From assembly GCA_020846855.1 (NCBI GenBank), contig JADLDD010000039.1, positions 34,725 to 98,724 of the forward strand: a DNA stretch of 64,000 bases. Direction: 5' to 3'. Source of the DNA: Acidimicrobiia bacterium. Lineage in GTDB: Bacteria; Actinomycetota; Acidimicrobiia; IMCC26256; JADLDD01. Under the pieces are notes generated by a model, which was not told the DNA's origin, searched no databases, and saw nothing but the letters and a program-made list of their open reading frames with translations. Position numbers and translations under genes: made by a program. This document shows positions 1 through 64,000 of this stretch, in pieces (position 1 is the first letter of the stretch; each line of letters opens with the position of its first letter).

Positions 1-2
1 CC

Positions 3-929
3 TCCGACGTGCTCAACAGCGTCATCAACGAGGACCAGGTCGGGCGGATCGCCGAGGTCCCAGGCGTCGACCGGGTGGTAGGGGTACTGCTCGCGACCAC
101 GAAGCTCGACGCGGACCACCCCCTCTTCATCCAGATCGGGATCGACCCCACCGACCTCACCCCCTTCGGGGTGAACGTCGTGGCCGGCCGGCCGTTCGGG
201 GCCACCGCGTCGCACGAGATGATGCTGGGTTGGCGGGCCGCCCAGGACATGGGCAAGCACGTCGGCGATCCCATGGTCGTCGACGGCGTCCGCTACCGGA
301 TCGTGGGCATCTTCTCGGTGGGGCAGGCCCTCGGCGACACCGCCGGCATGCTCCCCCTCGTACCGCTGCAGGCCCACCAGCGGGAGCCGGGACTCGTCAG
401 CCTGGCCTTCGTCCAGGTCGCGCCGGGTGCGGGGATCGAGGCCGTGCGCCACCGCATCGAGGCCCGGTTCCCCGTCCTCACCACCGTGCGGACGGCCGCG
501 GAGTTCGGGCGGGCCGACCGCACGCTCGTGTACCTGAACGCCGCCGACCGGGCGGCCACGTTCCTCGCCCTCGTCATCGGCGCGGTCATCGTGACCAACA
601 CGATGCTCCTGTCGTTCTTCGAGCGCACCCGGGAGTTCGGGCTGCTCCGGGCCGTCGGGTGGGCCCGCTTCCGCATCCTCGCCATGGTGGTGGGGGAGGC
701 GCTCGTCATCTCGGTGCTCGGGGCCGGGGTCGGGGTCGGCATCGGGTACGGCGTGGTCCTGCTCCTCGAGCAGCTGCCGAGCCTCGCCGGCGTGCTGAGT
801 GCCGACTTCACGGCCGGGGAGTTCGGTCGCGCTCTCTGGGTCGCGGCCGGCATCGGGTTCTTCGGCGCGATCTACCCGGCGCTGCGGGCCGCGTTCCTCC
901 AGCCGATCAAGGCCCTGAGGCGGGAGTGA
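3..929 (+). CDS. ABC transporter permease, FtsX/MacB family (5' end missing)
   Basis: C-terminal part of a membrane permease of the FtsX/MacB (LolC/E-like) superfamily, which exports lipids, lipoproteins, peptides or drugs rather than importing. The visible part starts inside the periplasmic MacB-PCD-like domain (motifs such as GVNVVAGRPF and GWRAAQDMG). It then shows the typical last three membrane segments: AATFLALVIGAVIVTNTMLLS, a segment near LAMVVGEALVISVLG, and WVAAGIGFFGAIYPALRAA with the family ending P-A-x-R-A. The frame is open to the window edge, so the true start lies upstream; the track's GTG at 9 is internal. The ATPase gene begins 7 bp downstream, forming an exporter pair. The substrate cannot be told from sequence. 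Confidence 0.85.
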   Translation, partial: SDVLNSVINEDQVGRIAEVPGVDRVVGVLLATTKLDADHPLFIQIGIDPTDLTPFGVNVVAGRPFGATASHEMMLGWRAAQDMGKHVGDPMVVDGVRYRIVGIFSVGQALGDTAGMLPLVPLQAHQREPGLVSLAFVQVAPGAGIEAVRHRIEARFPVLTTVRTAAEFGRADRTLVYLNAADRAATFLALVIGAVIVTNTMLLSFFERTREFGLLRAVGWARFRILAMVVGEALVISVLGAGVGVGIGYGVVLLLEQLPSLAGVLSADFTAGEFGRALWVAAGIGFFGAIYPALRAAFLQPIKALRRE

Positions 930-936
930 CCGCCCC

Positions 937-1680
937 GTGACCACCACCGGCGCAACCGCCGCCCCCGGCCCGGCCCGACCGGACAGGTCGAGGCTGGTCA
1001 TCGAGGTCACCGACCTCCACAAGCACTACGACCGCGGCCGGGTCCACGCCCTCGACGGCCTCGACCTCCAGGTCGCCCAGGGTGAGCTCCTGGCCGTCAC
1101 CGGACCGTCGGGCTCGGGCAAGTCGACGCTGCTCCATCTGCTCGCCGCGCTCGACTCGCCCACGTCGGGCCGGATCGTCGTCGGCGGCGAGGACCTGGCC
1201 GCTCTCCGGGCCCCCAACCGCTACCGGCGCGACCGGATCGGCCTCGTGTTCCAGCTCCACAACCTGCTGCCCCACCTGACGGCCCAGCAGAACGTGGAGA
1301 TCGCCATGATCGGCACCTCCCGTCGCCGCGCCGAGATGAGGCGGCGGGCGGCCGACCTCCTCGACGAGGTGGGCCTGGCCCGCCACCTGCACCGCAAGCC
1401 ACCCGAGCTCTCCGGCGGTGAGCGCCAGCGGGTCGCCATCGCGCGGGCCCTGGCCAACGAACCGTCGCTGCTGCTGGCCGACGAACCGACCGGCAGCCTC
1501 GACAGCGAGGCGGTGGACGCGACCCTGGCCCAGTTCCGGGCCCTGCGCGACGACCGCGGCGTGACCGTGGTCCTGATCACCCACGACCGCGACGTCGCGG
1601 CCTCCGCCGACCGCCTGGTGACCATCCGCGACGGCCGCGTGGTCGGCGACGTCAGGGCGGAACGGCTCGCGCCCTCGTGA
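937..1680 (+). CDS. ABC transporter ATP-binding protein, LolD/MacB type
   Basis: Cytoplasmic ATPase that powers the FtsX-like permease just upstream. It has a Walker A (GPSGSGKST), a Q-loop (VFQLHNLLPHLT), the signature LSGGERQRVAIARAL, a Walker B (LLLADEPTGSLD) and the switch His (LITHDRD). The length of 247 residues is normal for the LolD/MacB/FtsE group, and the insert after the Q-loop fits that group. A Pro/Ala-rich N-terminal tail of about 15 residues precedes the domain. GTG start 7 bp after the permease stop. The 3' end overlaps the convergent kinase-fusion gene by 29 bp. Substrate unknown. Confidence 0.9.
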   Translation: MTTTGATAAPGPARPDRSRLVIEVTDLHKHYDRGRVHALDGLDLQVAQGELLAVTGPSGSGKSTLLHLLAALDSPTSGRIVVGGEDLAALRAPNRYRRDRIGLVFQLHNLLPHLTAQQNVEIAMIGTSRRRAEMRRRAADLLDEVGLARHLHRKPPELSGGERQRVAIARALANEPSLLLADEPTGSLDSEAVDATLAQFRALRDDRGVTVVLITHDRDVAASADRLVTIRDGRVVGDVRAERLAPS

Positions 1681-3142
1681 TGAGCGCCCGAGCCCGGCCG
1701 GCGACCTCGGCGGGTGGGCGGCTCGTGTCGAGCGGCCGGGCCGCGGGCCACGGCACGGCGCGGGCGGCCATGGAGCGGAGCACCTCGACCGTGGCGTCGG
1801 ACGGGTCGCCCCCGGCGCGGGCCCGCGCCTCGACGCGCGCCGCGGCCACGTCCACGGGCACCTCGCAGCGGCGGGCCACCAGCGCCGCGTGGTGCTCGGC
1901 GGCGAGCGCCTCGGCCCGGACCCTCTCCGACGGGTCGCTCCACGACGCGTCGAGCACCACCGGCTGTCCGAGGGCGAGCAGGCGGCCGGCCCGCCGGCGG
2001 AGCTCGGCGTAGACGGCCTCCGTGGCGCGAGGGGAGTAGAGGCCCTCCCCGACGCCCGACGTCGCGCGGTCCCGCGGCTCGAGCCCCGCCTGCTCCTTGC
2101 GGACCTCGTCGGAGCGCAGCCAGGGCCATCCTTCGGCTCTCGCCACCGCGCCCGCGACCGTCGACTTGCCCGTTCCCGGGAGGCCCCCCACCAGCACGAG
2201 CACCACCCGCCCGGCCTCCAGGTGGGCGCGGCAGAGCGACAGGAGGTCACGGGCCGCCGCCGCGTGCCCGTCGCGCTCCGGGCCCGACGTCTGGCTCCAC
2301 CTGAGCGTCGTGACCTTCGCCCGGACCTGGGCCCGGTAGGCGGCGTAGTGGTGGGCGAGGGTGGCCGGGAACCCGTCGCCCGACGCGTCGCGGTACGCGA
2401 CCCAGAACGCGTCGGCGAGGTCGCGCCGGCCGAGCCGCTCGAGGTCCATGGCGAGGAACGCGGCGTCGGCGAGCGTGTCGCCGTGACGGAGCGCGTCGTC
2501 GAACTCGAGGCCGTCGAGGACGCGCGGCCCGTCGTCGAGCAGGTAGACGTCGTCGGCCTGGAGGTCGCCGTGGCCGTCCCGGACGTGGCCCGCCGCGATC
2601 CGGTCCTCGAAGAGCGGTTCGCGACCGGCCAGGTACTCCCGGCTCAGCGCCATCGCCGCGGCGACGTCGGACGCGGGCAGGACCGGCCCGACGTGCGGCT
2701 CCATGGCGACGAAGTTGCCCTCCCACAGCGCCCCGACCGCGTTACGGCGCGCCGGAGCCGGATCGACGCGCGCCGCGGTGGCGTGGAACGCCGCGATGGT
2801 GCGGGCCAGCGCCGCCACGTCGGTGCGCAGCGGAGCGCCCGCGGCCGCGAGGGTCGCCAGGCGGCGATCCGAGGGCATGCGGCGCATGACCACCAGGTGG
2901 TCGCAGAGCTCTCCGTCGGGCCCGGTCACGTCGGCTACGCCCAGGTACACGTCGGGAGCGAGGCGACGGTTCAGCTCCACCTCGCGGTGGCAGGCCTGCC
3001 GGCGGGCCTCGCGGGTGGAGAAGTCGACGAAGTCGGTGCGGACGGGCTTCTTGAGCTTGTAGGCCCGCCCGCCCACGAAGAAGAGCGTGGAGATGTGGGT
3101 CTCGACTACCGCGGCGGGTTCCGCCGGTTCCGGATCGGGCAC
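1652..3142 (-). CDS. APH-like phosphotransferase fused to P-loop kinase (COG2187/COG0645 type)
   Basis: Two-domain protein of 496 residues. Residues about 1-310 resemble the aminoglycoside phosphotransferase/choline kinase-like fold, with a catalytic-loop-like HGDLQADDVY and a following D-G-L-E-F-D. The usual HGDLHxxN is altered, since the Asn position is Asp. Residues about 320-496 are a small P-loop kinase with Walker A GGLPGTGKST, like the AAA/gluconate-kinase-like domains of this known fusion family. The biological substrate of the family is not established to my knowledge; resistance should not be assumed. GTG start chosen; there is no clear Shine-Dalgarno sequence. It runs convergent to, and overlaps, the ABC ATPase gene by 29 bp, and is divergent from the acylase gene with 63 bp between. 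Confidence 0.8.
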   Translation of the reverse strand: MPDPEPAEPAAVVETHISTLFFVGGRAYKLKKPVRTDFVDFSTREARRQACHREVELNRRLAPDVYLGVADVTGPDGELCDHLVVMRRMPSDRRLATLAAAGAPLRTDVAALARTIAAFHATAARVDPAPARRNAVGALWEGNFVAMEPHVGPVLPASDVAAAMALSREYLAGREPLFEDRIAAGHVRDGHGDLQADDVYLLDDGPRVLDGLEFDDALRHGDTLADAAFLAMDLERLGRRDLADAFWVAYRDASGDGFPATLAHHYAAYRAQVRAKVTTLRWSQTSGPERDGHAAAARDLLSLCRAHLEAGRVVLVLVGGLPGTGKSTVAGAVARAEGWPWLRSDEVRKEQAGLEPRDRATSGVGEGLYSPRATEAVYAELRRRAGRLLALGQPVVLDASWSDPSERVRAEALAAEHHAALVARRCEVPVDVAAARVEARARAGGDPSDATVEVLRSMAARAVPWPAARPLDTSRPPAEVAGRARALITRARAVPP

Positions 3143-3205
3143 GGGCCCATCGTGCTACAAACGCGCCCGCACCCGGCCTCGAGGCGCCGACGGGAGGGAG
3201 ACTAG

Positions 3206-5617
3206 GTGGAGCGACGTCCGGGCCCCGAGGCCGCCGGCGACGACCACTACGAGGCCGAGATCCGCCGGACCACCCACGGTGTCGCGCACGTCCGGGCGGC
3301 CGGCTGGGGGAGCCTCGGCTTCGGTCAGGGCTTCGCCTGCGCCCGCGACCACCTGCCGACCATCGCCGACCAGGTCGTGAAGGTCCGGGGCGAGCGGTCC
3401 CGGTTCCACGGTCCCGGCCCCGACGGTGCCCACCTGGCCGGCGACTTCGGGTACCGGGCGCTCGACCTGGTGGGCCGGGCCGCCCACCTGCGCGACGCGC
3501 AGCCGGCGTGGATCCGGGAGCTGGTCGACGGCTACGCGGCGGGGTACAACGCGTGGCTGGCCGAGGCCCGGGGCGCCGGATCGCTCCCCGCCTGGTGCGC
3601 GGAGGCCCGATGGATCCGCCCGCTCTCCGCGCTCGACCTCTACACCTACCTGGGCGACGTCGCGCTGCTGGGGAGCGGCCGCAACCTCGTGGGCCTGATC
3701 GGGCGCGCCGAGGCCCCCGGCCCCGACGGCCCGGTCCCCCCGTCGCCGGCCGGCGGTCTCGGCACCGCCCCGGCGGCGAGCAACGGGTGGGCGTTCGGCG
3801 GCGAGGTCACCGACGGCGGACACGGCCTGGTGGTGGCCAACCCGCACTTCCCGTGGTACGGCGAGGCGCGCTTCTGGGAGTGCCACCTCACCATCCCCGG
3901 CGTCCTCGACGTGTACGGCGTCTCGCTGCTCGGGGTGCCGGGCGTCCAGATCGGCTTCAACCGCCACGTGGCGTGGACGCACACGTTCTCCAGGGGTCAC
4001 CGCTTCACCGTGTACGCCCTCGACCTCGTCGACGGCGAGCCCACGCGCTACCGCTACGGCGACACCGTGCGGGCGATGGAACCGACCACCTATTCCGTCG
4101 AGGTCGCCGCCGGCGAGCCGGCCGGCGGCGCCGGGGACCCCGGCGGCCTGGTCACCGTCGAACGGACTCTGTGGTCCAGCCACCACGGGCCGATCCTGAA
4201 CCTGCCCGTCCTCGGCTGGGGCCTCGACACCGCGTACTCGTACCGCGACGCCAACCTCTCCAACACGGGGGTGCTGGAGCTCTTCCTCCGCACCGACCGG
4301 GCCGGATCGGTCGACGAGGTGAAGCGCGTCTACGCGGAGGTCGACGCCATGGCCTGGGTCAACACCCTGGCCGCCGACACGACCGGGCAGGCCTGGTACA
4401 TCGACGGCTCGGCGACTCCCAACCTCTCCGCCGCGGCCCAGGAGCGGTTCACCACCCGGGTCCACGACGACCTCGTCGCCGCCCTGCTGCTCCAGAACCG
4501 GATCGCGCTCCTCGACGGGAGCGACCCCGGCGACGAGTGGGTCGAGGAGCCGGGCGCCCGGGAGCCGGGCCTGGTGCCGTTCGCGCGTCTGCCGCAACTG
4601 GACCGCCGCGACTACGTGGTGAACGCGAACGACTCGCACTGGCTCTCCCACCCCGACGCCCGGCTCGAGGGCTACTCCGTCCTCCACGGCTTCGAACGGA
4701 CCCCCCGCTCCATGAGGACGCGCCACGCCCTCCGGGCGGCGGCGGAGCTCGTGGCGAACGGCCCGGTCACCGCCGGGGCGGCGCTCGCGATGGTGTTCTC
4801 GAACGTGAGCCTCAGCGCCGCGATGCTGCGCGACGACGTGGTGCGGCGGTGCCGCGAGGCGGGAGCGGTGGAGGTCGACGGGCGCACCGCCGACCTCGGG
4901 GTGGTCGCCGAGGTGCTGGCCCGCTGGGACGGCCGCTGCGATCTCGACTCGACGGGCGTGGCGCTGTGGCGGGAGATGATGGCGTCGCTGCCGGAGGGGG
5001 CCTGGCTCGACGCCGGTCCCCTGTGGGCGCGGTCGTTCGACCCCGCCGACCCGGTGGCGACGCCGGCCGGCCTGGCCCCGGCCCCCGAGGGCGCCGACGA
5101 CCCGGTGGTGGCGGCGGCGGCCCGGGCCGTGTTCGCCCTGGAGGCGGCCGGGGTCGCGATCGGTGCGCCCCTGCGCGCCGTCCAGTGGGCGGCCCGCGGC
5201 ACCGAGCGCGTCCCCGTCCACGGGGGCGGCGAGGGGGAGGGCGTCCTCAACGTGCTGGCTCCCGTGGGTTCGCTCCCGTCGGCCAGCCTCGACCCCGTCC
5301 CCGGGACGCCCCCGCCGGTCGACGGCCGGGCGCCGCGCACCGGCCTCGCCGAGGGCGGCTACCAGGTGAGCTACGGGACGAGCTTCGTGATGGCGGTCGA
5401 GATGCGGCCCGCGGGGCCGCGCGGCCTCGGTGTGCTCGCCTACGGGCAGGCCGGCGACTCGCTGTCGCCCCACCACCACGACGGCACGGGCGCGTTCGCC
5501 GCCAAGAGCACCCGGGCGCTCCTGTTCACCGACGCCGAGATCGACGCCGACCCCGACCTGGTCCGCCGGGTCGTGACCGCGCCCCGGCCCGCCCCGGCGG
5601 GTCGCCCGGAGGGGTGA
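3206..5617 (+). CDS. Penicillin acylase family N-terminal nucleophile hydrolase
   Basis: Ntn-hydrolase of the penicillin amidase/aculeacin A acylase/AHL acylase family, cleaving an amide in an acylated substrate. These enzymes self-process to expose an N-terminal serine; here the likely site is A-A-S-N-G-W, with Ser about residue 192 beginning the beta chain, followed by the family pattern V-A-N-P-H. The beta chain also has GVPGVQIGFNRHVAWTHTF and late VVNANDSHW and GYQVSYGTSF elements. The size of 803 residues is normal. Unlike well-studied members I see no signal peptide: the N-terminus is hydrophilic (MERRPGPEAAGDDHYEAEIR). GTG start. Substrate class (beta-lactam, AHL, peptide) cannot be assigned. 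Confidence 0.85.
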   Translation: MERRPGPEAAGDDHYEAEIRRTTHGVAHVRAAGWGSLGFGQGFACARDHLPTIADQVVKVRGERSRFHGPGPDGAHLAGDFGYRALDLVGRAAHLRDAQPAWIRELVDGYAAGYNAWLAEARGAGSLPAWCAEARWIRPLSALDLYTYLGDVALLGSGRNLVGLIGRAEAPGPDGPVPPSPAGGLGTAPAASNGWAFGGEVTDGGHGLVVANPHFPWYGEARFWECHLTIPGVLDVYGVSLLGVPGVQIGFNRHVAWTHTFSRGHRFTVYALDLVDGEPTRYRYGDTVRAMEPTTYSVEVAAGEPAGGAGDPGGLVTVERTLWSSHHGPILNLPVLGWGLDTAYSYRDANLSNTGVLELFLRTDRAGSVDEVKRVYAEVDAMAWVNTLAADTTGQAWYIDGSATPNLSAAAQERFTTRVHDDLVAALLLQNRIALLDGSDPGDEWVEEPGAREPGLVPFARLPQLDRRDYVVNANDSHWLSHPDARLEGYSVLHGFERTPRSMRTRHALRAAAELVANGPVTAGAALAMVFSNVSLSAAMLRDDVVRRCREAGAVEVDGRTADLGVVAEVLARWDGRCDLDSTGVALWREMMASLPEGAWLDAGPLWARSFDPADPVATPAGLAPAPEGADDPVVAAAARAVFALEAAGVAIGAPLRAVQWAARGTERVPVHGGGEGEGVLNVLAPVGSLPSASLDPVPGTPPPVDGRAPRTGLAEGGYQVSYGTSFVMAVEMRPAGPRGLGVLAYGQAGDSLSPHHHDGTGAFAAKSTRALLFTDAEIDADPDLVRRVVTAPRPAPAGRPEG

Positions 5618-5694
5618 CGGCGAACGCGACCGTGCGCGCTCGACGATGTCGGTGGTCGGGGATACCGTGGCGCCCGGAGCAAGGAGGTCGGCCC

Positions 5695-6222
5695 GTGGGT
5701 CGTCGGCTGGTCGTGGTTCCTCTCGTGATCCTCTCCGGTCTGCTCCCGGGCCTCGCGGCGATGCCGGTGAGGGCCGCGGGCCCGGTGAAGACGGCGACGC
5801 TCTCGGCCGTGCTGGACGGTACGAGCTCGATCGAGTTCCCCGGCGGCTACGAGATCACCAACGAGGTGATGACGGGGACCTTCGTCGACGCCCGCTACGG
5901 CCGGGGCACGTACCGCATCGATGCCACGATGGTCGAGCGGGAGTTCGGCTTCGGCATCTCGGGGGCCTTCGTTCTCCGCTTCCGGGGTCGGGCCACGCTC
6001 TCCGGCGCACTGCTCGTTCCCGATGCGGGGTCCGGTGGCGCCCTCGACGGCACGCTGATGGTGGAGTCGGGTACCGGGCGCTTCCGGGGGATGACGGGGG
6101 AGCTCGTGTTCCACCTGGACCGATCCGGAGCGTTCAACCCGCCGGATCCCGTGTTCACCAGCGACAGCGGAACCGTCTCGGGAACGCTGCTGTGGGTACG
6201 GCCGGCCCGTCCCCGAGCCTGA
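5695..6222 (+). CDS. Small secreted protein, unknown beta-rich domain
   Basis: Predicted secreted protein of 175 residues that the ORF track hides inside a longer frame. The start is fixed by a strong Shine-Dalgarno AAGGAGG at 5681-5687 before GTG 5695. The N-terminus is a classical signal peptide (MGRRLVVVPLVILSGLLPGLAAMPVRAA). The mature part is Gly/Thr-rich with alternating hydrophobic residues, e.g. GTFVDARYGRGTYRID and GTGRFRGMTGELVFH, suggesting an all-beta fold like the allene-oxide-cyclase or dirigent-like barrels. That fold call is only an impression. No catalytic motif is visible. It lies 77 bp after the acylase and may be transcribed with it. Function unknown. Confidence 0.75.
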   Translation: MGRRLVVVPLVILSGLLPGLAAMPVRAAGPVKTATLSAVLDGTSSIEFPGGYEITNEVMTGTFVDARYGRGTYRIDATMVEREFGFGISGAFVLRFRGRATLSGALLVPDAGSGGALDGTLMVESGTGRFRGMTGELVFHLDRSGAFNPPDPVFTSDSGTVSGTLLWVRPARPRA

Positions 6223-6233
6223 GGCCGCGTGCG

Positions 6234-8249
6234 TCACGGGGTGACGATCGGGAAGCCCATCGTGAACGTGTCGAGGAGCCCGAGGAGCTCCTCGAGCGGT
6301 CCGCCGGGGCCCTGGACCGCGGCGTCGCCGCGGGCCACGAGATCGGCTAGGGCGGTCGTGCCCCCCGCGAGCTCGGCGAGGGCCGGATGGGTGATCCGCA
6401 GCACCGTCTCATCGCCGGCCGGGCCGGGGTCGGGCCGGACCGCGCCGCGATGGAGGGCGCCGTGCTCGATGCCGATCGGGTGCGCCGCACCCGACGGGTC
6501 TCCGGGCCGGTCGGGGGTGGGGGTGACCACCACCGTGAGCTCGATCCGCCGCCCGTCGGCGGCGGGTCCGTCGAGGCGCACCCCGAGGAGGTCGATGAGC
6601 ATCTCGTCGGTGGCGGCGCCGAGCATCTCGGGCCGGGTGAACGGCCCGGCGCCGAGCGGTGCCGGGCCGTGGCGGAGCTCCTGGGCGCCGGTCAGGTAGA
6701 AGTCGCGCCAGGGCCCGGACTCCGACTGGTAGCCGAGCTGCTCGAGCGCGTCGGCCTGGAGGAGGCGGGCGTCGGTGTTCGACGGGTCGGAGAACACGAG
6801 GTGGGTCAGGACCTCGGCCACCCAGCGGTAGTCGCCCGCGTCGAACGAGGCCCGGGCCCGCTCGAGCAGCGCATCGGCACCGCCCATGAAGTCGACGTAG
6901 CGCCGCCCCGCCTCGGCCGGGGGCAGCGGGTGCAGGTGCGCCGGGTGGGCGTCGAACCAGCCCAGGTAGCGCTGGTAGACGGCCTTGGCGTTGTGGTTCG
7001 CCGTCCCGTAGTAGCCCCGCACGTGGGGGACCGACGCCAGGCTCGGAGGTAGCTCCAACTGTTCGGCGATCTCGGTGCTGGTGTGGCCGTGGTTGGCGAG
7101 GCGCATGGTCTGGTCGTGGAGGTACCGGTACGCGTCGCGCTGCTCACGGAGGAAGCGCAGGCACTCGTCGCGTCCCCAGCGGGGCCAGTGGTGCGTGGCG
7201 AAGATCAACTCGGTGCGGTCGCCGAAGAGCTCGATCGCCTCTTGGACGTATCGGCTCCACGCCCGGGCGTCGCGCACCGCCGCGCCCCGGGGCGTGTAGA
7301 CGTTGTGCAGGGTGCCGGTGCAGTTCTCGGCCGTGCACAGCCAGCCCCGGTCGGGGAAGAAGAAGTTCAACTCGGCGGGGGCCTCGGCCTCGGGCGTCGA
7401 CTGGAACGCGATGCGAACGCCGTCGACGACCATCTCGGTGCCGGTCTCGGCGATCTCGACCGAGGGCGCGACCAGCCCGATGGTGCCGAGTAGGGGCATC
7501 CCCTTGCCCAGCCCGCAGTCGACGTGACCGCGGGCGTCGCGGGGGAGCAGGAGCCCGAACATGTACGACGCCCGGCGCCCCATGACCGTGCCGGCCACCA
7601 CGTTCTCGTCGACGGCCGCGTCGAGGAAGCCGGCGGGGGCGATCACCGGCACGCGCCCGGAGGCCACGTCGGCCTCGTCGACCACTGCCCGCATGCCCCC
7701 GAAGTGGTCGGCGTGGCTGTGGGTGACGATCACCGCGGCGACGGGGCGGTCCTCCACGTGCTCGGCCACCAGGGCCAGCGCGGCGCGGGCCGTCTCCTCG
7801 CAGCTCAGCGTGTCGATGACGATCCAGCCCGAGTCCGAGGCCACGAACGTCATGTTGGAGATGTCGATGCCCCGCACCTGGTAGAGGCCGTCGTCGACCC
7901 GGAACAGGCCGGCGTGGGCGTTGAGCCGGGCCTGGCGCCACAGGTTCGGGTGCACGGTATCGGGCCCGTCGTCGTCGAGGAACCCGTACGCGTCGAGGTC
8001 CCAGACGGCGTGCCCGGCCCGGTGCACCAGGGCCTCCTGGACCGGCTCGGCGATCAGGCCTCGCCGGGCCAGGTCGGCCTCGGTGGCGTCGCGGTCCTCG
8101 GTGTCTCCCGGGGTTCCGGGCCGGCCGCCGGCCGGTCCGGTTCGGGCGGCCTCCCACGCGTCACGGGTCGCCGGGGCGGCGCGGCGCCGTTCGCCGTACT
8201 GGTCCTGCTCGTCGTGCTCGTCGTGGTCCACGGCGGCAGCTTCGCGCAC
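6234..8249 (-). CDS. Alkyl sulfatase-like metallo-beta-lactamase fold hydrolase
   Basis: Zn-dependent hydrolase of the SdsA1/BDS1/YjcS group, which splits alkyl sulfate esters to alcohol and sulfate. It carries the metal motif THSHADHFGG, the family block TAENCTGTLHNVYTPRGA, the third metal-site THHWPRWG, and the downstream alkylsulfatase dimerisation region (HTSTEIAEQLELP, HVRGYYGTANHN, Y-x-R-Y-L-G-W). A C-terminal SCP2-like domain follows (from about residue 530; ending near FTMGFPIV). No signal peptide is visible; secreted homologues have one. The annotated GTG start gives a charged low-complexity N-terminus, so translation may begin 50-60 codons downstream. It is convergent with the secreted-protein gene (11-bp gap). 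Confidence 0.88.
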   Translation of the reverse strand: MREAAAVDHDEHDEQDQYGERRRAAPATRDAWEAARTGPAGGRPGTPGDTEDRDATEADLARRGLIAEPVQEALVHRAGHAVWDLDAYGFLDDDGPDTVHPNLWRQARLNAHAGLFRVDDGLYQVRGIDISNMTFVASDSGWIVIDTLSCEETARAALALVAEHVEDRPVAAVIVTHSHADHFGGMRAVVDEADVASGRVPVIAPAGFLDAAVDENVVAGTVMGRRASYMFGLLLPRDARGHVDCGLGKGMPLLGTIGLVAPSVEIAETGTEMVVDGVRIAFQSTPEAEAPAELNFFFPDRGWLCTAENCTGTLHNVYTPRGAAVRDARAWSRYVQEAIELFGDRTELIFATHHWPRWGRDECLRFLREQRDAYRYLHDQTMRLANHGHTSTEIAEQLELPPSLASVPHVRGYYGTANHNAKAVYQRYLGWFDAHPAHLHPLPPAEAGRRYVDFMGGADALLERARASFDAGDYRWVAEVLTHLVFSDPSNTDARLLQADALEQLGYQSESGPWRDFYLTGAQELRHGPAPLGAGPFTRPEMLGAATDEMLIDLLGVRLDGPAADGRRIELTVVVTPTPDRPGDPSGAAHPIGIEHGALHRGAVRPDPGPAGDETVLRITHPALAELAGGTTALADLVARGDAAVQGPGGPLEELLGLLDTFTMGFPIVTP

Positions 8250-8291
8250 CTCCGTCCGCTGGTGCGCCGGGGCGCGGGGCCGGCCCGAGCC

Positions 8292-9080
8292 TCAGCGGCG
8301 GGGGGGTCGCGACGCCTGCAGGTCGGTGAGCAGCGCGCGGGTGTCCTGCCGGTGCCGGGGCAGGGGTTCGATCCACGCCCGCGGGTCGGCGGCGGGTACG
8401 TGCGCGGCCAGCGACGACCGGAGCTGTGCCACCGTCGACGGCAGGTGCGGGTCCCGTGGGGTGAGCGCCACGAAGCCGTGGGGTCCGTTGACGGCCAGTG
8501 TCTCGCCGGCCCGGAACCAGTGCCGGAGGCAGTCGGCCACCGCCACGCGGCGACCGGCCGCGACGAGCGGGGCCGGTTCCGCCTGCACGTCGATCACCAC
8601 CAGGGCGTACGCGTCGTTGGCGGCGACCTCCAGGGCCGCGCAGTGCTGGTACACCTGATCGACCCGGACCGAGAGGAAGTCGGAGGTGTTCAGGCCGGTC
8701 AGGGCGTCGATGCACCCCGCCGGCCCCAGTGCCGCCACGAAGCCCTCGGCCCAACCCCGGGCGACCCAGCGGTCGGCGTGGGCCCGGGCCAGGCGCCGCC
8801 GCCGGATCGTCCCCAGGGTCGTCGCCAGGGCGTCGAGGTCGGCGAGCGTCTCCGCCAGGCTCAGGCCGAGCTCGGCCCGCGCCGATCCGAGGGCTTCCAG
8901 GGCGGTCCGCGTCTCGGTTCCGGTAACGACCCGGGTCGCGATGTCCTCGGTGGCCGGGCACGGCCACTCGGATTCGTCGATCCCGACGTCGTTCCGGCTG
9001 CGCTCCGACCACCGGCGGAGGACGGCAGCCGTCCTCCGCTCGACGCGCGCGGAGGCGTCGGTCTTGATCCCCACGCTCAA
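8292..9080 (-). CDS. Hypothetical protein with degenerate GGDEF-like C-terminal domain
   Basis: 262 residues. The middle contains DALTGLNTSDFL, which matches the D-x-L-T-G-L-x-N-R-x-x-L entry of GGDEF diguanylate cyclase domains, followed by ALVVIDVQAE where an active enzyme has the metal-binding D-x-D. No GGDEF signature exists; the corresponding strand reads HGFVALTP. The first ~120 residues are helical and charged, ending in WVARGWAEGFVAAL, and could be a sensing or dimerisation module. I infer a catalytically dead GGDEF-derived regulator. Start is TTG 9080 or GTG 9074; neither has a good ribosome site. It is divergent from the sigma-factor gene with 73 bp between them, suggesting shared control. 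Confidence 0.65.
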   Translation of the reverse strand: MSVGIKTDASARVERRTAAVLRRWSERSRNDVGIDESEWPCPATEDIATRVVTGTETRTALEALGSARAELGLSLAETLADLDALATTLGTIRRRRLARAHADRWVARGWAEGFVAALGPAGCIDALTGLNTSDFLSVRVDQVYQHCAALEVAANDAYALVVIDVQAEPAPLVAAGRRVAVADCLRHWFRAGETLAVNGPHGFVALTPRDPHLPSTVAQLRSSLAAHVPAADPRAWIEPLPRHRQDTRALLTDLQASRPPRR

Positions 9081-9089
9081 GGAGACTGG

Positions 9090-9147
9090 CCCGCCTGCCG
9101 ATCATGACGGGGTAATCCGTGCCGAGCGAGCGAGTCGAACAGGCGGG
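9090..9147. promoter_or_regulatory. Divergent intergenic region with 8-bp inverted repeat
   Basis: The 73-bp space between the divergent GGDEF-like and sigma-factor genes holds a perfect inverted repeat: CCCGCCTG at 9090-9097 and CAGGCGGG at 9140-9147. The arms sit near the edges of the region, and one of them lies just before the sigma GTG start. It could be an operator or a pair of half sites; there is no direct evidence for a binding protein. Confidence 0.35.
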
Positions 9148-9153
9148 TAGCAG

Positions 9154-11208
9154 GTGTCGAGGCGATCGCATCCGGCCGGCGCGCCCGAGGTTCGGTCGGC
9201 GAGCGACGCCGAGCTGATCCTCCGGTCACGAGCCGGCGAGCAGCCGGCCTTCGCCGAGCTGTACGAACGGCACGTCGCCGCGGCCCGCTCTGCGGCCCGC
9301 TCCTACGCCCGGTCGCGCTCCGACGCCGACGACCTGGTCTCCGAGGCGTTCGCGAAGGTCCTGAACGCCCTCTCCAACGAGGGCGGCCCGGAGGTGGCCT
9401 TCCGGCCGTACCTTCTCACCTGCGTCCGCAACGCGGCGTTCGACCGCACCCGCCGGGACCGCAAGATCCGCTTCACGGACGAGGTTCCCGAGTCGGCGCC
9501 GGCCGGGCTCCCGGGCGATCCGGCCGTCGACGGCCTCGAGCGTCGCCTCACGGCCCAGGCCTTCGCGGGCCTCCCGGAGCGGTGGCGGATGGTGCTCTGG
9601 CACACCGAGGTGGAGGGGATGACCCCGGCCGAGATCGCACCGCTGCTCGGCATCGCCCCCAACGCCGTCGCGGCCCTGTCGTACCGGGCCCGGGAGGGCC
9701 TCCGGGAGGCGTACCTGCAGGCCCATGTGAGGGAGGAGTCCGACTCCGAGTGCCGCTGGACGGCGAGCCGCCTCGGCGCGTTCGTGCGGGACCGCCTACC
9801 GCGTCGTGAGCGGCCCCGTGTCGAGGCCCACCTCGACGGGTGCCTCCGCTGCCGGGCCGCGCTCGACGAGCTCACGGCCGTCAACTCGTCGCTGCGGGCC
9901 GTCATCGGGCCGATCGTCCTCGGTGCGGCGTCCACCCGGTACCTCGCGGGGCTGGGGGTGGGCGGCGCCAAGGCCGGCCTCAGCTCGGTGGGCTGGGTGC
10001 AGACCATCGTCGCGGCCCCCGCCAAGGCTGCGCTCGTGGGTACGGCGGCGACGGTGGCCGCGGCCAGCGTCACCGTCACGACCGTGGCCCTCGCGACCGG
10101 AGGCGGAGGCCGCGCGGTCCCGTCGGCCGCCGCCGGCTCCCGCCCGCCCGTCACCGTCCCTGCTCCCGGGCGCGGGCCGTCGGGCGAACCTCCGGCCGGT
10201 CCCGTCGTGAGCACCTCCACGACCACGGCACCGACCCCGACCTCGACGTCGACCCCGGCGAACGAGGACGCGGAGCCCGAACCCGACCCGGACCCGGCGG
10301 AAGAGGCCGTGGTCGACCCCGTGATCGATCCGGGTCCCGGCCCGACCACGACGACGATCCCCGTCACGACGACCACCGCCGCGACGACGACGAGCCTGCC
10401 GACCACGACCACGACACCCGTGGTGTCCACGTCGACCTCGACGACCTCCACGTCCACGTCCACGACGAGCACGACGACGGTGCCGCCGGTCGGATGGCAG
10501 TTCGTCAGCGGTGGCAGTGGCATCTCCGTCTCCGGCGACGGGCACACGGTCGATTTCTCGGGTTCGGGCGAGCGCCGGCTGCTCGCCCACGGCGCGGCCC
10601 TGGAGCCCTTCCGGGTCACGCTCGACGGCACGCTCGGCAGGCCCGCCGGTTACCCCGACCGCCTTCCCGGTCGGTCTCTCGGGTACGGGGTGTTCGTCCG
10701 GGCGGCGGTCACGGACGGTGGCATCGTCACCGGCTACACGTTCCAGGTCGACCCCGGCGTGGGCGGCTTCAAGCTGGCCTGCTGGGACGCCCGGGGCGAG
10801 GAGCACACACTCGTCGTCGTCGCGGCTCCCGCCGCCGACCTCTTCGGTCGCCACGCGGTCGACGTCTCCTCGGAGGCCGACGGCCGCGTCACCTTCCGCT
10901 CCGACGGCGTCAACGTGTTCGGCGGTCCCGTGGACCTGGCCGATCTCTCCCGGGAGTCGTGCGAGGTGGCGCCGGGCGAACGGGTCGGCCTCCGGGCGTG
11001 GTCCGACACCACGGCGACGATCGAGCGCTTCTCGGTCTCGGTGGCCGGCGGCGGCGCCACGTCGGCGGCCAAGGCCTCGGGTGCCGGGTCGTGGAGCCCG
11101 TTGCTCCTGGGGGCCGGTCCCCTCGCCGGGCTGGCTGTGGAACGGTCGCGCCGACCGCGCCGCTCGCGGGGGTCACGGCGATCCCGCTCGTCCGGGCGAC
11201 GGGGTTGA
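9154..11208 (+). CDS. ECF sigma factor fused to zinc-finger anti-sigma-like, transmembrane and extracellular domains
   Basis: 684-residue multi-domain protein. Sigma2 lies at about 20-95 (ELYERHVAAARS, SDADDLVSEAFAKV) and sigma4 at about 128-193 (GLPERWRMVLWH, GMTPAEIAPLLG). An anti-sigma zf-HC2 motif H-L-D-G-C-L-R-C is near 226, and a single hydrophobic span at about 292-317 (AALVGTAATVAAASVTVTTV). A Thr/Ser/Pro stalk runs from about 350 to 445. A C-terminal domain of about 180 residues looks like a concanavalin-A/LamG-type jelly roll (YGVFVRAAV, GYTFQVDPG, GERVGLRAWSDT). The end has a second short hydrophobic stretch and an Arg-rich tail. I infer a membrane-tethered sigma factor that senses something outside, perhaps carbohydrate, and is freed by proteolysis. 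Fused ECF groups with such tails are known in actinobacteria. Confidence 0.88.
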   Translation: MSRRSHPAGAPEVRSASDAELILRSRAGEQPAFAELYERHVAAARSAARSYARSRSDADDLVSEAFAKVLNALSNEGGPEVAFRPYLLTCVRNAAFDRTRRDRKIRFTDEVPESAPAGLPGDPAVDGLERRLTAQAFAGLPERWRMVLWHTEVEGMTPAEIAPLLGIAPNAVAALSYRAREGLREAYLQAHVREESDSECRWTASRLGAFVRDRLPRRERPRVEAHLDGCLRCRAALDELTAVNSSLRAVIGPIVLGAASTRYLAGLGVGGAKAGLSSVGWVQTIVAAPAKAALVGTAATVAAASVTVTTVALATGGGGRAVPSAAAGSRPPVTVPAPGRGPSGEPPAGPVVSTSTTTAPTPTSTSTPANEDAEPEPDPDPAEEAVVDPVIDPGPGPTTTTIPVTTTTAATTTSLPTTTTTPVVSTSTSTTSTSTSTTSTTTVPPVGWQFVSGGSGISVSGDGHTVDFSGSGERRLLAHGAALEPFRVTLDGTLGRPAGYPDRLPGRSLGYGVFVRAAVTDGGIVTGYTFQVDPGVGGFKLACWDARGEEHTLVVVAAPAADLFGRHAVDVSSEADGRVTFRSDGVNVFGGPVDLADLSRESCEVAPGERVGLRAWSDTTATIERFSVSVAGGGATSAAKASGAGSWSPLLLGAGPLAGLAVERSRRPRRSRGSRRSRSSGRRG

Positions 11209-11255
11209 CCGGTGAAGGCTGCGTCATGGTTCGGCGGCAGGGGCGTCTCTAGTCG

Positions 11256-11470
11256 GTGCAGTGGCGGCGGGAGGTTCCCGTGGCCCGACGAAGCCGACCG
11301 CCCCGCTGCACCCCGACCGGCCGGCCGATCGCCGGACCGGGAGTGCCTGCGCAACGGCGCGCAGGCGCGTAGGCGCCGACGGTCGACGCCGACGGGAGAG
11401 GAGCTGCGATCGGGCCTGTCGAACCAGGCCCGCTGCCCCGCCGCTTGCCGGCAGGCCCGATCGCCAGCTC
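11256..11470 (+). promoter_or_regulatory. Structured 5' leader with competing hairpins before the PAS-GGDEF gene
   Basis: The 274 bp between the sigma gene and the next start contain five stackable hairpins. The arms are: 11256-11267 with 11298-11311 (inner CGGGA/TCCCG); 11321-11335; GCCTGCGC 11345-11352 with GCGCAGGC 11359-11366; and a long stem of 11401-11418 with 11452-11470 (18 pairs, one bulge). The 5' arm of the long stem can instead pair with CAGGCCC at 11425-11431, giving two mutually exclusive structures. The long stem ends directly against the Shine-Dalgarno GGAGG (11471). I do not recognise it as a known riboswitch class. Confidence 0.5.
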
Positions 11471-11482
11471 GGAGGTCTTGAT

Positions 11483-12487
11483 ATGGACGTCATGCACCAG
11501 GTCGATGCGCCGGGCGGCGCCCCGGAGAACCACTCGAGTGACGACTACGACCCGTGGCTCTCCGACGACCGCGACGTGGTGGTCCGCGCCCTGGACCTCG
11601 GGCCCGACCCGGCGGTGGTCCTGGAGGTCGCGCGTGACGGCTCCGAGTGCCCGGCCCGGATCACCTGGGCCAGCGTCGCCTTCACCAAGCTGGTGGGCCT
11701 GGCGGCACCCGACGTAGTCGGGAAGCGACTCGACTCGATCGAGGAGACGCCCGCCCGCGCCGAGGCCTGGATGGCCTTCGGCGAGGTGCTGTCGGGACCG
11801 GGGGGAGCACGGATCGAGACGGCGCCCGTACCATCGGCCGACGGCGATGCGGTCAAGATGGACGCCGGGATCTCACCCCTGCGGGTCGGCGGTGTGACGC
11901 ACCACCTGCTCGTGGTCCTGCGCCCGGCGTCCGGCGGGTTCGTCGCCGAGGCGAACCGCCCGGTTCCGCATCACGATCCGGTGACCGGACTCCCGGACCG
12001 GTCGCAGTTCATGGAGCGCCTGCACCACTCCCTCCGCCCGCTGCGCAGCGACGAGGTCGCGGTCCTGATCCTCTCGATCGACGGGCTGGACCGTGAGGCC
12101 GACTCCCCGCCGCGGGGGCGTGGGCCCCGGCTGCCGGCTCCGGGCACCCCCGCCGACGAGCTGCCCGACGAGGCGGCGGTCGAGGTGGCCGAACGGCTCC
12201 GGGCCGCCGTGCGGGGCGAGGATCTCGTCGCGCGCGTCGGACCCACCCGATTCGCCGTGGTCTGCGACGTCCTCACCGACGCCGACGAGGCCCGCCGCGT
12301 CCTTCGCCGCATCCGCAGGTTCCTCGCGACCCCGATAGAGACGGGCCGGGAACTGGTGAGCGTCGCGGTCTCGTACGGAGTCGCCGTCTCCCATCCGCGC
12401 GACCAGGCCGAGGCGGTGCTCGCCCGCGCCGAGGCGGCTCTCGCGGTCACCCCTATCGCGGGGCGCGCCGGGGGCCACACGGGCTGA
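11483..12487 (+). CDS. PAS domain protein with degenerate GGDEF domain
   Basis: 334 residues from ATG 11483, placed by GGAGG at 11471-11475; the track's earlier start would add an Arg-rich low-complexity leader. Residues about 35-145 form a PAS-like sensor (ITWASVAFTKLVGL, VVGKRLDSI, a closing LLVVLRPASGG). Residues about 160-330 form a GGDEF fold beginning DPVTGLPDRSQFMERL, with LILSIDGLD at the metal strand. The signature turn reads RVGPTRFAVV instead of R-x-G-G-D-E-F. The C-terminal family pattern VSVAVSYGVAV is kept. Loss of GGDEF argues against cyclase activity; it may bind GTP or c-di-GMP or act by protein contact. It is preceded by the hairpin-rich leader. Confidence 0.8.
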   Translation: MDVMHQVDAPGGAPENHSSDDYDPWLSDDRDVVVRALDLGPDPAVVLEVARDGSECPARITWASVAFTKLVGLAAPDVVGKRLDSIEETPARAEAWMAFGEVLSGPGGARIETAPVPSADGDAVKMDAGISPLRVGGVTHHLLVVLRPASGGFVAEANRPVPHHDPVTGLPDRSQFMERLHHSLRPLRSDEVAVLILSIDGLDREADSPPRGRGPRLPAPGTPADELPDEAAVEVAERLRAAVRGEDLVARVGPTRFAVVCDVLTDADEARRVLRRIRRFLATPIETGRELVSVAVSYGVAVSHPRDQAEAVLARAEAALAVTPIAGRAGGHTG

Positions 12488-12557
12488 GGCCCGAGCGAGC
12501 TCGGACCCCGCCGGCCGGCCCGTCGCCGGGGCGGGCAGCCGGTAACGTCGGCCCCCG

Positions 12558-13148
12558 ATGCCGGCCGACCTCGACCCGTCGGGTCCCCTGGGGCCACCAC
12601 CGCCGGGTGCCCGGGCGTCGGGACGCGGCCGCCGCATGGCCGGACTCGGGCTGGTCGCCCTGGTCGCCGGCCTCGGAGTGGGGGCCCTGACGGCGGGCCT
12701 GACCGGTGGTGGCGGCGGCGGGGCCTCGGGGGGCCGTGACGGCACCCCGACCAGCACCACGGCTCCGGTCTCCACCAGCTCCAGCACCTCCACGTCGTCG
12801 TCCACCACGACCAGCACCTCCACCACCTCGTCCACCACGACCACCACCGTCGCCACCACGACCACCACGGCCCCGGTGCCGTCGTTCGCATCGGTGACCG
12901 TGCCCGCCACGGCGGACTGCAACGCGACTCCGATCATCACCGTGTCGTGGCGGGCGGTGAACGCGACCGGGGTGGCGATCAGCATCGACGGGTCGGGCAC
13001 GTTCGGCACCTACCCCGCCCGCGGGTCGGCCGAGGTCCCGTTCTCGTGCGGCTCCCCCTCGCACCGCTACACCTTCACCACGCAGGGCGCGAACCCGCCG
13101 GCCCGCGAGGTCCGCACGGTCCTCCAGACCCCGCCCGACACGGGATAG
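12558..13148 (+). CDS. Membrane-anchored Thr/Ser-stalk protein, paralogue 1
   Basis: 196 residues: a Pro-rich cytoplasmic tail, one membrane span (MAGLGLVALVAGLGVGALTAG), a Gly run, then about 45 residues that are almost only Thr and Ser, acting as a wall-spanning stalk. An outer domain of about 80 residues follows with two Cys (TADCNATPIITVSW and VPFSCGSPSHRY), likely disulfide-linked and Ig-like. The pattern W-x(12)-D-G-S-G-x-F is shared with the next gene. No sortase motif. Function unknown; it may be a surface sensor or structural protein. ATG start; a 69-bp gap separates it from the PAS gene upstream. Confidence 0.7.
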   Translation: MPADLDPSGPLGPPPPGARASGRGRRMAGLGLVALVAGLGVGALTAGLTGGGGGGASGGRDGTPTSTTAPVSTSSSTSTSSSTTTSTSTTSSTTTTTVATTTTTAPVPSFASVTVPATADCNATPIITVSWRAVNATGVAISIDGSGTFGTYPARGSAEVPFSCGSPSHRYTFTTQGANPPAREVRTVLQTPPDTG

Positions 13149-13195
13149 CCGCCCGGGCTAGGGTCCGGACCGGTGCTCGATCCGGGACGAGGGTC

Positions 13196-13711
13196 ATGAC
13201 ACGTGGGTTCCGGCGGTTCCTCCGCCGCACCGACCGCGAGACGGTCCGCCAGGTGACCCTCGGGCTGACCGCCGTCGTGGTCATGGTGGCGATCGGGGTG
13301 GCCCTCCAGGCCGGCCGCAGCGGCGGACCGTCCAGTGCCGACGCCGCACCCGGCGACGGGCCCGGCGGGCCGGCGAGCACGGTGAGCTCCGCCCCGCCGA
13401 CCAGCTCGACCCTCCCGCCGACCACGGTCCCGGGCCGGCCGGTGCCGCGCCCGCAGATCGTCAGCTTCGACGTGCCGGCCCGCGTGTCGTGCGGGACGGT
13501 CACCTCGATCAAGGTCCGCTGGGCGACCTCCGACGCCACGATCGTGAAGCTCGACGTCGACGCCAGCGGCGCCTTCCAGTTCGACGCGCCGACGGGTTCG
13601 GCGCGGCTGCCGTTCCCGTGCGACGGGGGCGGTCACAGCTACCGCCTGGTGGCGGTGGGGGCCGACGGGCACGAGGTCGCGAAGCTCCGCCGCGTCGAGC
13701 AGGTCCCGTAG
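13196..13711 (+). CDS. Membrane-anchored stalk protein, paralogue 2
   Basis: 171 residues from ATG 13196; the track's longer ORF is an in-frame extension. Layout: basic cytoplasmic tail (MTRGFRRFLRRTDRE), one membrane span (VTLGLTAVVVMVAIGVALQAG), a Ser/Thr/Pro linker shorter than in paralogue 1, and an outer domain. That domain aligns with the upstream neighbour: a Cys after D-V-P-A-R-V-S, then RWATSD, DASGAFQFDAPTGSARLPFPC and H-S-Y-R. The shared two-Cys Ig-like outer domain implies tandem duplication. No catalytic residues are recognisable. It lies 47 bp after paralogue 1, so both are probably one transcript. Confidence 0.7.
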   Translation: MTRGFRRFLRRTDRETVRQVTLGLTAVVVMVAIGVALQAGRSGGPSSADAAPGDGPGGPASTVSSAPPTSSTLPPTTVPGRPVPRPQIVSFDVPARVSCGTVTSIKVRWATSDATIVKLDVDASGAFQFDAPTGSARLPFPCDGGGHSYRLVAVGADGHEVAKLRRVEQVP

Positions 13712-13734
13712 GGCGCGATAACGTTTGGCCCCCG

Positions 13735-13750
13735 GTTACCGGTGGGTAAC
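13735..13750. promoter_or_regulatory. Perfect palindrome GTTACC-N4-GGTAAC upstream of acyl-CoA dehydrogenase
   Basis: GTTACC (13735-13740) and GGTAAC (13745-13750) form a perfect 6+4+6 inverted repeat, 43 bp before the acyl-CoA dehydrogenase ATG. This is the size and position of a TetR/FadR-type operator. The TetR gene immediately downstream of the dehydrogenase is a candidate binder, but that link is inference; I found no second copy before the TetR or alcohol dehydrogenase genes. Confidence 0.4.
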
Positions 13751-13792
13751 TTGGAGTGGTTGGACAAGGCCGGCGTCCGAAGGAGTACGACC

Positions 13793-15016
13793 ATGGCCGA
13801 TTTCTCCCTCGAGCTCAACGAGGACCAGCTCCAGATCCAGAAGTGGGTCCACGACTTCGCCGAGAACGTCATCCGACCCGTCGCCCACGAGTGGGACGAG
13901 CGTGAGGAGACGCCCTGGCCGGTGATCGAGGAGGCCGCCAAGGTCGGCCTCTACTCGCTCGACTTCGTGACCAACGCCTTCATGGACCCCACGGGGATCA
14001 CCTTCCCGCTGGTCATGGAGGAGATGTGCTGGGGCGACGCCGGGATCACGCTGGCCATCTTCGGCACCACGCTCGGCGTGTCGGGCATCCTCGGCAACGG
14101 GACCCCCGAGCAGATCGCCGAGTGGATCCCGCAGTGCTTCGGGACCCCCGACGACATCCACATCGCGTCGTTCGCGGTCAGCGAGCCCGACGCCGGATCC
14201 GACGTGTCCAACCTGCGGACCCGGGCCGTCTACGACGAGGCCACCGACGAGTGGGTCCTCAACGGCACCAAGACCTGGATCACCAACGGCGGCATCGACA
14301 AGGTGCCCAACGTCCACGTGATCGTGGCCTCCGTGGAGCCCGAGCTGAAGTCCCGCGGCCACGCCAGCTTCGTGGTGCCCCCGGGCACGCCCGGCCTCTC
14401 GATGGGGCAGAAGTTCAAGAAGCACGGCATCCGGGCCAGCCACACCGCCGAGGTCGTGCTCTCCGACTGCCGAATCCCGGGGTCGTGCCTGCTGGGCGGC
14501 AAGGAGAAGCTCGACGAGCGTCTCGCCCGCGCCCGGGAGGGCAAGCGGACCCGGACGCAGGCCGCCATGAGCACCTTCGAGGCCAGCCGACCCCTGGTGG
14601 GCGCTCAGGCCCTCGGCATCGCCCGGGCCGCGTACGAGTACTCGCTCGACTACGCCAAGGAGCGTCAGGCCTTCGGCCGGCCGATCATCGACAACCAGGC
14701 CATAGCGTTCAAGCTCGCCGACATGAAGATGGAGATCGACGCCGCCCGGCTCCTCGTGTGGCGCGCCACCTGGATGGCTCGCAACGGCAAGGAGTTCACC
14801 TCCGGCGAGGGCTCCATGAGCAAGCTCAAGGCCGGCGAGGTCGCCGTGAAGGCCACCGAGGAGGCCATCCAGATCCTCGGCGGCTACGGGTACGTGCGGG
14901 AGTACCCGGTCGAGCGCTGGCACCGCGACGCCAAGATCTACACGATCTTCGAAGGGACCTCCGAGATCCAGCGTCTCGTCGTCGCCCGCGCCATCTCCGG
15001 CATCCACGTCCGCTGA
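13793..15016 (+). CDS. Acyl-CoA dehydrogenase
   Basis: FAD-dependent flavoenzyme that introduces the alpha,beta double bond in an acyl-CoA and passes electrons to ETF. The start ATG 13793 is set by AGGAG at 13781, giving 407 residues, normal for the family; the track's 424-residue version is too long. Visible motifs are FAVSEPDAGSD (FAD/substrate), TKTWITNGG, the C-terminal ILGGYGYVREYPVERWHRD, and YTIFEGTSEIQR with the catalytic base Glu at about 387. Chain-length specificity cannot be read. A palindromic operator-like site lies upstream, and a TetR regulator and an alcohol dehydrogenase follow on the other strand. Confidence 0.95.
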   Translation: MADFSLELNEDQLQIQKWVHDFAENVIRPVAHEWDEREETPWPVIEEAAKVGLYSLDFVTNAFMDPTGITFPLVMEEMCWGDAGITLAIFGTTLGVSGILGNGTPEQIAEWIPQCFGTPDDIHIASFAVSEPDAGSDVSNLRTRAVYDEATDEWVLNGTKTWITNGGIDKVPNVHVIVASVEPELKSRGHASFVVPPGTPGLSMGQKFKKHGIRASHTAEVVLSDCRIPGSCLLGGKEKLDERLARAREGKRTRTQAAMSTFEASRPLVGAQALGIARAAYEYSLDYAKERQAFGRPIIDNQAIAFKLADMKMEIDAARLLVWRATWMARNGKEFTSGEGSMSKLKAGEVAVKATEEAIQILGGYGYVREYPVERWHRDAKIYTIFEGTSEIQRLVVARAISGIHVR

Positions 15017-15077
15017 CCCTCCCCTCGCTCGGCGCGGTGGGGAAGGCGCGTCCCCCGGCGGCGGGGTGGGGTCGGAT

Positions 15078-15728
15078 TCAGCGCGTCGCCCGGCCCGCGG
15101 GCTCGTCGGCCCGCACGCCGCGCAGGCCGAACCACGCCATCTCGGCCAACCAGCGGGCCAGCCGGGCCGGCTCCACGGCCGCCTCCGCCTGACCCGCGGC
15201 GCCCGCGTCGCCGCCGGCTCCGGCTCCGGCTCCGGCCATGCGGCGGCTGGTCGCCTCGGCCATCCCCACGACGGCGTGGGCGAGGGCCAGGCGGTGGTCG
15301 GCGGGGACGTCGATCTCGATCATCGTCGCCACCAGCTCGGCGATGCCGTCGATGGTCCGCTGGGCGATGGCGGCGAACTGGCGGTCGTTGCGCACCGACG
15401 CGCCGAACAGCAGCCGGAACGCGGAACCGTGAGCCGCCACGAAGTCGAAGTAGGCGGCGAACCCGAGCTCCACGCGCTCGCGCCCGCTGCCGGCCCGGGC
15501 CGCCGCCGCGGTGATGCGGCCCGTGATGTCGCGCTCCACGTCTTCGAGGAGCTCGGCGTAGAGCGCCCGCTTGGACGGGAAGTGCTGGTAGAGGACGGGC
15601 TTGGTCACCCCCGCGGTGAGCGCGACGTCGTCCATCGACGTGGCGTGGAAACCCTTCTCCGCGAACACCTCCAGGGCGACGCGCAGGAGCTGGCGCCGCC
15701 GTCGTTCGGCGGGCAGTCGGGCGGGCAT
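15078..15728 (-). CDS. TetR/AcrR family transcriptional regulator
   Basis: 216-residue DNA-binding repressor. The N-terminal helix-turn-helix is clear: RRRQLLRVALEVFAEKGFHATSMDDVALTAGV with the recognition part TKPVLYQHFPSKRALYAELL, the standard TetR pattern. The C-terminal ligand domain has a long helix (LGFAAYFDFVAAHGSAFRLLFG) and ends in an Ala/Gly-rich segment then W-F-G-L-R. It lies between the convergent acyl-CoA dehydrogenase and a co-directional alcohol dehydrogenase that ends 46 bp upstream of its start, so a role in controlling acyl-CoA or alcohol metabolism is likely but inferred. Confidence 0.92.
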   Translation of the reverse strand: MPARLPAERRRRQLLRVALEVFAEKGFHATSMDDVALTAGVTKPVLYQHFPSKRALYAELLEDVERDITGRITAAAARAGSGRERVELGFAAYFDFVAAHGSAFRLLFGASVRNDRQFAAIAQRTIDGIAELVATMIEIDVPADHRLALAHAVVGMAEATSRRMAGAGAGAGGDAGAAGQAEAAVEPARLARWLAEMAWFGLRGVRADEPAGRATR

Positions 15729-15774
15729 GGCGGGGGCTGGGGGTGGTCGCGGGCGGGGTTCGGCGCGCCGACCG

Positions 15775-16881
15775 TCAGGAGTAGTCGATGACCGAGCGCG
15801 CGACCTCGCCCGAACCCATGGCCTCGAACGCGTCGTTGACCTGGTCGAGCGTGATGGTGCGCGACACCAGCTCGTCGAGCTTGAGCTTCCCCTCCTGGTA
15901 GAGGCCGGCCAGCATCGGGATGTCGCGGTGCACGTTGCTCGACCCGTACCACGAGCCCCGGACCTGCTTCTCGCCCATGACGAGGCTCAGCGCCACGTCG
16001 ACGTCGAAGCGGGACTCCATCTTGGGGACCCCGACGATGACGGCCTGGCCGCCGCGGCGGGCCATCTCGAACGTCTGCATGACCGTGGACTCGAGGCCGA
16101 TCACCTCGAACGCGACGTCGGCCCCGCGCCCGCTCGTGAGCTCCTGGACCTGGGCCACCGCGTTGCCGTCCGACGCGTTCACGGCGTCGGTGGCTCCGAA
16201 GTCGCGGGCCCGTTCCAGCTTCCCCTCCACCATGTCGACGGCGATGATCCGCTCGGCCCCGGCCAGCTTGGCGCCCTGGATCACGTTGAGGCCCACACCC
16301 CCGGCCCCGACGACCGCCACGGAGTCGCCGGGGCGGATCGAGGCGGTGTTGAGCGCGGCGCCGACGCCGGTCAGCACCCCGCAGCCGATCAGGGCGGCCG
16401 AGGTGAGCGGGATGTCGTCGGAGATCTTGACCGCGCCCATCGCGGGGACGACCGTCTCCTCGGAGAAGGTGCCCGACGCCGCCATGTGGAACAGCGACTG
16501 GCCCCCCAGCGAGAAGCGGCTGGTGGTGTCGAGGAGACCGCCGGTCATAATCGCCATCGAGCCGACCTCGCACAGCTCGCCCTGGTCGCGGGCGCAGAAG
16601 TAGCAGGTGCCGCACTGCGGTACCCACGAGATGACCACGTGGTCGCCCTCGGCCAGGTTCGTCACGCCCTCGCCGACCTCGACCACGGTGCCGGCGCCCT
16701 CGTGTCCGAGCACGGCCGGGAGCGGCTGGAGCAGCTGGCCGGTGGTGACCGAGAGGTCGGAGTGGCAGACCCCCGACGCGCCGAGCCGGACCCGGACCTC
16801 ACCGGCCTGCGGTGGCGCGAGGTCGACGTCGGCGATCTCGAGCTTGCTCCCGATCTCCTTGCACACGGCTGCCTTGGGCAT
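15775..16881 (-). CDS. Zinc-dependent alcohol dehydrogenase (class III-like MDR)
   Basis: NAD(P)-linked medium-chain dehydrogenase oxidising an alcohol or alcohol adduct. The start ATG 16881 follows GGAGG at good spacing and gives 368 residues; the 421-residue ORF start is rejected. Catalytic zinc ligands lie in GVCHSD (Cys39) and LGHEGAGTV. The structural zinc loop has CGTCYFCARDQGELC. The Rossmann motif is GAGGVGLNVIQGAKLAGA. Features resemble the class III / NDMA-dependent group often found in actinobacteria (SLGGQSLFHMAASGTFSEETVV). It precedes the TetR gene in the same direction. Substrate uncertain. Confidence 0.92.
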   Translation of the reverse strand: MPKAAVCKEIGSKLEIADVDLAPPQAGEVRVRLGASGVCHSDLSVTTGQLLQPLPAVLGHEGAGTVVEVGEGVTNLAEGDHVVISWVPQCGTCYFCARDQGELCEVGSMAIMTGGLLDTTSRFSLGGQSLFHMAASGTFSEETVVPAMGAVKISDDIPLTSAALIGCGVLTGVGAALNTASIRPGDSVAVVGAGGVGLNVIQGAKLAGAERIIAVDMVEGKLERARDFGATDAVNASDGNAVAQVQELTSGRGADVAFEVIGLESTVMQTFEMARRGGQAVIVGVPKMESRFDVDVALSLVMGEKQVRGSWYGSSNVHRDIPMLAGLYQEGKLKLDELVSRTITLDQVNDAFEAMGSGEVARSVIDYS

Positions 16882-16949
16882 GGGGGACCTCCGGGTCCTC
16901 GGGGACGCGCCACACCGGCGCGGTGGGCGATCTGACCGGAGAGTAATGC

Positions 16950-17237
16950 CTAGTGGAAGGAGCGCTCCCCCCGCTCCTCGCGCTCCGCGGCCCGGATGCC
17001 GTAACCGAGCACGATCGGGACCGGCAGCACCACGCAGCACACCACCAGGGCACCCACCGTCACCCCGACCGTCCAGCGGGGGAAGTCGGTCGCCGCACCG
17101 TAGGTGAACACCGCGATCGCCACGAGGAGCGCGCCGTAGCCGACCCGCTTGCCGGCCTTGACCATCCGGGCCAGGCGGGCCCGCTTGCGATCCACGGCGT
17201 CGGCGGGCGTCGGGGTGGTCGGGGGACCGGGGGCCAT
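16950..17237 (-). CDS. Small two-span membrane protein
   Basis: About 95 residues from ATG 17237, whose first base is the last base of the glycosyltransferase stop (TGATG); an ATG nine bases earlier (17246) with GGAG before it is equally possible. Basic N-terminal half, then two hydrophobic helices (GYGALLVAIAVFTYGAAT and WTVGVTVGALVVCCVVLPVPIVLGYGI) and a charged tail (EREERGERSFH). The layout is typical of small actinobacterial inner-membrane proteins of unknown function. The overlap with the upstream gene implies translational coupling. Confidence 0.7.
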   Translation of the reverse strand: MAPGPPTTPTPADAVDRKRARLARMVKAGKRVGYGALLVAIAVFTYGAATDFPRWTVGVTVGALVVCCVVLPVPIVLGYGIRAAEREERGERSFH

Positions 17238-18307
17238 CAGCTCCATCCCATCACGGCGAAGGCGCGGGCGAGGGCATCGGGCAGCCCGTCGATCGAGAAG
17301 TGCCTCCGGGCCGCGTCGCGGTTCGCGGCGAGCGGCTCCGGGTCCGGACGCGCCAGCCACCGGGCGAGCGCGCTCGGGTCGTCGAGCGGGAAGAAGCGCA
17401 GGCCCCGTGAGGTGATCTCGTCGAGGACGGGGTACCGGCCGGCGGCCAGGGGCCGGCCCGCCGCCACCGATTCGATCACCGGGTTCCCGAAGCCCTCCCA
17501 GGTCGACGGGAACACCACCGCGTCGGCCGCGGCGTAGGCGTCGGCCACGCACGGGGCGCGCCCGACGGTCGTGCGCACCCCGGCGCCGGCCAGCAGCCGC
17601 TCGAGGGTGGGTCCGTACCCGTCCTCGGCCGGGCCGGTGATCCAGTAGACGACGCGGCCCCCCGCGGCGGTGTCGAGCGCTTCGGCGAACTCGAGGCCGC
17701 CCGGCACGTTCTTGCGCTCGATGGCCCGGGCCGGATGGAGGAGCACGAGGTCGTGTGGGCCGAAGCCGAGGTGGCCGCGGGTGCGGTCGCGATCGCCGGG
17801 CTCCGGGTCGATCTCGAAGCGGTTGTGGACGGTCACCGCCGGGATCCCTCGTACCGCCAACTCCCGGCGGGACCGCTCGTTCACGGTCACGTGCAGGGCA
17901 CCCTCGATGTCGGGCGGGAACGGCCCGGGGCCGCCGGTGCCGGCGAGGTTCGGCCGCTGCCAGGGCAGGTCGTGGTGGTGGAGCACGACCCGGACCCCCG
18001 ACGCGGCCAGGTCGGCGGCCGCGCCCGCCGCCGCGGCCGCGGCGGCGGGGTGCACGGGCAGGGAGCAGACGTTCTCCATCACGACCAGGTCGCGGCCGTC
18101 GGCGCCGGTGAGGATCGCGTCGCGGAAGCGCTCGGCGTCGTCGACGCCCCCCGCCTCCAGGTCACCGGTCCGGGCCGGCCCGTGGATGCGGCCGGCGACG
18201 CGCGTCACCGCGAAGCCGATCTGCTCGAGTGCGGTATGCCACTTGGCGGCCTCGACCGACACCCCGTCGGTGCCGCCGAGCCGGTACGACACGATCACGG
18301 CCCGCAC
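17237..18307 (-). CDS. Glycosyltransferase, GT4-like
   Basis: 356 residues from GTG 18307, where the fold begins (VRAVIVSYRLGGTDGVSVEA); the track's start 25 codons earlier crosses an inverted repeat and looks non-coding. GT-B features: an N-terminal donor-independent domain with the G-G-x-D/V-E-A turn, HHHDLPWQRP in the middle, then LLHPARAIERKNVPGGLEFA and the C-terminal nucleotide-sugar pocket PSTWEGFGNPVIESVAAGRPL (the E-x7-E region of retaining GT4 enzymes). It transfers a sugar from an activated donor to an unknown acceptor, in the cytoplasm or at the membrane face. It is coupled to a small membrane protein downstream. Confidence 0.85.
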   Translation of the reverse strand: MRAVIVSYRLGGTDGVSVEAAKWHTALEQIGFAVTRVAGRIHGPARTGDLEAGGVDDAERFRDAILTGADGRDLVVMENVCSLPVHPAAAAAAAGAAADLAASGVRVVLHHHDLPWQRPNLAGTGGPGPFPPDIEGALHVTVNERSRRELAVRGIPAVTVHNRFEIDPEPGDRDRTRGHLGFGPHDLVLLHPARAIERKNVPGGLEFAEALDTAAGGRVVYWITGPAEDGYGPTLERLLAGAGVRTTVGRAPCVADAYAAADAVVFPSTWEGFGNPVIESVAAGRPLAAGRYPVLDEITSRGLRFFPLDDPSALARWLARPDPEPLAANRDAARRHFSIDGLPDALARAFAVMGWS

Positions 18308-18361
18308 GCCCGCAACCGTAGGCCAGGCCCGGCCCGGGAGCGGCTGGGACCACCTCTCCCC

Positions 18362-18409
18362 AGCATGTTGCGATCGACCCACGTATCACCCGGCCGATCG
18401 CAACATGCT
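18362..18409. repeat. 15-bp perfect inverted repeat upstream of the glycosyltransferase
   Basis: AGCATGTTGCGATCG (18362-18376) and its exact reverse complement (18395-18409) are separated by 18 bp. CCC and GGG can add a few outer pairs around one bulged base. It sits between the stop of the conserved-unknown gene (18447) and the glycosyltransferase start (18307), both on the minus strand. It lacks a T-tract. It could be a terminator for the upstream gene, an operator for the downstream one, or a dispersed repeat. Confidence 0.6.
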
Positions 18410-18446
18410 CGGGGGGACGGGCAGGCCTCGGCTCAGGTCCGCGCGG

Positions 18447-19214
18447 TCAGGAGAGCAGGGGGGTGAGGCGGCGGTTGGTGGCGTCGAGGATGGCTCGCGC
18501 CACGGCGTCGGCCTCGGAGTGACCTCGAACCAGGGCTGAGCCCGACATCACCTGCTCGCCGTGGGGCAGCACGAACACCACGGTGACCACCGCCACGTCG
18601 TGCATTCCCACCCGGACCACGTGGGCGCTCTCCACGTCGACGCGCTCGGCCGCCGCCTCGAGTTGGCGCAGCGCGTCGACCGTCGCCGCCGCCACGAGCC
18701 GGTGCTGGGCGCTGGAGGCCACCGAGCCCTCGGCGAAGCCCACCGCGGTGTCGTCGTCGCGGGTCAACGTGACGCGCACCAGCGAGCGCAGGCCGCTCGC
18801 CTCCGCGGTGATGGCGCTGATCAGCGGACGGAACTCGAGCCCGGACTCGTAGGCGTAGGGGCCGTCGTCAGGGCCGATCTGGACCACCGAGACGACCCGC
18901 CGGTCGAGCTCGAGGCCGAAGCTGGCCAGGGCCACCGACTGCACGTCACGGGCGATCTGCTTGGCGTGCTTGCCGGGCCGGGCGAGCACGTGGAGCTCCA
19001 CCACCCGGCCGGTGTCGTCGACGACCACCCGGGCGGCCGAGATCTCCGCGAGCCGGCAGAGCTCCTCCTCGAGAGACCGCGCGACGTGGTCGTCGACGCC
19101 GCCGTCGGTGTCGTGGCCGAGCGAGGTGCCACCGCGGTGCCCGTTGCCGCGGTCATGATGATGCCCCGCATCACCGGCCGGGTCGCGGGGCCGTTCGTCC
19201 TGATCGTCAAACAT
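18447..19214 (-). CDS. Conserved actinobacterial protein of unknown function
   Basis: 255 residues, soluble, no signal. A His/Asp/Gly-rich N-terminus of about 45 residues is disordered-looking. Two alpha/beta units follow. The first (about 48-112) runs LEEELCRLAEISAARVVVDD, VVELHVLARPGKHAKQIARDVQSVALASFG. The second (about 135-250) runs LVRVTLTRDDDTAVGFAEGSV and VVTVVFVLPHGEQVMSGSALV. I have a sense of this arrangement from other high-GC actinobacteria but cannot name a characterised member. The ATG is embedded in a short CATGGT...ACCATG hairpin. No operon partner closer than 140 bp. Function unassigned. Confidence 0.7.
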   Translation of the reverse strand: MFDDQDERPRDPAGDAGHHHDRGNGHRGGTSLGHDTDGGVDDHVARSLEEELCRLAEISAARVVVDDTGRVVELHVLARPGKHAKQIARDVQSVALASFGLELDRRVVSVVQIGPDDGPYAYESGLEFRPLISAITAEASGLRSLVRVTLTRDDDTAVGFAEGSVASSAQHRLVAAATVDALRQLEAAAERVDVESAHVVRVGMHDVAVVTVVFVLPHGEQVMSGSALVRGHSEADAVARAILDATNRRLTPLLS

Positions 19215-19258
19215 GGTTCCCCACCATGAGATCGTTCACCATGGTCGCAGCATGGTCG
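19212..19258. promoter_or_regulatory. Cluster of CATGGT/ACCATG boxes at the start of the 18447-19214 gene
   Basis: CATGGT (19212-19217) pairs with ACCATG (19223-19228) around the minus-strand start codon. An 8-bp palindrome ACCATGGT lies at 19238-19245. CATGGTCG occurs twice as direct repeats (19240-19247, 19251-19258) spaced 11 bp apart, one helical turn. This looks like a regulator binding cluster or a start-codon hairpin for the conserved-unknown gene; the factor is unknown. Confidence 0.4.
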
Positions 19259-19734
19259 ATCGCCGTCCCTAGCCTCGCCGTCCCTAGCCTCGTCGGGCCC
19301 CGCCCACCCGAGCCCCGATGTCGGACCCGCCGGGCCGAACGCTAACCGGATACGAGCCCGGGCGCGGGGATGTCCGGGTGGTGGGTATCGACAACGGGGA
19401 TTCGCCGGCGATCCCCGGATCGGGCTTGCACGACGCCACGATTCCCGCGATGCTGCTGTGGCTGGTGTCGCCTTGTGGGGTGAATGTCCGCGCCGGGCGG
19501 TGCCCGAGTCCCTAAGGTCGGCGGTCGGAAAGGCCGATGACCACGGGGAAGAGGGTCGCCCGAGCACCAGCAGGAGGAGGAGGGGAGCCGGGAACAACAA
19601 CGACGATCCGGCGGAGACGGCAAGACCCCAGTGGGGTTGGCGGTAACAAGCCTCTGCGTCCTCTGAGCGAAGCGGTGCCCCACGGGCCAGGAGAAGCGCC
19701 CCGGGAGCAGCGTCCGCAAAGGGGGAATGCTCCC
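19259..19734 (+). promoter_or_regulatory. Long non-coding region / candidate structured leader
   Basis: About 475 bp without a convincing gene. It holds a 15-bp exact tandem duplication (CGCCGTCCCTAGCCT at 19261-19275 and 19276-19290). Hairpins are GGGGAT/ATCCCC (19396-19416), GCCGG/CCGGC (19587-19612) and ACCCC-AGT-GGGGT (19625-19637). From about 19500 to 19735 the strand is purine-rich with GNRA-like and internal-loop-like stretches (GGCGGTAACAAGCC), unlike the surrounding coding DNA. It precedes a tiny ORF and two HD-GYP-like genes. I compared it by eye with c-di-GMP-I, c-di-AMP, cobalamin and FMN patterns and none matches well. A leader RNA is an inference. Confidence 0.4.
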
Positions 19735-19824
19735 ATGAAGAAGGTCGCGGTTCGTCTCGCCCTGGTGGCCTCGTCGGTCGCCGCTCTGCTGCTCGCCGGC
19801 GGTGCCGGCTACGGCATCCGTTGA
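19735..19824 (+). CDS. 29-residue hydrophobic peptide ORF
   Basis: ATG 19735 with GGGGGA about 8 bases upstream encodes MKKVAVRLALVASSVAAL followed by LLAGGAGYGIR and a stop. It has a basic start and one hydrophobic stretch, like a bare signal peptide or a small membrane peptide. There is no Cys, so it is not a lipoprotein. It sits 61 bp before the first HD-GYP-like gene. GGGA and TCCC flanking the gap before the ATG can pair and hide the ribosome site. It may be a leader peptide, a real small membrane protein, or a chance ORF. Confidence 0.45.
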   Translation: MKKVAVRLALVASSVAALLLAGGAGYGIR

Positions 19825-19885
19825 GCCCCCGCGGGGGTCTTGCCGCCTCCGCCCGATCGTCCCCGGCGCCGCCCCACGAACGGAC

Positions 19886-21232
19886 ATGGACACCCAGTCG
19901 GCCCCGCGGGGCCTCACGCGCTACGTGGTGATGGCGGGCGCCGCCGGCGTCCTCGCCACCGTCGCGCTGGCCTGGGACCGGCCCGGGCCCTCGTGGGTGC
20001 CGTTCGCGTTCCTCGCCGCCCTCTTCGCCTACGCCGAGAACGTGGCGCTCGACCTGCCCTCGGGCGGCTCGATGAGCTCCAGCTTCATGCTGGTCATGGC
20101 CGCGGCCGTGATCTTCCGGGCCGAGGCCGCTCCGGTAGGGGTGGCGGCCATCGGCCTGTGCGGCGGCCTCTACCTGCCCCACCTGCGCCGCGGCGAGTGG
20201 CGCAAGGTGATCGGCAACACCGGGGCCTTCGGGCTGGCCGCGGCCGCGGTGGCCGCCCTGTCCCTCGCCTACCCGGAGTCGCTGCTGCGCAACCCGGCGG
20301 CCCTCATCGCCGGCTCGGCCGTGATGGCGGTGGCCTTCTTCGCGGTCAACACCGTCGTGGTGGCCGGGTACTACGCCCTCGCCACCGGCGAGCCGCTCCG
20401 GCCCGTGCTGGGCGCCATGCTGCGCCACGGCCACCTCCAGGTGTACCCGTTCGCGGTGCTGGGCGTGATGCTCGGCCGCCTCTACCTCGACCTCGGGGTC
20501 TCGGTGCTGCCGCTCTTCGTGGTGCCGGTACTCGTGGCCCGCCAGACCTTCGCGTCGTACCTCGCCCTGCGCCGGGCCCACGAGGACACCGTGCGGGTGC
20601 TGGTCGGCGCCCTCGAGGCCAAGGACCACTACACCGCGGGCCACGCCGAGCGGGTGGCGCGCTTCGCCGACTACATGGGCCGGGAGCTGGGCTTCGGGTT
20701 CACCCGCCTCGAGCGCCTGCGCCTGGCGGCGTTGATGCACGACGTCGGCAAGCTCATCGTGCCCAACCACCTCCTCAACAAGCCCGGCAAGCTCACGGCC
20801 GAGGAGTACGCGCGGGTTCGCCGTCACGAGCCCGTCTCGGTCGAGATCCTGACCGCCATCGACTTCCTGGCCCCGGTGGCGCCGTCGGCCTCCGGCGAGT
20901 TCTCGCGCTTCGAGAACGTCGACGAGGAGCGACCCGTGGAGCCGTTCATCGTGGCCGTCGCCGACGCCTTCGACGCCATGACCTCCACCCGGTCGTACCG
21001 CAAGGCGCTCAGCCAGTCGGTGGCCGTCTCCGAGCTGCGCGACAAGGCCGGGTCCCAGTTCCATCCGTCCTGCGTCGACGCCCTGGTCGCCGCGCTCGAG
21101 CGCCGGGGCGAGGTGTACGGCGCCGGCCACGAGGAGGACGCGGAGCACTTCGACCAGCCCCCGCCGGCCGCGGGCCTGGGCTCGGCCGGCCTCGGCGACC
21201 TCGTCCCCGACCCGCGAGACAGGAGCACCTGA
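19886..21232 (+). CDS. Membrane protein with HD-GYP-like domain lacking the GYP motif
   Basis: 448 residues from ATG 19886. The first about 210 residues contain six or so hydrophobic spans (a MASE-like membrane sensor). A linker leads to an HD domain at about 235-410. Conserved parts are HYTAGHAERVARFADYMG, LMHDVGKLIVPNHLLNKPGKLTAEEYARVRRHE and the C-terminal VADAFDAMTSTRSYRKALS. Between them the normal HH-E-R-W-D-G-x-G-Y-P segment is missing, replaced by a Pro/Ser-rich stretch (APVAPSASGEFSRFEN). It keeps the first HD pair but has lost the c-di-GMP-specific signature, so phosphodiesterase activity is doubtful. The stop overlaps the next gene's ATG. Confidence 0.85.
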   Translation: MDTQSAPRGLTRYVVMAGAAGVLATVALAWDRPGPSWVPFAFLAALFAYAENVALDLPSGGSMSSSFMLVMAAAVIFRAEAAPVGVAAIGLCGGLYLPHLRRGEWRKVIGNTGAFGLAAAAVAALSLAYPESLLRNPAALIAGSAVMAVAFFAVNTVVVAGYYALATGEPLRPVLGAMLRHGHLQVYPFAVLGVMLGRLYLDLGVSVLPLFVVPVLVARQTFASYLALRRAHEDTVRVLVGALEAKDHYTAGHAERVARFADYMGRELGFGFTRLERLRLAALMHDVGKLIVPNHLLNKPGKLTAEEYARVRRHEPVSVEILTAIDFLAPVAPSASGEFSRFENVDEERPVEPFIVAVADAFDAMTSTRSYRKALSQSVAVSELRDKAGSQFHPSCVDALVAALERRGEVYGAGHEEDAEHFDQPPPAAGLGSAGLGDLVPDPRDRST

Positions 21233-22485
21233 TGACCGGTGCCGACGACCGCCTCCGCGCCCGGGCCGCCCTCGTCGCCGTCCTCACCGCCGCCGTCGGT
21301 GTGGTGGCGCACGTCGTCGCGCCCGACACCGAGGCTTTCACCGTCGTGGTGCTCACCGGCGCGGTGGCCTTCGGGGAGCTCGTGGAGCTGCGCCCGCCGC
21401 GCCGCACCGCGATCCCCCTCGCCTTCGCCGTGCTCCTGGTGGTCGCCCGGGCCCTCCCCGTGGGAGAGGGGCTGGCGGCCTTCGCGGCGGGCGAGGTGAT
21501 CGCCGCCGGCGTGCGGCTCAGTCCGCAGGGGTTGCGCGCCCGCGCCGGCGTCGCAGCCGCCCGAACGTTGGTGGCGCTCGTGACGCTGGCCACGTTCCAC
21601 TACGTGATCGACGGGTGGGGCAACCGGTCGCGATGGGTGGTGCTCGTCGCACTGGCGGCCGGGTCGATCGGCGGCCTGGCGGTGCACGAGGTGCTCGTCT
21701 ACCTGGAGACGCGCCGCCGCCCCGCCCCCCTGGTGGAGCGGTCCGCCGAGCTGGCCCTGGTCACGAGCGCCATGCTGATGGCCATCGGGTACGGCGGCGT
21801 GGGGGGCGACGGCGCCATGGGCCTCGGCGGCGCGGCGATGTTCTCGATGCCCCTGCTCGCCGCCTGGTACTCGTTCATGCACCTGCACTCGACGCGCCGT
21901 ACCTACGACCAGACGATCCGCGCCCTCTCCTCCGTACCCGAGCTGGGTGGACTCGTCCGGGAGGGGCACGCGGCCCGCGTCGCGGAGCTGGCCGTCGCGA
22001 TGGGGCGGGAGCTGCGCCTCGACCGCGCCGAGGTCGACCACCTGGAGACGGCCGCGTTGCTCCACCACATCGGCCACGTCTGCCTCGACGATCCCGAGGT
22101 GCTCGGGCGCCCGGTCGAGATGGCGGAGGTCGCGGCGACCGGGGCGGAGATGCTCGCCGGCAGCGACCACCTCCGCCCGATGAGCGAGATCGTGGCCACG
22201 TCGGCATTCGGGCCGGGCACCGCGCCGGGCGACGTGGCGCCGGAGCGGGTTCTCGCCGGCCAGATCCTGCGGGTGGCCAGCGCCTACGACGAGCTGGCCG
22301 GCGGCTCCGTCGACGACGGCATCGCGGCCCGGGAGACGCTGTTCTCGAGCCCGGTGTACTCCTACGACGTACGGGTGGTGACCGCTCTCGACCGGGTGCT
22401 GGCCCGGCGGGAGTCGCCGCGCCGCTCGGACCGGGCCGCCACCGCGGTGGCCGAGCGCGAGCTCGAGGACCGCGACGCCCGGTAG
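21232..22485 (+). CDS. Membrane protein with strongly degenerate HD domain
   Basis: 417 residues, start ATG 21232 overlapping the previous stop (TGATG) with AGGAG at 21221. About 200 residues of membrane spans are followed by a cytoplasmic HD-like domain beginning GHAARVAELAVAMGRELRLD. The diagnostic pair is changed to LLHHIGHVCLDDPEVL (H-H instead of H-D, no following Lys). The rest follows the HD-GYP path (ILRVASAYDELAGGSVDDGIA) but no H-H or G-Y-P is present. It is a paralogue of the upstream gene by layout. It probably forms a complex with its neighbour and lacks catalysis; inference. The 3' end overlaps the convergent DUF5317 gene by 124 bp. Confidence 0.8.
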   Translation: MTGADDRLRARAALVAVLTAAVGVVAHVVAPDTEAFTVVVLTGAVAFGELVELRPPRRTAIPLAFAVLLVVARALPVGEGLAAFAAGEVIAAGVRLSPQGLRARAGVAAARTLVALVTLATFHYVIDGWGNRSRWVVLVALAAGSIGGLAVHEVLVYLETRRRPAPLVERSAELALVTSAMLMAIGYGGVGGDGAMGLGGAAMFSMPLLAAWYSFMHLHSTRRTYDQTIRALSSVPELGGLVREGHAARVAELAVAMGRELRLDRAEVDHLETAALLHHIGHVCLDDPEVLGRPVEMAEVAATGAEMLAGSDHLRPMSEIVATSAFGPGTAPGDVAPERVLAGQILRVASAYDELAGGSVDDGIAARETLFSSPVYSYDVRVVTALDRVLARRESPRRSDRAATAVAERELEDRDAR

Positions 22486-22967
22486 CACACCGCCACCAAC
22501 CCGACGGCGAGGACCAGGTCGCCGAAGCTGAGCAGCTGGTTGACCGGCGCGCGGACGAGGATGCGGTCGTCGAGCACGGTGAGCAGGTCGCCGGGCCGTT
22601 CCGGGCGGTGCTTGACGGTGGTGACCAGCTCGGCACCCGCGGGCGGCCGGTAGGGCATGCCGCCGTTCAGCGCGATGACCACGGCGTTCATCGCCACCCC
22701 GATCACCACGATCGACATGGCCCGGAGGCGGAGGTTGGCCAAGCCGAACCCGAGGATCAGCACGTAGCTGGCCAGGAGGATCGCGAAGCCCACGTCGTCG
22801 GCGCGGCCGTCGGGCATCGGGGCGGCCACCACCGCGATCTGCAGGCCGAAGCCGGCGAGGAGCAACCACGGGTGCTCCAGGTGGACGCTCGCGAGGCGGC
22901 GGAAGCTCCCGCCCGTCACCAGGACCACGAGCAGGGCGAGCAGCAGGGCCACCGCCATGAAGGGCAC
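22362..22967 (-). CDS. DUF5317 membrane protein
   Basis: Integral membrane protein of about 200 residues with four to five spans (MAVALLLALLVVLVTGG, WLLLAGFGLQIAVVAAP, VGFAILLASYVLILGFGLANLR, MSIVVIGVAMNAVVIALNGGMPYRP, LLSFGDLVLAVGLVAVCYRA). The signature G-G-M-P-Y-R-P and the ending G-D-L-V-L-A-V-G match the DUF5317 family, whose role is unknown. Start GTG 22967 or ATG 22958. The last about 40 codons (Ser/Arg-rich) run antisense over the end of the HD-like gene and look like drift past the family's natural end. It is divergent from the enoyl-CoA hydratase gene with under 30 bp between starts. Confidence 0.8.
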   Translation of the reverse strand: MPFMAVALLLALLVVLVTGGSFRRLASVHLEHPWLLLAGFGLQIAVVAAPMPDGRADDVGFAILLASYVLILGFGLANLRLRAMSIVVIGVAMNAVVIALNGGMPYRPPAGAELVTTVKHRPERPGDLLTVLDDRILVRAPVNQLLSFGDLVLAVGLVAVCYRASRSSSSRSATAVAARSERRGDSRRASTRSRAVTTRTS

Positions 22968-22985
22968 GGAGCGAGGGTAGCTACG

Positions 22986-23816
22986 ATGCGCCCCGTGGAC
23001 GGGGAATCGACCGGGGGAGCAGTCCGCCACGGCGACGTCGTCTACGCGGTCGACGGCCCGGTCGCGCGGTTGACCATCGACCGGCCCGAACGACGCAACG
23101 CCATGTCGTACGGGGTGATGGCCGGCCTGCGCGAGTCGGTGGCGGCCGCCCGCTCCGACGACGCGGTCCGGGTGGTCGTCCTCACCGGCGCCGGGGACCA
23201 GGCGTTCTGCGCCGGGGCCGACCTCTCCTCGATCGGTGACGGGTCGCCCGGTGGAGCGGGAGCGGCGGCCGCACACGAGGGTCGGGGCCTGCTGGCGGCG
23301 CTGTTCCGCGACCTGTGGTCGCTCGGCAAGCCGACGGTCGCGCGTGTCCGGGGCTACGCGCTGGCCGGGGGGTTCGGCCTGGCGCTGGCGTGCGACTTCG
23401 TGGTCGCCGCCGACGACGCCCGCTTCGGGACCCCCGAGGTGAAGGTGGGCCTGTGGCCGTACATGATCACCGTGCCGTTGCTCCGCTCGATGCCGCCCAA
23501 GAAGGCGCTGGAGCTGATGTCGACGGGCCGGCGGGTCGACGCCGCCGAGGCCGAGCGGATCGGCTTCGTGACCCGGGTGGTGCCGGCGGGCGAGCTCGAC
23601 GCCGCCGTCGACGAGCTGGCCGCCACGCTGGCCGCCACGTCGCCGCTCGTGTCGCGCTGGGGACGGCAGTCGTTCTACCGGGCCCTGGAGATGCGGGCCG
23701 ACGAAGCGCTCGACTACCTGCAGGCGATGCTGAGCGTGACCACGCTCTCCGAGGATTCGGCCGAGGGCATCACCGCGTTCCTGGAGAAGCGCTCCCCCGA
23801 GTGGCGGGGGCGCTGA
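22986..23816 (+). CDS. Enoyl-CoA hydratase/isomerase family protein
   Basis: 276-residue crotonase-fold enzyme acting on an acyl-CoA. The ATG 22986 start is hidden in a longer track ORF. Oxyanion-hole motifs are AFCAGADLSSI and VRGYALAGGFGLALACDFVVA; GTPEVKVGLWP follows, and a C-terminal FLEKRSPEWRGR ending is typical. The catalytic Glu position of hydratases corresponds to F-G-T-P-E-V. Co-directional with the carboxyltransferase 46 bp downstream, so it is probably part of an acyl-CoA degradation operon (branched-chain or terpenoid-type pathways use this mix). Exact substrate unknown. Confidence 0.9.
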   Translation: MRPVDGESTGGAVRHGDVVYAVDGPVARLTIDRPERRNAMSYGVMAGLRESVAAARSDDAVRVVVLTGAGDQAFCAGADLSSIGDGSPGGAGAAAAHEGRGLLAALFRDLWSLGKPTVARVRGYALAGGFGLALACDFVVAADDARFGTPEVKVGLWPYMITVPLLRSMPPKKALELMSTGRRVDAAEAERIGFVTRVVPAGELDAAVDELAATLAATSPLVSRWGRQSFYRALEMRADEALDYLQAMLSVTTLSEDSAEGITAFLEKRSPEWRGR

Positions 23817-23861
23817 CGTGCGCCCGCGCGTGGGTGGTCGCGCACGGTCGGGGGTGTTGAC

Positions 23862-25460
23862 GTGACCTCCACCGGGGGCGGCGACGTCCACGACTGGGGC
23901 CCGCTCGTGGGCGACCTCGCCGAGCGGCGTGAGCGCGCGCTCGCCATGGGCGGTCCCGACCGGGTGGAGCGCCAGCGGTCCCTCGGCAAGCTCACGGTGC
24001 GCGAGCGTCTCGACCTGCTGCTCGACCCCGGCACGTGGGTCGAGTACGGGCTCCTCGCCGACCACATGGATCCCGGCCTGGGCGACCGCTACCTGGCCGC
24101 CGACGGTGCGATAACCGGTATCGGGGCGATCGACGGGCGCCCGGTGGCGGTGGCGGCCTACGACTTCACCGTCATGGCCGGGTCGATGGGTCGGGTCGGC
24201 GAGGACAAGATCGCCCGCCTGCGCGCCCACGCGTTGTCCCAGCGCATCCCCATGGTGTGGCTGCTCGACTCGGCCGGGGCGCGCATCCAGGCCACGAGCG
24301 GCTCGGGGTTCGCCGGCGCCGGGGCGCTCTTCCGGGAGCAGGTGGCGATGAGCGGCGTCGTCCCGATGGTCGCCGCCATGCTCGGTCACTGCGCGGCCGG
24401 AACGGCCTACATCCCGGCTCTGGCCGACTTCGTCCCCATGGTCAAGGGCACCTCGTCGATGGCTCTGGGCGGCCGCCACCTCGTGAAGGCGGCGGTGGGA
24501 GAGGACGTCACCGAGGAGGAGATGGGCGGCTCCGCGGTGCACACCACGATCTCCGGGGTCGCCGACCTCGAGGTGGCCGACGACCGCGAGTGCCTGGCGA
24601 CGGTGCGGCGCTACCTGTCGTTCTTCCCCGCCCACAACCGGGAACGCCCGCCGGTGCGTGAGGCGGGCGCCGCCGGTGCTCCGGCCGACCCGGTCGACCG
24701 GCGCTGCGAGGAGCTCTACGGGATCGTGCCCACCGCGCCGCGGCGGGCCTACGACATGCGCAAGGTCGTGACCGCCGTCGTCGACGGCGGCGACGTCCTG
24801 TGGATCAAGCCCGGCTGGGCGAAGAACATCCTGACGGGTCTGGCCCGGGTCGGCGGCGAACCGGTGGGGGTCGTCGCCAACCAGCCCATGGTCCTGGGCG
24901 GCGCGCTCGACGTGAACGCCGCCGACAAGGCCGCCCGCTTCGTGTGGCTCTGCGATGCGTTCAACATCCCGCTGGTCTTCCTGCACGACGTTCCCGGCTT
25001 CATCGTCGGGTCGGCCGTGGAGAAGCAGGGGATCATCCGCCACGGAGCCAAGATGCTCTTCGCGGTCAGCGAGGCGACGGTGCCGAAGGTCTCGGTGGTG
25101 CTGCGCAAGAGCTACGGCGCCGGGTACTTCGTGATGAACGGCATGGCCTACGAGGCCGACTACATCGTCGGGTGGCCCACGGCCGAGATCGCGGTCATGG
25201 GGCCCGACGGCGCGGTGAACATCATCCACCGCAAGACCCTCGAGGCGATCCCCGACGAGGCCGAGAGGGCCCAGCGGCGCCTCGAGCTCGCCGAGGAGAT
25301 CCGCGCCCACATCGATCCGTACGTCGCGGCCGGCCACGCCCAGCTCGACGCCGTCATCGACCCCGCCGACACCCGCCGGGCCATCGCCGAGGGTCTCCGG
25401 GTCGCCCGCGACAAGCGCGTCGAGCGCCCCTGGCGCAAGCACGGCGTGCTCCCGGTCTGA
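23862..25460 (+). CDS. Acyl-CoA carboxylase, carboxyltransferase (beta) subunit
   Basis: 532-residue biotin-dependent carboxyltransferase of the PccB/MccB/AccD family, moving CO2 from carboxybiotin to an acyl-CoA. N-terminal half: RQRSLGKLTVRERLDLLLDPG, LLDSAGARIQ, MLGHCAAGTAYIPALADF and GGRHLVKAAVGEDV with the family G-G-S-x-V-H-T. C-terminal half: FLHDVPGFIVGSAVEKQGIIRHGAKML and YGAGYFVMNG, the second oxyanion site. GTG start. A free biotin carrier gene follows, but the biotin carboxylase subunit is not in the window. Substrate could be propionyl-, methylcrotonyl- or geranyl-CoA. Confidence 0.92.
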   Translation: MTSTGGGDVHDWGPLVGDLAERRERALAMGGPDRVERQRSLGKLTVRERLDLLLDPGTWVEYGLLADHMDPGLGDRYLAADGAITGIGAIDGRPVAVAAYDFTVMAGSMGRVGEDKIARLRAHALSQRIPMVWLLDSAGARIQATSGSGFAGAGALFREQVAMSGVVPMVAAMLGHCAAGTAYIPALADFVPMVKGTSSMALGGRHLVKAAVGEDVTEEEMGGSAVHTTISGVADLEVADDRECLATVRRYLSFFPAHNRERPPVREAGAAGAPADPVDRRCEELYGIVPTAPRRAYDMRKVVTAVVDGGDVLWIKPGWAKNILTGLARVGGEPVGVVANQPMVLGGALDVNAADKAARFVWLCDAFNIPLVFLHDVPGFIVGSAVEKQGIIRHGAKMLFAVSEATVPKVSVVLRKSYGAGYFVMNGMAYEADYIVGWPTAEIAVMGPDGAVNIIHRKTLEAIPDEAERAQRRLELAEEIRAHIDPYVAAGHAQLDAVIDPADTRRAIAEGLRVARDKRVERPWRKHGVLPV

Positions 25461-25587
25461 CGAGTCGCTCGACGGATCGGGTGCTCCACCGCGCCGACCC
25501 GGGCCCACCGCCCGGCGGAGCGGGCGCCGGTCCGGCGTCGCCCGAGGGGCGCGGCGATCGCCCGGCCGGCGGGTAGGGTGCCGGCCC

Positions 25588-25806
25588 ATGGCTGAGGTCC
25601 GAGCGGAGATCACCGCGAACGTGTGGCAGGTGACGGCCGAGCTGGGGCAGCTCGTGGGCGAGGGCGACGAGATCTGCATCCTCGAGTCGATGAAGATGGA
25701 GATCCCCGTGGTCACCGAGACGCCCGGCGTGCTGGCCGAGCTCCACGTGGCGCCCGGCGACGTCGTCCAGGAAGGCGACCTGATCGCGGTCATCGACGAG
25801 TCGTGA
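25588..25806 (+). CDS. Biotin/lipoyl carrier protein (BCCP-like, stand-alone)
   Basis: 72-residue single-domain biotin carrier. The biotinylation motif ESMKMEIPV is exact, with the target Lys in M-K-M, and the barrel ends G-D-V-V-Q-E-G-D-L-I-A-V-I. The whole protein is just the domain; in most actinobacteria this domain is the C-terminus of the large alpha subunit. It lies 127 bp after the carboxyltransferase and its stop overlaps the next hydratase start (GTGA), so it presumably serves that carboxylase with a separate biotin carboxylase encoded elsewhere. ATG start. Confidence 0.92.
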   Translation: MAEVRAEITANVWQVTAELGQLVGEGDEICILESMKMEIPVVTETPGVLAELHVAPGDVVQEGDLIAVIDES

Positions 25807-26627
25807 TCCGCTGGGAGGAGCCGGCGCCGGAGGTTGCGCTGGCCGTCATCGATCGCCCGGAACGCCGCAACGCCCTCGACGCCGAGCACTGCCTCGACCT
25901 CCTCGGGCGCGTCCAGGCCGCGTCGGGCATCCGGGCGCTGGTGCTGACGGGGGAGGGCTCGGCGTTCTGCTCGGGAGCCGACCTCGGCCGCCGGGCCGCC
26001 GACGTGGGGTCCGGCGCGGGGTCCGCCGCCGGATCGGGGGCGCCTTCCGGAGCTCTCGAGGAGGGAGGTGGCGACTCCCTGCGCCCGGCGTTCGAGCGTC
26101 TGCTGTCGGCCGTCGTCGACCTGCCGGTACCGGTGATCGCGGCGGTCAACGGGCCGGCCCTCGGCGCCGGCCTCCAGCTGGCGGTGGCCTGCGACCTGCG
26201 GGTCGTGTCGGCGCAGGCCCGGCTCGGGATCCCGGCCTCGAAGCTGGGCGTCGTGCTGGGCGCGCCCAACGTCGCCCGCCTGGCCGGAGTGGTCGGCACC
26301 GCGTGGGCGCGCGACCTCCTCATCACCGGCCGCACCGTCGACGCCGCCGAGGCCGATCGCATGGGCCTCGTACACCGGACCGCCCCCGACGCCGCCTCCA
26401 CCGTGGATGTCGCGATCGAGTGGGCGACCGAGATCTCGGGGCTCGCGCCGTTGACCGTCGCAGGGCACAAGCGGGCCCTCAACCTGGTCGCCGAGGCCGC
26501 GGCGCTCGGCCCCGACGCCCGGGCGGAGATCGAACGGCTCGAGGCCGAGGCGTTCGCCAGCCGCGACCTCTCCGAGGGCCTGGCCGCGTTCGCCGAGAAG
26601 CGCACGCCGCGGTTCGAGGGGCGCTGA
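25803..26627 (+). CDS. Enoyl-CoA hydratase/isomerase family protein
   Basis: 274-residue crotonase-fold protein starting at GTG 25803, coupled to the biotin-carrier stop by a 4-bp overlap; the track's longer ORF is rejected. Motifs: VIDRPERRNALD, AFCSGADLGRR, a Gly/Ser/Ala-rich insertion of about 25 residues, then AAVNGPALGAGLQLAVACDLRV and LGIPASKLGVVLGAPNVARL. Ending FAEKRTPRFEGR. The Gly/Ser/Ala insert is unusual and may be a flexible loop. Likely same pathway as the upstream hydratase and carboxylase. A hairpin at 26631-26650 closes the operon. Confidence 0.88.
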   Translation: MIRWEEPAPEVALAVIDRPERRNALDAEHCLDLLGRVQAASGIRALVLTGEGSAFCSGADLGRRAADVGSGAGSAAGSGAPSGALEEGGGDSLRPAFERLLSAVVDLPVPVIAAVNGPALGAGLQLAVACDLRVVSAQARLGIPASKLGVVLGAPNVARLAGVVGTAWARDLLITGRTVDAAEADRMGLVHRTAPDAASTVDVAIEWATEISGLAPLTVAGHKRALNLVAEAAALGPDARAEIERLEAEAFASRDLSEGLAAFAEKRTPRFEGR

Positions 26628-26630
26628 CCG

Positions 26631-26650
26631 GCGCGAACCCGCGTTCGCGC
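26631..26650. terminator. Hairpin between convergent hydratase and sortase genes
   Basis: GCGCGAAC (26631-26638) and GTTCGCGC (26643-26650) form a perfect 8-bp stem with a 4-base loop, placed 4 bp after the hydratase stop and 27 bp from the convergent sortase stop. It has no T-tract, as is common in high-GC actinobacteria; it can serve both directions. Confidence 0.5.
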
Positions 26651-26676
26651 ACCGGGGGTTAAGCGCGACCGGAGCC

Positions 26677-27636
26677 TCAGAAGTTGCCGGGCAGCATCCG
26701 CTCCAGGTGGCTGTCGAAGACGAACAGCACGGCCGCGAACGGGATCAGGCCCGCCACCCACGTACGCCAGCTCTTGTGGCGGTGGAACAGCCACCACCAC
26801 CCGAACCCGACGACGGCCAGCACCGCGCCCCACCCGGCCAGCACCAACCGGTCGTGCCCCGTGCCCCACGACGCGCCGGGGGCGTCGAGGTGCACCACGG
26901 GCTTCGTCGCGATGTGGACGGGGGCCGGAGCCGGCGGCGGGCTCTTCGGCGCGTCGAGCACCGCGGTGGCGACCAGGCGTTGGGCGGCGGAGTACTTGGG
27001 GTTGCAGGTGGTGAGCGTTAGCGTGGCCAGCGGTTGGCCGGGCTTCGTGGGGTCGGGGTGCGGGTCGAGGACGGCGACGTCGCTCGGCCGGACCACCTGG
27101 AGACCCTGGACCCGGTACTTGAACGTCCCCGTGAGCGTCGTGACGCTGATCGCGTCACCCGGCCGGAGCTCGTCGAGGCGGTTGAACGGTGCCCCGTAGG
27201 TGGTTCGGTGCCCGGCGATGGCGGCGTTGCCGAGCTGGCCGGGGAGCGGGGTGCCGGGGTAGTGCCCCGGGCCGCGCCGCAGGTCCGGCCGCCCGACCCC
27301 CTCCACCACCGCGTGGTCGACCCCGATCTCGGGGATCCGGATGATCGCGACGGCGTCGCCCGGCGGCGGTGGACCGGGAGCGGTGGCGGGCGGGGTGGTC
27401 GTCGGCATGGTCGGCGTCGTGGTCGGCGTCGACGACGGCGGGGTGGACGCAGGTCGCGCCGAGGCGGCGAGCTCCTTGCGGAAGTCGGCCTTGAGGTCGG
27501 ACTGCTGGCGAGCCTCGTAGAAGCCGGTGCCCCAGAGCTGGTAGGCGACGAACGCGAGGATCAGCACCCCACTGGTGAACAGGACGCGGCCCACCGCGCT
27601 CACGAAGCGTCGCACCCGCTCGACAGTACCGCCCAC
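26677..27636 (-). CDS. Sortase, class E/D-like
   Basis: 319-residue membrane transpeptidase that joins surface proteins to the cell wall. Cytoplasmic start, membrane span (VLFTSGVLILAFVAYQLWGTGFYE), a Thr/Pro-rich linker, then the sortase domain: IIRIPEIGVDHAVVEGV, NAAIAGHRTTYGAPF with the catalytic His, and TLTLTTCNPKYSAAQRLV with the catalytic Cys and Arg. Two further spans near the C-terminus (VLAGWGAVLAVVGFGWWWLF, WVAGLIPFAAVLFVF) extend beyond the usual end, as seen in actinobacterial class E-type proteins. No LPXTG/LAXTG substrate was found in this window, so it is probably a housekeeping enzyme. Confidence 0.9.
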   Translation of the reverse strand: MGGTVERVRRFVSAVGRVLFTSGVLILAFVAYQLWGTGFYEARQQSDLKADFRKELAASARPASTPPSSTPTTTPTMPTTTPPATAPGPPPPGDAVAIIRIPEIGVDHAVVEGVGRPDLRRGPGHYPGTPLPGQLGNAAIAGHRTTYGAPFNRLDELRPGDAISVTTLTGTFKYRVQGLQVVRPSDVAVLDPHPDPTKPGQPLATLTLTTCNPKYSAAQRLVATAVLDAPKSPPPAPAPVHIATKPVVHLDAPGASWGTGHDRLVLAGWGAVLAVVGFGWWWLFHRHKSWRTWVAGLIPFAAVLFVFDSHLERMLPGNF

Positions 27637-27732
27637 CGGTCGCGGATCGGCGTCACCCCGCCGGCCGGCGCTCCTACGACCGGGCGACCGGTTCGTGGCC
27701 CCTACCAGGACCTTCGTACACTGTCACGACCT

Positions 27733-28395
27733 GTGGAGGCCGTCAGTAACGCCGTGAGTCTCCGTTCCGTAGTGTGCCTGCTCGGCCGGTTCCCGGCCCT
27801 GGCCGGCGTCGACCTCCGGGTCCGCCGCCGGGAGGTCGTCCTGCTGTCCGGCCCCAACGGCGCCGGGAAGAGCACGCTACTCCGGGTCCTGGCCGGACTC
27901 CTTCCCGTCCACCGGGGAGAGGTCGAGGTCCTCGGAGCCGATCTGCGGTCCGATCGGAGGGCGGTGCGGCGCCGGCTGGCGCTCGTCGGCCACGACACCT
28001 TCTGCTACGACGACCTGACCGTCGCCGAGAACCTGCGCTTCGCGGCCCGCGCCGCGGGTCGCCCCGCCCGTCCGGCCCCCGAGGTGCTGGCCCGGTTCGG
28101 CCTCTCCGGCCTCGCCGACGTGCGGCACGGTCGCCTGTCGGCCGGTCAGCGCCGGCGCCTGTCGCTCGCGGTCGCGTTCGACCGCGACGCCGAGCTGCTG
28201 CTCCTCGACGAGCCGCACGCCGGCCTCGACGACGCCCACCGGGCCGAGCTCGACCTGCTCATCGCGGCGGCGCCCGGCGAGGGGCGGACGGTCGTCCTCG
28301 CGTCGCACGAGCTCGAACGGGCCCGGGCCCTCGCCGACCGCGAGGTCCGGCTGGAGGCCGGGGTGGTCCGAGAGCCGGCCGGAGCCCCGGCGTGA
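27733..28395 (+). CDS. ccmA: Heme ABC exporter ATP-binding protein CcmA
   Basis: ATPase of the CcmABCD complex, which releases holo-CcmE during System I cytochrome c maturation. 220 residues. Walker A SGPNGAGKST, signature LSAGQRRRLSLAVAF, Walker B LLLLDEPHAGLD, switch His in VLASHELERA. The signature has S-A-G-Q, typical for CcmA. Start is GTG 27733; a second in-frame GTG at 27754 has GGAGG 14 bases upstream and may be used instead. First gene of a nine-gene operon; the stop overlaps ccmB (GTGA). Confidence 0.9.
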   Translation: MEAVSNAVSLRSVVCLLGRFPALAGVDLRVRRREVVLLSGPNGAGKSTLLRVLAGLLPVHRGEVEVLGADLRSDRRAVRRRLALVGHDTFCYDDLTVAENLRFAARAAGRPARPAPEVLARFGLSGLADVRHGRLSAGQRRRLSLAVAFDRDAELLLLDEPHAGLDDAHRAELDLLIAAAPGEGRTVVLASHELERARALADREVRLEAGVVREPAGAPA

Positions 28396-29069
28396 GCCTG
28401 GTCCGCGAAGCCCTCCTCGTGGCCGGGAAGGACCTCAGGATCGAGGCCCGCTCCCGGGTGACGCTGGCGCAGATCGTGCCCTTCGGGGGGATCGTCGTCC
28501 TGCTGTTCGCGTTCGCCCTCGACCCGGCGCGCGGGAACCTGCCCCGCGTCGCGCCGGGCCTGTTCTGGGTGGCCGTGCTCCTGGCCGCGCTCATGGCCCT
28601 CTCCCGGAGCTTCGCGGTGGAGGCCCGGAACTCGGCCCGCGACGGCCTACGGCTCTCGGGTCTCGACGGTTCCGCGGTCTTCCTCGGCAAGGCGATGGCG
28701 GTCGCGGCCCAGCTCGTGGCCCTGGAGACGGTTCTCGGGACGCTGGTCGTGCTCCTCTACGACGTCCATGTGTCGGCGTGGTCGGTGGTGCTCCTGTCCG
28801 CGGTGGCCGCGACCGCGGGCCTGGCGGCCACCGGTACCCTGTTCGGCGTCCTCGCCGCCGGTTCGCGCCGGCGCGAGACGCTCCTGCCGTTACTCCTCCT
28901 CCCCGTCGTCACACCGGTGATGCTGGGCGCGACCCGCGCCTTCGAGGCCGGACTCGAAGGCGCACCGTCGGAGGCGTGGCGCTGGATCGGTCTGCTGGTG
29001 CTGTTCGCGGTGCTCTACCTGTCGGCCGGCGTGCTGGCCTTCGACGCCCTCTGGGAGGAGGCGGAATGA
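28392..29069 (+). CDS. ccmB: Heme exporter permease CcmB
   Basis: 225-residue integral membrane protein, six spans, ABC-2-like permease of the CcmABCD complex. Family features: KDLRIEARSRVTLAQIVPFG at the N-terminus, RSFAVEARNSARDGL, and the conserved LLPLLLLPVVTPVMLGATRAF. Start GTG 28392 within the ccmA stop. Cytoplasmic membrane. The order ccmA-ccmB-ccmC supports the call. Confidence 0.92.
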   Translation: MSLVREALLVAGKDLRIEARSRVTLAQIVPFGGIVVLLFAFALDPARGNLPRVAPGLFWVAVLLAALMALSRSFAVEARNSARDGLRLSGLDGSAVFLGKAMAVAAQLVALETVLGTLVVLLYDVHVSAWSVVLLSAVAATAGLAATGTLFGVLAAGSRRRETLLPLLLLPVVTPVMLGATRAFEAGLEGAPSEAWRWIGLLVLFAVLYLSAGVLAFDALWEEAE

Positions 29070-29097
29070 CGAACCCGGGCGGAGTGGGGGGGCGGCC

Positions 29098-29901
29098 GTG
29101 ACCGGCGGGGCCCGGCGAGCGGGCCTGCTCGGCCCGCGCGTCTCGGCCACGACGGGCGTCGCCACCGCGGCGGCGCTCGTCGCGCTGGTGGTCTTCGGGC
29201 TGGCGATCGCCCCGCCCGACGAGATCCAGGGCGACGCGCAGCGGATCATGTACCTCCACGTCCCGGCGGCCTGGGCCGCGTACCTCGCCTTCGGTATCAC
29301 CACCCTGGCGTCGATCCTCTACCTCTGGCCCCGGACGCGTTCGATCGTCTGGGACCTGGTCGCCGGCGCCTCGGCCGAGGTCGGCGTGGTCTTCACCGGC
29401 CTCACGCTGGCCCTGGGCTCGCTGTGGGCCCGGCCGGTGTGGGGGATCTGGTGGGCGTGGGACGCCCGTCTCGTCACCACTGCCGTGCTCTTCTTCCTCT
29501 ACCTCGGCTACCTGTCGCTCCGGCGCCTGCCCGGTACCGCGGAGTCCCGTGGCAAGCGGGCGGCGATCGCGGCGTTGATCGCCTTCATCGACGTGCCGGT
29601 GGTCCACTTCTCGGTGAACTGGTGGCGGACGCTCCATCAGCAGGCGACCGTCTTCAACCCGGAGCTCGACCCGCAGATCCACGGCGTCATGGCCTTCACG
29701 TTGTGGCTCGGCGTCCTGGCGTTCACGCTCACCTACGTCTACCTGCTCGACCGCCGGTACCGGCTCCTCGCGCTCGATGAGGACCGCGAGGAGCGCGAGT
29801 TGGAGGCCGCCATCCGGGCCCGGGTCGGGCCGGGCCCCGCCGGAGGCGCCGGAACCACCGCCGGGACGACCGCCGGTGCGCGTGCGGGGGTGACCCCGTG
29901 A
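29098..29901 (+). CDS. ccmC: Heme-handling protein CcmC
   Basis: 267-residue membrane protein with six spans and the tryptophan-rich heme-binding motif GIWWAWDARLVTT, plus flanking His (MYLHVPAAWAAY and VVHFSVNWWRTLHQ) that ligate heme. It loads heme onto CcmE in System I. GTG start after a G-rich ribosome site; an ATG at 29066 is out of frame. The stop overlaps the small ccmD-like ORF. The C-terminal Gly/Ala/Thr tail is low complexity. Confidence 0.93.
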   Translation: MTGGARRAGLLGPRVSATTGVATAAALVALVVFGLAIAPPDEIQGDAQRIMYLHVPAAWAAYLAFGITTLASILYLWPRTRSIVWDLVAGASAEVGVVFTGLTLALGSLWARPVWGIWWAWDARLVTTAVLFFLYLGYLSLRRLPGTAESRGKRAAIAALIAFIDVPVVHFSVNWWRTLHQQATVFNPELDPQIHGVMAFTLWLGVLAFTLTYVYLLDRRYRLLALDEDREERELEAAIRARVGPGPAGGAGTTAGTTAGARAGVTP

Positions 29902-30029
29902 ACGACGCCGGCTTCGTCGTCGCGGCCTGGGGCGGTACCGCCGCGGTCCTCGCCGCCTACGTGATCCGCATCGCGGTGCGGACCCGCCGGGCCGAGCGGA
30001 GTCTCCCCGACGGAGATCCGGAGCGGTGA
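29898..30029 (+). CDS. ccmD: Small CcmD-like membrane protein (not in the ORF track)
   Basis: A 43-residue ORF that fills the space between ccmC and ccmE and overlaps both by 4 bp (GTGA at 29898 and 30026). Sequence features: short N-terminus, one hydrophobic span (WGGTAAVLAAYVIRIAV), then a basic segment R-T-R-R-A-E-R. This is exactly the size, topology and position of CcmD, which keeps CcmABC and CcmE together. Sequence conservation in CcmD is low, so the call rests on context and topology. Confidence 0.75.
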   Translation: MNDAGFVVAAWGGTAAVLAAYVIRIAVRTRRAERSLPDGDPER

Positions 30030-30495
30030 CCGCCACCGCCCCGGCCCCGCCCGCCGATCCCCCCGCCGGGGCCCCGCGCCCGCGCCGGCGCGCCCGTTAC
30101 GTGGTCGCGGCCCTTCTGTGCGTAGGGGCGATCGTCGCGCTGCTGGTGGTCGGGCTGAGGGGCAACGTCGTCTACTTCCGTACCGTGTCGGAGGCGGTCG
30201 CAGCCCGCCCCACCGACGGCGGGCAGCGCTTCCGCCTCGGCGGCGACGTGGTCGCGTCCAGCGTCTCCGAGCTCCCGGACGGGTCGATGCGGTTCCGCGT
30301 CACCGACGGCCGGGCCACCGTCACCGTCGTGCACCGGGGTGAGGAGCCGGCACTGTTCCGCCACGACGTCGGGGAGGGGCAGGCGGTCCCGGTGGTCTGC
30401 GAGGGCCGCTGGGGGTCGCGCGGGACCTTCGCGTCGGACCGCATCCTGATCAACCACGGCAACGAGTACGAGCCCGAGAGGAAGAACTTCGAGTC

Positions 30496-30499
<4 letters not shown>
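30026..30499 (+). CDS. ccmE: Heme chaperone CcmE
   Basis: 157-residue membrane-anchored heme chaperone. A Pro/Arg-rich cytoplasmic tail precedes one span (YVVAALLCVGAIVALLVVGL), then the OB-fold domain on the outer side (FRLGGDVVASSV, FRVTDGRATVTVVHRGEEP, LFRHDVGEGQAVPVVCEG). Near the end, H-G-N-E-Y-E-P-E contains His about 144 and Tyr about 148, the H-x3-Y covalent heme site of classic CcmE. The variant C-x3-Y type seen in some other phyla is not used here. Overlaps both neighbours by 4 bp. Confidence 0.93.
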
Positions 30500-32642
<2,143 letters not shown>

Positions 32643-32646
<4 letters not shown>

Positions 32647-33212
32647 GGCACCGGGCCCGGTGGGCGGCGCTGGCGGTCGCGGTGGTGGTGGCCGGCTTCG
32701 GTGTGGTGCTAGCCACCCAGGTCAGCAGCTCGCCCAGCTACCGGGGCGGTCCGATCCTCGGCAAGCCGGCTCCCGACTTCGAGCTCACCGACCTCTCGGC
32801 CGGCGCCGCCCGCACCGACGCCGGCCCCGCCCCGAGGATCCGGCTCTCCGACCTCGCCGGCAAGACCGTGATCGTGAACTTCTGGAACACGTGGTGCGTC
32901 CCGTGCGAGCAGGAGCGGCCCGCCCTGGCCGAGTTCCACGCCCGCCACGCCGACGACCCGGGCGTGGTCCTGGTGGGCGTGGTCCGTGACGACACCGAGG
33001 AGGCCGTCCGGGCCTACGTCGACGAGCACCGGATCGGGTGGCGCATCGGATGGGGCGGCCGCCTGCCCCAGGCGGCCGTCGACTACGGCACCACGGGTCA
33101 ACCCGAGACGTTCGTGATCAGCCCGGGCGGGATCGTCGTCGGCAAGCAGCTCAGCCGGGTCACGGTCGCGAACCTCGAGGAGATGCTCGCCGCGGGGAGG
33201 CGGGCCGGGTGA
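32643..33212 (+). CDS. ccmG: Thiol-disulfide oxidoreductase, CcmG/ResA type
   Basis: 189-residue membrane-tethered thioredoxin-like protein. N-terminal anchor (WAALAVAVVVAGFGVVLAT), then a TlpA/ResA/CcmG domain: GKPAPDFELTDL, FWNTWCVPCEQERPAL with the redox pair Cys85/Cys88, and the cis-Pro region TTGQPETFVISPGG. It keeps the CxxCH cysteines of apocytochrome c reduced. No CcdA/DsbD electron donor gene is in the window. Overlaps both neighbours by 4 bp. Confidence 0.93.
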
Positions 33213-33742
33213 GCGGGCGCCTGCGCCCGTGGGCCGTCTGGGGTGGTCTGGTCGTGGTCGTCGGCGCCGCGTTCGCCGTGGTGGTCGCCTCTCCGGGTGG
33301 TGGGCCCCGGACCCCGGCCGAGCGCGTCCACTCGCTGGCCGCCGAGCTGCGCTGCGTCGAGTGCCAGGGCCTGTCGGTCGCCGACAGCAACAGCCCCACC
33401 GCCCAGCGGATGCGGGCCGACATCGAGCGCCGAATCGTCGAGGAGCGCCAGACCGACGCCGAGATCCGCCGCGCCTACGTGGACCGCTACGGCGAGTGGA
33501 TCCTCCTGCGCCCGTCCGGCGGAGGCCTCGACGCGCTCGTGTGGGCCCTGCCGGTGGTCGCGATCATGCTCGGCGCGGCGGGGATCGGGGTGGCGCTCTG
33601 GCGCTGGCGCCGACAACCCCGCCCCGAGGTCCGGCCCGGCGACGAGGAGCTGGTGGCCGACCTCCGGCGGACGTCGACGCCCGCCGATCCGGCCGCGACG
33701 TCCGAGGTGGCCGCCACGAAGGCGACGGAGGTGCGGCCGTGA
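33209..33742 (+). CDS. ccmH: Cytochrome c maturation protein CcmH/CycL
   Basis: 177 residues with an N-terminal anchor (WAVWGGLVVVVGAAFAVVVA), the diagnostic L-R-C-V-E-C-Q-G motif near residue 50, the helical bundle (SPTAQRMRADIERRIVEERQTDAEIRRAYVDRYGEWIL split over three helices), and a second span (ALPVVAIMLGAAGIGVALW). This is the N-terminal CcmH/CycL unit that reduces apocytochrome cysteines. GTG start overlapping the previous stop; the stop overlaps the next gene. Confidence 0.93.
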   Translation: MSGRLRPWAVWGGLVVVVGAAFAVVVASPGGGPRTPAERVHSLAAELRCVECQGLSVADSNSPTAQRMRADIERRIVEERQTDAEIRRAYVDRYGEWILLRPSGGGLDALVWALPVVAIMLGAAGIGVALWRWRRQPRPEVRPGDEELVADLRRTSTPADPAATSEVAATKATEVRP

Positions 33743-34506
33743 CCGGCACGACCGCCCGCGGGCCCGATGTGCCGGCGCCCGACCGCGACGCCCTCGAGGC
33801 CGAGAAGGAGTTCCTGCTCCGCTCCCTCGACGACCTCGAGCGCAACCGCGACGACGACGACATCGACCCGGCCACCTACGAGCGCCTCAACCGCGAGTAC
33901 ACCGCGCGCGCCGCGGCGGTGGCGCGGGCCCTGCGCGACGGGGTCGACGAACGGCCCCGGGCCCGGCGCCTCCCGGTCGCGGCTCGGGTCGGCGTGGTGG
34001 TCGCGGTCGTCGCCTTCAGCGCCGTGACCGCCGTGCTCCTCACCCGTTCGCTGGGGGCGCGCCTCCCCGGGCAGGGACCCACCGGTGGGCCCGAGCCCGG
34101 GGCCGCGGCGACGGACCCGGCCCCCGACTCCGTGGCCGGTCGCCTGGCGAGCGCCCGCGAGCACGCCGGCCGGGGCGACTTCACCGCGGCGCTGCGCCAG
34201 TACGGCGAGGTGGCGCGCCTCGACCCGTCCAACGTCGAGGCCCGCGCCTACGGCGGCTGGATGCTCGCCCAGCTCGGGCTGCCCGACGACGCCGTCAAGG
34301 CCCTCGACCGGGCCATAGAGATGGACCCCGGCTACGCCGACGCTCGGTTCTTCAAGGGGTTCGTCCTCTATCGTGCTAAGCACGATCCCGCGGCGGCGAT
34401 CCCCGAGCTCCGGCGGTTCCTCGCTCTGGCCCCCGACAGCCCGATGGCCCCGCAGGTCCGCCGACTCCTCGAGCAGGCGTTGGCCGAGCAGAAGCAGGAG
34501 AAGTAG
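33739..34506 (+). CDS. ccmI: CcmI-like TPR protein
   Basis: 255 residues. The N-terminal part (EAEKEFLLRSLDDLERNRDDDDIDPATYERLNREYTARAA, a helical region) matches the CcmI/CycH entry region, followed by one membrane span (VGVVVAVVAFSAVTAVLLTRS). Three to four TPR units follow (ALRQYGEVARLDPSNVEARAY, AVKALDRAIEMDPGYADARFF, AIPELRRFLALAPDSP). In System I such TPRs hold the apocytochrome C-terminus for the lyase. Last gene of the ccm operon; a cyclophilin starts 7 bp later. Confidence 0.85.
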   Translation: MTGTTARGPDVPAPDRDALEAEKEFLLRSLDDLERNRDDDDIDPATYERLNREYTARAAAVARALRDGVDERPRARRLPVAARVGVVVAVVAFSAVTAVLLTRSLGARLPGQGPTGGPEPGAAATDPAPDSVAGRLASAREHAGRGDFTAALRQYGEVARLDPSNVEARAYGGWMLAQLGLPDDAVKALDRAIEMDPGYADARFFKGFVLYRAKHDPAAAIPELRRFLALAPDSPMAPQVRRLLEQALAEQKQEK

Positions 34507-34513
34507 CGCAGAG

Positions 34514-34996
34514 ATGAGCCCCTCCCCGCCCGAGCCGCAGATCGACGAGACGAAGATCTACCGGGTCGCCATTCGCACCGACCGCGGCGACATCGTGATG
34601 GACCTCGACCCTCAGCTCGCTCCCCGGACCGTCAACAACTTCGTGGGCCTGGCCCGCCAGCACTTCTACGACGGCCTGACCTTCCACCGGGTGGTGCCGG
34701 AGTTCGTGATCCAGGGCGGCTGCCCCGAAGGTACGGGGCGGGGAGATCCGGGCTACCGCTTCGACGACGAGCCCGTCCAGGGCGAGTACACGCTGGGCGC
34801 GGTCGCGATGGCCAACGCCGGCCCCGACACCAACGGTTCGCAGTTCTTCATCACCATCGACGACTGCACCCGCAAGCTCGCCAAGTCGTACAACCTCTTC
34901 GGTCACGTGGTGGAGGGCATCGACGTCGCGCAGCAGGTCCAGGTCGGCGACGTGATGCACCGCCTGGTGGTGGAGGAGCGCGACCGCGAGGGCTGA
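34514..34996 (+). CDS. Peptidyl-prolyl cis-trans isomerase, cyclophilin type
   Basis: 160-residue cytoplasmic cyclophilin, no signal peptide. Motifs: TDRGDIVMDLDPQLAPRTVNNFVGLA, FYDGLTFHRVVPEFVIQGG with the catalytic Arg, and AMANAGPDTNGSQFFI. It accelerates proline isomerisation during protein folding. ATG 34514 lies 7 bp after the CcmI-like stop, so it is probably read through from the ccm operon, though no functional link is known. Confidence 0.95.
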   Translation: MSPSPPEPQIDETKIYRVAIRTDRGDIVMDLDPQLAPRTVNNFVGLARQHFYDGLTFHRVVPEFVIQGGCPEGTGRGDPGYRFDDEPVQGEYTLGAVAMANAGPDTNGSQFFITIDDCTRKLAKSYNLFGHVVEGIDVAQQVQVGDVMHRLVVEERDREG

Positions 34997-35009
34997 GCGG
35001 TCGGGCCGT

Positions 35010-36368
35010 TCAGAGCGCGTCGTACTGCACCGAGGTGGGCTCCGCGCAGCAGAACCACGGTTCGGTCAGGCGGGCCCGCCCCTCGCCGCCGTCGACCTCC
35101 ACCTCGGGGAGGCCGGTCGCGGCCCGCATGCGGTTGTAGGTGACCGCGGCCGGCTCGCCCACACCCGCGGCCTCCTCGGCGATCGCCGCCAGCCGGGCCT
35201 GGAGCTCGTCGACGGCCGGGTCGGCGGAGCGCCAGGGATAGGTGAACCGCTCCGCGTCCCAGGGGCCGATCACCGCGCCGACGTCGTCGAGATCGAGGAG
35301 CAGCGATCCCTTCGGGATGAGGAGACGGATCGTGTACTGCACCGGGTCGACGTTGCCGACCAGGTCGTGGGTGGCCGTGAAGTCGAGGATGTCGCGCACG
35401 TCGGTGAGCGTGGTCCACGGAGTGAAGGGCAGCCACGACGGGCGGACCTGGATCCCGGCGGCGCGCAGGAGGGCGACGGCCTCGGCCATGTCGCCGGGGG
35501 TGTGCCCCTTGTCGAGCCGCTCCAGGACCAGCGGGCTGGTGTGCTCGAACGCGCTGACCACGAACAGGCATCCCAGCTCCGCCATCTCCGGCCAGATGGA
35601 GGCGTGGCGCAGGACGTGCTCGACCTTGACCGTGCAGTCGAACGTCACGTCGGGGAAGCGTTCGTGCATGCTCCGCACGATCCGCAACGAGTGGTGGGGG
35701 CCGTTGAGGAAGTCGGGATCTCCGAAGTCGATGTGGCGGGCGCCGGAGAGCACCTGGCTCTCGATGTCGTCGAGCACCGTTGCCGCGTCGACGACGCGGA
35801 GGCGGCCGTCGTAGACCACCGGTACGGGGCAGTGCCGGCAGCGGTGCACGCATCCGTGCGAGGCGTCGACGTGGCCGACCACGTGCTCGGCGCCGCCCAG
35901 CGCCAGGTGGGCGTACTGCTCGAGGGGAGGGAGCAGGTCGCGGGCGGGCGGCGCGGCGGGGGGACGGGCGGCCTCCCGGCCCAGCCGCACCACCGGTCCG
36001 GTGGCGTCGAGGTCGCCCTCGACCCAGCGGACGAGCGCGTCGCCGGTCTCGCCGGCGAGGACCACGTCGGCGACGTCGGCGCACATCGGCGCGTAGAGCC
36101 CGAAGCAGCAGACGGGCCGGTCGACCTCCGCCGCCACGCGCGACACGAGGCGGGCCGCGGTGTGCATCGGGACCGAGAAGGCGACCCGGTCGGCCCACCG
36201 GGCGAGCTCCGGATCCCACCGGCACACGGAGAGGTCGAGGATCCTCACCTCGTGCCCCCGCGCCCGCAGCACCCCGGCCGGCGCGGCCACGGCGAGTGGT
36301 TGGTGACCGAGCTCGTAGGCGGAGACGAGGAGCACCCGGCCGGGCCGGTCGGTGGGGGTCGCGGTCAC
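35010..36368 (-). CDS. B12-binding radical SAM protein with CCAEP C-terminal tail
   Basis: 452 residues from GTG 36368 (4-bp GTGA overlap with the ATP-grasp stop); the track's 1185-residue ORF is rejected. The N-terminal part looks like a cobalamin-binding domain without the usual D-x-H-x-x-G (VLLVSAYELGHQPLAVAAPAG). The radical SAM core has C-V-H-R-C-R-H-C (C-x3-C-x2-C). Conserved blocks are GARHIDFGDPDFLNGPHHS, DCTVKVEHVLRH and VSAFEHTSPLVLERLDKGHT. The C-terminus has W-F-C-C-A-E-P, matching the family I recall as CUAEP/CCAEP-tail radical SAM (seleno)proteins; both Cys codons here are TGC, so this is the non-Sec form. Reaction unknown. Confidence 0.87.
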   Translation of the reverse strand: MTATPTDRPGRVLLVSAYELGHQPLAVAAPAGVLRARGHEVRILDLSVCRWDPELARWADRVAFSVPMHTAARLVSRVAAEVDRPVCCFGLYAPMCADVADVVLAGETGDALVRWVEGDLDATGPVVRLGREAARPPAAPPARDLLPPLEQYAHLALGGAEHVVGHVDASHGCVHRCRHCPVPVVYDGRLRVVDAATVLDDIESQVLSGARHIDFGDPDFLNGPHHSLRIVRSMHERFPDVTFDCTVKVEHVLRHASIWPEMAELGCLFVVSAFEHTSPLVLERLDKGHTPGDMAEAVALLRAAGIQVRPSWLPFTPWTTLTDVRDILDFTATHDLVGNVDPVQYTIRLLIPKGSLLLDLDDVGAVIGPWDAERFTYPWRSADPAVDELQARLAAIAEEAAGVGEPAAVTYNRMRAATGLPEVEVDGGEGRARLTEPWFCCAEPTSVQYDAL

Positions 36369-37687
36369 GTGAGCACCACCTCCAGCTTCGCGTGGGCCCG
36401 GCGCAGCGCGTCCTCCACCTCGCCGGGGGTGTCGCCCCTCGCGAACAGGAATCCGAGGTAGCGGCTCCCCTCGGGCAGCGGCACCACCTCCTTGCCCGGG
36501 GCGATGGAGATCTCCAACCCCACGATGCCGGGCACGGCGAGGGCGGCGTCCTGACCCCGCACCTCGGCCAGGATCCCGGCCCCGGGGATGGGGAGCATCA
36601 TCACCCCGGCCGCGGCCCGCTCCCGCTCCAGGCCGTGGAGGCCCTGACCCAGCGCGTGGCGCAGGATCAGCTCCTCGAGGTGGATCCCGGCCCCGAACCG
36701 CAGCGTGCGGGCGCACAGGCCACCGATCGTGCGGGCCGCCACCTCGATCACGGTCGCCCGGGCGGTTCGGTCCGCGGTGGCGGCCCCGTCGTCGCCGCCG
36801 CCGTCGATCTCGACGCGCACCTCGCCGTGAACCGGGCCCTCGGTCAGGCCCAGGGCCGCCGCGGCGCGGGCGACGGCCTCGGTCGCCGCCCCCTGGGCCA
36901 CGCCGGGGAGCCGCGAGGGCGTCACGAAGAGCGTCTCCTCGAAGTACGGGCCCACCAGCGGATCGGGCTTGTCGAACACCGCGAGGACGTGGAGCCGCCC
37001 CCCGGCGAGGAGCCCCTCCACGGCCACCTCCGCGCCCGACACGTAGCTCTCCACCATCAGCGGCTCGCCGGGCACGATGGCCTGGACGCGCCGGGCGGCG
37101 GCGCGGGCCTCGGCGGGGGAGTCGACCCGGATGACGCCCCGGCTGGCCGACTGGGAGACGGGCTTCACCACCGCCGGGAACCCGAGGGTCCCGGCGGCCG
37201 TGACGACGTGCTCGGCCTGGCTGGTGTTCGTGGGATCCGTGGCGGTGGCGGTGGCGGTGGCGGTGGCGGTGGCGGTGGCGACGGCGTGCTCGGCGGCCAC
37301 GGGAACGACGGTGTACCGGGGTTGCGGCACCTCGGCCACGTCGAGGAGGCGCCGGAGCTCGGCCTTGTCGCGGGTGGCGGCCGCGGCCGCCGGCGGGTTG
37401 TGGGGGAAGCCGAGCACCTCGCCGGCCGTGGCCGCGATCACCACCCCCTGGTCGTCGACGGCGACCACGGCGTCGATGCCGTGGCGGGCGTCGAGCGCCT
37501 CGATGGCGCGGGACGCGGCGGCCGGGTCGTCGAGGGGCACGGTCACCGACCGGTCGCCACCCGACACGTCGAGGGCGGGCGCGACCTCCGAGCCCACGAC
37601 CACCTCCACGCCGAGCCGTCGGGCGGCCTCCAGGTAGTCGGTCGCCCGGTAGGTGGAGGTCGGCAGGAGGAGGAGCACCCGGGGCAT
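36365..37687 (-). CDS. ATP-grasp ligase
   Basis: 440-residue ATP-grasp enzyme of the carboxylate-amine/thiol ligase type. N-terminal pre-ATP domain (VLLLLPTSTYRATDYLEAARRLG, AVVAVDDQGVVIAATAGEVLGFPHN), central domain (RDKAELRRLL, FPAVVKPVSQSASRGVIRV, GEPLMVESYVSGAEVAVEG) and Mg-binding end (VIEVAARTIGGLCARTLRFGAG). A Thr-Ala dipeptide repeat encoded by (GTGGCG)7 lies in the loop before the ATP-binding core. ATG 37687. It overlaps the radical SAM gene by 4 bp, so the two act together; product unknown. Confidence 0.85.
   Translation of the reverse strand: MPRVLLLLPTSTYRATDYLEAARRLGVEVVVGSEVAPALDVSGGDRSVTVPLDDPAAASRAIEALDARHGIDAVVAVDDQGVVIAATAGEVLGFPHNPPAAAAATRDKAELRRLLDVAEVPQPRYTVVPVAAEHAVATATATATATATATDPTNTSQAEHVVTAAGTLGFPAVVKPVSQSASRGVIRVDSPAEARAAARRVQAIVPGEPLMVESYVSGAEVAVEGLLAGGRLHVLAVFDKPDPLVGPYFEETLFVTPSRLPGVAQGAATEAVARAAAALGLTEGPVHGEVRVEIDGGGDDGAATADRTARATVIEVAARTIGGLCARTLRFGAGIHLEELILRHALGQGLHGLERERAAAGVMMLPIPGAGILAEVRGQDAALAVPGIVGLEISIAPGKEVVPLPEGSRYLGFLFARGDTPGEVEDALRRAHAKLEVVLT
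37239..37280. repeat. Hexanucleotide repeat (GTGGCG)7 inside the ATP-grasp gene
   Basis: Seven perfect copies of GTGGCG in a row, read on the minus strand as an alternating Ala-Thr tract inside a loop of the ATP-grasp protein. Copy changes would stay in frame, so length variation without frameshift is expected. Confidence 0.9.
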
Positions 37688-37706
37688 CGGTCCTATCATG
37701 GCCCGC

Positions 37707-38327
37707 ATGACCGACGATCTTCTGAAGCCGCTCCTCGTCATCACCGACGCCGCCCGCGAGAAGGTCATGGAGGTCCGGGCCAACGAGCCCGACCCCGACG
37801 CTCTGGCGCTCTGGCTCGAGGTCAGCGGCCTCTCGGGCAACAGCTACACGTACGACATGTACTTCCGCCGCCTCGACGAAGCGGGTGCCGACGACGCCGT
37901 GCAGCCCCACGACGACCTGCCCGTGGTCGTCCCGGCCGAGAGCGTCGACAAGATCCGTGGCGCCACCCTCGATGTCTCCGGGGGCGGGATGGTGCTCGAC
38001 AACCCCAACACGCCGAGCCCGACGATGGGCGGCCCCAAGGGCGACGTGTCGGGACCGGTGGCCCAGAAGGTGATCCAGGTCCTCGACCAGCAGGTGAACC
38101 CGTCGATCGCGGCGCACGGCGGCCACGCCGAGCTCGTCGCGGTCGAGGACGACGTCGCCTACCTTCGTCTCGGCGGCGGGTGCGTGGGCTGCGGGATGGC
38201 CAGCGTCACCCTCACGCAGGGCATCGAGGTGGCGATCTTCGAGGCCGTGCCCGAGATCCACTCGGTGGTCGACGTCACCGACCACGCCAGCGGCACCAAC
38301 CCCTACTACGAGGCCGCCAAGAAGTAG
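37707..38327 (+). CDS. Fe-S scaffold/carrier, NfuA-like
   Basis: 206 residues. The N-terminal half is a degenerate A-type (IscA/HesB) domain (LLVITDAAREKVMEVRANE, LALWLEVSGLSGNSYTYDMYF) without its three Cys. The C-terminal NifU/Nfu domain has VNPSIAAHGGHAELVAVEDD and GGGCVGCGMASVTLTQGIE with the C-x2-C that binds a [4Fe-4S] cluster. This is NfuA's layout. Carrier of Fe-S clusters to target enzymes, cytoplasm. Start ATG 37707 or 37698; either leaves at most 19 bp to the divergent ATP-grasp ATG, hinting at leaderless mRNAs. Confidence 0.88.
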   Translation: MTDDLLKPLLVITDAAREKVMEVRANEPDPDALALWLEVSGLSGNSYTYDMYFRRLDEAGADDAVQPHDDLPVVVPAESVDKIRGATLDVSGGGMVLDNPNTPSPTMGGPKGDVSGPVAQKVIQVLDQQVNPSIAAHGGHAELVAVEDDVAYLRLGGGCVGCGMASVTLTQGIEVAIFEAVPEIHSVVDVTDHASGTNPYYEAAKK

Positions 38328-38350
38328 CCGCCGGACCGGATCCCCCGTCG

Positions 38351-38370
38351 GGCCGGGACCCGTCCCGGCC
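38351..38370. terminator. Strong hairpin between convergent Nfu-like and DUF169 genes
   Basis: GGCCGGGA (38351-38358) and TCCCGGCC (38363-38370) form a perfect 8-bp GC stem with a 4-base loop, located in the 76-bp space between two convergent genes. No T-tract; likely a bidirectional terminator. Confidence 0.6.
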
Positions 38371-38403
38371 GCGCTCGGCCGGCTCGCTACCGGTGGACCG
38401 CCC

Positions 38404-39129
38404 TCACGGCGTGAAGCGGGCGGCGTCCTCGGCGGCGTAGCGCCGCACCACCTCGTCGGCGTGGGCGTTGGCCCGTAGCGCCGCCACCACCTCGGCGACC
38501 CGGCCGGCCGGGATCGCGCATGTGACCTGCGAGTCGGGCATCCCCGTTCGCACGCGGCTGAGCGCACACCCGGCGCTGAGGGCGACGGTGTCGTGGTCCT
38601 TGGCCAGCGCCACGATGTGGCACTGCGGCTTGCCTTCCACCTGCAGGCCCGGTACCGCGTCGGAGAAGACCATGAGCTGGCGGCCGTCGAGGCGTAGGAA
38701 CACGACGTCGGGGTCGACGGGCGTATCCGCCAGCGGTCCGAAGGTGACCGCGCCCGGCTTCTCCTTGACCACCGGGATCCGAGGCACGACGTCCATCGAG
38801 ACCCAGCCGCAGCCCAGGATCTCCTCCACGTCGGCCTTGGTCGCCGCCTCCTCGAGGGTCAGGAACCCGTGGGTGAGGCTCCCGACGCTGCAGTTGGCGT
38901 GATCCTCGGCGACCGTGGTGAACGTCCGCTCGACGCCCTCCATCCAGAACACGCAGCCCGCCGCGACCGGACCGGTCCGCCCGTCGGCCGTGGGCTCGGG
39001 GCGTTCGCCCCCGTACGCGGGGACGCCGGGCGGCGGTTCGGCGCTGAAGGTGATGGCGAGCGGGGCGACGTCGAGGCCGAGGGTCGAGGTCAGTTCGTCG
39101 GAGAGGTCGCGCCATGGCTGATCGGGCAT
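38404..39129 (-). CDS. DUF169 family protein
   Basis: 241 residues from ATG 39129 (an in-frame GTG at 39138 is possible). Soluble. DUF169 hallmarks: LGLDVAPLAITFSAEPPPGVP, AAGCVFWMEGVERTFTT, HANCSVGSLTHGF with a conserved Cys, and late HDTVALSAGCALSRVRTGM with another conserved Cys, ending in a small helical segment. The conserved Cys in CSVG and GCALSR suggest metal or Fe-S binding, but the family function is unknown to me. It is convergent with the Nfu-like gene, divergent from the lipoprotein. Confidence 0.82.
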   Translation of the reverse strand: MPDQPWRDLSDELTSTLGLDVAPLAITFSAEPPPGVPAYGGERPEPTADGRTGPVAAGCVFWMEGVERTFTTVAEDHANCSVGSLTHGFLTLEEAATKADVEEILGCGWVSMDVVPRIPVVKEKPGAVTFGPLADTPVDPDVVFLRLDGRQLMVFSDAVPGLQVEGKPQCHIVALAKDHDTVALSAGCALSRVRTGMPDSQVTCAIPAGRVAEVVAALRANAHADEVVRRYAAEDAARFTP

Positions 39130-39261
39130 GCGGCCCACCCTACGCGTTCGGGCCGCGATTCATCTACCGGACGACTCGAAGATCGGCCGGGCGCACCGGT
39201 GGGACTTCGGGTGCCCGCGGGTCGTCTGCTAGAACCCGGGCGCACCCGAACGGAGCCGCCC

Positions 39262-39876
39262 GTGCCGTCGCCGCCTCCCGATCCCTCCCGTGCAAGCCGG
39301 CGCGCCGGGACCCGGCCGCGGGTCGGCGCGCCGGCCGTGGCCCTGGCGCTCGTCCTCGTGCTCGCGGGGGCCGCCGGCTGCTCGGACGGATCGGGATCGT
39401 CGTCGACTTCGACCACCGGCGCCCGGGGCGGTGCGGGGCGGGCCGCGTCCACGGCCACCTCGTCGCCGCCGCGACCGACCACGACCACCACGGGCAAGCC
39501 CACCCCGAGCCAGGCCCGTGAGGCCGCCGCCGCGGCCCAGGCGATGCGCGAGGCCGCCGTCGCCGTGATGATCCCCGTGTGGCGCGACGATCCCGGCCAG
39601 CGGGGCCAGCGCGACGCCACGCTGGGCGCCTTCGACGCCCTGGGCGGCGAGACCGACGACGGGGTCCGCTTCCCGCCCGGCACGGTCAACTTCACCTCGA
39701 CCGTCGCCACCTTGGCGGGCAAGGTCCGCATGGCCCGCGGCATGGGTCAGCAGCCCCTCGCGATCTACGTGGTGGGGGGCAGCGACACCGACGCGCTGGT
39801 GGCCGCGCTGCGCGCCTCGCCCGACCTCGCCGGCGTCCTGCTCTTCGACTCCGACGGCTCCCGCCTCGACGGCTGA
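39262..39876 (+). CDS. Predicted lipoprotein of unknown function
   Basis: 204 residues from GTG 39262. A twin-Arg-containing basic start (RASRRAGTRPRVG), hydrophobic segment (APAVALALVLVLAGAAGC) and a candidate lipobox Cys followed by S-D-G-S-G-S-S-S. Ser/Thr linker to about residue 80, then a small alpha/beta domain (AQAMREAAVAVMIPVWRD, LAIYVVGGSDTDALVAALR, GVLLFDSDGSRLDG). No recognisable family. Predicted to sit on the outer face of the membrane. Ends 10 bp from the convergent cysteine desulfurase. Confidence 0.65.
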   Translation: MPSPPPDPSRASRRAGTRPRVGAPAVALALVLVLAGAAGCSDGSGSSSTSTTGARGGAGRAASTATSSPPRPTTTTTGKPTPSQAREAAAAAQAMREAAVAVMIPVWRDDPGQRGQRDATLGAFDALGGETDDGVRFPPGTVNFTSTVATLAGKVRMARGMGQQPLAIYVVGGSDTDALVAALRASPDLAGVLLFDSDGSRLDG

Positions 39877-39886
39877 GGCCCGCCGC

Positions 39887-41053
39887 CTACGCGCGCAGCG
39901 ATCGGAGGCCGGCGACCACCTCGGGGAGGGCGGCGGCGAAGCGTTCGACGTCGGCGGGGGTGGAGTCCCACCCGACGCTCAGGCGCAGCGAGTGGTCGGC
40001 GTCGACGCCCATCGCCGCCAGCACCGGCGAGGGCTCCAGGGCCTCGCTCGAGCACGACGACCCGGAGTGCACGGCCACGCCGCGCTGGTCGAGCCCGAGC
40101 AGCACGGGTTCGGCCTCCACCCCCGCCACGCCCAGGCAGAGGATGTGGGGGAGGCGCCCGACCGGGTCGGGGTCGCCGTAGACGTCGATCCCGTCGACGG
40201 CCCGGGCCGCGCCCTCGGCCCGGACGACCAGGTCCGCCGCCGCCCGCGCCTCGGCCTCGAGGCGGCCGCCGGCGCCCAACTCGGCCGCGGCGGCGCCGAA
40301 GCCGACCGCGGCGGCGACGTCCTCGATGCCGCCCCGCCGCCCCCGCTCCTGCGCGCCGCCCACCACGAGGGGCGGGATCCGCAGCCCCCGCCGGACCAGC
40401 AGGGCGGCGGCACCCTTGGGGCCCCCGAGCTTGTGGCCGGTGACCGAGCAGAGGTCGGCGCCGAGCTCGGCGAAGGAGAGGGGCAGGTGCCCGGAGGCGG
40501 CGCAGGCGTCGACGTGGACGGCGATGCCGCGCTCGTGTGCCGCGTCCACGATCGGCGCCACCGGCTGGATCGTGCCCACCTCGTGGTTGGCGAGCTGGAC
40601 GTTCACGAGCGCGGTCGACGGGCGGAGAGCCGCCACCACGGCGGCCGGGTCGACGCGCCCCGACCCGTCGACGCCCACCACCGTGACCTCCGCGCCCACC
40701 GTGGTGGCCGCCCGGCGGCACGCGTCGAGCACGGCCGAGTGCTCGACGGCGGTGGCCACGACGTGCACAGCCCCGTCGGCGCCCGCGGCCCGGGCCCGCT
40801 CGACTGCTCCCCACACCGCGGCGTTCGCGGCCTCCGTGCCGCTGGAGGTGAACACGACCTCGCGAGGCCGGGCCCCCAGCAGGGCCGCGACCTGCTCGCG
40901 GGCCTCCTCCAGCGCGATCCGCGTGACCCGGCCCTCGGCGTGGACCCGCCCCGGGTCGGCGTGGTGGGCGGCCAGGATCGGGAGCATCGCCTCGAGGGCG
41001 GCCGGCCGCAGGGGGGTGCTCGACGCGTGGTCGAGGTAGGCGCGCCCGGTCAC
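39887..41053 (-). CDS. Cysteine desulfurase, NifS/IscS-like
   Basis: 388-residue PLP enzyme that removes sulfur from cysteine for Fe-S or thiolation pathways. Start GTG 41053, right where the family begins (AYLDHASSTPLRPAALEAM); the track's longer form is antisense to the regulator's end. PLP Lys in CSVTGHKLGGPKGAA; EHSAV and V-D-A-C-A-A-S-G-H (normally D-A-A/Q) around the cofactor; mobile-loop Cys in SGSSCSSEALEPSPVL. The length and loop fit group I (IscS/NifS). It follows a SufR-like regulator 8 bp upstream on the same strand. Confidence 0.93.
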   Translation of the reverse strand: MTGRAYLDHASSTPLRPAALEAMLPILAAHHADPGRVHAEGRVTRIALEEAREQVAALLGARPREVVFTSSGTEAANAAVWGAVERARAAGADGAVHVVATAVEHSAVLDACRRAATTVGAEVTVVGVDGSGRVDPAAVVAALRPSTALVNVQLANHEVGTIQPVAPIVDAAHERGIAVHVDACAASGHLPLSFAELGADLCSVTGHKLGGPKGAAALLVRRGLRIPPLVVGGAQERGRRGGIEDVAAAVGFGAAAAELGAGGRLEAEARAAADLVVRAEGAARAVDGIDVYGDPDPVGRLPHILCLGVAGVEAEPVLLGLDQRGVAVHSGSSCSSEALEPSPVLAAMGVDADHSLRLSVGWDSTPADVERFAAALPEVVAGLRSLRA

Positions 41054-41060
41054 CGGCCGG

Positions 41061-41780
41061 TCACAGGCGGGTGACGCAGTGCTCGTCGCCGTCGACGCGC
41101 CGTTCCGAGACCTGGAGGTGCCGGTGCTCACCGTGGAGCGCCTCGAGCATCCCGCGGATCATGGCCCGGTCGACGGCGCACAGGACGTGCGGGTAGTCCG
41201 ACGCGGCCGCCCCGAACGGGCAGCACTCCGAGACGATGGTCGACACGCCGTCGCGGTCCTCGCCGCGGGCGGCGAAGCCGTGGGCGGTGAGCGCCTCGGC
41301 GATGGAGGCGACGGCGGAGCGGACGGACCGCTGCGAGTCGGCGGCCCCCATGCGTTCGGCCAGGGCGCGGCCGTACCGGTAGCCGACGTCGTCGGCGAGC
41401 GCGGCGGACTCGTCGGGGCCGAGCCGGTCGAGCGCCTCGGCGAGGAGGAGGGCGAGGATGTCGTCGCGGCGGGGGGCGAGCACGGCGCCGGCCCGGTCCT
41501 CGGTGCCGCGGTAGCGCTTCGACGGCCGTCCCGCGCCCCGGCCGCCCTCCGTGGCGTGCGGCAGGCTCTCCACGGCCAGGTACCCGCCGCCGGTGAGCTT
41601 CTCGAGGTGGTGGCGGGCCACGTTCGGGTGGATGTCGAAGTGCTCGGCGACCTCGGAGGCGGTGACCCCCCCGTCGCCCGGGGGTCGGCCCCGCACGAAG
41701 AGGAAGATCTCGCGCCGGGTCGGGTCGCCGAAGGCGCTGGTGAGGGCGGTGACCGTCGCGTTGAACTCGTCGGTGCTCAT
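41061..41780 (-). CDS. ArsR/SufR-like Fe-S-sensing transcriptional regulator
   Basis: 239 residues from ATG 41780 (ATG 41843 gives 260). Winged helix: TSAFGDPTRREIFLFVRGR, TASEVAEHFDIHPNVARHHLEKLTGGGYLAVE, then a R-G-A-G-R-P-S-K-R-Y-R wing. C-terminal half (about 100-239) ends with Cys-rich spacing: S-E-C-C-P-F-G, H-V-L-C-A-V-D, and D-E-H-C-V-T-R-L. This is the SufR-type layout, in which a [4Fe-4S] cluster controls DNA binding. The adjacent cysteine desulfurase and divergent Mrp gene fit an Fe-S homeostasis role. A palindromic candidate operator lies in the intergenic region. Confidence 0.85.
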   Translation of the reverse strand: MSTDEFNATVTALTSAFGDPTRREIFLFVRGRPPGDGGVTASEVAEHFDIHPNVARHHLEKLTGGGYLAVESLPHATEGGRGAGRPSKRYRGTEDRAGAVLAPRRDDILALLLAEALDRLGPDESAALADDVGYRYGRALAERMGAADSQRSVRSAVASIAEALTAHGFAARGEDRDGVSTIVSECCPFGAAASDYPHVLCAVDRAMIRGMLEALHGEHRHLQVSERRVDGDEHCVTRL

Positions 41781-41859
41781 CGCGCGGCGGAGACGAGCGG
41801 TGGGGAGGGGCGCCGGGCCCTGATGGGCCGCGTCCGCGGGCATGGCCCTATTCTACCTA

Positions 41860-41872
41860 TCCACGTAGTGGA
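41860..41872. promoter_or_regulatory. Candidate operator TCCAC-GTA-GTGGA
   Basis: A perfect 5+3+5 inverted repeat lies between the divergent SufR-like regulator and mrp genes, 19 bp before the mrp ATG. The position suits autoregulation and control of mrp by the Fe-S-sensing regulator; the binding link is inference. Confidence 0.45.
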
Positions 41873-41890
41873 AACCTCCGGGGAGTGACG

Positions 41891-43021
41891 ATGGCGTCCG
41901 AATCCGAGGTCCGCGCCGCGCTGCGCGGCGTGGAGGAGCCCCAGCTCGGGCGCTCGATCGTCGAGCTCGGGATGGTCAAGGGCGTCACCGTCCGCGACGG
42001 CCTCGCCCTCGTCGACCTCGCGCTTCCGCTCGACCACGACCGCAGCACCGCCGAGCTGCGCGAGCGGACCGAGGCCGCGGTCTCGGCGCTCGGCGGTGTC
42101 ACCGGGGTCGAGCTCACGACCCGACCCATGGACACCGACGAGGTGAAGGCCACGGCCTCGATCCTCAAGGGCGCCAAGCCGCTCATGGTCCTCGACGCGG
42201 CCGCGGCGGCGTCGGAGGCGCCCCGCCGCAACCCGTTCACCGACAACTGCACCCGGGTCCTGGCGGTGTCGTCGGGCAAGGGCGGCGTGGGCAAGTCGTC
42301 GGTCACGACCAACCTGTCCATCGCGCTGGCGCAGCTCGGCCACAAGGTCGCGGCCCTCGACGCCGACGTCTGGGGGTTCTCGATGCCCCGGATGCTCGGC
42401 ATCGAGGAGCCGCCGGGTCTCGTCGACGACGTGATCGTCCCGCCCGCCGCCCACGGGGTCCGCCTGATCTCGATGGGCTTCTTCGCCCGCGAGGACCAGG
42501 CGGTGGTGTGGCGCGGGCCGATGCTCCACAAGGCGCTCGAGCAGTTCCTCACCGACGTCTACTGGGGCGACCCCGACTTCCTCGTCGTCGACATGCCCCC
42601 GGGCACCGGCGACATCTCGCTGTCGATGGCGCAGTTCCTGCCCAAGGCCGAGACGATCATCGTGACCACTCCGCAGCCGGCGGCCCAGAAGGTGGCGCAG
42701 CGGGCCGCGGCCATGGCCCGCAAGGTGAACCTCAGCGTGATCGGCGTGGTCGAGAACATGAGCTGGTTCCGCGGCGACGACGGCAAGGCCTACGAGATCT
42801 TCGGGAGCGGCGGGGGCCGGGAGCTCGCCGACGGGCTGAAGGTGCCCCTTCTCGGCCAGGTGCCGCTGGTGGCGGAGCTGCGCGAGGGAGGCGACGTCGG
42901 GAACCCGATCGTCGTCGCCGACCCCGACGACGAGGCTTCGGTCGCCTTCCGCTCCATCGCCGAGCAGGTGGTGGCGCACGAGCCGACGGCCGTCCGCCGG
43001 CCCGAGCTCAAGGTGCGCTGA
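41891..43021 (+). CDS. mrp: Mrp/ApbC family P-loop ATPase
   Basis: 376-residue Fe-S carrier ATPase. The ATG 41891 is supported by GGGAG at 41881. N-terminal MIP18/DUF59 domain (VRAALRGVEEPQLGRSIVELGMV), then the ATPase with deviant Walker A SSGKGGVGKSSV, D-A-D-V-W-G-F-S-M-P, VVDMPPGTGDISLSM and VIGVVENMSWF. The C-x-x-C seen in many Mrp proteins is absent at that last position (E-N-M-S-W-F follows, no Cys pair), which is usual for some actinobacterial forms. Ends 14 bp inside the convergent MFS gene. Confidence 0.93.
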   Translation: MASESEVRAALRGVEEPQLGRSIVELGMVKGVTVRDGLALVDLALPLDHDRSTAELRERTEAAVSALGGVTGVELTTRPMDTDEVKATASILKGAKPLMVLDAAAAASEAPRRNPFTDNCTRVLAVSSGKGGVGKSSVTTNLSIALAQLGHKVAALDADVWGFSMPRMLGIEEPPGLVDDVIVPPAAHGVRLISMGFFAREDQAVVWRGPMLHKALEQFLTDVYWGDPDFLVVDMPPGTGDISLSMAQFLPKAETIIVTTPQPAAQKVAQRAAAMARKVNLSVIGVVENMSWFRGDDGKAYEIFGSGGGRELADGLKVPLLGQVPLVAELREGGDVGNPIVVADPDDEASVAFRSIAEQVVAHEPTAVRRPELKVR

Positions 43022-44540
43022 CGCCGGCGGCCGGGTCCGGCTCCTCCGTGGGGATCGGGGCTCCGTCCTCGCGCGCCTCCCGTCCCGCGCCGCGGTCCAC
43101 GACCAGCGCCACGTAGACCGTCACCACGGCGATGATCGCCGCGCTGATCGCCATCACCCAACCGAACCCGCGGACGAAGGCGTCCATGGCCATGGGCACG
43201 ATGCCCGGGTCGCCGAGCCCGAGCGCCGAGGCGAGGTTGTCGCCCGCGCCGCCCACCGCCGGTCCGGTGTAGGCGCCGCGGTAGCCGGCGGCGAGGACGC
43301 TGCCGAGGATCGCGACCCCGAACGCCCCGCCGACCTGGCGGGCGGTGTCGTTGATGGCCGACGCGATGCCCGAGCGCTCGGGCGGCAGACCGCCCATGAC
43401 CAGGTCGGTGACAGGGGTGGTGGCCATCCCCATCCCCGCGCCCTGGAAGGCGAAGACCGTCACCAGCAGGGCGAGGTCCCGGCCGGTGCCGAGCGTGGCC
43501 AGGGCCACGTATCCGGCGGCGGTGACCGTCAGCCCGGTCACGAGCACGTTGCGGTGCCCGAACCGCCTCACCAGTGCGGGGCTGGCCGGTGCCACCGCGC
43601 TCCACGCGATCGTGGTGGGGCCGAACAGCAGGCCGGTGACGATCGGCGACCGCCCCTGCACGAGCTGGAGGTACTGGGTCAGGGCGAAGCCGGACCCGAC
43701 CAGGGTGAGGAACACCGCCGTGATGACCCAGGTCGACATCGCGACCGGCGGGCGCCGCAGCACCCGGACGTCGAACATCGGCGCCTCGGACCGCAGCTCG
43801 ACCACCACGAACGCGACGAGCGCCGCCGCGCCCACCACCAGGCCGGCGACGATGCGCGGGTTGCGGATCCCGTACACGGGCCACTCGATGACGCCGTAGA
43901 GCAGCGCCGCCAGCCCGACGACGGCCAGGGCCGAACCGGCCGGGTCGAGCGGCGCGGCGGCCGGGTCGCGCGACTCCGGCAGCAGGGCGCGCCCCAGCAC
44001 CAGCGTGACGATCACGATCGGGATGTTGATGAGGAAGATCGACCCCCACCAGTAGTGCTCGAGGAGCCAGCCGGCGACGATCGGCCCCAGAAGGATCCCG
44101 ACCCCCGACACCCCCGACCACACACCGATGGCGAAGGCCCGCTCCCGGGGCGGGAAGACCTGGGCGAGGATCGAGAGGGTCCCGGGCATGACCATCGCCC
44201 CCCCGACGCCCATGACCACCCGGGAGGCCACGAGCTGACCCGGGCTGGCCGACACCACGGCCCCGACCGACCCGATCCCGAACACCACGAGTCCGGCCAG
44301 GAGCACGGCCCGCCGCCCGAAGCGGTCGCCGAGGTTCCCGGCCGGGAACAGCAGCGCGGCGTACACCAGGATGTAGGAGTCGACGGCCCACTGGAGCTCG
44401 CTGCTCGTGGCGTCGAGCTCGCGCACCAGCGCGGGCAGCGCCACGTTGAGCGCCGTCTCGTCGATGATGATGATCACCAGCGATAGGCACAGGACCCCGA
44501 GGATCCACCAACGCCGCGAGTAGTGGTGGTCCGGGGCCAA
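43008..44540 (-). CDS. MFS transporter, DHA2 (14-span) drug:H+ antiporter family
   Basis: 510-residue inner-membrane exporter. Starts TTG 44540. Motifs: DETALNVALPAL (motif D1), GNLGDRFGRRAVLLAG (motif A), ASRVVMGVGGAMVMPGTLSIL (motif B), GVWSGVSGVGILLGPIVAGWLLE (motif C). About 14 hydrophobic helices, consistent with the EmrB/QacA group. It exports toxic compounds or metabolites by proton exchange; substrate unknown. It overlaps the mrp 3' end by 14 bp. Confidence 0.92.
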   Translation of the reverse strand: MAPDHHYSRRWWILGVLCLSLVIIIIDETALNVALPALVRELDATSSELQWAVDSYILVYAALLFPAGNLGDRFGRRAVLLAGLVVFGIGSVGAVVSASPGQLVASRVVMGVGGAMVMPGTLSILAQVFPPRERAFAIGVWSGVSGVGILLGPIVAGWLLEHYWWGSIFLINIPIVIVTLVLGRALLPESRDPAAAPLDPAGSALAVVGLAALLYGVIEWPVYGIRNPRIVAGLVVGAAALVAFVVVELRSEAPMFDVRVLRRPPVAMSTWVITAVFLTLVGSGFALTQYLQLVQGRSPIVTGLLFGPTTIAWSAVAPASPALVRRFGHRNVLVTGLTVTAAGYVALATLGTGRDLALLVTVFAFQGAGMGMATTPVTDLVMGGLPPERSGIASAINDTARQVGGAFGVAILGSVLAAGYRGAYTGPAVGGAGDNLASALGLGDPGIVPMAMDAFVRGFGWVMAISAAIIAVVTVYVALVVDRGAGREAREDGAPIPTEEPDPAAGVSAP

Positions 44541-44624
44541 GGGCGCCGACCCTAGCCCCGGCCCTCCGGGGCCCCGGGCTACGATTCGGCGGTCCGCGCA
44601 TCGCCTCTCGGAGGGCCGCCTCGC

Positions 44625-44858
44625 ATGGAAGTCAGGATCGGCGTGACCTACAGCGCCAAGGAGCTGACCGTCGAGGTCGACGAGGGGGCCGACGAGATCG
44701 TCGCGGCCGTCGACGCCGCCCTGAACGACGACTCGAAGCCGGTGATGTGGCTCACCGACACCAAGGGCCGCCGGGTGGGCATCCCCACCGACAAGCTCGC
44801 CTACGTCGAGGTCGCCGACGAGGACGGCTCGGCCCGCATGGGCTTCGGCCGCCGCTGA
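44625..44858 (+). CDS. DUF3107 family protein
   Basis: 77-residue small protein, ATG start with a GGAGGG ribosome site about 10 bases upstream. Matches the actinobacteria-specific DUF3107 family: MEVRIGVTYSAKELTVEVD, an acidic middle, LTDTKGRRVGIPTDKLAYVEV and the basic end M-G-F-G-R-R. Function is not known to me. It stands alone between two divergently read regions and is a useful taxonomic marker. Confidence 0.92.
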   Translation: MEVRIGVTYSAKELTVEVDEGADEIVAAVDAALNDDSKPVMWLTDTKGRRVGIPTDKLAYVEVADEDGSARMGFGRR

Positions 44859-44986
44859 CGAGCATCTCGCCGCGTCGCCGCGCCGTCACCGTGCGGTGCC
44901 GCCGGTACCCGGTTCCGCCCACGGCACCGTTGTCGCGGGGGCGTCTGAACGCGTAGCGTGGTCGCCGCACCGGACGGGGGAGGCTG

Positions 44987-47900
44987 ATGGTGGCGACGAG
45001 CAGCAAGACGACGGGCGGGACCGCGCGCCTGGTCCGAGGGCGGAGGACCGTGGCCCTGGCGGCCCTGGCCGTGCTGGTCGCGGCGCTTCCCGCGTGTGCG
45101 ATGCCGGGCGGTCCGGGGGGTTCGAACCCGCGTGTGCCGCGGGTGGAGCCGGCCCCGCCCGCCACGCCGCTCGACTGCACCGACTGGCGCTACGGCCCCG
45201 CCGACCAGCCCGCGCCCGGGGTGATCCCGGCTGAGCAGGACCTCGACGACTACAAGCGCACCTCCCGGCGGGACACCCGTCCCGAGCTGTTCAACTCGCC
45301 GCAGAACCTCTGCGGCCAGAAGGGCTCGGCCGTCGACCTGGCGTGGGGGGTGACGAAGGGCCGCGACGACGTGCTGATCGCGGTGCTCGACTCGGGCATC
45401 CGCTGGCGCCGGCCCGACGCCATCGACGACCTCGCCACCAAGGCGTTCGTCAACATCGGTGAGGCCCACCCACCGTGCGCGGCGCCCACCGGCGACTGCA
45501 ACGGCGACGGCGTGTTCGACATCGGCGACTTCGGCCCGATCGCCGACCGCAACGGCAACGGCCTGGCCGATCCTGAGGACCTGATCCTCGATCCGGCGTT
45601 CAGTGACGGCCGCGACGACGATCGCAACGGCTACGTCGACGACATCTCGGGTTGGGACTTCGTCTACGGCGACAACAACCCGCTCGACACGCCCGACTAC
45701 GGCCACGGCACCGGTGAGGCGGAGGACTCGAGCGCGGCGGAGAACGGTTCCGGCGAGGTGGGTACTTGCCCGAAGTGCCGCTTCCTGCCGGTGCGGGTGG
45801 GCACCAGCTTCATCGCCGACGGTGGCCGCTTCGCCGCCGGGCTGATCTTCGGTCTCGACTCCGGCGCGGACGTGATCCAGGAGGCGCTCGGCGCGGTCAC
45901 CAACCCCCGGCAGGCCCAGCAGGCGATCGACGCCGCCTACCGGCGGGGTGTGGTGGTGGTGGCGTCGATGGCCGACGAGGCCTCGAAGCACCCGAACCTG
46001 TCGTCGTCGCTGGAGCACACGATGACCGTCAACTCGATCACCACGCGGCGTCCGCTCCTCGGCGGCGACGTCGAGGGCTACCTGGCCCTGAACGGCTGCA
46101 CGAACTACGGCGGCCGCACCTTCGTGTCGGTGGAGTCGGGTTCGTGCTCCTCGGAGGCGACGGGCATGTCGTCGGGGATGGTCGGGCTGCTCGAGTCCGA
46201 GGCGCGCGACGCCGGCCTGGCCCGCCATCCGGGCCTGGCCCGCTACCGCCACGAGGGCGTGCAGAACGTGCTGTCGGCGAACGAGGCGATGCAGGTGGTG
46301 CGCACCACCGCAGACGACATCGACTTCTCGACCCCCAACGCCGTGGACCCGGCCAACAACTTCGGCACCCCCACGGGCGGTCTCATCGACACGGTCCGCT
46401 ACCCGACCACCCCGCACTGGGACGCCACCTTCGGCTACGGCCGGGTCAACACCTACGAGATGGTCAAGGCCGTGCGCGACGGGCGCATCCCGCCCGAGGC
46501 CGACCTGACCGGCCCACTCTGGTTCGACGTGCTGCCCGCCCGCGGCGTGGTCGACGTGACCGGCCGGGTCGCGGCGGTGCGGGCCCGTTCCTACGACTAC
46601 CGCGTCGAGTGGGCGGCCGGCCTCCAGCCGCCGCTCCACCCCGACGTCGACCAGTGGCACGTGGTCGCCGAGCGCCGCGGCCTGCGCCACCCGGTGGAGG
46701 GTCAGTTGGGGCGCATCGACCTGGCGTCGGTCGCGGCGGCGTTGCCCGACCACGCGACCGGAACCCCGTCCGACCCGGCGACGGGCCGCCCCGACGAGGA
46801 GCGCTTCAGCGCCCGGTTCCGCATCGTCGTCACCGCCCACGGCGGTCCCGGCGACGGGCTGACCGGCATCTCACAGAAGCAGGTCTTCGTCCACGACGAC
46901 CCGCAGCTCGCCCGCGGCTACCCGGCCCGGGTCGAGGGCGTCGGCACCTCGAGCCCGGCGTTCGCGGATCTCGACGGCCGTCCCGGCGACGAGCTGATCG
47001 TGGCCACCGACGACGGCCTGGTCCACGCCTTCGACCGCCGGGGCCGCGACATCCGCGGCTGGCCCGCCCGCCTGGCGCCGATGCCGACCTGGCCGGCTGA
47101 TTCGCCTACCGCGCGCCGCGACCACATCGCGGCCCCGGGCGGTCAGGTCGGGGTCGGGGCGCCGGTGGTGGCCGACCTCGACGCCGACGGCCGCCTCGAC
47201 GTGGTCGTCACCGACTTCGAGGGCAACGTGTGGGCCTTCGCCTCGAACGGACGCCCCAAGCCCGGCTTCGGCGCGGTCCGCGTTGACGGCCGGTTGCGCT
47301 CCCCGGTGCGGGTCGATCCGCGCTTCTCGGCCGACGACCCGGCGGTGCAGAACCCCGAGAACCGGCTCCAGCCCGCGTTCCTGTCCCAGGCCGCGGCCGC
47401 CGACCTCGACGGCGACGGCCGGCTCGAGATCGTCGCCACCTCCCTCGACCGCCACGTGTACGCGTGGCACGCCGATGGAACTCCCGTCGATGGGTTCCCG
47501 GTCCTCGTCGTCGACCCGGCGACGGTGGAATCGGTCGATCCCGTGTCGCACTCGGTCACCTTCAAGGCCGGAGCCAACGCCAAGGAGGGCGGCGGGATGG
47601 TCGCGCCGCCGAGCGTCGCCGACCTCGACGGCGACGGCCGGCCCGAGATCGTGGTCGGCGCGCAGGAGGAGTACGAGGAGCCGATCAACGTCGGCGACGG
47701 CGCCTCGACCCTCGCCCTGATGGGCGCCGCCGGCTCCGAGATGGGCAACACCCGGGCCTACGCCATCTCTCCCGACGGCGCGGCGACGGTCCGACCCGAC
47801 CCGTACCCGGCCTCCGCCAACCCCCACGCCGTCGCGTACCTCCCGGGCTGGCCGGCCCGGATCGGCATGCTGTCGCTCGAGGTCCTACCCACCCTCGGAG

Positions 47901-48658
47901 CGGGGGTGGCGGTGCGACCGGCGATCGGCGACGTGAACGCCGCCCACCCCGGACCCGAGGTCGTGGTCGCGGGCGCGGTGGGGCCGGTATACGTCCTGGG
48001 CTCCGACGGTCGCAGCGTCTTCGGTCAGGTCGGCGGTCGCGACCTTCCTCTGACGTGGTCCGGGGGGCTCGGAGGCGAGGGCAACGCCCGCTTCGGTCCG
48101 CAGCGGAGCTCGAACGACATCGTGGCGGCGATCGCCAACTTCGCCGGTCCGTCGATCGGCCGTCTCGACGCCGACGACCGTCCCGACGTCACCTCGCCCA
48201 CCTCGGGTCTGACCCGGCTCCTCGACGTCGAGGGCGACGACCACCAGCTCCCGGCCGACGACCAGCTCGGCGCGTGGAGCGGCCTCACCGGTGACGCCCT
48301 CGCGGGCTTCCCGCAGAAGGTCTCCGACATGGCGTTCTTCGTCAGCCCGGTGGTCGCCGACCTCGACGGCGACGGCCGCAACGAGACGATCGCCGGGAAC
48401 GGCGTCTACATGCTCGAGGCGCGCCACGCCGACGGCACGGCCCCGGCCGGCTGGCCCAAGCTGACCGGCGGATGGTTGGTCGGGTCGCCCGCGCTGGGCG
48501 ACCTCGACGCCGATGGCCGGGCCGAGCTGGCCGTGGTGCGCCGCGACGGCGTGCTGATCGTCTGGCACACCGCCCAGCCGGCTGCTCCCGGGCAGCCGGC
48601 CGGCGACTGGCCCCGCTCCGGCGGCAACGGCGCCAACACCGGCTCCTACGAAGGCTGA
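44987..48658 (+). CDS. Lipoprotein subtilisin-like protease with FG-GAP repeats
   Basis: 1223 residues, exported lipoprotein: basic N-terminus, ALAALAVLVAALPAC lipobox. A peptidase S8 domain at about 100-500 has candidate catalytic Asp135 (AVLDSG), His240 (YGHGTG) and Ser389. The Ser context is C-S-S-E-A rather than G-T-S-M-A, so activity needs checking. Calcium-type D-x-N-x-D-G loops sit between Asp and His (DCNGDG, DRNGNG, DDDRNG). The C-terminal about 650 residues hold at least six FG-GAP/VCBS units (VADLDADGRLDVVVTD, AADLDGDGRLEIVATS, VADLDGDGRPEIVVGA), probably a beta-propeller. SD GGGGGAGG fixes ATG 44987. Substrate unknown. Confidence 0.88.
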   Translation: MVATSSKTTGGTARLVRGRRTVALAALAVLVAALPACAMPGGPGGSNPRVPRVEPAPPATPLDCTDWRYGPADQPAPGVIPAEQDLDDYKRTSRRDTRPELFNSPQNLCGQKGSAVDLAWGVTKGRDDVLIAVLDSGIRWRRPDAIDDLATKAFVNIGEAHPPCAAPTGDCNGDGVFDIGDFGPIADRNGNGLADPEDLILDPAFSDGRDDDRNGYVDDISGWDFVYGDNNPLDTPDYGHGTGEAEDSSAAENGSGEVGTCPKCRFLPVRVGTSFIADGGRFAAGLIFGLDSGADVIQEALGAVTNPRQAQQAIDAAYRRGVVVVASMADEASKHPNLSSSLEHTMTVNSITTRRPLLGGDVEGYLALNGCTNYGGRTFVSVESGSCSSEATGMSSGMVGLLESEARDAGLARHPGLARYRHEGVQNVLSANEAMQVVRTTADDIDFSTPNAVDPANNFGTPTGGLIDTVRYPTTPHWDATFGYGRVNTYEMVKAVRDGRIPPEADLTGPLWFDVLPARGVVDVTGRVAAVRARSYDYRVEWAAGLQPPLHPDVDQWHVVAERRGLRHPVEGQLGRIDLASVAAALPDHATGTPSDPATGRPDEERFSARFRIVVTAHGGPGDGLTGISQKQVFVHDDPQLARGYPARVEGVGTSSPAFADLDGRPGDELIVATDDGLVHAFDRRGRDIRGWPARLAPMPTWPADSPTARRDHIAAPGGQVGVGAPVVADLDADGRLDVVVTDFEGNVWAFASNGRPKPGFGAVRVDGRLRSPVRVDPRFSADDPAVQNPENRLQPAFLSQAAAADLDGDGRLEIVATSLDRHVYAWHADGTPVDGFPVLVVDPATVESVDPVSHSVTFKAGANAKEGGGMVAPPSVADLDGDGRPEIVVGAQEEYEEPINVGDGASTLALMGAAGSEMGNTRAYAISPDGAATVRPDPYPASANPHAVAYLPGWPARIGMLSLEVLPTLGAGVAVRPAIGDVNAAHPGPEVVVAGAVGPVYVLGSDGRSVFGQVGGRDLPLTWSGGLGGEGNARFGPQRSSNDIVAAIANFAGPSIGRLDADDRPDVTSPTSGLTRLLDVEGDDHQLPADDQLGAWSGLTGDALAGFPQKVSDMAFFVSPVVADLDGDGRNETIAGNGVYMLEARHADGTAPAGWPKLTGGWLVGSPALGDLDADGRAELAVVRRDGVLIVWHTAQPAAPGQPAGDWPRSGGNGANTGSYEG

Positions 48659-48671
48659 CCGCCACCGGCTC

Positions 48672-48707
48672 GGCAACGGCGCCGCGACGGGTTCCTACGG
48701 AGCCTGA
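48672..48707 (+). pseudogene. Remnant copy of the protease gene's 3' end
   Basis: The 36 bp just after the protease stop encode G-N-G-A-A-T-G-S-Y-G-A-stop, nearly repeating the true protein end G-N-G-A-N-T-G-S-Y-E-G-stop (48626-48658). This is an imperfect direct repeat about 49 bp apart and looks like the last bases of a lost tandem paralogue. Confidence 0.6.
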
Positions 48708-48730
48708 ACCCCGCCGGTAACGTCGGGCCC

Positions 48731-49672
48731 GTGGCCGCCACCCCGGATCTCCTCGCGCGGCGCCTCGTCTTCGTCACCGGCAAGGGCGGAGTGGGCAAGA
48801 GCACCGTCGCCGCCGCGCTCGGCCTGCTCGCGGCCGAGCACGGCAAGCGGGTCCTGCTGGTCGAGGCCGACTCCAAGGGCAACCTCACCGACTTCTTCGA
48901 GCACGGCCGGGTCGGGTTCAAACCGGTCGAGGTGAGCCCGTCGGTGTTCGTCCTGACGATGGACACCGAGGCCAGCCTGCGCGAGTACCTCAAGCTGCAC
49001 GTCAAGGTCCCGGTGATCGGCCGGCTCGGCCCGCTGGCCCGCGTGTTCGACTTCGTGGCCACCGCCGCGCCGGGCGTGAAGGAGATCCTGACCATCGGCA
49101 AGGTGGCGTGGGAGGTGCGCGAGTCGATCGAGGGCCGCGCCGGCTGGGACGTGGTGATCGTCGACGCCGCCGCCACCGGCCACGTGGTCGCCCAGCTCGG
49201 CGCGGCCGACTCCATCGGCGAGCTGGTGTCGATGGGTCCGGTGCAGTCGCAGACGGCCTGGATGAGCGAGCTGCTCGCCGATCCGGGGATCACGTCGCTG
49301 AACATCGTGGCCACGCCGGAGGAGATGCCCGTCAACGAGACGATCGAGCTCGTGGAGCGGGCCCGCCGGGAGCTGAAGGTCCCGTTGGGGTCGATCATCG
49401 TGAACCGGGTGCTGCCCGAGCTGTTCACCCGCGCCGACGAGGAGGCGTTCGATGCCCTGCCGCCCGACCTCGCCGGCGACGGCACCACCGCGGTGCTCGA
49501 CGCCGCGCGCCTGGCGGTGTCGCTGAGGCGGGCCCGGGCCGGGCACCTGTCGCGCCTGCGGGCCGAGACCGACCTGCCGCTGCTGTACCTGCCCTACCTC
49601 TTCGTGCGCAGCCACGGGCTGCGGGTGACCCGGATCATGGCCGAGCGCCTGGGCGAGGAGCTGGGCCTGTGA
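48731..49672 (+). CDS. ArsA/GET3-like ATPase, BagA-type
   Basis: 313-residue P-loop ATPase, GTG start. Deviant Walker A FVTGKGGVGKSTVAAAL, switch I-like D-S-K-G-N-L-T-D-F-F, then VVIVDAAATGHVV and VPLGSIIVNRVLP. Forms a coupled pair with the next gene (GTGA overlap). In mycobacteria the equivalent pair (Rv3679/Rv3680, described as BagAB) is a heterodimer resembling bacterial GET3 and lies near a WhiB gene. By analogy cytoplasmic; true client unknown; arsenite transport should not be inferred. Confidence 0.85.
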   Translation: MAATPDLLARRLVFVTGKGGVGKSTVAAALGLLAAEHGKRVLLVEADSKGNLTDFFEHGRVGFKPVEVSPSVFVLTMDTEASLREYLKLHVKVPVIGRLGPLARVFDFVATAAPGVKEILTIGKVAWEVRESIEGRAGWDVVIVDAAATGHVVAQLGAADSIGELVSMGPVQSQTAWMSELLADPGITSLNIVATPEEMPVNETIELVERARRELKVPLGSIIVNRVLPELFTRADEEAFDALPPDLAGDGTTAVLDAARLAVSLRRARAGHLSRLRAETDLPLLYLPYLFVRSHGLRVTRIMAERLGEELGL

Positions 49673-50880
49673 GCCGGCGCTCCCGGCGCGGACCGGTGCA
49701 GGGGCTCGAGCCGCTCCTCGCCGCCAAGGAGATCGTGATCTTCTGCGGCTCGGGAGGTGTCGGCAAGACCACCATGGCCGCCGCCGCGGGGTTGGGCGCC
49801 GTGAGCCGGCTGGGCGGCAAGGTGCTGGTGCTGACCATCGATCCCGCCCGCCGCCTGGCCAGCGCGCTCGGCCTGGAGGGCTTCGGCAACGTGGAGAAGC
49901 GGGTCCCGGCCGAGGCCCTCGCCGCCGCGGGCATCGAGACCCAGGGCGAGATGTGGGCCGCGATGCTCGACACCAAGCAGTCGTGGGACGAGCTGGTCAT
50001 GCGCCACGCCCCCGACGAGGAGACGGCCTACCGCATCCTCGAGAACCGGCTGTACCACAACCTCACGGCCCGCTTCGTGCAGAGCCACGACTACATAGCC
50101 ATGGAACGGCTCTACGAGATCCACGCCAGCGGCCGCTACGACCTGATCGTCATCGACACACCGCCTACCCGCAACGCCCTCGACTTCCTGGAGGCGCCGG
50201 CCCGCATGGCCGACTTCTTCGGCGGGCGGCTGCTGCGGTGGCTCACCATGCCGTACCGGGTGGGGGGCAAGCGCGGCGCGCGGGTCATCAACGTGGCCAG
50301 CAAGCCCTTCTACCAGCTCGCCGACCGGGCCCTCGGCAGCCAGTTCCTCCAGGACATCGCCGAGTTCTTCCTCAACTTCCAGTCGATGTACGACGGCTTC
50401 GTGGAGCGGGCCAACGCGGTTGAGGCGCTGCTCCGCGACAAGCGCACCACCTTCGCGGTGGTCACCACGCTCGAGTCGGCGCCGCTGCACGAGGCCGAGT
50501 TCTTCTGCGAGGCGCTGGCCGAGCGGAAGCTCCACCTCGGCGCACTGGTGCTCAACAAGACCTTGCCGCCCTACCTGCTCTCCCCGGCCGGGGCGCGGGC
50601 CGCCCGACGCATGGTGGCCGAGGCCGACGACCTCGGTCGGAGCCTCGCGGCGGGTGGGGGCGAGCCGGCCCTGGCGGACGCGGACCGCAACGCCCGCGTC
50701 CTGCGCACGATCGGCGAGTCGTTCGCCGACTTCGCGGTGGTGGCCAAGCGCGAGCAGGAGCTGCGGGCCGAGCTGAGCGAGGCGCCCGACGTCGTCGCCG
50801 ACGTCCCCAACCTCGACGCCGACGTCGCCGACGTCGCCGGCCTCGACCGGATCGCCGAGCACCTCTTCACCCCCCGCTGA
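49669..50880 (+). CDS. ArsA/GET3-like ATPase, BagB-type
   Basis: 403 residues, GTG 49669 overlapping the previous stop. P-loop FCGSGGVGKTTMAAAAG, then LTIDPARRLASALG (the switch region typical for BagB/ArsA-like), VIDTPPTRNALDFLEAPARM and a helical C-terminal domain (LQDIAEFFLNFQSMYDGFVERANAVEALL) followed by VVTTLESAPLHEAEFF. A tail of about 40 residues carries repeated D-V-A-D-V. It pairs with the upstream ATPase; see that entry for the mycobacterial comparison. Confidence 0.87.
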   Translation: MSRRSRRGPVQGLEPLLAAKEIVIFCGSGGVGKTTMAAAAGLGAVSRLGGKVLVLTIDPARRLASALGLEGFGNVEKRVPAEALAAAGIETQGEMWAAMLDTKQSWDELVMRHAPDEETAYRILENRLYHNLTARFVQSHDYIAMERLYEIHASGRYDLIVIDTPPTRNALDFLEAPARMADFFGGRLLRWLTMPYRVGGKRGARVINVASKPFYQLADRALGSQFLQDIAEFFLNFQSMYDGFVERANAVEALLRDKRTTFAVVTTLESAPLHEAEFFCEALAERKLHLGALVLNKTLPPYLLSPAGARAARRMVAEADDLGRSLAAGGGEPALADADRNARVLRTIGESFADFAVVAKREQELRAELSEAPDVVADVPNLDADVADVAGLDRIAEHLFTPR

Positions 50881-51016
50881 ACCTCCGCCGGCACCGGGAG
50901 GATGCCGGTACCGCCGTCCCGGAGCGGCCGGGAGGTGCGGCGCCGGCACCACCGACCTCCGCGCGGGCGGCCGCCCGTGACCGCCGGGCGGGGCGGCGGC
51001 CGGTACGATCGCCGCC

Positions 51017-52486
51017 GTGCGGACCCTCGGCGAGCTGGCCCTGCGGCACACCGACCTGAAGGTCGGCGACCTCGAACACCTCCAGAGCCTCGTGTCGTCG
51101 TGGCGCATCCTCGCCGACCTGTCGTTCTCCGACCTCCTCCTCATGGCCCCCCTGTCGGGCGACGACACGGAGCGCTTCGTGGTGCTGGCCCAGCTCCGGC
51201 CCACCACCGGCCAGACCCTCTACGCCACCGACCTGGTCGGCTCGGTGGTGGGGGAGGCCGAGCGCCCGCTCGTGGCCAAGGCCTGGCGCAGCGGCACCCT
51301 CGTCGTCGGCGACGCCCCGATCCTCGGGTCGGCCGAGAGGGTGCGGGTGCACTGCATCCCGGTGCGCCGGCGCGACCACGTCGTCGGGATCCTGGTGCGC
51401 GAGTCGACCACCCGTTCCACCCGCCGCCACGGAGACCTCGAGCGCATCTACCAGGAGACGTTCGATCACCTGGCTCGGATGGTCGCCGAGGGCACCTTCC
51501 CGTTCCCGTCCTACGACGTCGAGCCGCAGGAGTCGCCCCGGGTCGGCGACGGTGCCATCGTCCTCGACGCCACGGCCCGGATCCGCTTCGCCAGCCCCAA
51601 CGCCGTCAGCCACCTGCACCGGATCGGCATCCACGCCTACACCCCGGGCCTCCAGCTCGCCGAGGTCGGCTTCGCCGAGGAGGCCGTGATGACGGCGCTG
51701 AGCGTGAAGCTGCCCGTCACCGAGGAGATCGAGCGGGGTGAGACCTCGATCCTCCTCCGGGCCATCCCCCTCCTAGGGGGTGGGGAACCCACCGGTGCGC
51801 TCATCCTCCTGCGCGACGTCACCGACCTCCGCAGCCGCGACCGGATGCTCCTCTCCAAGGACGCCACCATCCGGGAGATCCACCACCGGGTGAAGAACAA
51901 CCTCCAGACCATCGCCGCGCTCCTGCGGCTCCAGCGCCGCCGCCTACGCTCCGACGAGTCGCGCCAGGCGCTCCTCGAGTCGGAGCGCCGTATCCGCTCG
52001 ATCGCCATCGTCCACGAGACGCTCGCCCGCGAGCCGGGCGGCGCGGTGCGCTTCGACGACATCGTCCGCCCGCTGCTGCGCGCGGTGGAGGAGGCCCTGA
52101 CCTCGCCCGACCGGCGGGTCCGCTTCGAGGTCAAGGGTACGGCGGGCGAGATCCCGGACGGCATCGCCACCCCTCTCGCGGTCGTCCTCAACGAGTTGGT
52201 GCAGAACGCCGTCGACCACGCGTTCCCCGAGCCGCGCGACCCGCTCGGGGGCCGGGTGGTGGTCGAGTTGAACCGGACCGACGGGACGCTCGCCCTCGAC
52301 GTCTCCGACGACGGCATCGGCCTGCCGGAGGGGTTCGTCCTCGAGGACGCCACCGGCCTGGGGCTGACCATCGTCCAGGCGCTCGTGACCGGTGAGCTGG
52401 GCGGCACCATCGAGATGTCGGGCGGCGACGGCACCCACGTCCACGTGGAGGTGCCGGTGGCCCTGCCCGAGCCGACCGCGCCCTGA
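51017..52486 (+). CDS. pdtaS: Sensor histidine kinase, PdtaS-like
   Basis: 489-residue soluble kinase. GAF-like N-terminal domain (about 1-150: LADLSFSDLLLMAPL, VRVHCIPVRRRDHVVGILVRES), PAS domain (about 175-285: ATARIRFASPNAVSHLHRIG), then HisKA_2 dimerisation helix REIHHRVKNNLQTIAALLRLQ with phospho-acceptor His at 289/290, and an HATPase (VLNELVQNAVDHAFPEP, DDGIGLPEGF, GLGLTIVQAL). This domain order is that of mycobacterial PdtaS, whose partner is an ANTAR RNA-binding regulator (PdtaR); no such partner is in this window. GTG start. Confidence 0.92.
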   Translation: MRTLGELALRHTDLKVGDLEHLQSLVSSWRILADLSFSDLLLMAPLSGDDTERFVVLAQLRPTTGQTLYATDLVGSVVGEAERPLVAKAWRSGTLVVGDAPILGSAERVRVHCIPVRRRDHVVGILVRESTTRSTRRHGDLERIYQETFDHLARMVAEGTFPFPSYDVEPQESPRVGDGAIVLDATARIRFASPNAVSHLHRIGIHAYTPGLQLAEVGFAEEAVMTALSVKLPVTEEIERGETSILLRAIPLLGGGEPTGALILLRDVTDLRSRDRMLLSKDATIREIHHRVKNNLQTIAALLRLQRRRLRSDESRQALLESERRIRSIAIVHETLAREPGGAVRFDDIVRPLLRAVEEALTSPDRRVRFEVKGTAGEIPDGIATPLAVVLNELVQNAVDHAFPEPRDPLGGRVVVELNRTDGTLALDVSDDGIGLPEGFVLEDATGLGLTIVQALVTGELGGTIEMSGGDGTHVHVEVPVALPEPTAP

Positions 52487-52511
52487 CCGGGCCGGTATCC
52501 TCGGCGCGCCT

Positions 52512-53531
52512 GTGGGGATACGAGAGGCCGACGGCCCACGCAACGGGCGCCCGGACCGCACCGGGGGCTCCCGGCGCTCCGGGCGGGGCGCCGCCCTCGC
52601 CGTCGCGGCGCTCGCCACCACGCTCCTGCTCGTAGCCGTCGGCGGGTACACCCGGGGCAGCGGCAGCGGGTACGGCTGCCGTGACCGCTGGCCGCTGTGC
52701 CACGACGGCGCCCTGGGCGGCCTCCTGCCCCGGGCCGACTTCCACATGATCGTGGAGTGGAGCCACCGCTGGCTCGCCGCGGTGGTGGGGGTGCTGGTGG
52801 TGGCCACCGCGGTCACGGCCTGGCGCCGCTACCGGGGCGTCGCCTGGGTGGTGGGGCCGGCGGTCACGGCCACCGTCCTGGTCTTCGTCCAGGCCTGGCT
52901 CGGCGCGCTGGTGGTGAAGAACGACCTGCACGCCGACCTCGTCTCGCTCCACCTCGCCAACGCCATGATCGTCACGGCGCTCCTCGCCGTGACCGCCGTC
53001 CGGATGCTCGCCGCCGACGGTCGCCTGCCGGTCGCCGCCGCCGACCGCGGCTGGACGGTCGCGCTGGCTTCGGCGGCGGTCCTGACCTTCGCGGTGCTGA
53101 TCCTGGGTTCGGTGGTGCACAACGAGTACGTGGGCGGCTGGCCGCTCGTCGGCGGCCGGCTGATCCCCGACCTCGACGGCAAGGTGGTGGCCGTGCACTT
53201 CGTGCATCGCTTCGCCGCGGGGGTCGGCCTGATCGCCGTCGGCTGGCTCGCCTACGGCGTGGTGCGCCGACGGCGACCCCGCGCCGAGGCCGCGATGGTC
53301 CACCTGGCCCTGGCGTGCTACGTCGCCAACGTCGTGTTCGGGGCCCTGCACGTGGTGACCGAGGTGCGCTCGAGCGCCATCGTCGTGGCCCACCTCGGCA
53401 TCGCCTCCACCGCCTGGACCGCTCTGGTCGCGGCGGCGCTGCTCTCCCTGAACGAGCGATCCCTGGCGGCGGAGGGGGCCGGGCCGCCCGGCGAGGCCGA
53501 GGGCCGGACCCGGGTGCCCCTTCCCACCTGA
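52512..53531 (+). CDS. ctaA: Heme A synthase, COX15/CtaA family
   Basis: 339-residue membrane protein that oxidises heme O to heme A for cytochrome oxidase. Eight spans. Conserved His: MIVEWSHRWLA, LHLANAMIVT, AVHFVHRFAAG and VVAHLGIAS, the two pseudo-symmetric His pairs. An early loop has G-C-R-D-R-W-P-L-C-H, the Cys pair of the actinobacterial/Bacillus type. GTG 52512 gives a basic N-terminal tail. Not obviously coupled to other oxidase genes here. Confidence 0.92.
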   Translation: MGIREADGPRNGRPDRTGGSRRSGRGAALAVAALATTLLLVAVGGYTRGSGSGYGCRDRWPLCHDGALGGLLPRADFHMIVEWSHRWLAAVVGVLVVATAVTAWRRYRGVAWVVGPAVTATVLVFVQAWLGALVVKNDLHADLVSLHLANAMIVTALLAVTAVRMLAADGRLPVAAADRGWTVALASAAVLTFAVLILGSVVHNEYVGGWPLVGGRLIPDLDGKVVAVHFVHRFAAGVGLIAVGWLAYGVVRRRRPRAEAAMVHLALACYVANVVFGALHVVTEVRSSAIVVAHLGIASTAWTALVAAALLSLNERSLAAEGAGPPGEAEGRTRVPLPT

Positions 53532-53604
53532 TGCAACTCCTGTTAGCCTCGCGAGGATTGCCAGGGATGGAGGTGGGTCCCTGGCCCCGGGGATAGGGGG
53601 AACC

Positions 53605-53787
53605 GTGTTCGCGCTCCAGATCAAGCTCGACCCTGAGAAGCTCAAGGAGCAGCAGGCCGCCGAGGAGGCCGCCAAGGCCGAGGCCGAGGCGGCCAAGGCA
53701 CAGGCCCAGGCCGGCGGGGCCGACGACACCGTCGACGACACCGGGGGCGGGTCCCCCGAGCCGGGCGGCGGCGACCCGGGCGAGTAG
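53605..53787 (+). CDS. Small charged alanine-rich protein
   Basis: 60 residues, GTG start with an AGGGGG ribosome site at 53595-53600. The N-terminal third is lysine-rich and helical (LDPEKLKEQQAAEEAAKAEAE, a short coiled coil), then a Gly/Asp/Glu-rich tail. No signal peptide. It lies 32 bp before the molybdenum subunit and may be the first gene of that operon, or be low-complexity coding noise. Function unknown. Confidence 0.5.
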   Translation: MFALQIKLDPEKLKEQQAAEEAAKAEAEAAKAQAQAGGADDTVDDTGGGSPEPGGGDPGE

Positions 53788-53819
53788 CCCTACCCTCCGC
53801 GCCGGCGCTGCGGTCGGCC

Positions 53820-56678
53820 ATGGGAAGCACCGATCTCTCCGAGCGCCTCCGTCGCCTCGCGCCCACCGAGGCCGCGGCCCGGGTCGAGAGCCTCCTGTCG
53901 CGCACCTACGAGTACCGCGGCTGGGAAGACGTCTACCGCGACGAGTGGACCTGGGACGACGTCGTCAAGGTCACCCACACGCGGGTCAACTGCATCTCGG
54001 CCTGCTCGCTCGACGCCTACGTCAAGGACGGCATCGTCTGGCGGGAGGAGCAGAACGCCAACTACCCGCAGGCCTTCGACGACGTCCCCGACTTCAACCC
54101 CCGCGGCTGCCCGTCGGGATGCGCGTACAGCATCCAGATGTACGACCCGACCCGGGTCCGCTACCCGCTCAAGCGGGTGGGGGAGCGCGGTGAGGGTCGT
54201 TGGGAGCGCCTCTCCTGGGACCAGGCGCTCTCGGAGATCGCCGACCGGATCATCGACACCATCGTCGAGGACGGCGCGGAGTGCATCGTCTTCGACCACG
54301 GCACCACCAACATCGACAACGGGATCGGCACCCCGGTCGAGTCGCACCTCTTCGGAGGCGCGCTGGGCGGGAGCAGCCTCGACTCGTGGGCCGGTGTCGG
54401 CGATCTTCCCGTCGGCCTGATCCAGACGTGGGGCACCTACATGAGCGAGGGGACCTCCGACGACTGGTTCCTCTCCGACTACATCCTGATCTGGATCGGC
54501 AACCCCAACTACACGCACCCCTCCGACGCCCACTTCATGTGGGAGGCCCGCTATCGCGGCGCCAAGGTGGTGTCGATCGCGCCCGACTTCAACGCGTCGA
54601 CCGTCCACGCCGACCGGTGGCTCAACGTCCGGATGGGCACCGACGCCGCGCTGGCGCTGGGCCTCGCCCACGTGATCGTGGAGGAGGGCCTCCACGACGC
54701 GCCGTTCGTGAAGGAGCAGACCGACCTCCCGTTCCTGGTGCGCGACGACGACGACCGCTTCCTGCGCCAGAGCGACGTCGATCCCGACGGTCCCGACGGC
54801 AGCGGCGAGCGCTTCTACGTCTGGGACGCCGCGACCGGGACCCTGGCGCTAGCCCCCGGCACGTGGGGCGCGCCCCTGATGACCCTGGAGCTCGACGGCC
54901 TCGACCCCGCGCTGGAGGGCGCCCACGAGGTGACCCTCGCCGACGGCTCCACGGTGACGGTCCGGCCGGTGTTCGAGCGGTTGCGGACCCGCCTGGCCGA
55001 CTACCCGCCCGAGCGGGTGGCCGAGATCACCGGCGTCCACGCCGAGAACGTGCGTACCGTCGCCCGCGAGCTCGCGGCCGCGCGCTCGGCGATGATCTAC
55101 GCCTCCTGGGGGGCGTGCAAGCACTACCACTCCGACCTGTTCCAGCGGGGCATGGCCTACCTGGTGGCCCTGACCGGCAACACGGGCGGCAAGCCCGGGT
55201 CGGGGATCAAGGTCTCCACCTGGTGGCCGATGCCCGGCTTCGTGATCATGGGCGAGGGCGGTGAGCTGCGCACCACGCCGCCCGAGGAGCTGCCCGTCGA
55301 CCGCCTCCAGATGATGCAGGCCTCGAAGATGATGTTCGAGATGTCGCCGATGCTGCGCAGCACGCCGCTGATCCCGTGGCTCTACGCCCACGACCCGGAG
55401 TGGCGCGAGGCCGCCACCCGCTACGCGGATCCGGTGCTGCCCCGCCCGGTCGCCGACTACATGGACGAGGTGATCGAGAAGGGCTGGCAGCCCATCTGGC
55501 CCCGCCCCCCGAAGAAGCCCCGCTTCTTCTACTACTCGGGCCCGAACCCGCTGCGGCGCTGGCCCAACCCGAAGACCATCCGCGACAGCCTCTGGAAGAG
55601 CATCGAGACGATCGTCGCCTGCGACTTCCGCATGTCGACCTCGGCCATGTGGTCCGACTACGTCCTGCCCGCGTGCGGCTACTACGAGAAGCCGGGGATC
55701 AAGTACACCCAGTCGTACCTGCCCTACGTGGTCGTCGGGCAGCGGGCCGTCCCCGAGCTCTACGAGAGCCGCCACGAGTGGGACATCGTCCTCGGCCTGG
55801 CCCGCGCCATCCAGGAACGGGCGACGGCCCGCGGCGTCGACGTGTTCCACGACTCCAACGGCCTGCCCCACGACCTCTCCCGCCTCCACGACGACATCAC
55901 CGGCGGCGGGTACTACGACGAGGGGCCGGGCGGCGAGGTGCGCGCCCTCGACTACATCCTCGAGAACTCGCCCGTCACCAAGGCCACCGACCTCGGCGGC
56001 GATCCGTGGAAGACGGCCGCCACCGAGGGCATGGTGAAGATCGAGTCCATCGACCCGGTGCAGCTCGCGGTGGGCCTCAACTCGGTGATGAGCGACTTCG
56101 ACCCGAGCCGCCCGATCAACCAGTTCGCCTGGTTCGTCAAGGACAAGAACCCGTGGCCGACGCTCACCGGCCGCCAGCAGTTCTACATCGATCACCCGTG
56201 GTTCCTCGACGTGGGCGAGGAGCTGGTGTGCCACAAGGAGCCCCTCGCCGCCGGCGGCGACCACCCGCTGCGCCTCACCGGTGGCCACACCCGCTGGAGC
56301 CAGCACGCCATCTTCCGGGCCAACGAGACGCTCCTGCGCCTCCAGCGGGGCGAGCCCGTCGCCTACGTCAGCGTGGTCGATGCCGCCGCCCGCGGCGTCG
56401 ACGACCACGATCGGATCCGGCTGTTCAACGACGTCGGCGAGTTCACGGTGCGGGCCAAGGTCTCACCGTCGGTCCAGCCGGGCGAGGTGATCTGCTACCA
56501 CGCGTGGGAGTCGTACCAGTTCCCGGGCGGTGCCACCCAGAACGACGTCGCCCCGAGCCCGCTCAAGCCCAACAACATGATCGGCGGCTACGGCCACCTC
56601 CAGTACCGGGTGGCGTACATGTCGATGAACCACATCCCCAAGGAGGTCGCGGTCGACTTCGAGAGGGCACCGGGATGA
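53820..56678 (+). CDS. Type II DMSO-reductase family molybdenum subunit (NarG/EbdA/SerA-like)
   Basis: 952-residue bis-MGD oxidoreductase. N-terminal [4Fe-4S] region: VTHTRVNCISACSLDAYVKDG and NPRGCPSGCAYS (Cys about 58, 62, 94, 98; the candidate His ligand is spaced H-x4-C rather than H-x3-C). Then LIWIGNPNYTHPSDAHFMWEARYRGAKVV, typical of type II alpha subunits, and CDFRMSTSAMWSDYVLPACGYYEKPG. C-terminal dinucleotide domain: LTGGHTRWSQHA and NDVAPSPLKPNNMIGGYGHLQYR. The operon gives it heme b, Fe-S and chaperone partners. No twin-Arg signal and no upstream in-frame start codon in the track, so it looks cytoplasmic. Substrate (nitrate, chlorate, selenate, DMS, hydrocarbon) undetermined. Confidence 0.9.
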   Translation: MGSTDLSERLRRLAPTEAAARVESLLSRTYEYRGWEDVYRDEWTWDDVVKVTHTRVNCISACSLDAYVKDGIVWREEQNANYPQAFDDVPDFNPRGCPSGCAYSIQMYDPTRVRYPLKRVGERGEGRWERLSWDQALSEIADRIIDTIVEDGAECIVFDHGTTNIDNGIGTPVESHLFGGALGGSSLDSWAGVGDLPVGLIQTWGTYMSEGTSDDWFLSDYILIWIGNPNYTHPSDAHFMWEARYRGAKVVSIAPDFNASTVHADRWLNVRMGTDAALALGLAHVIVEEGLHDAPFVKEQTDLPFLVRDDDDRFLRQSDVDPDGPDGSGERFYVWDAATGTLALAPGTWGAPLMTLELDGLDPALEGAHEVTLADGSTVTVRPVFERLRTRLADYPPERVAEITGVHAENVRTVARELAAARSAMIYASWGACKHYHSDLFQRGMAYLVALTGNTGGKPGSGIKVSTWWPMPGFVIMGEGGELRTTPPEELPVDRLQMMQASKMMFEMSPMLRSTPLIPWLYAHDPEWREAATRYADPVLPRPVADYMDEVIEKGWQPIWPRPPKKPRFFYYSGPNPLRRWPNPKTIRDSLWKSIETIVACDFRMSTSAMWSDYVLPACGYYEKPGIKYTQSYLPYVVVGQRAVPELYESRHEWDIVLGLARAIQERATARGVDVFHDSNGLPHDLSRLHDDITGGGYYDEGPGGEVRALDYILENSPVTKATDLGGDPWKTAATEGMVKIESIDPVQLAVGLNSVMSDFDPSRPINQFAWFVKDKNPWPTLTGRQQFYIDHPWFLDVGEELVCHKEPLAAGGDHPLRLTGGHTRWSQHAIFRANETLLRLQRGEPVAYVSVVDAAARGVDDHDRIRLFNDVGEFTVRAKVSPSVQPGEVICYHAWESYQFPGGATQNDVAPSPLKPNNMIGGYGHLQYRVAYMSMNHIPKEVAVDFERAPG

Positions 56679-57322
56679 GCCCTCCGGGCATCACGGCGCT
56701 CCTCGAGTCCGGGTCGCACGAGTGGGGCGGCGCAGCCCCCCGCGCCGTCGCACTCGTGCCCACCCCCGTCGAGAGCCAGCCCTCGGTCTACGTGCGGGTG
56801 GCGTGGGCGGGCCGTACCCGCGGCGACGTGGGCGAGGTGACGGTCCGGGCCGGCGCCCGGGCCGGCGGCGTGGTGGTGCGCCTCGACTGGGAGGTCCCGC
56901 TCCCGGCCCGGCGCATCGACGACTGGAACGCCTACGCCGACGCCTGCGCGGTGCTCTTCCCCGAGGGAGACGCCGCCGTCACCCCCATCGACACCATGGG
57001 ATCCCCGGAGCACCCGGTGCACGGGTGGTACTGGCGGGCCGGGACCGACGACGCCTTCTCCCTCACCGCCCACGGCCTCGGCACGGTCGAGCGGGCCGCC
57101 GACCACCCGGTCCGGGTCGCGGCCCGGTGGAGCGGCGGGCGCTGGACCGTCGTCTTCGCGGCCCCGGGCGTCCCGCCCGTCGGGGAGGGCCCGGGTGCCG
57201 GCGTGGCGGTGCCCGCCGGCTTCGCGGTGTGGTCCGGGGTGGCCGAGGAGCGGGCCGGCCTCAAGTCGTACTCACCGGAGTGGCAGTCGTTGGCCTTCGG
57301 CGCGCTGGAGGACGGAGCATGA
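56675..57322 (+). CDS. Heme b-binding gamma subunit (EbdC/SerC/DdhC-like)
   Basis: 215 residues, ATG 56675 inside the alpha stop (ATGA). An all-beta domain of the ethylbenzene-dehydrogenase/DdhC type: VYVRVAWAGRTRGD, VVRLDWEVPLPARRIDDWNAYADACAVLFP, HPVHGWYWRAG, AARWSGGRWTVVFAAPG. Candidate axial heme ligands are Met108 (T-M-G-S-P) and Lys197 (G-L-K-S-Y-S-P-E-W), matching the Met/Lys pair known in EbdC. Normal members carry a Sec signal; this one begins MSPPGITALLESG and has none. It passes electrons between the Fe-S subunit and an outside partner. Confidence 0.82.
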   Translation: MSPPGITALLESGSHEWGGAAPRAVALVPTPVESQPSVYVRVAWAGRTRGDVGEVTVRAGARAGGVVVRLDWEVPLPARRIDDWNAYADACAVLFPEGDAAVTPIDTMGSPEHPVHGWYWRAGTDDAFSLTAHGLGTVERAADHPVRVAARWSGGRWTVVFAAPGVPPVGEGPGAGVAVPAGFAVWSGVAEERAGLKSYSPEWQSLAFGALEDGA

Positions 57323-58353
57323 CGGCCACCGACGCCCGGCCCCAACACCAGTTCGCGATGGTCATCGACCTCAACAAGTGCCTGGGCTGCCAGGTGTGCA
57401 CGGTGTCGTGCAAGACCCAGTGGACCCGCGGTCCCGGGATGGAGGCGATGTGGTGGAACATCGTCAGCACCATCCCCGGCCGGGGCACCCCGCGCGACGC
57501 CTTCGACCTCGGCGGCGGCTACCGCGACGGCGTGCCCGTGCCCGGCGAGCTCCCCCCGAAGGGACAGTGGGGCGAGGCCTGGAACTTCGACTACGAGGCG
57601 GCCCTGTCGGGGCGGGGCCACCTCGAGCCGCTCACCGCCGACGGCTCGCCGCCCGAGTGGGGTCCCAACTGGGACGAAGACGTCGGCGGTGGCGTGTACC
57701 CCCACTCGTACTTCTTCTACCTGCCCCTCCTGTGCATGAACTGCTCCAACCCGGTGTGCCTGGAGGCCTGCCCCCGCGACGCGATCTACCGGCGCCCCGA
57801 GGACGGCGTGATCCTGATCGACGAGGAGCACTGCCACGGGTACCGGTTCTGCGCCGAGGCGTGCCCGTACAAGCGCATCTACTTCAACGAGCAACGGGTG
57901 ATCGCCCAGAAGTGCATCTCGTGCTACCCGCGGTTGGAGGAAGGCGTGGCGCCGGCCTGCGTCCGCCAGTGCCCGGGACGCATCCGGCACGTGGGCTGGA
58001 TCGACGATCCCGAGAGCCTGGTGCACAAGCTGGTCCACGTGTGGAAGGTCGCCCTACCGCTGCGCCCCGACTTCGAGGTCGAACCCAACCTCTTCTACGT
58101 CCCGCCGACGCTACCCACCGCGTTCGACGACGACGGTCGCTTCGACGAGAGCCGGTCCCGTGCGCCGGAGGAGCTGCGCCGGCTCTTCGGCCCCGGCGTC
58201 GACGACGCGCTGGCCACCATCGAAGCGGAGCGCGAGAAGGTCCGCGCCGGCGGTACCTCCGAGATCCTCGACGCCCTCATCTCACGGGACTGGAACGACC
58301 TGCTCGGCCCCTTCACCGTCGACCCCGGTCGTCTCGAGCGCCCGCCCCGCTGA
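57319..58353 (+). CDS. Four-cluster Fe-S beta subunit (NarH/EbdB/SerB-like)
   Basis: 344 residues, ATG 57319 overlapping the gamma stop. Cys groups: NKCLGCQVCTVSCKTQW, LLCMNCSNPVCLEACPRD, EEHCHGYRFCAEACPYKRIYF, and QKCISCYPRLEEGVAPACVRQCPGR, four Fe-S clusters in the type II pattern. The block RGPGMEAMWWNIVSTIPGRGTPRD is diagnostic for the NarH/ClrB/SerB/DdhB/EbdB group. Transfers electrons between the Mo subunit and the heme subunit. No signal of its own, as in all such beta subunits. Confidence 0.93.
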   Translation: MTATDARPQHQFAMVIDLNKCLGCQVCTVSCKTQWTRGPGMEAMWWNIVSTIPGRGTPRDAFDLGGGYRDGVPVPGELPPKGQWGEAWNFDYEAALSGRGHLEPLTADGSPPEWGPNWDEDVGGGVYPHSYFFYLPLLCMNCSNPVCLEACPRDAIYRRPEDGVILIDEEHCHGYRFCAEACPYKRIYFNEQRVIAQKCISCYPRLEEGVAPACVRQCPGRIRHVGWIDDPESLVHKLVHVWKVALPLRPDFEVEPNLFYVPPTLPTAFDDDGRFDESRSRAPEELRRLFGPGVDDALATIEAEREKVRAGGTSEILDALISRDWNDLLGPFTVDPGRLERPPR

Positions 58354-58358
58354 GGCCC

Positions 58359-59048
58359 GTGGCGACGGCCGGTCCCGCACCCACCCGGTCGGCCCCCGCC
58401 GCCGCGCACACCGCCGCGGCCCCGGCCCGGGCCGAGCTCTGGTGGGTGCTGGCCGACGTGCTCTCCTACCCGAGCTCCGAGCTCGCCGAGGGGTTGCGGT
58501 CCGGCGCGGTGGCCGAGCGGATCACCACCGCGGCGGCGGGCCTGCCCTACAGCCTGCCGATCGGACCCGGCCTCGCGGCCGGCGGAGCCGGCGACACCGG
58601 CGCATCCCCGGAGCCCGGGTCGCCGGAGCACGCGGCGCTGGGGACGGAGTACCTGCGGCTCTTCGAGGTCCCGGGGCCGTCGGGGCGCCCGTGCCCGCTG
58701 CGCGTCGGGTCCTACGGCGGCGACCCTCGTTCGGTGATGGAGGAGCTGCTGCGCGTGTACCGCCACTTCGGCCTCACCACGGCGGGCGCGGCCGTGGGCG
58801 ACCTCCCCGACGGCGTGGCGACGGTGGCGGAGTTCCTCGCGTTCCTGGCCACGCTGGAGGCCACCGCCCCCGGTGGGCGCGCCGGCGTGCGGGCGGCCCA
58901 GCGCGACCTCCTGGCGCGCCACCTGGTGCCGGCCGCGACCGCGATCGCGGGTCGGATCGGGCGCCTCCGTCCGTCGCCCGTCTACCGGGATGCGACCGCG
59001 CTGCTCGCCACCTACGCCGGTGCCGAGGCCGTGGCGCTGGGGGACTGA
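58359..59048 (+). CDS. TorD/NarJ-like maturation chaperone (delta)
   Basis: 229 residues, GTG 58359, 5 bp after the beta stop. Ala-rich N-terminus, then an all-helical TorD-type domain: LWWVLADVLSYPSSELAEGL, GTEYLRLFEVPGPSGRPCPLRVGSYGG (the E-Y-x-R-L-F and P-C-P-L-R-x-G-x-Y patterns of SerD/EbdD/DdhD-type chaperones), FGLTTAGAAVGDLPD, HLVPAATAIAGRI. Inserts the Mo cofactor into the alpha subunit. Last gene of the operon; a hairpin follows at 59115-59133. Confidence 0.87.
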   Translation: MATAGPAPTRSAPAAAHTAAAPARAELWWVLADVLSYPSSELAEGLRSGAVAERITTAAAGLPYSLPIGPGLAAGGAGDTGASPEPGSPEHAALGTEYLRLFEVPGPSGRPCPLRVGSYGGDPRSVMEELLRVYRHFGLTTAGAAVGDLPDGVATVAEFLAFLATLEATAPGGRAGVRAAQRDLLARHLVPAATAIAGRIGRLRPSPVYRDATALLATYAGAEAVALGD

Positions 59049-59114
59049 CCGCCCGGTGGGATCGGGTCCGGCCCGGCCGGTGGCGGCCGGTCGGTGGGTG
59101 GCTCGGGTGTCCGG

Positions 59115-59133
59115 CGCCGGGTGACGCCCGGCG
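59115..59133. terminator. Hairpin after the Mo-enzyme operon
   Basis: CGCCGGG (59115-59121) and CCCGGCG (59127-59133) form a 7-bp stem with a 5-base loop, between the convergent chaperone and WhiB genes. GC-rich, no T-tract; probable bidirectional terminator. Confidence 0.5.
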
Positions 59134-59151
59134 GCGGGGCCGGGCGGGGGC

Positions 59152-59442
59152 TCAGGACGCGGCCCGTTCCTTGTCGGCCCAGTCCTTGCGCAGGACCCGC
59201 CGCTCCTCCTCGGTGGTGCCGCCCCAGATGCCGGCCTCCTGGTTGGTGGCCAGGGCGAACTCGAGGCACTCGGCCGACACCTCGCACACCGCGCAGATCT
59301 CCTTGGCGGCCTCGATCTGGTCGACGGCCAGCCCGGTGGCGCCGATCGGGAAGAACAGATCGGGGTTGGAGTCCCGGCACAACGAGCGCGACCGCCAGGC
59401 CTGCGCGTCCCAGTCGTGTGTACGTACCCAGGTCAGCGTCAC
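59152..59442 (-). CDS. WhiB family Fe-S transcriptional regulator
   Basis: 96 residues from GTG 59442, which has GGAGG four bases upstream; the track's longer N-terminus is rejected. Four cluster Cys: S-L-C-R-D, C-A-V-C-E-V-S-A-E-C, then the turn G-I-W-G-G-T-T-E-E-E-R and a basic tail (RRVLRKDWADKERAAS). Features are closest to WhiB1/WhiB2-type proteins (DLFFPIGATG). It binds a [4Fe-4S] cluster, partners with the primary sigma factor and responds to NO or O2. In mycobacteria whiB genes also neighbour PdtaS or BagAB homologues. Confidence 0.95.
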   Translation of the reverse strand: MTLTWVRTHDWDAQAWRSRSLCRDSNPDLFFPIGATGLAVDQIEAAKEICAVCEVSAECLEFALATNQEAGIWGGTTEEERRVLRKDWADKERAAS

Positions 59443-59602
59443 GGGGCCTCCGATATCGTGCGGGCGAACGCGCCGGGTCGGCGAGTGCTTGTGAGCACGT
59501 TCACGAGCGTCTCCGGGGGTCACCCTCGGAGCAGGGCCTCACGATACGGGCCGGTGGAACACGTTTCAAGGGGGTTGTCCTGGTGAGTGCTTCGCGAAGG
59601 GC

Positions 59603-60343
59603 GTGCCGGTGAGCGGGGCGCCGGGCCGCGACCGACCGGCCGTGTGGGCGCACCGGGGGGCGAGCGCCGCCCGGCCCGAGAACACCGTGGCCGCCTTCGC
59701 GGCCGCGGTGGAGATGGGCGCCGACGGCGTGGAGCTCGACGTGCACCGCAGTGCCGACGGTCACCTGGTCGTCCACCACGACGCCGAGCACCCCCGGCTC
59801 GGGGTGCTGGCCCAGCTCGACCTGGCCGAGATCAGGGCGGGTGCCCCCGAGATCCCGACCCTCGACGAAGCCCTCGACGCCTGCCCCGGGATCGTGGTGA
59901 ACGTGGAGGTGAAGAACCTGCCCGTCGACGCCGACTACGACCCCGACGAGCGGGCCGCTGCCGAGGTGGTGGCCCTGGTGAGTCGCCGGGGGATCCACGA
60001 CCGGGTGATCGTGTCGTCGTTCAACCTCGACACCGTCGACCGGGTGCGGTCCACCGACCCCCGGGTGCCGACGGGCTGGCTGACGATGGGCGGCTTCGAC
60101 CCCCTCGAGGCCGTGGACATCGCCGCCGACCGCGGTCACGTCGCCGTCCACCCCTTGTTCTCCGAGTTGCTGGGCGACCGGGGCACCGAGGTGTGCCACC
60201 GAGCCCACGACCTCGGGCTGCGGGTCAACACGTGGACGGTCGACGATCCCGGTCTCCTCGTGGCGCTGGCCGCGTCGGGCGTCGACGCCGTCATCACCAA
60301 CGTCCCCGACGTCGCCCTCCGGGCGTTGGGTCGCCGGGGGTAG
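59603..60343 (+). CDS. Glycerophosphodiester phosphodiesterase
   Basis: 246-residue GDPD TIM barrel, GTG start, no signal peptide so probably cytoplasmic (UgpQ-like). Catalytic motifs: AHRGASAARPENTVAAF, GADGVELDVHRSADGHLVVHHD (general acid/base His and metal ligands Glu, Asp), VVNVEVKN with Glu-x-Lys, and late VNTWTVDDPG and GVDAVITNVPD. Hydrolyses glycerophosphodiesters to glycerol-3-phosphate and an alcohol. It is 79 bp past the longer WhiB frame and divergent from whiB. Confidence 0.93.
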   Translation: MPVSGAPGRDRPAVWAHRGASAARPENTVAAFAAAVEMGADGVELDVHRSADGHLVVHHDAEHPRLGVLAQLDLAEIRAGAPEIPTLDEALDACPGIVVNVEVKNLPVDADYDPDERAAAEVVALVSRRGIHDRVIVSSFNLDTVDRVRSTDPRVPTGWLTMGGFDPLEAVDIAADRGHVAVHPLFSELLGDRGTEVCHRAHDLGLRVNTWTVDDPGLLVALAASGVDAVITNVPDVALRALGRRG

Positions 60344-60381
60344 GTCCGGCTCCCGGCGCGCGCCGACCGGTGGTCCGAATG

Positions 60382-60397
60382 CCCGCCGGTGGGCGGG
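60382..60397. terminator. Hairpin between convergent phosphodiesterase and lipid kinase genes
   Basis: CCCGCC (60382-60387) and GGCGGG (60392-60397) with a 4-base loop, directly touching the lipid kinase stop codon. Probable terminator acting in either direction. Confidence 0.5.
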
Positions 60398-61330
60398 TCA
60401 GGCGCCGGGGCCGTCGACGGGGACCACGAGGCGCAGGGCGCCGGGGCGGTGCTCGAAGTCGAGGCGGGTCGTCTCGCCCAGGTAGTCGCCGTCGACCTGC
60501 CACGGGAACGGGTCGTCGGAGGTGACCGACAGGCGCGTGATCCCGTCGCGGTGGGCGAGGTCGGGGTGGCGACGGAGGCGGCGGCCGGTAAGCAGGGCCG
60601 AGACGCCGCAACGCACCACGGTGGTCATCCCCGTCACCCGGAAGGCCGTGAGCGCGAGGGCCGAGTCGAGGCGCGCCGACGGGGCGATCACCACGGGCCG
60701 CTTGCCCAGGTAGGTGTAGGGGCTCGTCTTGGAGACGATCGCGAAGATGAGGTCGTCGATCACGTCGCCGCCGGGCAGCTCGACGCGGAAGCGGCCCCGG
60801 CGGTGGTCGTAGCGGCGGAGCCAGGTGTCGACGGCCGCGGCGAGGAACAGCGGGTGCGCGGCGTAGCGCTTGAGCGAGGAGCGGCGCTCGACCTGCTCGA
60901 TCACCGCGGCGTCGAAGCCGATTCCGGCGTGGAAGAGGAAGTGCCGGCCCCCGGCCGCCCCCAGCCCCACCCGCCGCACCGAACCCCGCTCGAGCGACGT
61001 GAGCAGCGCGGCGGTGGCGTCGATGGGGTCGTAGGGAACGCCGATGCTCCGGGCGTAGACGTTGGTGGAACCTCCGGGCAGGGGCGCCAGCGCGGTGGCG
61101 GTGCCGGCCAGGCCGTCGGCGGCCTCGTTGAGGGTGCCGTCGCCGGCGAGGACGGCCACCACGTCGACCCCGTCGCGGGCCGCGGCCCGGGCGAGGCGGG
61201 CGGCGTGGCCCCGCCTCGACGTCTCGGCCACCTCGAGGTCGTGGTCGGCGGCGAGGGCCTTGCGGATCACGATCCGCATCCGGGTCGTGACCGACGACGC
61301 GGTGGCGTTGACGATCAGGAGGATGCGCAC
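60398..61330 (-). CDS. Diacylglycerol/lipid kinase family protein
   Basis: 310 residues from GTG 61330, where the fold begins (VRILLIVNATASSV); the track's 474-residue ORF is rejected because it runs antisense over the glycosylase gene. Catalytic domain: VLAGDGTLNEAADGLAG (G-G-D-G-T variant A-G-D-G-T), LPGGSTNVYARSIG, FHAGIGFDAAVI. The C-terminal beta sandwich has FPWQVDGDYLGET. Phosphorylates diacylglycerol or a similar lipid at the membrane. The lost first Gly of the nucleotide motif is conservative. Confidence 0.9.
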   Translation of the reverse strand: MRILLIVNATASSVTTRMRIVIRKALAADHDLEVAETSRRGHAARLARAAARDGVDVVAVLAGDGTLNEAADGLAGTATALAPLPGGSTNVYARSIGVPYDPIDATAALLTSLERGSVRRVGLGAAGGRHFLFHAGIGFDAAVIEQVERRSSLKRYAAHPLFLAAAVDTWLRRYDHRRGRFRVELPGGDVIDDLIFAIVSKTSPYTYLGKRPVVIAPSARLDSALALTAFRVTGMTTVVRCGVSALLTGRRLRRHPDLAHRDGITRLSVTSDDPFPWQVDGDYLGETTRLDFEHRPGALRLVVPVDGPGA

Positions 61331-61403
61331 GGCCGAGGAGGCTAACGGGTGCTCGACCCGTCCCGTCCCGGGGCGGCCGTCAGAGGGCCTAGGTTGGCCG
61401 GCG

Positions 61404-62096
61404 ATGGGCGACGGGCGCCGGGAACGGGTTCGACGGTTCGACGACCTGGACGCGCGGGTCGTCGCGTGCCGGATGTGCCCGCGGCTGGTGGAGTGGCGTG
61501 AGCGCGTCGGGCGGGAGAAGCGGGCGGCGTACCGAGACGAGGAGTACTGGGCCCGGCCCGTGCCCGGCTTCGGCGATCCGTTCGCCCGGGTGTTGGTGGT
61601 CGGGTTGGCCCCGGCCGCCCACGGGGGCAACCGGACCGGCCGGATCTTCACCGGCGACCGCTCCGGCGACTGGCTCTTCACGTCGCTGCACCGGACGGGG
61701 TTCGCGAACCAGCCCTTCTCCCGGTCGCGTGACGACGGCCTGCGTCTCGACGACATGTACGTGGCGGCGGCCGTGCGCTGCGCCCCGCCCGACAACAAGC
61801 CCACCACCGCCGAGCGCGACAACTGCCTGCCGTACCTGGTCGAGGAGCTCGACCTGCTCCGCGAGCTGCGGGTGATCGTGGTCCTCGGCGGGTTCGCCTA
61901 CGCCACCCTGGCCCGGGTGGTGCCGCTGCCCCGGCCGCGCCCCCGCTTCGGCCACGGGGTGGAGGTGCCGGCCGCCGGCGGAGCCCTGACCGTGATCTGC
62001 TCCTACCACCCCAGCCAGCAGAACACGTTCACCGGGCGGCTCACCGAGGAGATGTTCGACGCCGTCTTCCGCCGCGCCCGCGAGCTGACCGGCTGA
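61404..62096 (+). CDS. Uracil-DNA glycosylase, family 5 (UDGb)
   Basis: 230 residues from ATG 61404. DNA repair enzyme removing uracil and other deaminated bases. Family 5 motif 1: GLAPAAHGGNRTGRIFTGD, with Ala in place of the catalytic Asp/Asn of other families. Motif 3: CSYHPSQQNTFTGRLT. N-terminal cluster Cys: ACRMCPRLVEW, and later VRCAPPDNKPT and REELNC-like NCLPYL for the [4Fe-4S] cluster. No neighbours of related function. The start lies 74 bp from the divergent lipid kinase. Confidence 0.93.
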   Translation: MGDGRRERVRRFDDLDARVVACRMCPRLVEWRERVGREKRAAYRDEEYWARPVPGFGDPFARVLVVGLAPAAHGGNRTGRIFTGDRSGDWLFTSLHRTGFANQPFSRSRDDGLRLDDMYVAAAVRCAPPDNKPTTAERDNCLPYLVEELDLLRELRVIVVLGGFAYATLARVVPLPRPRPRFGHGVEVPAAGGALTVICSYHPSQQNTFTGRLTEEMFDAVFRRARELTG

Positions 62097-62098
62097 CC

Positions 62099-62229
62099 GC
62101 CCGTCGCCCGTCGCCCGTCGCAACCACCCGTCGCCCGACGCAGCCACCCGTCGCCCGACGCAGCCACCCGTCGCCCGTCGCCCGTCGCCCGACGCAACCT
62201 CCCGTCGCCCGACGCAACCTCCCCTCGCC
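62099..62229. repeat. Tandem imperfect repeat of CCCGTCGCCCGACGCA units
   Basis: About 130 bp made of variants of CCCGTCGCCCGACGCAGCCA and the shorter core CCCGTCG, starting immediately after the glycosylase stop. Five to six long units can be seen with small changes (GACGCAACCT, GACGCAGCCA). Not coding in any convincing frame. Confidence 0.85.
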
Positions 62230-62259
62230 GGGAGCGATCCGCCGCCCAGGATCTCCCGA

Positions 62260-62304
62260 CGTTGGGTCGATCTTCGTCGCGTGGCGACAGGAGGTGTCCC
62301 AACG
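62260..62304. terminator. Nested hairpin between convergent glycosylase and permease genes
   Basis: Outer arms CGTTGGG (62260-62266) and CCCAACG (62298-62304) enclose a small hairpin GTCGC-GTG-GCGAC (62276-62288). It sits 16 bp before the permease stop on the minus strand and after the repeat tract. A plausible bidirectional terminator. Confidence 0.4.
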
Positions 62305-62319
62305 CCGGGTGCGGGTGGG

Positions 62320-63105
62320 TCAGGTGAGGGCCAGGAGCTCGCCCGCCGCGTAGACCACCGCCACGATGCCGAGCAGGGTGGCGACCGAGATGCGCAGCCC
62401 CCGCTCGGTCGCGGCGATGGCCAGGCGGGCGCCGAGGCGCGCACCGGGCACCACCGCCACGCACAACGGCAGGGCGTAGACCCAGTTGACGTCGCCCAGC
62501 CACACGTGGGTGAGGGTGCTCGGCACGGCCAGCAGCCCCACGCACGCGAGCGACGTCCCCACCGCCTGCTTGATCGGTAGGCGCAGCCACTCCGAGAACG
62601 CGGGGACGAGGACCACGCCGCCGCCCAGGCCCAGGAGCCCGCTCAGGCCGCCGGCGCCCAGCGCCGTGACGACCACCCGGCCCGGGCGGACCTCGGACCG
62701 CTCCGCGGGCGGCCGGCCGACCCGCACGGGGCGACTGGTGCCGGCGGCCATCCGCCACGCGGTGAGGCCTACCAGCGCGGCGGTGGCGACCATCAGGAGA
62801 TGCCCGTTCCCCGGCACGCGGTGCGACAGCAGCGAGGCTCCCACCGCCGCGGCCGAGCCGACCGAACCGACGCCGGCGACGAGGGGCCAGAACACCATGC
62901 CTTCACGGTGGTAGCGGAGCGTACCGCTCAACGCCGACGGGAAGATCGCCGGCAGGGTGGAGCCGACCCCCTCGATGGCGGTCGCGCCCAGGACCCGGAT
63001 GCCCGGCGTGGAGATCGCTCCGCCACCCACGCCGAACATGCCCGACAGGACCCCGGTCACGTAGCCGAGCGCGAGGGTGAGCAGCACTCTCCAGGTGTCG
63101 GCCAC
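62320..63105 (-). CDS. TauE/SafE family sulfite/sulfonate exporter permease
   Basis: 261-residue permease from GTG 63105; the track's 540-residue ORF runs antisense to the aldolase and is rejected. Two inverted halves each beginning with a Gly-rich motif: GVLSGMFGVGGGAISTPGI and GGLSGLLGLGGGVVLVPAF, the signature of the family. About seven to eight spans. Exports sulfite, sulfoacetate or related anions, or acts as an uncharacterised organic-anion transporter. It is divergent from the aldolase with 42 bp between. Confidence 0.92.
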   Translation of the reverse strand: MADTWRVLLTLALGYVTGVLSGMFGVGGGAISTPGIRVLGATAIEGVGSTLPAIFPSALSGTLRYHREGMVFWPLVAGVGSVGSAAAVGASLLSHRVPGNGHLLMVATAALVGLTAWRMAAGTSRPVRVGRPPAERSEVRPGRVVVTALGAGGLSGLLGLGGGVVLVPAFSEWLRLPIKQAVGTSLACVGLLAVPSTLTHVWLGDVNWVYALPLCVAVVPGARLGARLAIAATERGLRISVATLLGIVAVVYAAGELLALT

Positions 63106-63147
63106 GCCGGGACGGTACCCGGCGACCCCGGGGGATACCCTGAACGG

Positions 63148-64000
63148 GTGACCTCCGACCTCTCCCTGCGCGGCGTCTACATCCCGCTGATCACCCCGTT
63201 CGACGCGGCCGGAGAGGTCGCCGTCGACGCCGTCGAGCGGCTCGCCCACGAGTACCTCGACGCCGGCGCGGCCGGGATCGTCGCCCTCGGCACCACCGGG
63301 GAGTCGTCGGCGCTCGACGCCGGCGAGAAGCGAGCGGTCGTCGATGCCTGCTCGCGCGCCTGCGCCGAGCGCTCGGCCCCCCTGATCGTGGGCGCCGGCA
63401 CCAACAGCACCCGCACCACGGTGGCAGCCGTGGAGGCCCTGGCCGGGACCCCGGCCCTCGTCGCCGCCCTGGTGGTGGTCCCGTACTACGTGCGGCCCTC
63501 CGAGGCGGGCATCGTCGCCCACTTCGAGGCCGTGGCCGCCGCGAGCCCTGTCCCCCTCGTGCTCTACAACATCCCCGCCCGCACCGGCCGCGCGCTGGGG
63601 CCCGCCGGCATCCTGCGCCTCGCCTCGAACCCCGGCGTCGCCGGGATCAAGCAGTCGGTGGCCGGCCTCGACCTCGACACCCTCGAGGTGCTGCGCGGTG
63701 CGCCCGAGGGCTTCCACGTCCTCGGCGGTGAGGACGCGTTCCTCTACCCGCTGGTGCTGATGGGCGGTTCCGGCGCGGTCGCCGCCTCGGCGCACGTGTG
63801 CACCGAGCGGTTCGTGGCCATGATCGAGTGCGGCCTCGCGGGCAAGGTCGACGAAGGTCGGGCCCTCGCGGGCGCGCTCCTGCCCGTGGTGAAGGCCGGG
63901 TTCTCCGAGCCCAACCCGGCGGTGTGGAAGGGTGCCCTCCACGCCCAGGGGCGCATACCCACCCCCGACGTGCGCGCCCCGATGACCAACGCCTCGCCGG
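63148..64000 (+). CDS. Dihydrodipicolinate synthase/N-acetylneuraminate lyase family aldolase (3' end cut)
   Basis: Not in the ORF track because it runs off the window. GTG 63148 opens a DapA-type TIM barrel of at least 284 codons. Visible: GVYIPLITPFDAAGEVAVDA, ALGTTGESSALDAGEKRAVV with the T-T-G-E pocket, VPLVLYNIPARTGRAL with the catalytic Tyr, and GVAGIKQSVAG with the Schiff-base Lys. A C-terminal helical part follows (ALLPVVKAGFSEPNPAVWKGAL). Could be DapA for lysine/DAP or a paralogue of another aldolase; no other DAP gene is visible. Confidence 0.9.
   Translation, partial: MTSDLSLRGVYIPLITPFDAAGEVAVDAVERLAHEYLDAGAAGIVALGTTGESSALDAGEKRAVVDACSRACAERSAPLIVGAGTNSTRTTVAAVEALAGTPALVAALVVVPYYVRPSEAGIVAHFEAVAAASPVPLVLYNIPARTGRALGPAGILRLASNPGVAGIKQSVAGLDLDTLEVLRGAPEGFHVLGGEDAFLYPLVLMGGSGAVAASAHVCTERFVAMIECGLAGKVDEGRALAGALLPVVKAGFSEPNPAVWKGALHAQGRIPTPDVRAPMTNASP

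Follow-up and report, generated by a model that had tools for sequence, protein, structure and literature searches.

Where does a type II DMSO reductase family complex work when none of its subunits carries an export signal, and what chemistry might it perform there? S25DH/EbDH-type enzymes hydroxylate steroids and hydrocarbons independently of O2, taking the oxygen atom from water. EbdA, S25dA, CmdA, SerA and ClrA are listed as periplasmic (PMC10100899), and electrons from S25DH and EbDH are thought to reach cytochrome c (PMC6153880). The literature (open-licence PMC papers) yielded no account of an S25DH/EbDH-type enzyme that lacks a signal; one paper reports a Dehalococcoidia MAG with CmdA/AhyA-like alphas, with no comment on export in the part consulted here (PMC6472368). 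The question is raised by an operon in a 64,000-nucleotide stretch of DNA, hereafter the window, which lies within contig C39 of a 2.35 Mb Acidimicrobiia MAG that is 83% complete.

The coordinates in the preliminary description of this DNA were right for 53820-59048, and its naming of alpha, gamma, beta and a TorD-like chaperone as all present was borne out by family matches (Table 1). It had also described the genes as overlapping like one operon, which holds for alpha, gamma and beta, with 4-nt overlaps at the alpha/gamma and gamma/beta junctions, but not for the chaperone gene, which follows beta after a 5-nt gap. The best NCBIfam matches of all four proteins were type II DMSO reductase subfamilies, and none of the four scores reached its curated cut-off, which marks the operon as divergent within that group. 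As in the type II DMSO reductase family, alpha has an Asp ligand of Mo and an FS0 site with one His and three Cys. Its sequence relatives in the PDB were PcrA, the top match, and EbdA. Gamma matched EbdC (2ivf_C, E=1.4e-19) and beta matched EbdB (2ivf_B, E=5.4e-115), with aligned cysteine motifs. The predicted structure of gamma (pLDDT 88.8) had 2ivf_C as its best PDB match (TM 0.76); that of alpha (pLDDT 61) was of insufficient quality for use.

Table 1. Genes of the operon and the small open reading frame upstream of it, in window coordinates; NCBIfam scores are followed by the curated cut-off in brackets.
Feature	Position	Strand	Details
Small conserved protein	53605-53787	+	60 aa; GTG start; N-terminus MFALQIKLDPEKLKEQQ...; recognised by motif and alignment
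Alpha, Mo-bisMGD catalytic subunit, S25DH/EbDH-like, without Tat signal	53820-56678	+	952 aa; TIGR03479, 925 bits (984.75)
Gamma, EB_dh-type putative heme b subunit, without signal	56675-57322	+	215 aa; TIGR03477, 95 bits (169.85); PF09459, 42.5 bits, above cut-off
Beta, iron-sulfur subunit, EbdB-like	57319-58353	+	344 aa; TIGR03478, 427 bits (480.7)
TorD/NarJ-like chaperone	~58359-59048	+	229 aa; GTG start chosen; TIGR03482, 92 bits (152.3); PF02613, 30.3 bits

By sequence, no Tat or Sec signal was found on alpha, gamma or beta. In a motif and hydropathy check, the first 45 aa of alpha contained neither an RR-x-F/L motif nor a hydrophobic core. The maximum 13-aa mean hydropathy of the alpha N-terminus was 0.34 in the window and ranged from -0.15 to 0.87 in 14 alphas of its clade (clade A, see below); the stretch that follows the RR motif in Tat-bearing relatives gave 0.91 to 2.21. 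The open frame continues 5' of alpha for 60 further codons that include no ATG, GTG or TTG, which rules out a signal concealed in frame upstream. Moreover, in three relatives (L018, L020 and L029) a stop codon stands 2 to 8 codons 5' of the alpha start. These stops exclude a hidden N-terminal extension for the lineage and rule out a sequencing or start-site error that hides a signal. Alignment with homologues, which the preliminary description had named as a check, showed the same start position and a signal absence common to close homologues across phyla; the gamma and beta subunits of close relatives also have no signal. The description was thus right that alpha has no earlier in-frame start and that neither alpha nor gamma has a signal-like segment. 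It was wrong to place a Sec signal on the Ebd gamma: residue 7 onward of EbdC (214 aa) aligns with residue 3 onward of the window gamma, leaving no room for one. Because EbdC itself lacks a signal, a signal-free gamma is ordinary for EbDH-type enzymes, and only the absence from alpha is notable. The window's own genome encodes TatC (contig C77) and a NarG-like alpha (contig C87) that carries a Tat signal and has its own EB_dh gamma, so genome-wide absence of Tat is not the reason. The proposal of a cytoplasmic type II complex without export signals is therefore supported to the extent that the complex probably works inside the cell.

The absence of a signal is not confined to one genome. About 20 close relatives (65-74% identity) in Actinomycetota, Chloroflexota, Acidobacteriota and Gammaproteobacteria kept the order alpha-gamma-beta-chaperone and the alpha start position, and none had a signal; the closest named relative of the window alpha came from an Acidimicrobiaceae MAG (L016, 74%). 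In a tree of 57 alphas, a data set from which S25dA itself was absent, the window alpha fell in the 13-member clade A (support 100), nested in a 20-member signal-less clade (98). Together with Tat-bearing S25DH-like alphas from Myxococcota, Pseudomonadota and Sterolibacterium, this clade formed a supported group of 33 (99), within which, in this tree without S25dA, it branched beside the Tat-bearing clade and not inside it. A second signal-less clade (99) adjoined EbdA and held alphas of the window's own genome from contigs C18, C23 and C28. PcrA, ClrA and NarG-like sequences lay outside the S25DH/EbDH group.

The Tat label changed exactly twice on this tree, three labels (L011, L056 and L034_p11357) having been set by eye before the changes were counted. 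A single common signal-less clade was rejected with a p-AU of 5.6e-47, to be read as indicative because the group was defined after the first tree had been inspected and the three labels had been corrected by eye. At the sequence level, the Tat signal was lost twice, separately, from Tat-bearing ancestors. A monoderm cell plan fails to account for the loss, since carrier genomes from diderm phyla also hold signal-less paralogue alphas. EbDH/S25DH-type alphas were signal-less in all cases found in the window's own genome and in nearly all inspected in carrier genomes, where the one Tat-bearing alpha belonged to a Chloroflexi genome (L139).

In the window's own genome there are four signal-less alphas (the window copy and those on C18, C23 and C28) for one EbDH-type beta-gamma pair. 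The majority of paralogue alphas stand apart from any beta or gamma gene. Alphas also outnumber beta-gammas in Sterolibacterium denitrificans, for which sharing of beta-gammas has been proposed (PMC6016249). We infer that one beta-gamma pair serves several alphas; all alphas would then be needed on one side of the membrane, which would fit their joint lack of signals.

The active site of alpha bears on its chemistry. The Mo ligand Asp195 occupies the position of EbdA Asp223, which is Asp in the window and in all aligned groups, and Lys434 corresponds to EbdA Lys450, with Lys in 18 of 18 clade A sequences. At the position of EbdA His192 stands Asn (18/18 in clade A, 8/8 in clade C and 26/27 among Tat-bearing S25DH-like sequences); according to a review, S25DH likewise keeps the Lys and is missing the His192 equivalent (PMC6153880). 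The FS0 residues His53, Cys58, Cys62 and Cys97 are conserved, and the Mo-ligand, Lys and Fe-S residues are kept in 14 clade A alphas and four more distant relatives. The motifs GTTN and SWGACKHYHSDL are common to the window alpha and S25DH-like sequences, and ASWGACKHYHSDLF occurs unchanged in both the window alpha and a Sterolibacterium sequence (L070). The reductase ClrA has the same Asp and likewise a Lys at position 450, so this Lys alone cannot separate hydroxylases from reductases. The active-site residues together with the tree make hydroxylation the likelier chemistry.

The preliminary description had envisaged a gamma with a Met/Lys heme site, which the alignments did not support. The EbdC ligands, which we take to be numbered Met101 and Lys114, lie 13 residues apart, a spacing that fits the aligned Met and Lys of EbdC. 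In the window gamma, the Met is retained (Met108), whereas Arg121 replaces the Lys; among 22 aligned gammas the Met was invariant and the Lys114 position was Arg in 21 and Gln in L016. Methionine and lysine bind the EbdC heme and are reported to be conserved in dimethylsulfide dehydrogenase (PMC8840923). Tat-bearing S25DH-like gammas have Arg at the Lys114 position too, and purified S26DH contains heme b (PMC7411048), so the window gamma may well still bind heme. The one Sterolibacterium gamma found (L159) has Lys there, but it is paired with a divergent beta and may not belong to S25DH.

At 18 clade A loci including the window, the gene directly 5' of alpha encodes a protein of only 43-60 aa whose N-terminus fits the motif MFAxxI-x-(V/I/L)D-x-x-K(L/M); L016 has a weak match, and none was seen 5' of alpha at L019 or L030. 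A profile built from ten of the sequences found the remaining copies, and the profile search gave no significant match elsewhere in the fetched DNA. Many copies are preceded by a ribosome-binding-site-like sequence, and the window copy has a GC3 of 0.97 against a GC2 of 0.48. It is probably the first gene of the operon.

In Gammaproteobacteria, Acidobacteriota and some Acidimicrobiia, the operon is flanked upstream by two divergently oriented genes, for a CbbQ/NorQ-like AAA+ protein and a vWA protein. We rejected the AAA+ protein as a required partner because its homologue was not found in the window's own genome as assembled. The neighbours in the Chloroflexota loci and L016, among them a CoA-transferase pair, a thiolase, an acyl-CoA dehydrogenase, nitroreductases, an AMP-ligase-like gene and CopD-like membrane proteins, suggest CoA-linked degradation of some lipid; these degradation genes do not adjoin the window operon. 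The CoA-transferase pair may resemble the steroid-ring genes IpdAB. NCBIfam naming of the neighbour genes returned no IpdAB-like name, and an IpdA-like CoA-transferase query of the window's own genome gave only weak matches (34%). KshA_C (3-ketosteroid 9-hydroxylase), a marker of aerobic steroid ring degradation, was found in none of nine carrier genomes, which says nothing for or against the use of steroids. The neighbouring CopD-like membrane proteins were not supported as a cytochrome b, as they have no invariant histidine (C23 copy a left out), and neither the operon nor its conserved neighbours included a recognisable NarI-like or c-type cytochrome gene.

We consider it likely that the operon encodes a cytoplasmic type II molybdoenzyme of the S25DH/EbDH group that hydroxylates C-H bonds with water and without O2. 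The substrate of the alpha-beta-gamma complex would be a hydrophobic molecule inside the cell, hydroxylated at a C-H bond with oxygen from water. From Mo, five Fe-S clusters in alpha and beta would relay the electrons to the heme-b-type gamma, and the final acceptor would presumably be something other than periplasmic cytochrome c. The chaperone would be used for Moco insertion only. As to the substrate class, our guess is a steroid, an isoprenoid or another CoA-linked lipid. We give about even chances to a broader scenario in which two lineages lost Tat independently and arrived at cytoplasmic, multi-alpha, O2-independent C-H hydroxylation, with one clade A beta-gamma-chaperone set serving several alphas, a small protein specific to the system and an electron acceptor that is not the periplasmic cytochrome c presumed for the described enzymes.

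The respiratory or detoxifying reductase that had been suggested for this locus was not supported, because the tree and the active-site residues place alpha with S25DH-type hydroxylases. As a cytoplasmic oxyanion or sulfoxide reductase, the complex would use electrons entering via gamma to reduce chlorate, nitrate, selenate or a sulfoxide in the cell interior. The rank of PcrA among the PDB matches and the Asp and Lys of ClrA would suit such an enzyme, and cytoplasmic NarG shows that a type II enzyme can reside within the cell (PMC10609526). We nevertheless regard this reading as unlikely, given that PcrA, ClrA and NarG-like sequences fall in other parts of the tree, that GTTN and SWGACKHYHSDL are found in S25DH-like sequences, and that none of the operon genes or their conserved neighbours was recognised as NarI-like or as a c-type cytochrome.

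Export through a Tat-bearing partner encoded elsewhere, or by another route, would make the complex an ordinary periplasmic EbDH/S25DH-type enzyme. TatC is present, and the beta and gamma subunits of exported relatives, being signal-free themselves, have to be exported together with a Tat-bearing subunit; however, in those relatives the signal is on alpha itself, and the EbDH/S25DH-type alphas found in this genome and, L139 excepted, nearly all those inspected in the carriers are signal-less, making such export improbable. That the complex is degenerate or inactive, or that it reflects a start-site or assembly artefact, is very improbable: the host MAG is incomplete and the heme Lys is lost, but the catalytic and Fe-S residues persist across clade A and beyond, and synteny and start are kept in independent assemblies from several phyla.

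If the proposed cytoplasmic branch of hydroxylases is real, its members could act on intracellular, possibly CoA-linked, intermediates, and they would require a new electron acceptor. Hydroxylation of steroids or vitamin D in production hosts might also become easier, as no export would be needed. Uncultured Acidimicrobiia, Dehalococcoidia and Gammaproteobacteria with several alphas would then be predicted to attack recalcitrant lipids without O2.

Among known systems, S25DH/S26DH of S. denitrificans resembles the window complex in having alpha, beta and gamma with a chaperone of their own, a surplus of alphas over beta-gammas in the genome, and an active site with the Asp ligand and the Lys450 equivalent but not His192; in the tree, Sterolibacterium-type alphas belong to the Tat-bearing clade closest to the window alpha. 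Tat signals are present on the S25DH/S26DH alphas, which have been placed in the periplasm (PMC7411048, PMC6016249), whereas the window alpha and its close relatives are signal-free. The window also differs in its order alpha-gamma-beta-chaperone with the small protein upstream, and its alpha is ~45% identical to Sterolibacterium MAG sequences. Ethylbenzene dehydrogenase EbdABCD (2ivf) shares the subunit set, gamma fold, beta cysteine motifs and signal-free gamma; EbdA differs in its Tat signal, His192 and Asp485, and EbdC in its Met/Lys heme site, where the window has no Tat signal, Asn, Pro and Met/Arg. ClrABDC and PcrABCD have a type II alpha and beta, the Asp ligand and a chaperone in common with it, although they are Tat-exported and outside its group in the tree. 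Like the window operon, NarGHI-type cytoplasmic nitrate reductase (nNar) combines a NarJ-like chaperone with a type II alpha that lacks a functional Tat signal, and the short conserved N-terminal segment of the window alpha might be, as in nNar, a remnant chaperone-binding site. By contrast, nNar pairs a NarG of ~1247 aa with the membrane di-heme NarI, and the window pairs an alpha of 952 aa, placed in another group of the tree, with a soluble EB_dh gamma.

Small ORFs and accessory genes accompany operons of clade A, the signal-less alpha clade that holds the window alpha. The N-terminal motif of the small ORF was kept across phyla, as was its position upstream of alpha; the window copy had no Pfam or NCBIfam family. 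The AAA+/vWA gene pair was likewise present at clade A operons in several phyla, with a vWA product of approximately 1000 aa, and is a possible maturation pair. At two Acidimicrobiia loci (L016 and L013), a gene for CofD, which acts in F420 biosynthesis, lay near clade A or paralogue alphas, a possible lead to the electron acceptor of the enzyme. The genes flanking the window operon may mark an older actinobacterial neighbourhood into which it would have been inserted.

None of the three signal-less paralogue alphas of the host genome had an adjoining beta or gamma gene; the C23 alpha had MobB, CofD, a ferredoxin-like protein and CopD-like membrane proteins as neighbours. In the Chloroflexi genome RBG_16_68_14, one alpha (locus L139) carried a Tat signal, and the remaining clearly read alphas had none. 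The exported complex on host contig C87 had a Tat-bearing alpha (signal SRRNFLQYSGAG), beta and a chaperone; its gamma was an EB_dh protein whose N-terminus resembled a signal.

Coordinates of paralogue alphas, neighbouring genes and the exported complex
Feature	Location	Strand	Remark
EbDH-like alpha without signal	L014:4905-7637		host contig C18
EbDH-like alpha without signal	L013:3344-6133		host contig C23
EbDH-like alpha without signal	L012:1-2779		host contig C28
CbbQ/NorQ-like AAA+ and vWA genes	L018:1579-5600, similar loci elsewhere		divergent from clade A operons
CofD	L016:11116-12225		by eye
CofD	L013:983-2017		Pfam match
Small ORF, 60 aa	window 53605-53787	+	N-terminus MFAxxI...D..KL
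Tandem ArsA-like ATPases, PdtaS-like histidine kinase, CtaA	window 48731-53531		one side of operon
WhiB	window 59152-59523		opposite side of operon
NarG/Nxr-like complex, exported	L011:2191-9310		host contig C87
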